From Chromera velia (taxonomy: Eukaryota > Sar > Chromeraceae), in the NCBI GenBank assembly GCA_018398765.1, contig JAHBMJ010000021.1:17501-37500 (forward strand): a DNA stretch of 20,000 nt. The letters are read 5' to 3'. Every line of letters begins with the position of its first letter. The first letter of the stretch is position 1. Under the pieces are notes generated by a model, which did no database searches, was not told the origin of the DNA, and saw nothing but the letters and a program-made list of their open reading frames with translations. This document shows, in pieces, positions 1 through 20,000 of the stretch. The position numbers and the translations under genes are program-made.

Positions 1-283
1 CACTTCTTATAAAGGCATTCTCATGTCATTCATCAATAAATTAAAAAATAGCAAAAGCATTCCAACGATGGGGAATCTTCTCAATTTTGTAGAGACAGGT
101 CCGAGAAACGAGCTAATCGGTGCTGTCCGAAGCATGAAACACATGTCAATACCTGAGCAAAGAATAAAAGAGGTGTAGTCATATGCTGTTAACTTAGTAG
201 AGAAAGATAAAGGAACAGTTATGTTATACTGGTCAACTGCAAGTGCTGCATACATGGTTTTTATTTATCAGATAATATGGATC

Positions 284-318
284 TGCATGCATGCATACGC
301 ATGCATCTTTGCATGCGA
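284..318. repeat. Alternating GCATGCAT cluster
   Basis: Four close or overlapping GCATGC palindromes lie within about 35 bp (TGCATGCATGCATACGCATG and onward), just before the GC-rich patch. This is alternating purine-pyrimidine sequence with cruciform or Z-DNA potential. Function unknown. Confidence 0.7.
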
Positions 319-458
319 GACTGGCGGCGCACAAGAGAGATAACGCCCCAGCGCTGGAGGCGCCGCACGGGCGCCGCGGCAGTGAAGGGCCCTGTCAGCT
401 GCTGCATGCATCTTCACCTAGATATTCGACTCTTAAAACAATCTCTTTGCTCCACATA

Positions 459-548
459 ATGCACCTATCAGGTGCATTCAGGTGCATAGGTGCAAATCAG
501 GTGCATCAGGTGCATTTTTTGAGAATGCACCTTTTCTGGAATGCACCT
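459..548. repeat. AGGTGCAT direct and inverted repeat cluster
   Basis: The octamer AGGTGCAT occurs on the plus strand at 470-477, 480-487, 499-506 and 508-515. Its reverse complement ATGCACCT occurs at 459-466, 525-532 and 541-548. That makes seven exact copies in 90 bp, able to form several alternative hairpins; a partial AGGTGCA at 489-495 adds another. It sits directly beside the AATC microsatellite. It could be a cluster of protein-binding sites or a small repeat unit of a non-autonomous element. No terminal repeats or target-site duplication were seen. Confidence 0.8.
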
Positions 549-562
549 TTTCCCGTCTTTAT

Positions 563-601
<39 letters not shown>
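563..601. repeat. (AATC)n microsatellite
   Basis: A near-perfect AATC tetranucleotide run of about nine units that ends in ATAAATAATCC. Confidence 0.95.
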
Positions 602-605
<4 letters not shown>

Positions 606-1616
606 AATCCTTTTTTCGTTTTTAAGTAGGAAAACGTTCACAATCACGAAAAGGATGAAGGAGGACAAAAGCATGTCTGCCATGTCAAAGCAGGTCGAGG
701 AATGAACGGGGTCAGGGACAACATATATAGAACAGCAACCATATTAAATTTAAAACATTATTAGTAATTAATTTGTTATGCATGTATATATACCTAGCCA
801 GACGGCCAGTGACATCTATAATTTTTTTTTTTCATACAGGCTAGCATTATTACAGGTTAAAATTTGAATATGTCACATTATATGTGTTTTATTCTAGTCT
901 ATATTCATGCTGCGAATCATGCAACGTTGAAGGCGTCTAGTCTAATAGAGAGTGAATTCAAGTTATTAATTGAATGATGCTGAAAATCTAAGTATGATCC
1001 GATAAGTATTACATTTTTAAACATTTTCCTTCGAGTTGCACTGTCTTCTGTTTGACTTCTGATCGGAGCAAAGTCCCTAGCAAACTCCAATACGTGAAAA
1101 CCAGTTCATACTTTGAAAACAAAAAAGCTGGTCATTTTCAAGGTCCCTCAGAATCACTCAGAGTAATTAACAATGAAGTGTCTGGTTGGAAAGCATGGTT
1201 TCATCAAACAATGAATCAAACATACATGGCAGCCATCACGTTCATCATTCTTCTGATTTACTGCATGCGAAGCTATCCTCTACTCCCGCTGTTTCTGTCT
1301 TCTACTCCAAAAAAATACGAACGCAAGTGTCTGTGCGGGAAAGCAATTGCCACAACAAGAGGCAGACAACTTCCCTTCTCAACTCCCTTCTGCCTTTCAA
1401 ACAAAATTTCGGAGACTGCAGGAACAGGTCCGCCTTTTCACCTGAATTCACAAAAATGCGATCCGTGCGCAACTGCAACTGCTCTAATTAATGCGCTTCT
1501 TTCAAGCACAAAACCCATTAAGGTATAATCACTTCAATTACCAGCGAAGCAAGCACAGAAGAGAAGGCAGGAGCGACAAGAGAAACACACGTCTCAGTCA
1601 TTGTGCGGTAAAACTT

Positions 1617-2398
1617 TTAATTCTTTTCCGCTTTCTTCTTCCGCAACTCCTCCAGATACTTTTTGTTCACCGCCTCGATATCGGCTTCCCCCATCTGCTG
1701 ATATCTGTACGCAGCAGGAAGAGAAAAGGAATAAAAGGAGGCAAGATGAATCGTTCTCTCTCGATCATTCCACCTCTCTGCATTTTTCCCGCGAAGCATC
1801 CTTGCAGAAAGACAAAAGGATAAAAGGAAGACATGATGAAAGGGGAGGAAAGAGAGAAGAGCGAAGAAGGTGAAAGGGGAGAAACATGAGAGGGGACCAA
1901 AAGCAAAGCCCACTGTTCCCTCCCTCCCTTCCTCACCGTTCGAACTCCATTGAGAACTCCCCCTGTCCCTGTGTGGCCCCTCTCAGATCAGAAATGTACC
2001 CGAACATGTCCTTCAAGGGAACCTCCGCCTCCACCACGGACTGCTCCCCCGAGTCGGTGATGTTGATCACCATCCCCTTCCTCTTGTTAATCGTCGACAG
2101 CCCGCTCTGCTTGTGCTCTGTTGGAAGCATCACCTCCACCTTCATGATGGGCTCCAATATCGTCGGCATCGCGTCCAGGTAGAAGTTCCTGCAGGCAGAC
2201 AGGCAGGCGGACAGGCAGGGACATACAGAAACGGGGAGACATGCTCGTTTTTCCTCTAAATAAAGGTGTTCCACGATAAAGGAGTGTCCTCCAGAACCGA
2301 ATTAGCTGTTTCGACCAGTGTGTTCGTACAGGCTACAGGCATCCAAGAGGAAGAGACATAGACACACATAGGGACAGATAGACGTGCAAATAGATGAA

Positions 2399-2433
<35 letters not shown>

Positions 2434-3338
2434 TGAAGGGGAGAGGACACAGAAAGAAAGCAGGACCAACTTGAAAGCCCCATTTGCGCACAAACGGAAT
2501 GCATAGTCTGAGGAGTCGACTTCATGACTCTGTCCATCAGACACAACCACCTGCAAAAAGAAAACGATAACAGGCGCACAATGAGGAATCCCCTACAGAC
2601 AAGCAGCTAAGGACAGAAAGAGCCAACAGCGGAGAACAGATACGAAGAACATGGTGCAGAAGAGCACACTGCGAAAGGTAAAAGAGTAAAAAGTGATACG
2701 GCAAGCCGAGGAGATGCGGAGAATACAATTGAAATACTCTTTCGCTCTCTTTCTTCTTTGAAGGCGCCATATCATCCAAACCTAGCACAGTTGAGGCTTC
2801 CGAGGTACCTCCCCACACAGAGAGTCACAAACAAAGAAAACTGCACGCAGACAGACCTTCATGTTGATCACCGGAGACCCCGACAGATGCCCCTTGGTGC
2901 AGCACTCCTTGAAGCCCTTCTCGATCGAGGGGTAGTAGTTGGGGGGGATGGGGTTGCCCACCTGCACAACCACACGAAGACCAATACAGACACAGCCGGC
3001 AAAAAAAGGTGTCCCTTTCGGTCTCACTATCCGCGTGTCCCGTTCATGTTCTGGAAACTCTGTCAAACTCATACTTGTCAAACTCTCCGCATGGTTCGGA
3101 GTCTTTTTCAGAGGTTCTGAACCTTTTCGAAGACCCAGGCGGGTTCAGGGAGCCGAAGCAGAGGCAAGCAGATCACTGGATAGAGAACGCCATCCCAAAC
3201 AAATCACCACTTCAGAGACTCAATTCCGAAGAATTTCGGTTCCTATCTTGCCCACAACTTCCCTGGAGGGATCCATAAAGCACATCAAACCAAAGAAGGG
3301 ACCAAAGATTGGTTGCTCCACTGGACAAAAGAAGGACC

Positions 3339-3369
<31 letters not shown>

Positions 3370-6300
3370 TAACGATTTGATTGGAGAAAGTGATGCCGTC
3401 CTGTTGTCCGAATTCTTCCATGGGAAGAGGCTCGAAGAAGCCTTGCAATTTTGCGTACTGCCCTCTTCCCCCGCTCTGCCTCTTGTGAGTGTAGTCAAAC
3501 CTCACTTGCTGCGTGATGGTCTCTCTGAATGCCACCTTCGGCTCTCCCGTCACTGCCTCCACCCCGTACTCTCTCTTCATCCTCTCTACGTAGACGCCCA
3601 GGTGCAGCTCTCCCATCCCGGCAATGATGTGCTCCTTCGACTCCTCGTCTACAAAATACTGCATGAGAGAGGAGGGAGTGTGAAGAGAGGTCAACGATTT
3701 TGGTAGGGACAAATGCACGTGGGAACCCCCACAGAAGTCCCGCAGAAACAGTAAGGATTCTCAGAAAAGGACGGAGACAAAAGTGAATGGAACAAAAAGA
3801 AATGAAAGGCGCGCCCGTTAAGCAGGAAGTTGGTTGCTCGAAAAGGATACCCTTCATCACGTTACTCCTTGAGATCCCCCTTTCCCGCCTTCATTTCGTT
3901 CCACCCCGTCCCTGCCTGCCTGCCTGCCTGCCTGGCTGTCTCCTGACCTTGAAAGTCGGGTCTTCCCTCATGAACCTCTTCACGGCCTTCACGAACTTCC
4001 CCACCTCCGCGTTCTTCGGGACGTCTATCGATAGAGACACGACTGGCTCGGGCACAAACATGGACTCCAGAGAGACGTTCGACCGCCCGTCTGTGAACGT
4101 TGTGCCTGAAGGCAGGCAGAGGGGGAGGATAGATAAATAAATGAGGGTAGGTTAGGGGGAGATCTGCGGATACTTCTTTATGGCCGGCAAGAAGGCGTAA
4201 CCACCGCATTTGTGCCTGGCCAGCGGACAAGCGCGAAAGTGGAACGCGACTTCACAATGAATGCCTTAGCACAACCCTCCCTCTCCCCCGTCCGTCTAGC
4301 TCGCTCACCTGAGGCGCATTCTATGCCCCCCACCGCAACGATCTCTCCCGCCCTCCCCGCCTCCGTCTCTCTGGCTTCGTCCGCGTGCATCTTCAGCACC
4401 TGCACTCACAAATCATAATTTAATTCGAAGCCAACTGATGGACAGCTTTCGGAATGGCGAGAGAATTTGAGGTAAGCTCAGAGACTGGAGAGGACTGCAA
4501 GAGAGTCGGTAGAAGGAGAAGAAAGAATAATTGATCGACAGAGATCGGAGAGAGAACAGAGGGCAGCAAAGCACCTGAGGGGCGAAAGAGACAGGCCACG
4601 TAAACAGAAGACAAGACACGAAAAGGGAACAGAGGCAGCTAGAGGAGGAGCCTCAGGGACCTTCGCCCCCCCCTTTTCACTCACTCTCGTATATCCCTTT
4701 GTTCCTTCCTTCCTGACCTGTTTCACCTGCACCTTCTTGTTCAACGTCATGTCGATTAGCCCCATTCCCTTTCGCATGGTGCCCTGCAAATGTGTGTGTG
4801 CATAAGAGGGAAGGAAGAAATGGACGGGGGAGGACACAGAAAGCCGTCTTGTTGTCAAGCGACACACGTGCACACAACCTCAGGGGGCAGATAGACGATG
4901 AAATGAGAAAACATTGAGTGAAGGCCCTCCCTTCCCCTCTTCTCTTGGAAGTCAACGACGACAGCCCACAGCTCAATGGGAAGAAAGAGGGGAAGACAAC
5001 ATTATGACAAATAATGAACCTGTCGGCCGATTGCCTGAAAGCGAAAATCACGGAATGCGCCAACCTGATAGACACGGAAGTAAGTCAACTGCCCAAATCC
5101 TGGTACTTCTTGAATTTTGAAGGCGAGGGCAACGAGAGGGTCCCTCGGATTGGAGCTCAGGACAATCTGCACACACACACGCAATTGCATCCAGGTACTG
5201 ATGTGACAGGATAAAGAAAAAGGAAACCAAAAACCCTCACATCGGGATCGACCAGAGGAAAAACCAGTTCATCGGTTTGCGCATCCACGGGGGAAAAAGG
5301 GAGGTTGGGTTTGATCCTGGTTTTGTAAGGGGGGGCATGGGCAGTCACATGTACGAGATTGAAGAAGTAAACTCAGCGTCACTTTTCTTTCTTTCTTTCT
5401 TTCCCTCGTCAACTATGCAGCGGAATCTATCTGGTCCCTTTCCGCCTGAAGGCCCCTCTTTCTTCATTCATTCTCTCTTTTCGTTCCGATGAGCGACATG
5501 TGAAATTCCTTTCCCACTCCACGAAAACAAGCAAGGCACTCACCTCTTCCTCCTCCCCCTTCGCCAGATCGAGCGCCTTATTCTCGACCTCTGCAGGAGA
5601 CGGCAAGTACCTGCAAGCAACGATCCAAGCAGTGATTTCACATCCTCTTGCACTCCTCTTTAAGTCCATCCGCAACATGCCGTGCGTCGGCATTTTTGCT
5701 GACCCATCCATGTAGCTCTTCAAATGTCTTCCCATAAGAGCAGCCATCAAAGATCCCTCCCTCCCTTCTCTTCAGCCAGTTTCCCTTGCCCGCTCTTCTT
5801 CCCTTACCCGCTTCCTATGCGAACGAAGAGAAAATGCAACTTTCTGCACCCACACAATCAACAACAAAGACGACTTCCTGCTTTGATGTCTCCACGATTG
5901 CGCAAAACATCGACGGACACGGCAGGCAGGAAGGCAGGCAGGCAGGAAATTCCCCCCCATAGAGGGGAAGACCCAGCAAGGAGAAAGAAACAAACTTCTC
6001 CTTCCCAACGCCGACTTCAACAGTCGCCTCGGGGGGCAGCTCAGCTCTGCTGAGATCAGCCGAGAGGCCCTGAGATCGCACGCACTCGCATAACGCATTT
6101 TTTCATTTTTTGGGGGGGGGGTTTGGTTCTGTCTCCGTCATGGTCGGTCGGTGTCGCCCAAATTCCAAAATTTGCCCCTCAAGCAACTCGCACGGAGCCG
6201 CGATCGCGCGATATTTGGTTCGCACGATACGTGCCCCTCAAGTAACTCGCACAGAGCTGCATGTGTGAACACGCGCGCGGTCCCGAAAAGCATATTTCGC

Positions 6301-6443
6301 GCGCGTTGCCGTGGCCCCCGCCACTCGTCCGAGCACGCAAGACATGCCAAAGCCCCTGATGGTGTGCATCGATTAAATTGGCCCACCCCCTGAGTGGCCC
6401 CCCGAGGCACTCACCCAACAGGTTGGGTGTATCCCGTTACACA

Positions 6444-6498
<55 letters not shown>

Positions 6499-6809
6499 AG
6501 AGAGAGAGAGAGGGTAGAGAAGCCCACCCACCTGCAGACTGCATCCAGGAGGTTCTGGACGCCTTCGTTCTTCTGTGCAGACCCCATCAACATCGGCACC
6601 AGGTTGTGTGCCAACGTTTGTCTCCTGATGGCTGCATCCACTGCCTCAACGCTGACCTCATCCTCCAACTCTAAAAAGGTCTCTGCGAATTCGTCGTCCA
6701 AGTCCGCCAGGAGTTCAAGGAGAGAGGCACGGACCTTCGCCACCTGCAAAAACAAAACGAAGAACAAGTCACAGAGAGACATGAAGAGACTGACAGAGAG
6801 AATGTGCGT

Positions 6810-6844
<35 letters not shown>

Positions 6845-8421
6845 AGAGAAGGAGAGACTAACACAAACGGAGAGATGGTACGGAATACTTGCCATGTTGC
6901 GAAAGCCAATCGAAAGTTCTTTCCTCTCAATCTCTTCCAACAGAAACACAAAAGCCAGGCGAAACCTGAAAGAAAAACAAAATGCTCCAGGATTGCACAG
7001 GAAAGCAGAGAGACAGTGCACAGCCACAAGCACTCCCCTGGTCATTTCGCCGAGGCACTCACCCCCTCGTCCTAGGAAGGCACTCACCTCCTCTTTGTAT
7101 TTGTCTGGCACCTCCATTTCCACTCTCTGGTTCCCCTTATGGCCCTCAAAGAGGTAGGCCTTCCTTCTGACGACGTCACATATTCCCTCGTGGAGATGCT
7201 CTAGACCCATGGGAATCTGGACAGAGGAGGGAGGGAGGAGACGCACACCTATGCAGAAATTTGAACGTGCAATTCACGTTTGCGATAGAAGTCTTTGAAG
7301 GCTGGCGGACAAAGCAGGGAACTGTCAAGAAAACTTAAGGGTACGCCCTCTGCAAGATCAGCACACATGTCACCTCTCTTTCTCTTTCAGTTTCTCTCTC
7401 TCTCTCCCACACACACACACACACACACAAACGCACAAACACGCAAAGACACACACACACACCCTCTCCTGTATCCATTCCCTTCTGTTCCCACCCACCT
7501 GAATTGGGTGGATGGTCAGCCCCAGTTTCTTTTTGGCCATCTCGAGGGCCCTCCAGGGGTCCGCACCCGCACGATCGAGTTTGTTCACAAACAGGACACG
7601 CGGAATCTGATACCTGCAGGAGAGGTGGCGAGATGGAATTTTCACATCAGTTTTTCCACGGGAAAGGAGAGGTTCGTCCTACCAACATACACACACTCGA
7701 ATGGAAGGAGACAGAAGGGAAAGGAAGCGGGAGAGGAATCCGTTTTGAAAGAGGGAACGGTGGCGAACGGGGGAAAGAACATCGTGAGGAGAGTGGACCA
7801 CAAAAAGCGGAAGAAATCCCGTGGAAGAATTTCTTGGATCGCCCTCTGCCTGCATGCCCACCTGCGCATCTGACGGTCGACAGTCAACGTCTGTGACTGG
7901 ACCCCGGCAACCGCACACATGAGAAGAACGGCCCCGTCCAGCACACGAAGGGCCCTCTCCACCTCTATTTGAAAGTCAACGTGCCCCGGCGTGTCGATAA
8001 TGTTAATATTGTGTCTTTTATTTTCCACCTCCCATTCTGTGAAGGTGGCAGCTGACTGAATGGTGATCCCCCTTTCCCTTTCCAACTCCATAGAGTCCAT
8101 CTTGGCACCCACCCCGTCCTTCCCTCCCACCTCATGGACCTCCTTGATCTTCCCTGTGTAGAACAGAATCCGCTCTGTCGTGGTGGTCTTCCCGCTGTCT
8201 ACATGAGCACTAATGCCAATATTTCGGACCTTGTCAAGGTCAACCATGTACTCATTGGCCTTCTTGCTGCCACTGCTTGGGGCTGACGCGAAGCCACGGA
8301 CAAAAGGAGACGGCAACCGAAAAACAAATGGTGAAGCCCTGCGTCGCAGCGCTACGGGGAAGGAAGCCGACATCCGACATCCCAGAACGGCCCGGGGAAA
8401 TCCAAGCGAACAGAACCCCAT
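1617..8421 (-). CDS. GFM1: Mitochondrial elongation factor G1 (EF-G1mt), 14 exons
   Basis: This is the GTPase that moves tRNA and mRNA through the mitochondrial ribosome after peptide transfer. Minus-strand exons, in order: 8421-7862, 7613-7499, 7216-7088, 6743-6532, 5610-5544, 5166-5065, 4783-4718, 4399-4309, 4105-3948, 3658-3374, 2961-2857, 2550-2471, 2188-1937, 1704-1617. They total 2310 nt, 769 aa plus TAA, all in phase; human GFM1 is 751 aa. Residues 1-65 are Arg/Ser/Phe-rich with few acidic residues, like a mitochondrial transit peptide. G motifs: AHVDSGKT 72-79, RGITIQ 117-122, DTPGH 143-147, NKLD 197-200, GSAQK 322-326. Later marks are GMGELHL 514-520, SGGRGQY 562-568, LEPIMKVEV from 668 and [11 protein letters not shown] in domain [18 protein letters not shown] marks the mitochondrial EF-G1 class. 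Met17 is an alternative start. Family assignment is firm; each exon edge was placed by GT-AG and family alignment from memory. Confidence 0.97.
2399..2433. repeat. (TG)n-(AG)n compound microsatellite
   Basis: About nine TG units run directly into about eight AG units, inside GFM1 intron 12. Confidence 0.95.
3339..3369. repeat. (GACA)n microsatellite at the intron 10 donor
   Basis: About eight GACA units. On the gene's strand this reads GTTAGTCTGTCTGTCTGTCT directly after exon 10, so the repeat begins at the splice donor itself. Confidence 0.95.
3911..3934. repeat. (CCTG)n microsatellite near the intron 9 donor
   Basis: Five to six CCTG units. On the gene's strand they are CAGG units starting about 13 nt after the exon 9 donor (GTCAGGAGACAG). 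Confidence 0.9.
5921..5947. repeat. (GGCA)n microsatellite
   Basis: Imperfect GGCA tetranucleotide run in GFM1 intron 4, interrupted by one GGAA. Confidence 0.9.
6173..6258. repeat. Diverged 59-bp-spaced direct repeat in a CpG-rich insert
   Basis: TGCCCCTCAAGCAACTCGCA (6173 on) recurs as TGCCCCTCAAGTAACTCGCA (6232 on), and both continue into a CRGAGC-like tail. The surrounding DNA at about 6120-6400 is rich in CG dinucleotides (for example GCGATCGCGCG and CGCGCGCG) and lacks the purine tracts of the other introns. It makes up much of the extra length of intron 4, so an inserted sequence is likely. No element family is recognised. Confidence 0.75.
6439..6513. repeat. (AC)n-(AG)n compound microsatellite
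   Basis: About eleven AC units followed by a long AG tract with GGGAG interruptions. It lies in GFM1 intron 4 close to the exon 4 donor at 6531. Confidence 0.95.
6809..6852. repeat. (GA)n microsatellite
   Basis: GA tract with GGGAG interruptions in GFM1 intron 3. Confidence 0.95.
7050..7088 (-). repeat. Tandem copy of the exon 3 splice donor
   Basis: The GFM1 exon 3 donor GGTGAGTGCCT (minus strand, 7088-7078) is repeated 25 bp further into the intron (7063-7053). The downstream copy is GGGTGAGTGCCTCGG, and the same 15-mer occurs again in intron 4 at 6416-6402. Use of the inner donor would add 25 nt and break the reading frame, so the outer one is the coding choice. Confidence 0.75.
7391..7430. 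repeat. (TC)n-(AC)n compound microsatellite
   Basis: TC tract followed by about ten AC units in GFM1 intron 2. Further AC units lie at about 7451-7462. Confidence 0.95.
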
Positions 8422-9556
8422 CTGTGCGACCTGCTGCCTTCTCCACCTCTCGCTTGCACCACCCCCCGCCCAGAGCTTATCCAGACCTATGCTATGCGTC
8501 TCCTTTCTTCTGCATCAAATCGACACGACTCAGAAAATCCCGGACAGAAGCGCAGGGGCAGATAAGAGACTTTCTAGGTTAGGCACTACCTACTCGTGCA
8601 ACTAGCTTTGTACTGAAGTGAGTGATCGAAGTTTCACGGGACAGACAAGGCATTTCGCAGGGTTCGAGTGTGCCGGGGTCCTCTATACACCAGCTCGAGC
8701 GACGCGGGCCCGACCTTCGATCCGCATATGCTCGGCGACAGCCGCGCGCCTATGCGCGCCTCTCGCGCTCCCAGGGGCCCCGGCAAAAGTCTGTACAGCA
8801 GGTAAGAAGTACATGCATAGAAGTACACCATAAGTGCACCTCATCACTTTTCCTTAGAAAGATTTCCCTCCTGCAATCCTTCTTTCTCCTTGATTCTTGA
8901 TCCACCCGCTTCATTGAGGTCTGTGTGAATTCAAGACGACGCTGTGTCGCTGTGCGTTTACAGGGTGGCATTGAAAGTCCGACTCCTTCTCTTGCTTCGA
9001 TCAAAGCTGTGCGTCAGACAGTGACAGGGTTCGCTCTCTTGCTCGACTGCTTTCAGCATCTCTGGCTGGCTTTTTCTTGTCAGAAAAGACAGAAAAAGGC
9101 ACTTTTCCGTCAGGCTCCAGTCCGCTTAGCTGGCTCTGCTATGCGAGGAACGTGCTCTTCTGCTCTCCTTCTTGCGACTCGAACCTCCAATCAAATTTGT
9201 AATTCTCTTCTCAATAGAAGAAGACAAAGACTTGGTAGAGGCGCCTACCAAATTCCTGACCACTTTTCTTTTCTTCTCCAAGAGAGTCGCATACAGAATT
9301 CAGCATTGCATTGTTGGTCTCTTCAGCCCTAATTGATCTTCTGGAGATTCTGCTCGAAAGCACGGAGCCTCCACTGAAGGGAACTCGTCCCAAAGAAAGC
9401 AAATCTCGGAAGGCAGACTGCGCCACGGTCTCAGACAGAGCCTCACAGAAAAGTCGGAAGAGAACAGCTGAGCCTCTTCCTTTTGCGCCAAGGCGAACAC
9501 GGAATTTGACAGCGGATAGAGCAAGGAACCCACCAGCAAAGAAAGAAGAGGACAGA
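8422..9556. promoter_or_regulatory. Divergent intergenic region between GFM1 and the cyclin
   Basis: GFM1 starts at 8421 on the minus strand and the cyclin ATG is at 9557 on the plus strand, so this 1.1 kb must hold both transcription starts. No TATA box or recognisable operator was seen. A GC- and CG-rich block lies at about 8690-8785 (GCGACGCGGGCCCG, GCGCGCCTATGCGCGCC). It may be promoter-associated, but this is inference. The right-hand end, about 9311-9556, is open in the cyclin's frame and may be coding. Confidence 0.5.
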
Positions 9557-11796
9557 ATGGACGTAGAAGACCCCCAAGACGCGCAATTCGACGCTTCCCC
9601 CACTGACGCCTCTTTCGTGCCGTCTCTGGCCAAAGTCCTCACGCACCTGATCTCCATGAGCCAGTCGACAAGAGGGCAGGTCAGCACGGCCGTTTGGGGC
9701 TTTGGACAGACCTCGCTTGCGGTGGATTTGTGTCTCGCTCTCTCCACCTGCGAGTACCCGCCTTCGCGTATCTGTGCGTGAAGCTATGTATGTGTTTGTG
9801 TGCACGTGTGCGTGTGTGTCTGGAAACGAGTTTGTTCGTCTGCCTGTTTGGCTTTTTGTTTGATTGTTTGTTTGCTTATTTGTTTGTTTTTATGGACCAA
9901 TATACAGGTGACCTTTTGGGAGTGATTGAGCAGAGAGGGAAGCGAGGGGAGAGAGAAAGGTGGTGAAAAAGAGAAACAGGAGATCAATGAGGACCAAAGG
10001 GAAGAGGGGGGAACAGACAACCTGTCTGTCTGAAAAACGGAAGGAAAGAGACGAAAAGAGAACAGAAGAGTGGATGGTTTGCATTTGTGTGTATGAGAAC
10101 TAAATAACCTGTGAGTCACCTTCTGTTGACTTCCTTCATCACAATATCCCAACAAAGTTTAGAGGATCGTATTAGAATCATGAGTTCGTGTACTTCACCG
10201 AGCCTCTTGGACAAATAGTCGATTATTTGATTTGTGCAGATCACGAGGTTTCACGCCATAAAGGCGCCGAACATCTCCATACACGACTATCTGATGAGGT
10301 CGGTCGGTGAGAGAACACTTCGACGTGCTGCTCGCTTTCTTCCACACTCGTCGGTTTGTGGTCGTTCTGCCTCGATTCCTCGAAGCACTTCGCACAGAGG
10401 AAGGAACATTACATTCCGTTCCTCGGCATTCGGTGAGGAGGTTTTTGAATATGTTTGTCCGTTCGGGAGGAAAATACGCAAATGGGAAAAGCAGCGCCCA
10501 TGCAGCTCTGTCTCTCGCCACCTGTTTTCTCTTTTCAATAGTTACAGACGCACGAACCCCCCTCTGCAGGTTACCTGAAACAAATGCGAAGCAGCTCCGT
10601 GATGTGAACAGCAGTTTGTGAACAGCTCCGTGGTGTGAACCTGAACTGACTGCTGGATCATTGCCTTTCTCCTCTGCGTATGTGTGTGTGCAGGATAGCG
10701 AAGTACTTTGGGTGTTCGCACGAGTGTTTCGTCCTGTCGTTGGTGTACATCGATCGCATCGTCAAGATCCACCAGGACTTCACTATCAGCTCTCTCAACA
10801 TTCACAGGTAGACAAGCATTTCAGGGAAATGTATTCTGTATGAAAGTCAATGCATGCACCAGGACTTCACTATCAGCTCTCTCAACATTCACAGGTAGAC
10901 AAGCATTTCAGGGAAATGCATTCTGTATGAAAGTCAATGCATGCACCAGGACTTCACTATCAGCTCTCTCAACATTCACAGGTAGGTAGGTAGGTAGCAG
11001 AGGGAAGGAAACAGAGAAGAGAGAAAGAACATCAGTGTCAATGCGGTGGGAAGCAAGAGAATCAAACAGAAGGGGAGGGGGTCAAGCAGACATTGCACCT
11101 CTCTAAGCGTGTGTCTGTTCTTCGGTTTCTTTGACTCAGACGACGACTTCTGTTTGCCCATCCAGGTGCTTGTCTCTTCCTTCCTGTTTCTCTCTGACCT
11201 GACCTGACTGCATGGACTTCATGGACGAAAAAAACTAAATAAATGTCTTCCCTCCCGCCTTTTCTTTCTTTGCCACAGGTTGCTGGTGACGGCCATCATG
11301 CTGGCAGTGAAGTATTTTGATGATAAGTACTACGCAAACGCGTACTACGCCAAAGTGAGTCAGGCAGTCAGTCAGTCGGCCAGACGTACACCACAAACCA
11401 GGCAAGCGCATCCATTCTCACGCAGACACGCAGATCTTGCACTTTTTTTTTCTCGGAGCGATCCTTCTCTCCAGCAGCAACACCGTCTCTTTCCCTTCTT
11501 TTTCCATCGCTTCCTGTTTCTTTCCCGCTTCGTCTGTTTCGTCTGTAGGTGACTTCATCCTTCTAATGATGTCTGCACTTGATTCTTTCACTCTTCCTTT
11601 TCCTTCTTCAGGTTGGGGGTGTGAAGACTCGAGAGATCAACGTATGCATACTATCTGTATGTATGAAAGTAAATGCAAATTCCCTTCTTCAGGTTGGGGG
11701 TGTGAAGACTCGAGAAATCAACGTCCTGGAGGTCCACTTCCTGACTCTGATAGGGTACCAACTCTTTGTGACTCCCCAGGAGTACGAACAGTACAG

Positions 11797-11833
<37 letters not shown>

Positions 11834-11834
11834 C

Positions 11835-11871
<37 letters not shown>

Positions 11872-12985
11872 CGTGAGCAAGTGCGCGTGCGTGTGCGTGT
11901 GTGTACTTACTCGTAGTCTGCAGCTACTCAATGTGGGTGCCTGTGCCTTTTTGAGGGTGTCATGTACCTGAACGAAGCACGGAGAGCAGATACGGCAGGA
12001 GGAGTGAAATGGGGTGTATTTCGTTTTTCTGTCTTCCGTTTGACGGTCGCACCTCTCCTTCTTTGTACAATCATGCGCCAAATCTGGGAGTCCGTCCGTA
12101 TGATGTGTGTGCAATCAGCAATTGAGGAAGTCAGCGAGTCAGCAGAGCACTGCGAAATCAAAGCGAGGCGAGGCAGGGAATTGACCGCCTCTTTCATTTT
12201 TCCTTTTCTCTCTCTCTCTCTTTGTGATGATGCAGAAACAACGTTCTGTTGGCAGTCAATGCTGCCGGAACTGTTCCTTCAGAGATGGTCAGTCAGTTTG
12301 TCAGTCAGTAGGGGAGTTGGATGAGTTGTTGGAGGATTTCTTGTGCGCCTCCAGGAGAAGTTGCAAAACGATCCGGGAAAGGAGGCAAAAAAGAAGGTGT
12401 TTGTCTGAGCGGTGTGTGTAGGGCAAGCAGTTTATTCTCTTTTTGTTATCTCTGCCTTCCTTCCGTCCTTCCTTCCTGTTCCTCTCATCCAGGTTTCATT
12501 CGTCTCTCTCTGCATGTACTTCACTTGATTGCTGCATCCAGCCTGCGGGTGCGGAGGGAGGAGAAGCGAACACACCGGCAGTGACAGCGGCAGATCCCTC
12601 CGCGTCTGCCTCTGCCTCCTCAGCCGTGGGTGGAGACGGGGGTGCCACCTCCTCGACCGCAGCAGGAGGTCAGAGAGGCTCAGTGACAGCCATGGCTGTG
12701 GACTCGGGAGAGGGCGGGGGGGGGAGCAGCCAGGGTGGCGGTGCGACAGGAGCAGGGCCTCCCACGTCAAGTGTCCAGCAGATGGGAGGGGGAACTCAGG
12801 GGGGGTTTGGAGGTAATCTGAGCTCTGCCCCCACCTCCTCGAACTCGAAAGGGGCTGGGCTGAGAGCGGGGCACGAACGAGGCGCCTCGGCTTCGTTGCG
12901 TGGTGCAGCAGCAAGCGAAGGATGTAGTTACGGGGGGGGAGGGGGAGTCGGTGTAAGTGTCTTTGGAGGCACAGAGCCGGCGTGA
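9557..12985 (+). CDS. PHO80-like (P/U-type) cyclin, seven exons
   Basis: Likely regulatory partner of a cyclin-dependent kinase. Exons: 9557-9679, 10240-10298, 10694-10807, 11279-11354, 11693-11796, 12236-12287, 12542-12985. They total 972 nt, in phase, 323 aa plus TGA. The cyclin box spans about residues 22-160. It contains [10 protein letters not shown], then [11 protein letters not shown], then [20 protein letters not shown], then [20 protein letters not shown], then [17 protein letters not shown] and [15 protein letters not shown]. This is the order seen in yeast Pho80/Pcl and plant U-type cyclins. Arg82, Lys110 and Glu137 match conserved cyclin-box positions, the last two being kinase contacts. 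Residues 177-323 are a disordered Gly/Ala/Ser-rich tail. The start was chosen because ATG 9557 has A at -3 and G at +4, but the frame is open upstream, so an extra 5' exon is possible. Donor GTAAGT at 12953 offers another 3' end. Confidence 0.92.
10592..10640. repeat. 31-bp-spaced short direct repeat in cyclin intron 2
   Basis: CAGCTCCGTGATGTGAAC (10592-10609) recurs as CAGCTCCGTGGTGTGAAC (10623-10640), with one mismatch in 18. Confidence 0.85.
10770..10985 (+). repeat. Triple 87-bp tandem repeat of the exon 3 end and its donor
   Basis: Units are 10770-10856, 10857-10943 and a partial third, 10944-10985. Each contains the last 38 nt of exon 3 (ACTTCACTATCAGC... to ...ATTCACAG) and the donor GTAG. 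The full units also contain a 49-nt linker. Units 1 and 2 differ at one base in 87, so the event is recent. Donors follow 10807, 10894 and 10981. Only the first keeps the protein in frame, because reading on meets TAG immediately at the first junction. The linker holds a perfect hairpin, GCATTTC-AGG-GAAATGC, complete in unit 2 and one base off in unit 1. Confidence 0.97.
10981..10998 (+). repeat. (GTAG)n at the third donor copy
   Basis: Four consecutive GTAG units begin exactly at the third donor copy of cyclin exon 3 and end in CAG. Confidence 0.9.
11602..11724 (+). repeat. 81-bp-spaced duplication of the exon 5 start and its acceptor
   Basis: Copy 1 is 11602-11643 and copy 2 is 11683-11724, with one mismatch in 42. 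Each holds the pyrimidine tract, the acceptor TTCAG and the codons for [10 protein letters not shown]. Copy 2 is the one continuous with the rest of cyclin exon 5. The frame from the copy 1 acceptor (exon start 11612) is open through the linker into copy 2, so its use would insert 27 residues, including a second [10 protein letters not shown]. The linker begins with the palindrome GTATGCATAC, which also looks like a splice donor. Confidence 0.96.
11799..11909 (+). repeat. Long (GT)n/(GTGC)n tract at the exon 5 donor
   Basis: GT dinucleotides with GCGT interruptions begin two bases into cyclin intron 5 and run for about 110 bp. Confidence 0.95.
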
Positions 12986-13930
12986 GAAGAAAAGAAAAGA
13001 ACAGGGGGGGGGAGTGGGAATGAATGTGTTTGTGGGGGGTGAGAAGCCTGGCAGACGAATGTGTCTTCGTTTCGTTCTTGTTTTCTGCCCCTCCCTTCTG
13101 TCTTTCTTACTTCCCTCCTTTCGGACCCTTTCTGAATTCATCTCTTCATCCGTCCCCTTCCTCTTTGCACTTTCTTCATCTCTGGCTAGAAGAGAAGAGG
13201 AGAGAAGGGAGGGATTGCATGTCCGTCTCTTGGCTGGCAGGGTGCGTGGGTCGGTCAGTCGGTTGGTCTGTCTGTCTGTCTGTCTGTTCAACGGTATCTC
13301 TGTCTGTCTGGGTGTGCCTGTCTGGCTGACCGTCTGGTTTTCTGGCTGGCTGTATGGATGGTTTTGGGGATTTGTCTGTTGTTGGGAAGGGGGGGAAAGG
13401 GGTTTTGAAGGGCTTTCTCGTGGGGGAAAGGGAGCGGGCATCGGTATATGGGTATTCCTGGTGAAGACCTGTGTGTGTGTATGTATGTGTGTGTGTAGGT
13501 GAAGGTGTAAGAGTCCAAGGAGGGCGATGGAGAATTCGTTTTTTGCTGTGTGGAGAAGAAGAGATATCAGAAGAAGAGGAAGGTGGTCGTACAAGGACAT
13601 GCTGAAAGAAGAAAAATGGCAGGCAGGTATGCGTTCGTTCAGAACAGAACAGAACTGGTTTGTTTGAGGTGGGGGCCGACAAGAAGATCCCGATAATCTT
13701 CGAAAAAAAAAGAAAAAGAGAAAGAGAACTTGAAGCTTCGGGCTTCGTTTTGATGGTTCTGCAATTTGAAGTGTCAGAAAGGAAAAGAGGGAGGAGGGAG
13801 GGAAGAAGGAAGGACGGAAGGAATGAGGCCATGCAGTACGGTAAGGACTCTTCAAAAAAGAAGACGAGGGAATAAATGAAGGTGATTTGAAGGTTTTGAA
13901 GGGGCGTGGAGGGGCGTGGAGCTCTTCTTT
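12986..13930. other. Cyclin 3' flank, no gene seen
   Basis: This stretch probably includes the cyclin 3' untranslated region. The first half is T/G-rich with a TCTG repeat; the second half (about 13500-13930) is purine-rich. An AATAAA lies at 13871-13876 and could be a polyadenylation signal, but nothing else supports it. If donor 12953 is spliced to the AG at 13498, the protein would end after three more codons (VKV, then TAA). Confidence 0.5.
13266..13288. repeat. (TCTG)n microsatellite
   Basis: About six TCTG units, with looser TCTG/GGCTG repeats continuing to about 13360. Confidence 0.9.
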
Positions 13931-14263
13931 CACTTCCTTCTTCCTTTCTTATCCGAATGCTTACATGACTTGGCAAATGCATGGATTGATCCTTCGATTC
14001 GTTGGTTGGTTGGTTGTCTGGTTGGTTGGCTGTCCGACAGCTGTCTGGCCGGTCACTCGATGCAGTCTTGTCTTGTTTGTCCTTTGGTTTCGTTTCGTTT
14101 TTCTTTTTGTTGGTCGTTTGTTGGTACGCTTCCTTTTGTGTGTAGAAGAGGAATGAATTTTCTTCTTTTGGCCGCCTTTCCTTCAACCATTTCCGTCTTC
14201 GGTTGTTTCTTTCGTTCGTGTTTTTTTGTTTCTTTGCGAATTTCCTTGCGTGGGTGGAAGGAG

Positions 14264-14267
<4 letters not shown>

Positions 14268-14300
<33 letters not shown>
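14268..14300. repeat. (CT)n microsatellite
   Basis: About sixteen CT units, followed by GT-rich sequence. Confidence 0.95.
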
Positions 14301-14306
<6 letters not shown>

Positions 14307-14835
14307 GTGCGTTTGTGTGGTTGCATGTGTGTACCTGCGAGATGCCAGTTATGTGTGCACTGTTTCAGTATGTGCATGTGAGGAGACGGTAGATCGTATC
14401 TGCCTCTCCTCTCTCCTTTCCTTGTTGCACGCTTCTTTCTTCTCTCACCTTGTCGGGCTGGAATGAGGAACGGAACGAAAACAAAAACGTTTCCTTCCAT
14501 TGCCTCCTCTCGGGTCTCTTCTCTTCCTTCCCATCTTTCTTCCTTCCTTCCACGCACATTCATTCCCATACAATCCTCCCTCCTTTGTTTAAACACACAT
14601 CCACGCACACATACACACTCCCGCACACACAGGAGGACAAACAGGTAGACAGAGTCACAAACAAAGAGACAAGCGCACCGAGACAGAAAGAAAGAAAGAC
14701 AGACAGACAAAGAGTCTGTCGGAGCGCACAAGACCCAGTGATCTCGAAAGGAAGGGGAAGGGAAGGGGGCGGATCTGGGTGTTATGCTGCCAAAAGAAAG
14801 AAAGGAATGCAAGACGGAATGAAGGAGGAAACCAG

Positions 14836-14883
14836 AAAGAAAGAAAGAAGGAAAGAAAGCAAGCAAGAAAGAAAGAAAGAAAA
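14836..14883. repeat. (GAAA)n microsatellite
   Basis: Imperfect GAAA run with GGAA and GCAA variants. Confidence 0.9.
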
Positions 14884-14976
14884 CGATCAGTACGCGGACT
14901 GTGAAGGTTTTCATTTGTTGAGAAAGGCAGAGAGAGAAAAGCCGAGGTCATGCATCCTTTTGCAATCGAAGGGAGA

Positions 14977-14991
14977 GGGGGGGGGGGGGGG
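14977..14991. repeat. Poly-G run of about 15
   Basis: About fifteen consecutive G after GGGAGA. It could form a G-quadruplex and is prone to length error in sequencing. Confidence 0.85.
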
Positions 14992-17864
14992 AGCGAGGCC
15001 TTTTCCTTCCATTCAACGGACTGACGGGCCTGTAAAGGGAGGCATTCATGGGAGGGGGCATGCAGGCAAGAAAGAAAGTGAGAGAGAGGGGGCTCTTCTT
15101 TCCTTTCTTTTATCCCCACACCCCCTTCTTCCCTCCTTGACGGTGTTGGGACGCGATCGTTCGATCACCTCTTTTTGTCGCTCTGCCCCCCCTCTGCGGT
15201 GGAAATGAAAACAGAAAAGAAGAAATTAAGTGAAACAAAAGACAGACAGGCACACAGCATGTATGCATGTTTGGTGTTTTGTGCGTTGTCCTTTAATGTG
15301 TGTGTTTGAGAGAGAGAGAGAAGGGGGGGGAAGAGGGAGAGAGGGTGGGCAGGTTGAGCCTTCAATGTGCCTTTTCTGCCTTGTAATGCTTGAAAGCCTT
15401 TGTCCTTTAGCCAGCCTGCCTGTTTGCTGCACCCTGGCTGTCGCGCTGCTGCTTTCGTCTTTCTCTTCGAGTCTTTCTCATGTGGAGAGAGTGAAGGGGA
15501 AGAAAGGGGGTGGGAGAGTGTGCGGTTTTGGTCGTTCTGCTCGCACCTCTTTGCCTCATGTTTTTTTATCCACCAGTTTGTCTATTTAACCGGAACAAAC
15601 AGTCTTTCTTTCTTCCTTCCTTCCTTGCTGTCTGATCAGATATGGTTACGTGTCCTCGGTAGGCCCGCCTTTTCTTGCACAGAGCGAGAGAGAGAGAGAG
15701 CCTCGTTGGGCGGGTGCAAAAAGGTATCCTTGTTCGTCTCCCGTCGGCATTACCGTGTAAGGCTTCGTGCTTCCTTGCCTCATTTTCGGCTTGCCCCCGC
15801 ACCACAGAGAGTGGAGAGAAAACAAAGAAGAGGAAAAGAGAAGCAGGCAGCTTGTTGACGTGCGCGTTGCAGCATTTGGTCCCCTCGACCTTTCGGGTAA
15901 TCTATTCAGTTGGTTGTTGGGTGTCCCTCTTCCTTCCTGCAGGAAGAAAAGAAGATGTGCTCTTTTGTCTCGCCTCTCCTTTTGTGAATAACCGCAAATC
16001 CCATCTGTATCTTTATTTATTATTCTTTCTGGGGGGGGAGGGGAGAAAGAGAGAGACGCTTTGTTGCTTCGTGCAGGCAGAGGGGGAGAGGGAGGGGGGG
16101 ACTGATTGGGTTGATTCGCTGATGGATGGAGGGAGAGAGTGACTGCACAAATTTTCCTTCGCGCCGTCAGAGCACTGAAGTCAATTGATGTTGAGGGGCA
16201 AGGCCAACACACCTACCTGGGGAAGTACGGATGAGGAAGCAAGCAAGGAAAGAAGGAAATCCAACGGGAGGGCCAGGGAGATGGGTGGTAGTAAAGAAGG
16301 CAAGAGGAAACATTTAGCACACACACACACACAAAACAAAGTTCTATTCTGCTCCGTTCAAGAAAGGCGCAAGCGACCTGAATGAACTGCAGGCCTGAAA
16401 ACAGGGAAGCCAGTGAAGATGGGAGAAAACTTGAAGTCGGAAAAGAGATCAAACCCAAAGAAAAAAAGAAAGAAGTGCGAAAGGCGAAATCTTTCGACTC
16501 CTTAGGTGTTTTTGGTCAGAAGAATGAAGTCACTGTTTCCCCTCATTCCTCGCTGGAGTCTTTCGCGTCTCCATGCCATTTTGGCTCCTGGTTTTTGTTT
16601 TGACAACCAATGGGACAGGAAGGGGCAGAAGGAAAATGGAATGAGTGATCCCATCAACCACAACCAAACAAGACGAGTTAGGCGGCAAGATAGATAGAAC
16701 ATACCACAGACACCAACCCGCTCTCTTTCTCTCTTCCACTGTGCCCATGTGTCTATCTTCATGTTTGTCTCTCCTAACGAACTTCTCCCCGTCTGGGTGC
16801 TTCGACTCACATTCGCCTGCTCGTCACCTCCTATTCGCTGTGTTTATTTATTTGATCTGTCAATCATTCAACCATTGATCCATTCATTCCACTTTAATCT
16901 CTTGTGCGTGCCTGCCTGGCTGCCTGGCTGCCCTCCGTTTCGGGTTCTTCAAATTTGGAGGGCACCTTCCCTTCACGCATGCAGCCCCAATTTTGTCCAC
17001 CGATGACCGCAGACTGCACGTCTTTCCCTTCTTCGCTTCTTTCTTGCTTGTCCGCTTGTCTGTTGCTTGTCGTGTCTGCTTGTCTCCAGAGGGCCTGCCG
17101 ACGGCGAAGGAAATTTCTTTTAATCAAATTCAGACAGACAGAGCTTCGTTCTCATCATATCGCTATGTGGAGGCCTTCTTCTTCCCTTCCTTCCTTCCTG
17201 AGGCTGGTCAGTCGGTCGGAAGGCGAGGGTCTCCGCTTCTCTCTCGCCACTTCACGAGGAGGCATCTTTCTTACTGTCTGCCTTTCTCTTTCTCTTCTTC
17301 CCCCACTGCACGAGCAGAGAGAGAGCAAGATTGCCCTCAATCCTCCTTCCTTTTCCGTCGGCTGTCCCGCACGCGTTCTGGTTGAGTTGCCATCGATGGA
17401 TTGGAAGAATTCATGGATGAATTGAAAAGGGAGTGAGATAAGTAACTGCGCGACTATCCAGGTGTCGTCTGGGGCAGTGAAGAGAAAAGGTTCGTTTGGT
17501 TTACTGGTGGGCTGTTGCTGGTGACGATATCCTACAGGTAGGCAATGAGACAGTCAAACAAACATGCAAGTAGACAGAGAGGCAATCAGGCAGTGGGTCT
17601 GCCACTTCATTTCCGTCACCGCGCCACCAATAACGATGCAATGACGAACTGCTGTAACAGAAGGAGAAGATGAACGGTTTCATTCACTCTCCTTTGCCCT
17701 TTTTTGAAAAGGCTTTCTTGATTGATTTATTGATTGGTTGAGGCATGAAAGAAGTCAAGTCGAAGAGCTACAGACGGGTGGCTTGCAACCGCGACACAAA
17801 AAAGACCATCTGGCAAGACAGACAAGACAGAGTTGGGGATGGTGGGTGGATCGGGCACTCGACG

Positions 17865-17866
<2 letters not shown>

Positions 17867-17896
<30 letters not shown>
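17867..17896. repeat. (TC)n microsatellite
   Basis: About fifteen TC units. Confidence 0.95.
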
Positions 17897-17900
<4 letters not shown>

Positions 17901-18451
17901 TCTGCATGTGTCCGTCCCTGTGTGTCGAGTTGCGAAAGGAAGGAAAGTTTGGAGACACCAACAAGAGGGAGAACTGAGAAAACGGAGGAAAAGAAAATCA
18001 TGAGAAGGAGTGAGGAGGAACAGGAAGGCAAGAGAGGGAGTCAAACAAATGAAGTAAACGCCCTTCATTTGGCACGACATGGAGACGAGCGAGAAGAGAT
18101 GGATGTGCCTGCAAGCTTCTTTCAGCGGCCCGCTGGTCTTCTGACAATGGGAGAGCAGAAGGGAAAGAGCAATCACAAAAGCAAAGGCAAAGAAAAAAGA
18201 AGCTGAAGGAGGAAGAAAGAAAGTTCAACGCAGAGAGGGCGAGTGTCGCCTCTCTGCTCTGAATGAGTTTTGCCGTTCTTTCCATGTCCACCGACTCGTT
18301 TGTTTCTTGGTTGCTGGGTTGGCTCGTTGGTTGGTTTTGTTCGTTGTTGCATGTCGGGGAGATCGTCGTCCGTGCGCTTTTTTTGTTCTTCCTTCTGGCG
18401 CTTCGACCTCTATCGTTCATCGGTCGGTCGGTCTGTTAACGTCTCTGTCCG

Positions 18452-18496
18452 TTTTCTTTCTTTCTTCCTTTCTTTTCTTTCTTCCTTTCTTTCTTC

Positions 18497-18527
<31 letters not shown>

Positions 18528-18529
18528 TC
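18452..18529. repeat. (TTTC)n microsatellite
   Basis: TTTC run of nearly 80 bp with TTCC interruptions. Confidence 0.95.
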
Positions 18530-18940
18530 GTTCCTCTCCTCTTTGTCTGGGCGGCGATCCTCTCGTTTTCATGTATGTTGTTACTTAATTGTCGTTGTCC
18601 TTCTTTTTCGATCAGCACCTTGTGATGCAGGCAGGTCTCATTTTTGGATGGGTGGGAGGAAGGAAGGAAGGATGGATTTCTGTCCCACATCTTGAAAAGA
18701 GGCGAGGCGGGTGGATTGATGGGGAAATTATTTCCCTTGCCTCCCCCTTCCCTGCCTGGCGGTGCTGCGGGCACACTGCAAAGAATGAATGAAGGGCAGG
18801 AACACGCGAGCAGGCTCTCTCTCCTCTCCCTCTCTCCTGCTTGTGCGTGCGTGTGTGTCTGTGCATGTTCTCTCTGTCATTGTAGAGGTGCAGACAGAGC
18901 AAAGGATAAGTGAGGGGAGTGACGGACAACCAAACAGATA

Positions 18941-18962
18941 GGCAGGCAGGCAGGCAGGCAGT
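18941..18962. repeat. (GGCA)n microsatellite
   Basis: Five GGCA units followed by GTCAGACA. Confidence 0.95.
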
Positions 18963-19574
18963 CAGACACAGTGAGTGTGTGAGGAGAGAAATAGGGAACG
19001 GCGTCAGATCGCTTCAAGAAGTGAGTCGATAGATGCATCTGTCGTCGTTTCAGTAAAGTAGACTTGACTTCACAAGCATGAGAAAAGAAAAGAGACATGC
19101 AGACAGCTGAGAGCAATGAAAGTCAGGACGGACAGAAGAAGGCAATCAGATCTTCATCCGTCTCCGTTGACCGTGACGCAAAGGAAAAGACAATGAAGGG
19201 AACCTAGTCAGCCACCCAGCCAACCAGACAGACAGCCGCAGTGCCACCGAGCGGAAGGCCTGCGGACCGCCACTTCTCATGATTAACGCCATTTTCTCAT
19301 TTCAGTTCAGCTTGGCTCAAAGTTCCTGGGCTTCATCTGCAAGTTCATTCCCAGACTGAGGGTTATCACCCTCAAAAATGTCCTCCCCTTAGTTCTCCCC
19401 TTGGGTCCTTGTTCTCTGGTCGGCTTCTATCTCTGGTCTCATTATTATCAATAATCAATGACACTAGCAATGACATCAAGTATCATGATACTGGGGGAAA
19501 AGGGGGGTGCACACGCTGGTTAAATCCTAGGGTCAAACTAGATTAAAACTGTCAAAAAAAAAAATGAATCACAA

Positions 19575-19637
19575 TTTAGTTAGTTAGTTTGGTTTTTCGG
19601 GAAAATATCAACTAACTAAAGAACTAAACTAACTAAA
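19575..19637. repeat. TTAG/CTAA inverted repeat with two alternative stems
   Basis: The left arm TTTAGTTAGTTAGTTT (19575-19590) can pair over 11 bp with AACTAACTAAA (19610-19620) or over 11 bp with AAACTAACTAA (19626-19636). A small hairpin or a remnant end of an AT-rich element is possible. No target-site duplication was seen. Confidence 0.75.
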
Positions 19638-19718
19638 GTCCACACCTAGGGTCCCCCTCGCAAACGACAAGGACATCAACATATATGAATGAATGAATGA
19701 AGTTGGCTTTGCTAGAGT

Positions 19719-19720
<2 letters not shown>

Positions 19721-19752
<32 letters not shown>
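19721..19752. repeat. (AT)n microsatellite
   Basis: Sixteen AT units. Confidence 0.97.
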
Positions 19753-19754
<2 letters not shown>

Positions 19755-20000
19755 AAGGTGTTTAATCATGGAATATATTTATTCACTAGTTACTCACTTC
19801 AAAAGTAATATAATCAGCCCCCCGGGCTACATTTTTTATTTTTTTTTTTTTAATATAGTTTATAACTATAAAAAATTGGTTTTGAAAAAGATAAACAGGG
19901 GCTAACATCTCAAACTGGTATCATGGCTTGCTGTGACTTCAAGTTTGCATCTTACCTTGTGTTTGAAACTCATGCATGAAGACCCGATTTTTGATGCAAC

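Follow-up and report, generated by a model that had tools for sequence, protein, structure and literature searches.

The window, by which we mean the whole stretch of 20,000 nucleotides from Chromera velia analysed here (contig JAHBMJ010000021.1, positions 17,501 to 37,500), carries a gene for mitochondrial elongation factor G on the minus strand (positions ~1940–8421), which has many introns with mostly GCAG acceptors, and a gene for a PHO80-like cyclin on the plus strand. The first-pass annotation had reported that two splice junctions of the cyclin gene are duplicated and that the DNA between the copies is related at both places. Upon re-reading of the window sequence, both duplications and the common linker proved to be real.

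The end of cyclin exon 3 and its donor are present in three 42-nt copies at 87-nt spacing, with no differences among them. Copy A (10770–10811, plus strand, as are all features that follow) comprises the final 38 nt of exon 3 and 4 nt of intron, with a donor GT at 10808 that is predicted to be the donor in use. It is followed by a 45-nt insert (10812–10856), the right arm of which ends in TGTATGAAAGTCAATGCATG and which contains the centre remnant GCATTTCAGGGAAATG. Copy B (10857–10898) is intronic if the donor of copy A is used; a second 45-nt copy of the insert (10899–10943, 1 base different from the first) separates it from copy C (10944–10985), after which the remainder of the original intron begins. 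The second copy of the insert is probably the product of a later tandem duplication of target copy and insert, after one insertion.

The start of exon 5 and its acceptor are found in two 45-nt copies at 81-nt spacing that are identical at 43 of 45 positions. Copy A (11599–11643) has its acceptor AG at 11610–11611, copy B (11680–11724) at 11691–11692, and the latter is the acceptor predicted to be in use. Between them lies a 36-nt insert (11644–11679) with the right arm TGTATGAAAGTAAATGCA and the partial left arm ATGCATAC. Both kinds of insert share an 18-nt core, TGTATGAAAGTMAATGCA (10837–10854, 10924–10941 and 11660–11677). When up to 3 mismatches were allowed, the window contained exactly these 3 matches, compared with a mean of 0.02 in shuffled sequences, and none of 200 shuffles reached 3. 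The small palindromes next to the linkers, which had been described as separate features, turned out to be part of the insert itself. As a single strand, the first insert folds unremarkably (z = -0.47; 60 of 200 shuffles fold equally well) and the second with a modest excess of stability (z = -2.13).

If the outermost donor (10808) is spliced to the outermost acceptor, so that exon 5 begins at 11693, the product is an ungapped PHO80-like cyclin that matches Pfam PF08613 (E = 2e-30) and PDB entry 2pk9 (E = 3.6e-18). Both inserts lengthen introns, and the edges of these introns are backed by the cyclin alignment. Provided that the outermost splice sites are used, the inserts should be silent. 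Read-through beyond the first donor runs immediately into an in-frame TAG, and use of the inner exon 5 acceptor leads to an open in-frame extension of 27 residues within the conserved domain. From the reading frame, an alternative exon or isoform of the cyclin made through this inner acceptor is therefore possible.

A dispersed repeat flanked by long duplications

We searched the 177.8-Mb genome for the core and found 980 + 1,005 = 1,985 matches with up to 2 mismatches, compared with 7 + 4 = 11 for the reversed pattern; the figure of 1,985 counts core matches and not insertions, as arrays and two-armed inserts are counted more than once. Rfam gave no match in the window, and in five of the other loci 43 weak matches, mostly to miRNA precursor models and none at the gathering score. 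Two samples of loci were then read. For sample 1, 100 listed matches fell into 68 clusters, one of them being the window, and 60 of the other 67 were fetched (of the 7 clusters left out, three lie near contig starts and four came late in the list). Further loci were found through other patterns, some of them chosen by the base following the core. Because every locus was picked up by way of an intact arm, heavily decayed inserts escape this sampling.

At 213 of 220 core matches in sample 1 (92 loci), the sequence preceding the insert is repeated after it. Among random positions taken from comparable loci, 50 of 600 (8%) attain such a duplication score, owing to simple repeats. The lack of linker enrichment at other duplications that the first-pass annotation had named as refuting its claim was not observed. 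Among the 7 core matches without a scored duplication, two are located at most 35 nt from the end of the stretch that was read, and three or more display a weak repeat by eye; at the level of loci, 2 of 91 (L036 and L045) have no scored duplication, though weak ones are seen by eye. L058 was left out of the events because it doubles L099, and a microsatellite match at L042 was also removed (93 to 92 events). Sample 2 consisted of 40 places found with a longer arm pattern. Of these, 38 scored or were arrays with a duplication (random positions: 58 of 600), and 37 were kept after exclusion of two arrays (L149, L154) and one low-scoring place (L156).

The combined 129 events were reduced to 119 by removing those with a duplication longer than 75 nt or an insert longer than 112 nt. 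The duplications in this set have a median length of 41 nt (5–95% range 23–59, full range 14–74, SD 11.5), and the fixed target duplication length that is a feature of terminal-inverted-repeat (TIR) transposons and MITEs was not found. The two target copies have a median identity of 96%, and 35 of the 129 pairs are without mismatch, gaps aside. They diverge to varying degrees, which suggests that the insertion sites differ in age and makes it unlikely that the duplications are assembly errors. No strong motif was apparent among the targets, apart from CA being mildly favoured where target and insert meet (37 of 238 joints, compared with 7.3% in the loci; tested as 37 of 237, p = 1e-5).

In five loci (L025, L035, L060, L096 and L149, on contigs C135, C353, C963, C3482 and C2694, respectively), target copy and insert form arrays of ~4–9 near-identical units, for example nine 64-nt units at C135 and 60-nt units at C963. 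These arrays probably represent local tandem expansion of a single insertion.

Two other spaced duplications came to our attention. At L122:2419–2543, a 52-nt duplication including an acceptor (TTTCAG/GCACGAAG) occurs at 73-nt spacing, with no core recognisable by eye between the copies; it could be either a fully decayed insert or a different kind of junction duplication. Positions 6173–6257 of the window and L026:2067–2154 harbor the same 24–26 nt sequence on opposite strands, each within a spaced duplication, and may belong to a second dispersed repeat family.

Arms, palindrome and outer ends of the insert

At the sites read, an insert comprises a single arm or two inverted copies of it, truncated at the inner end independently on the two sides. 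From outside to inside, the arm consists of zero to two TGCA units followed by TTTACTTTCATACAGAATTCTTTTTCAGGGAGCGCTC, with small variants and a length of up to ~45 nt. When two complete arms meet head to head, the result is a perfect palindrome centred on GAGCGCTC. In a genome search, the inner 38 nt of this palindrome were intact at one place only (C2506), where the stretch folds as a long hairpin (-75.6 kcal/mol, z = -15.3). The whole single arm of 37 nt matches 42 times if up to 3 mismatches are tolerated, including 8 exact matches, on six contigs, and most arms that we read are shortened. The consensus with the centre GAGCGCTC was derived from the longer arms; an early 63-nt consensus, which it replaced, did not match even when 3 mismatches were allowed, and the inner 27-mer of that early version matched 3 times. 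In 49 distinct long arms, which are already inserted copies and a part of all long arms, the bases G, C, G, C, T and C following CAGGGA are present in 35, 31, 30, 24, 27 and 18 cases, respectively, and there is no clear consensus past GCGCTC.

The interior of the inserts is rarely shared. In a pairwise comparison of 85 inserts, the best pair matched over 0.86 of the shorter length and included a 14-nt insert, and all pairs of ordinary length remained below 0.79. The inner joint is seldom common to different sites, and one that recurs has 7 matches genome-wide at up to 2 mismatches. Filler between the arms frequently consists of pieces of the arm itself, as judged by eye. Within a site, the length of one arm does not correlate with that of the other (Spearman 0.11, p = 0.33, n = 83), nor do long and ordinary arms differ in their partners (p = 0.36).

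With a loose score, which 15% of random segments reach, 97 of the 119 inserts have two arms and 22 have one. With a strict score, reached by 1% of random segments, two clear arms are seen in 83 of 119 and the second arm is absent in 36. The number of sides without an arm depends on the method of counting (zero in 23 of 83 left arms in sample 1 and in 9 of 36 other arms in sample 2). The 22 one-armed inserts of the loose score do not have shorter duplications (median 45 vs 40 nt, p = 0.18). Some of them are complex, and others (L134, L159) consist of a single arm that sits flush between the target copies.

The outer ends of the arms are not precise, as they would be in a TIR transposon or MITE: the number of TGCA units varies, and the joints display microhomology with the target. 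Directly outside the arm, we counted 0, 1 and 2 TGC(A/G) units in 49, 94 and 31 arms, respectively. For microhomology, 106 of 238 outer joints could be counted (of the remainder, 78 lacked an arm anchor close by, 19 fell out of range and 35 carried bases off the register). In 78 of these 106 joints the TGCA register extends into the target by 1 nt or more, and in 44 by 2 nt or more, compared with 29% and 7.5%, respectively, for random genomic sequence. The excess is also clear against a fixed-end null (0.47 and 0.173; p = 2e-8 and 4e-9, respectively), in which a fixed end may be extended by chance and which was worked out by hand from the random rates.

Two inward-facing pairs of arms were considered as ends of one longer element. 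The pair on C1386 (~2.8 kb between the arms) and the pair on C665 (~4.7 kb apart) each proved to be two separate short inserts, every one with its own target duplication. The inserts at L122:211–327 and 3055–3163, which lie ~2.8 kb apart and have a target duplication each, had at first been taken for one long element. A further candidate pair lies on C2922, 22.6 kb apart.

Splice-site-like signals in the duplicated segments

To score splice sites, we used a weight matrix trained on manually read introns of the elongation factor G and cyclin genes of the window (13 donors, 15 acceptors). A strong splice-site-like signal was present in 55 of the 92 duplications of sample 1, compared with 24% of same-length windows from the same loci (p = 3e-13), and in 16 of the 37 duplications of sample 2, compared with 14% of control windows (p = 2e-5). 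This corresponds to an enrichment of ~2.5–3x over nearby windows in both samples, and similar values were obtained with arrays removed (38 of 68 vs 22% in sample 1, 14 of 33 vs 15% in sample 2). The signals peak in the middle of the duplication, at 22–23 per kb vs 4–14, mostly ~8, in the surrounding bins. In a loose consensus test, donors occurred in 28 of 92 duplications vs 5–18% of control windows; for acceptors, the figures were 61 of 92 vs 39–50%.

Donors and acceptors are each enriched at the main threshold. With stricter thresholds, the enrichment was retained in sample 1. In sample 2, the donor enrichment by itself was then no longer significant (3 of 33 vs 7%, p = 0.41; 2 of 33 vs 4%, p = 0.37), and both signals combined gave 4 of 33 vs 4% at the strictest threshold (p = 0.048). 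The intronic part of the donor-bearing duplications measures 2–11 nt in 22 of 36 cases, which is shorter than uniform placement would give (KS p = 6e-5); it is possible that this reflects a preference for the 5' splice site. The upstream donor copy scored better in 15 cases and the downstream copy in 4, with 17 equal, but the two copies do not differ significantly in score (Wilcoxon p = 0.14). Acceptor copies showed no bias (17 vs 15, 9 equal).

Insertions in the interior of exons are presumably removed by selection. However, insertions deep in introns or between genes should escape it, so we would argue that selection alone seems insufficient to account for the excess of these predicted signals. 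The first-pass annotation had seen in the linker a mobile or templated insert that duplicates splice-site-bearing DNA and perhaps creates introns or alternative exons. The dispersed insert, its duplications and the splice-site-like signals within them agree with the first part, and "templated insert duplicating splice-site-bearing DNA" is a well supported description. The idea of new introns finds no counterpart in the window, where the inserts only lengthen existing ones.

Possible origin of the inserts and related systems

Target-primed reverse transcription of LINEs and SINEs is characterized by target duplications of variable length, truncation away from the priming end and short repeats at the priming end. 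The inserts of C. velia have all three hallmarks. We tentatively prefer a reading, although we would stop short of calling it probable, in which a short template is copied onto both ends of a widely staggered break. Two nicks on opposite strands, ~20–60 nt apart, would open the target. Each exposed 3' end would anneal over 1–2 nt to the TGCA terminus of a single short template, either DNA or a small RNA of ~45 nt. Extension along this template, by a repair polymerase or a reverse transcriptase, would stop at variable points. Microhomology would then join the two tails, or a tail to a bare end, with full-length tails meeting through the self-complementary GAGCGCTC, and gap filling would produce the long duplication. 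Splicing at the outermost donor or acceptor would remove the insert together with the spare copy, and insertions at junctions could thus be tolerated, as predicted for the cyclin. Copying of this kind would explain at once why the arms are identical and independently truncated, why some inserts have one arm only, and why the TGCA units vary, the joints show microhomology and the duplications differ in length.

A close rival, which we infer to be nearly as likely and regard as a serious possibility, is a non-autonomous palindromic DNA transposon (MITE-like). Its TIRs would be the ~37–45 nt arms, its transposase would cut the two strands 20–60 nt apart, and its unstable centre would be deleted or scrambled. 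A TIR transposon, too, leaves inverted arms and flanking duplications, and arms of unrelated length could equally result if an inserted palindrome broke and its broken ends were nibbled back; both points count against template copying. The perfect palindrome formed by two whole arms, its intact inner 38 nt at C2506 and the presence of both arms in most inserts under either score are further arguments for a transposon. Long and variable duplications are reported for two members of the bacterial IS1634 family, IS1549 and IS1634, which have direct repeats of 8–514 bp; according to that review, no mechanistic model had been proposed by then (PMC2266710). However, these elements are 1.5–2 kb long and carry a transposase, and other members of the family have 5–6 bp repeats (PMC2266710), whereas in the loci that we read no coding element was met and most inserts are shorter than ~110 nt. 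A transposon is also difficult to reconcile with a duplication length that is not fixed and with interiors that are rarely common to copies. Extra assumptions are required for outer ends with differing numbers of TGCA units and with microhomology to the target, and for single arms flush between target copies as in L134 and L159. The candidates for kilobase-scale end pairs, on C1386 and C665, are not long elements.

It is unlikely that the inserts are excision scars, that is, that a longer transposon inserted with long duplications and later left, so that its ends and some end-joining filler remain. The retained ends, the rarely shared interiors and a filler that by eye often repeats pieces of the arm would fit such a history, but no long element was seen in the 131 loci of both samples (a rare parent among the other matches could be missed), and the common sequence fades at the centre of the palindrome, which a longer parent does not predict. 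More improbable still is ordinary local tandem duplication, whether by slippage or through repair of a break, with a filler that is templated or due to chance; the repeat would then be a common filler and not the cause. Arrays such as those at C135 and C963 do exist, and the 87-nt unit in the window is itself duplicated. However, local duplication leads one to expect unrelated fillers, yet the core is contained in 48 of 56 spaced duplications within 163.6 kb (a biased set, 60 of its 61 pieces having been chosen for the core), and the same arm recurs in many hundreds of places, which speaks against it. An artefact of palindromes in a short-read assembly, for which one could cite that the published C. 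velia genome, if it is the same, was assembled with Velvet at a k-mer of 71 (PMC4501334) and that a perfect palindrome >71 is problematic, is scarcely credible, given that target copies differ at most sites, unlike false copies, and that outer splicing restores an ungapped cyclin.

Among the closest known systems, introners of algae, fungi and others are likewise short and dispersed in genes. Many of their families have inverted ends or target duplications, and they recruit splice sites in part from the duplicated target (PMC9860276). The variable, ~40-nt target duplications described here, mostly 23–59 nt, far exceed the 3–9 bp cited for some earlier introner families (PMC9860276), and the inserts in the window lengthen existing introns. 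The word 'Chromera' does not occur in the main text of that paper. In Amoebophrya, an alveolate, introners form inverted-repeat hairpins in introns, but they have direct repeats of 3–5 nt and non-canonical splice sites, and a family-specific inverted repeat is not reported (PMC7789003). New introns of Daphnia similarly go back to insertion at staggered breaks and have direct repeats at their edges; the repeats shared with the adjacent exon are 4–12 bp long (PMC4202315), whereas here one recurring repeat forms the insert. Direct repeats at or near the borders of 213 of 213 introns, 4–30 bp long with a mean of 11.4 bp, have been read as traces of insertion (PMC11782384), but the account of these repeats gives no common insert, unlike our case.

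Other systems resemble the inserts in their joints. Telomerase can insert RNA-templated sequence at breaks, and at mammalian interstitial telomeric sequence (ITS) loci microhomology of at least 1 nt is seen at 67–80% of informative loci (PMC2246262), compared with the 78 of 106 joints reported above. The inserts in C. velia differ in that they are not telomere-like, mostly contain two inverted arms and have long duplications at nearly all sites read. Penelope-like retroelements likewise show inverted copies, junction palindromes, target duplications and joints with microhomology, but the duplications described for them are 8–10 bp, and these elements span kilobases and carry a reverse transcriptase gene (PMC3846280). 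Casposase generates duplications of 15 bp (PMC9939771). Among the titles and abstract openings of the open-licence literature, we found none that describes this insert family, which is weak evidence of novelty.

Copying of a template onto break ends, our preferred reading, may be taken one step further, to a proposal that is rather doubtful: a system of this protist could tag the two ends of widely staggered breaks, preferentially at exon-intron junctions, with copies of an RNA of ~45 nt that are primed by TGCA microhomology and joined head to head. If this is true, each event would duplicate a splice junction and plant a palindrome-derived insert in a gene. The inserts would then be a class of mobile sequence without an inherited interior or a fixed target duplication, the link to splice sites would go beyond selection alone, and the system might be cellular or selfish.

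The ~2,000 core matches provide enough events for working out the rule of insertion. When a whole donor or acceptor lies within the duplication, use of the outer site can splice the duplicated DNA out, and such insertions could therefore build up in genes, make introns longer and provide spare splice sites. One way in which introns grow and alternative splicing arises thus becomes directly testable.
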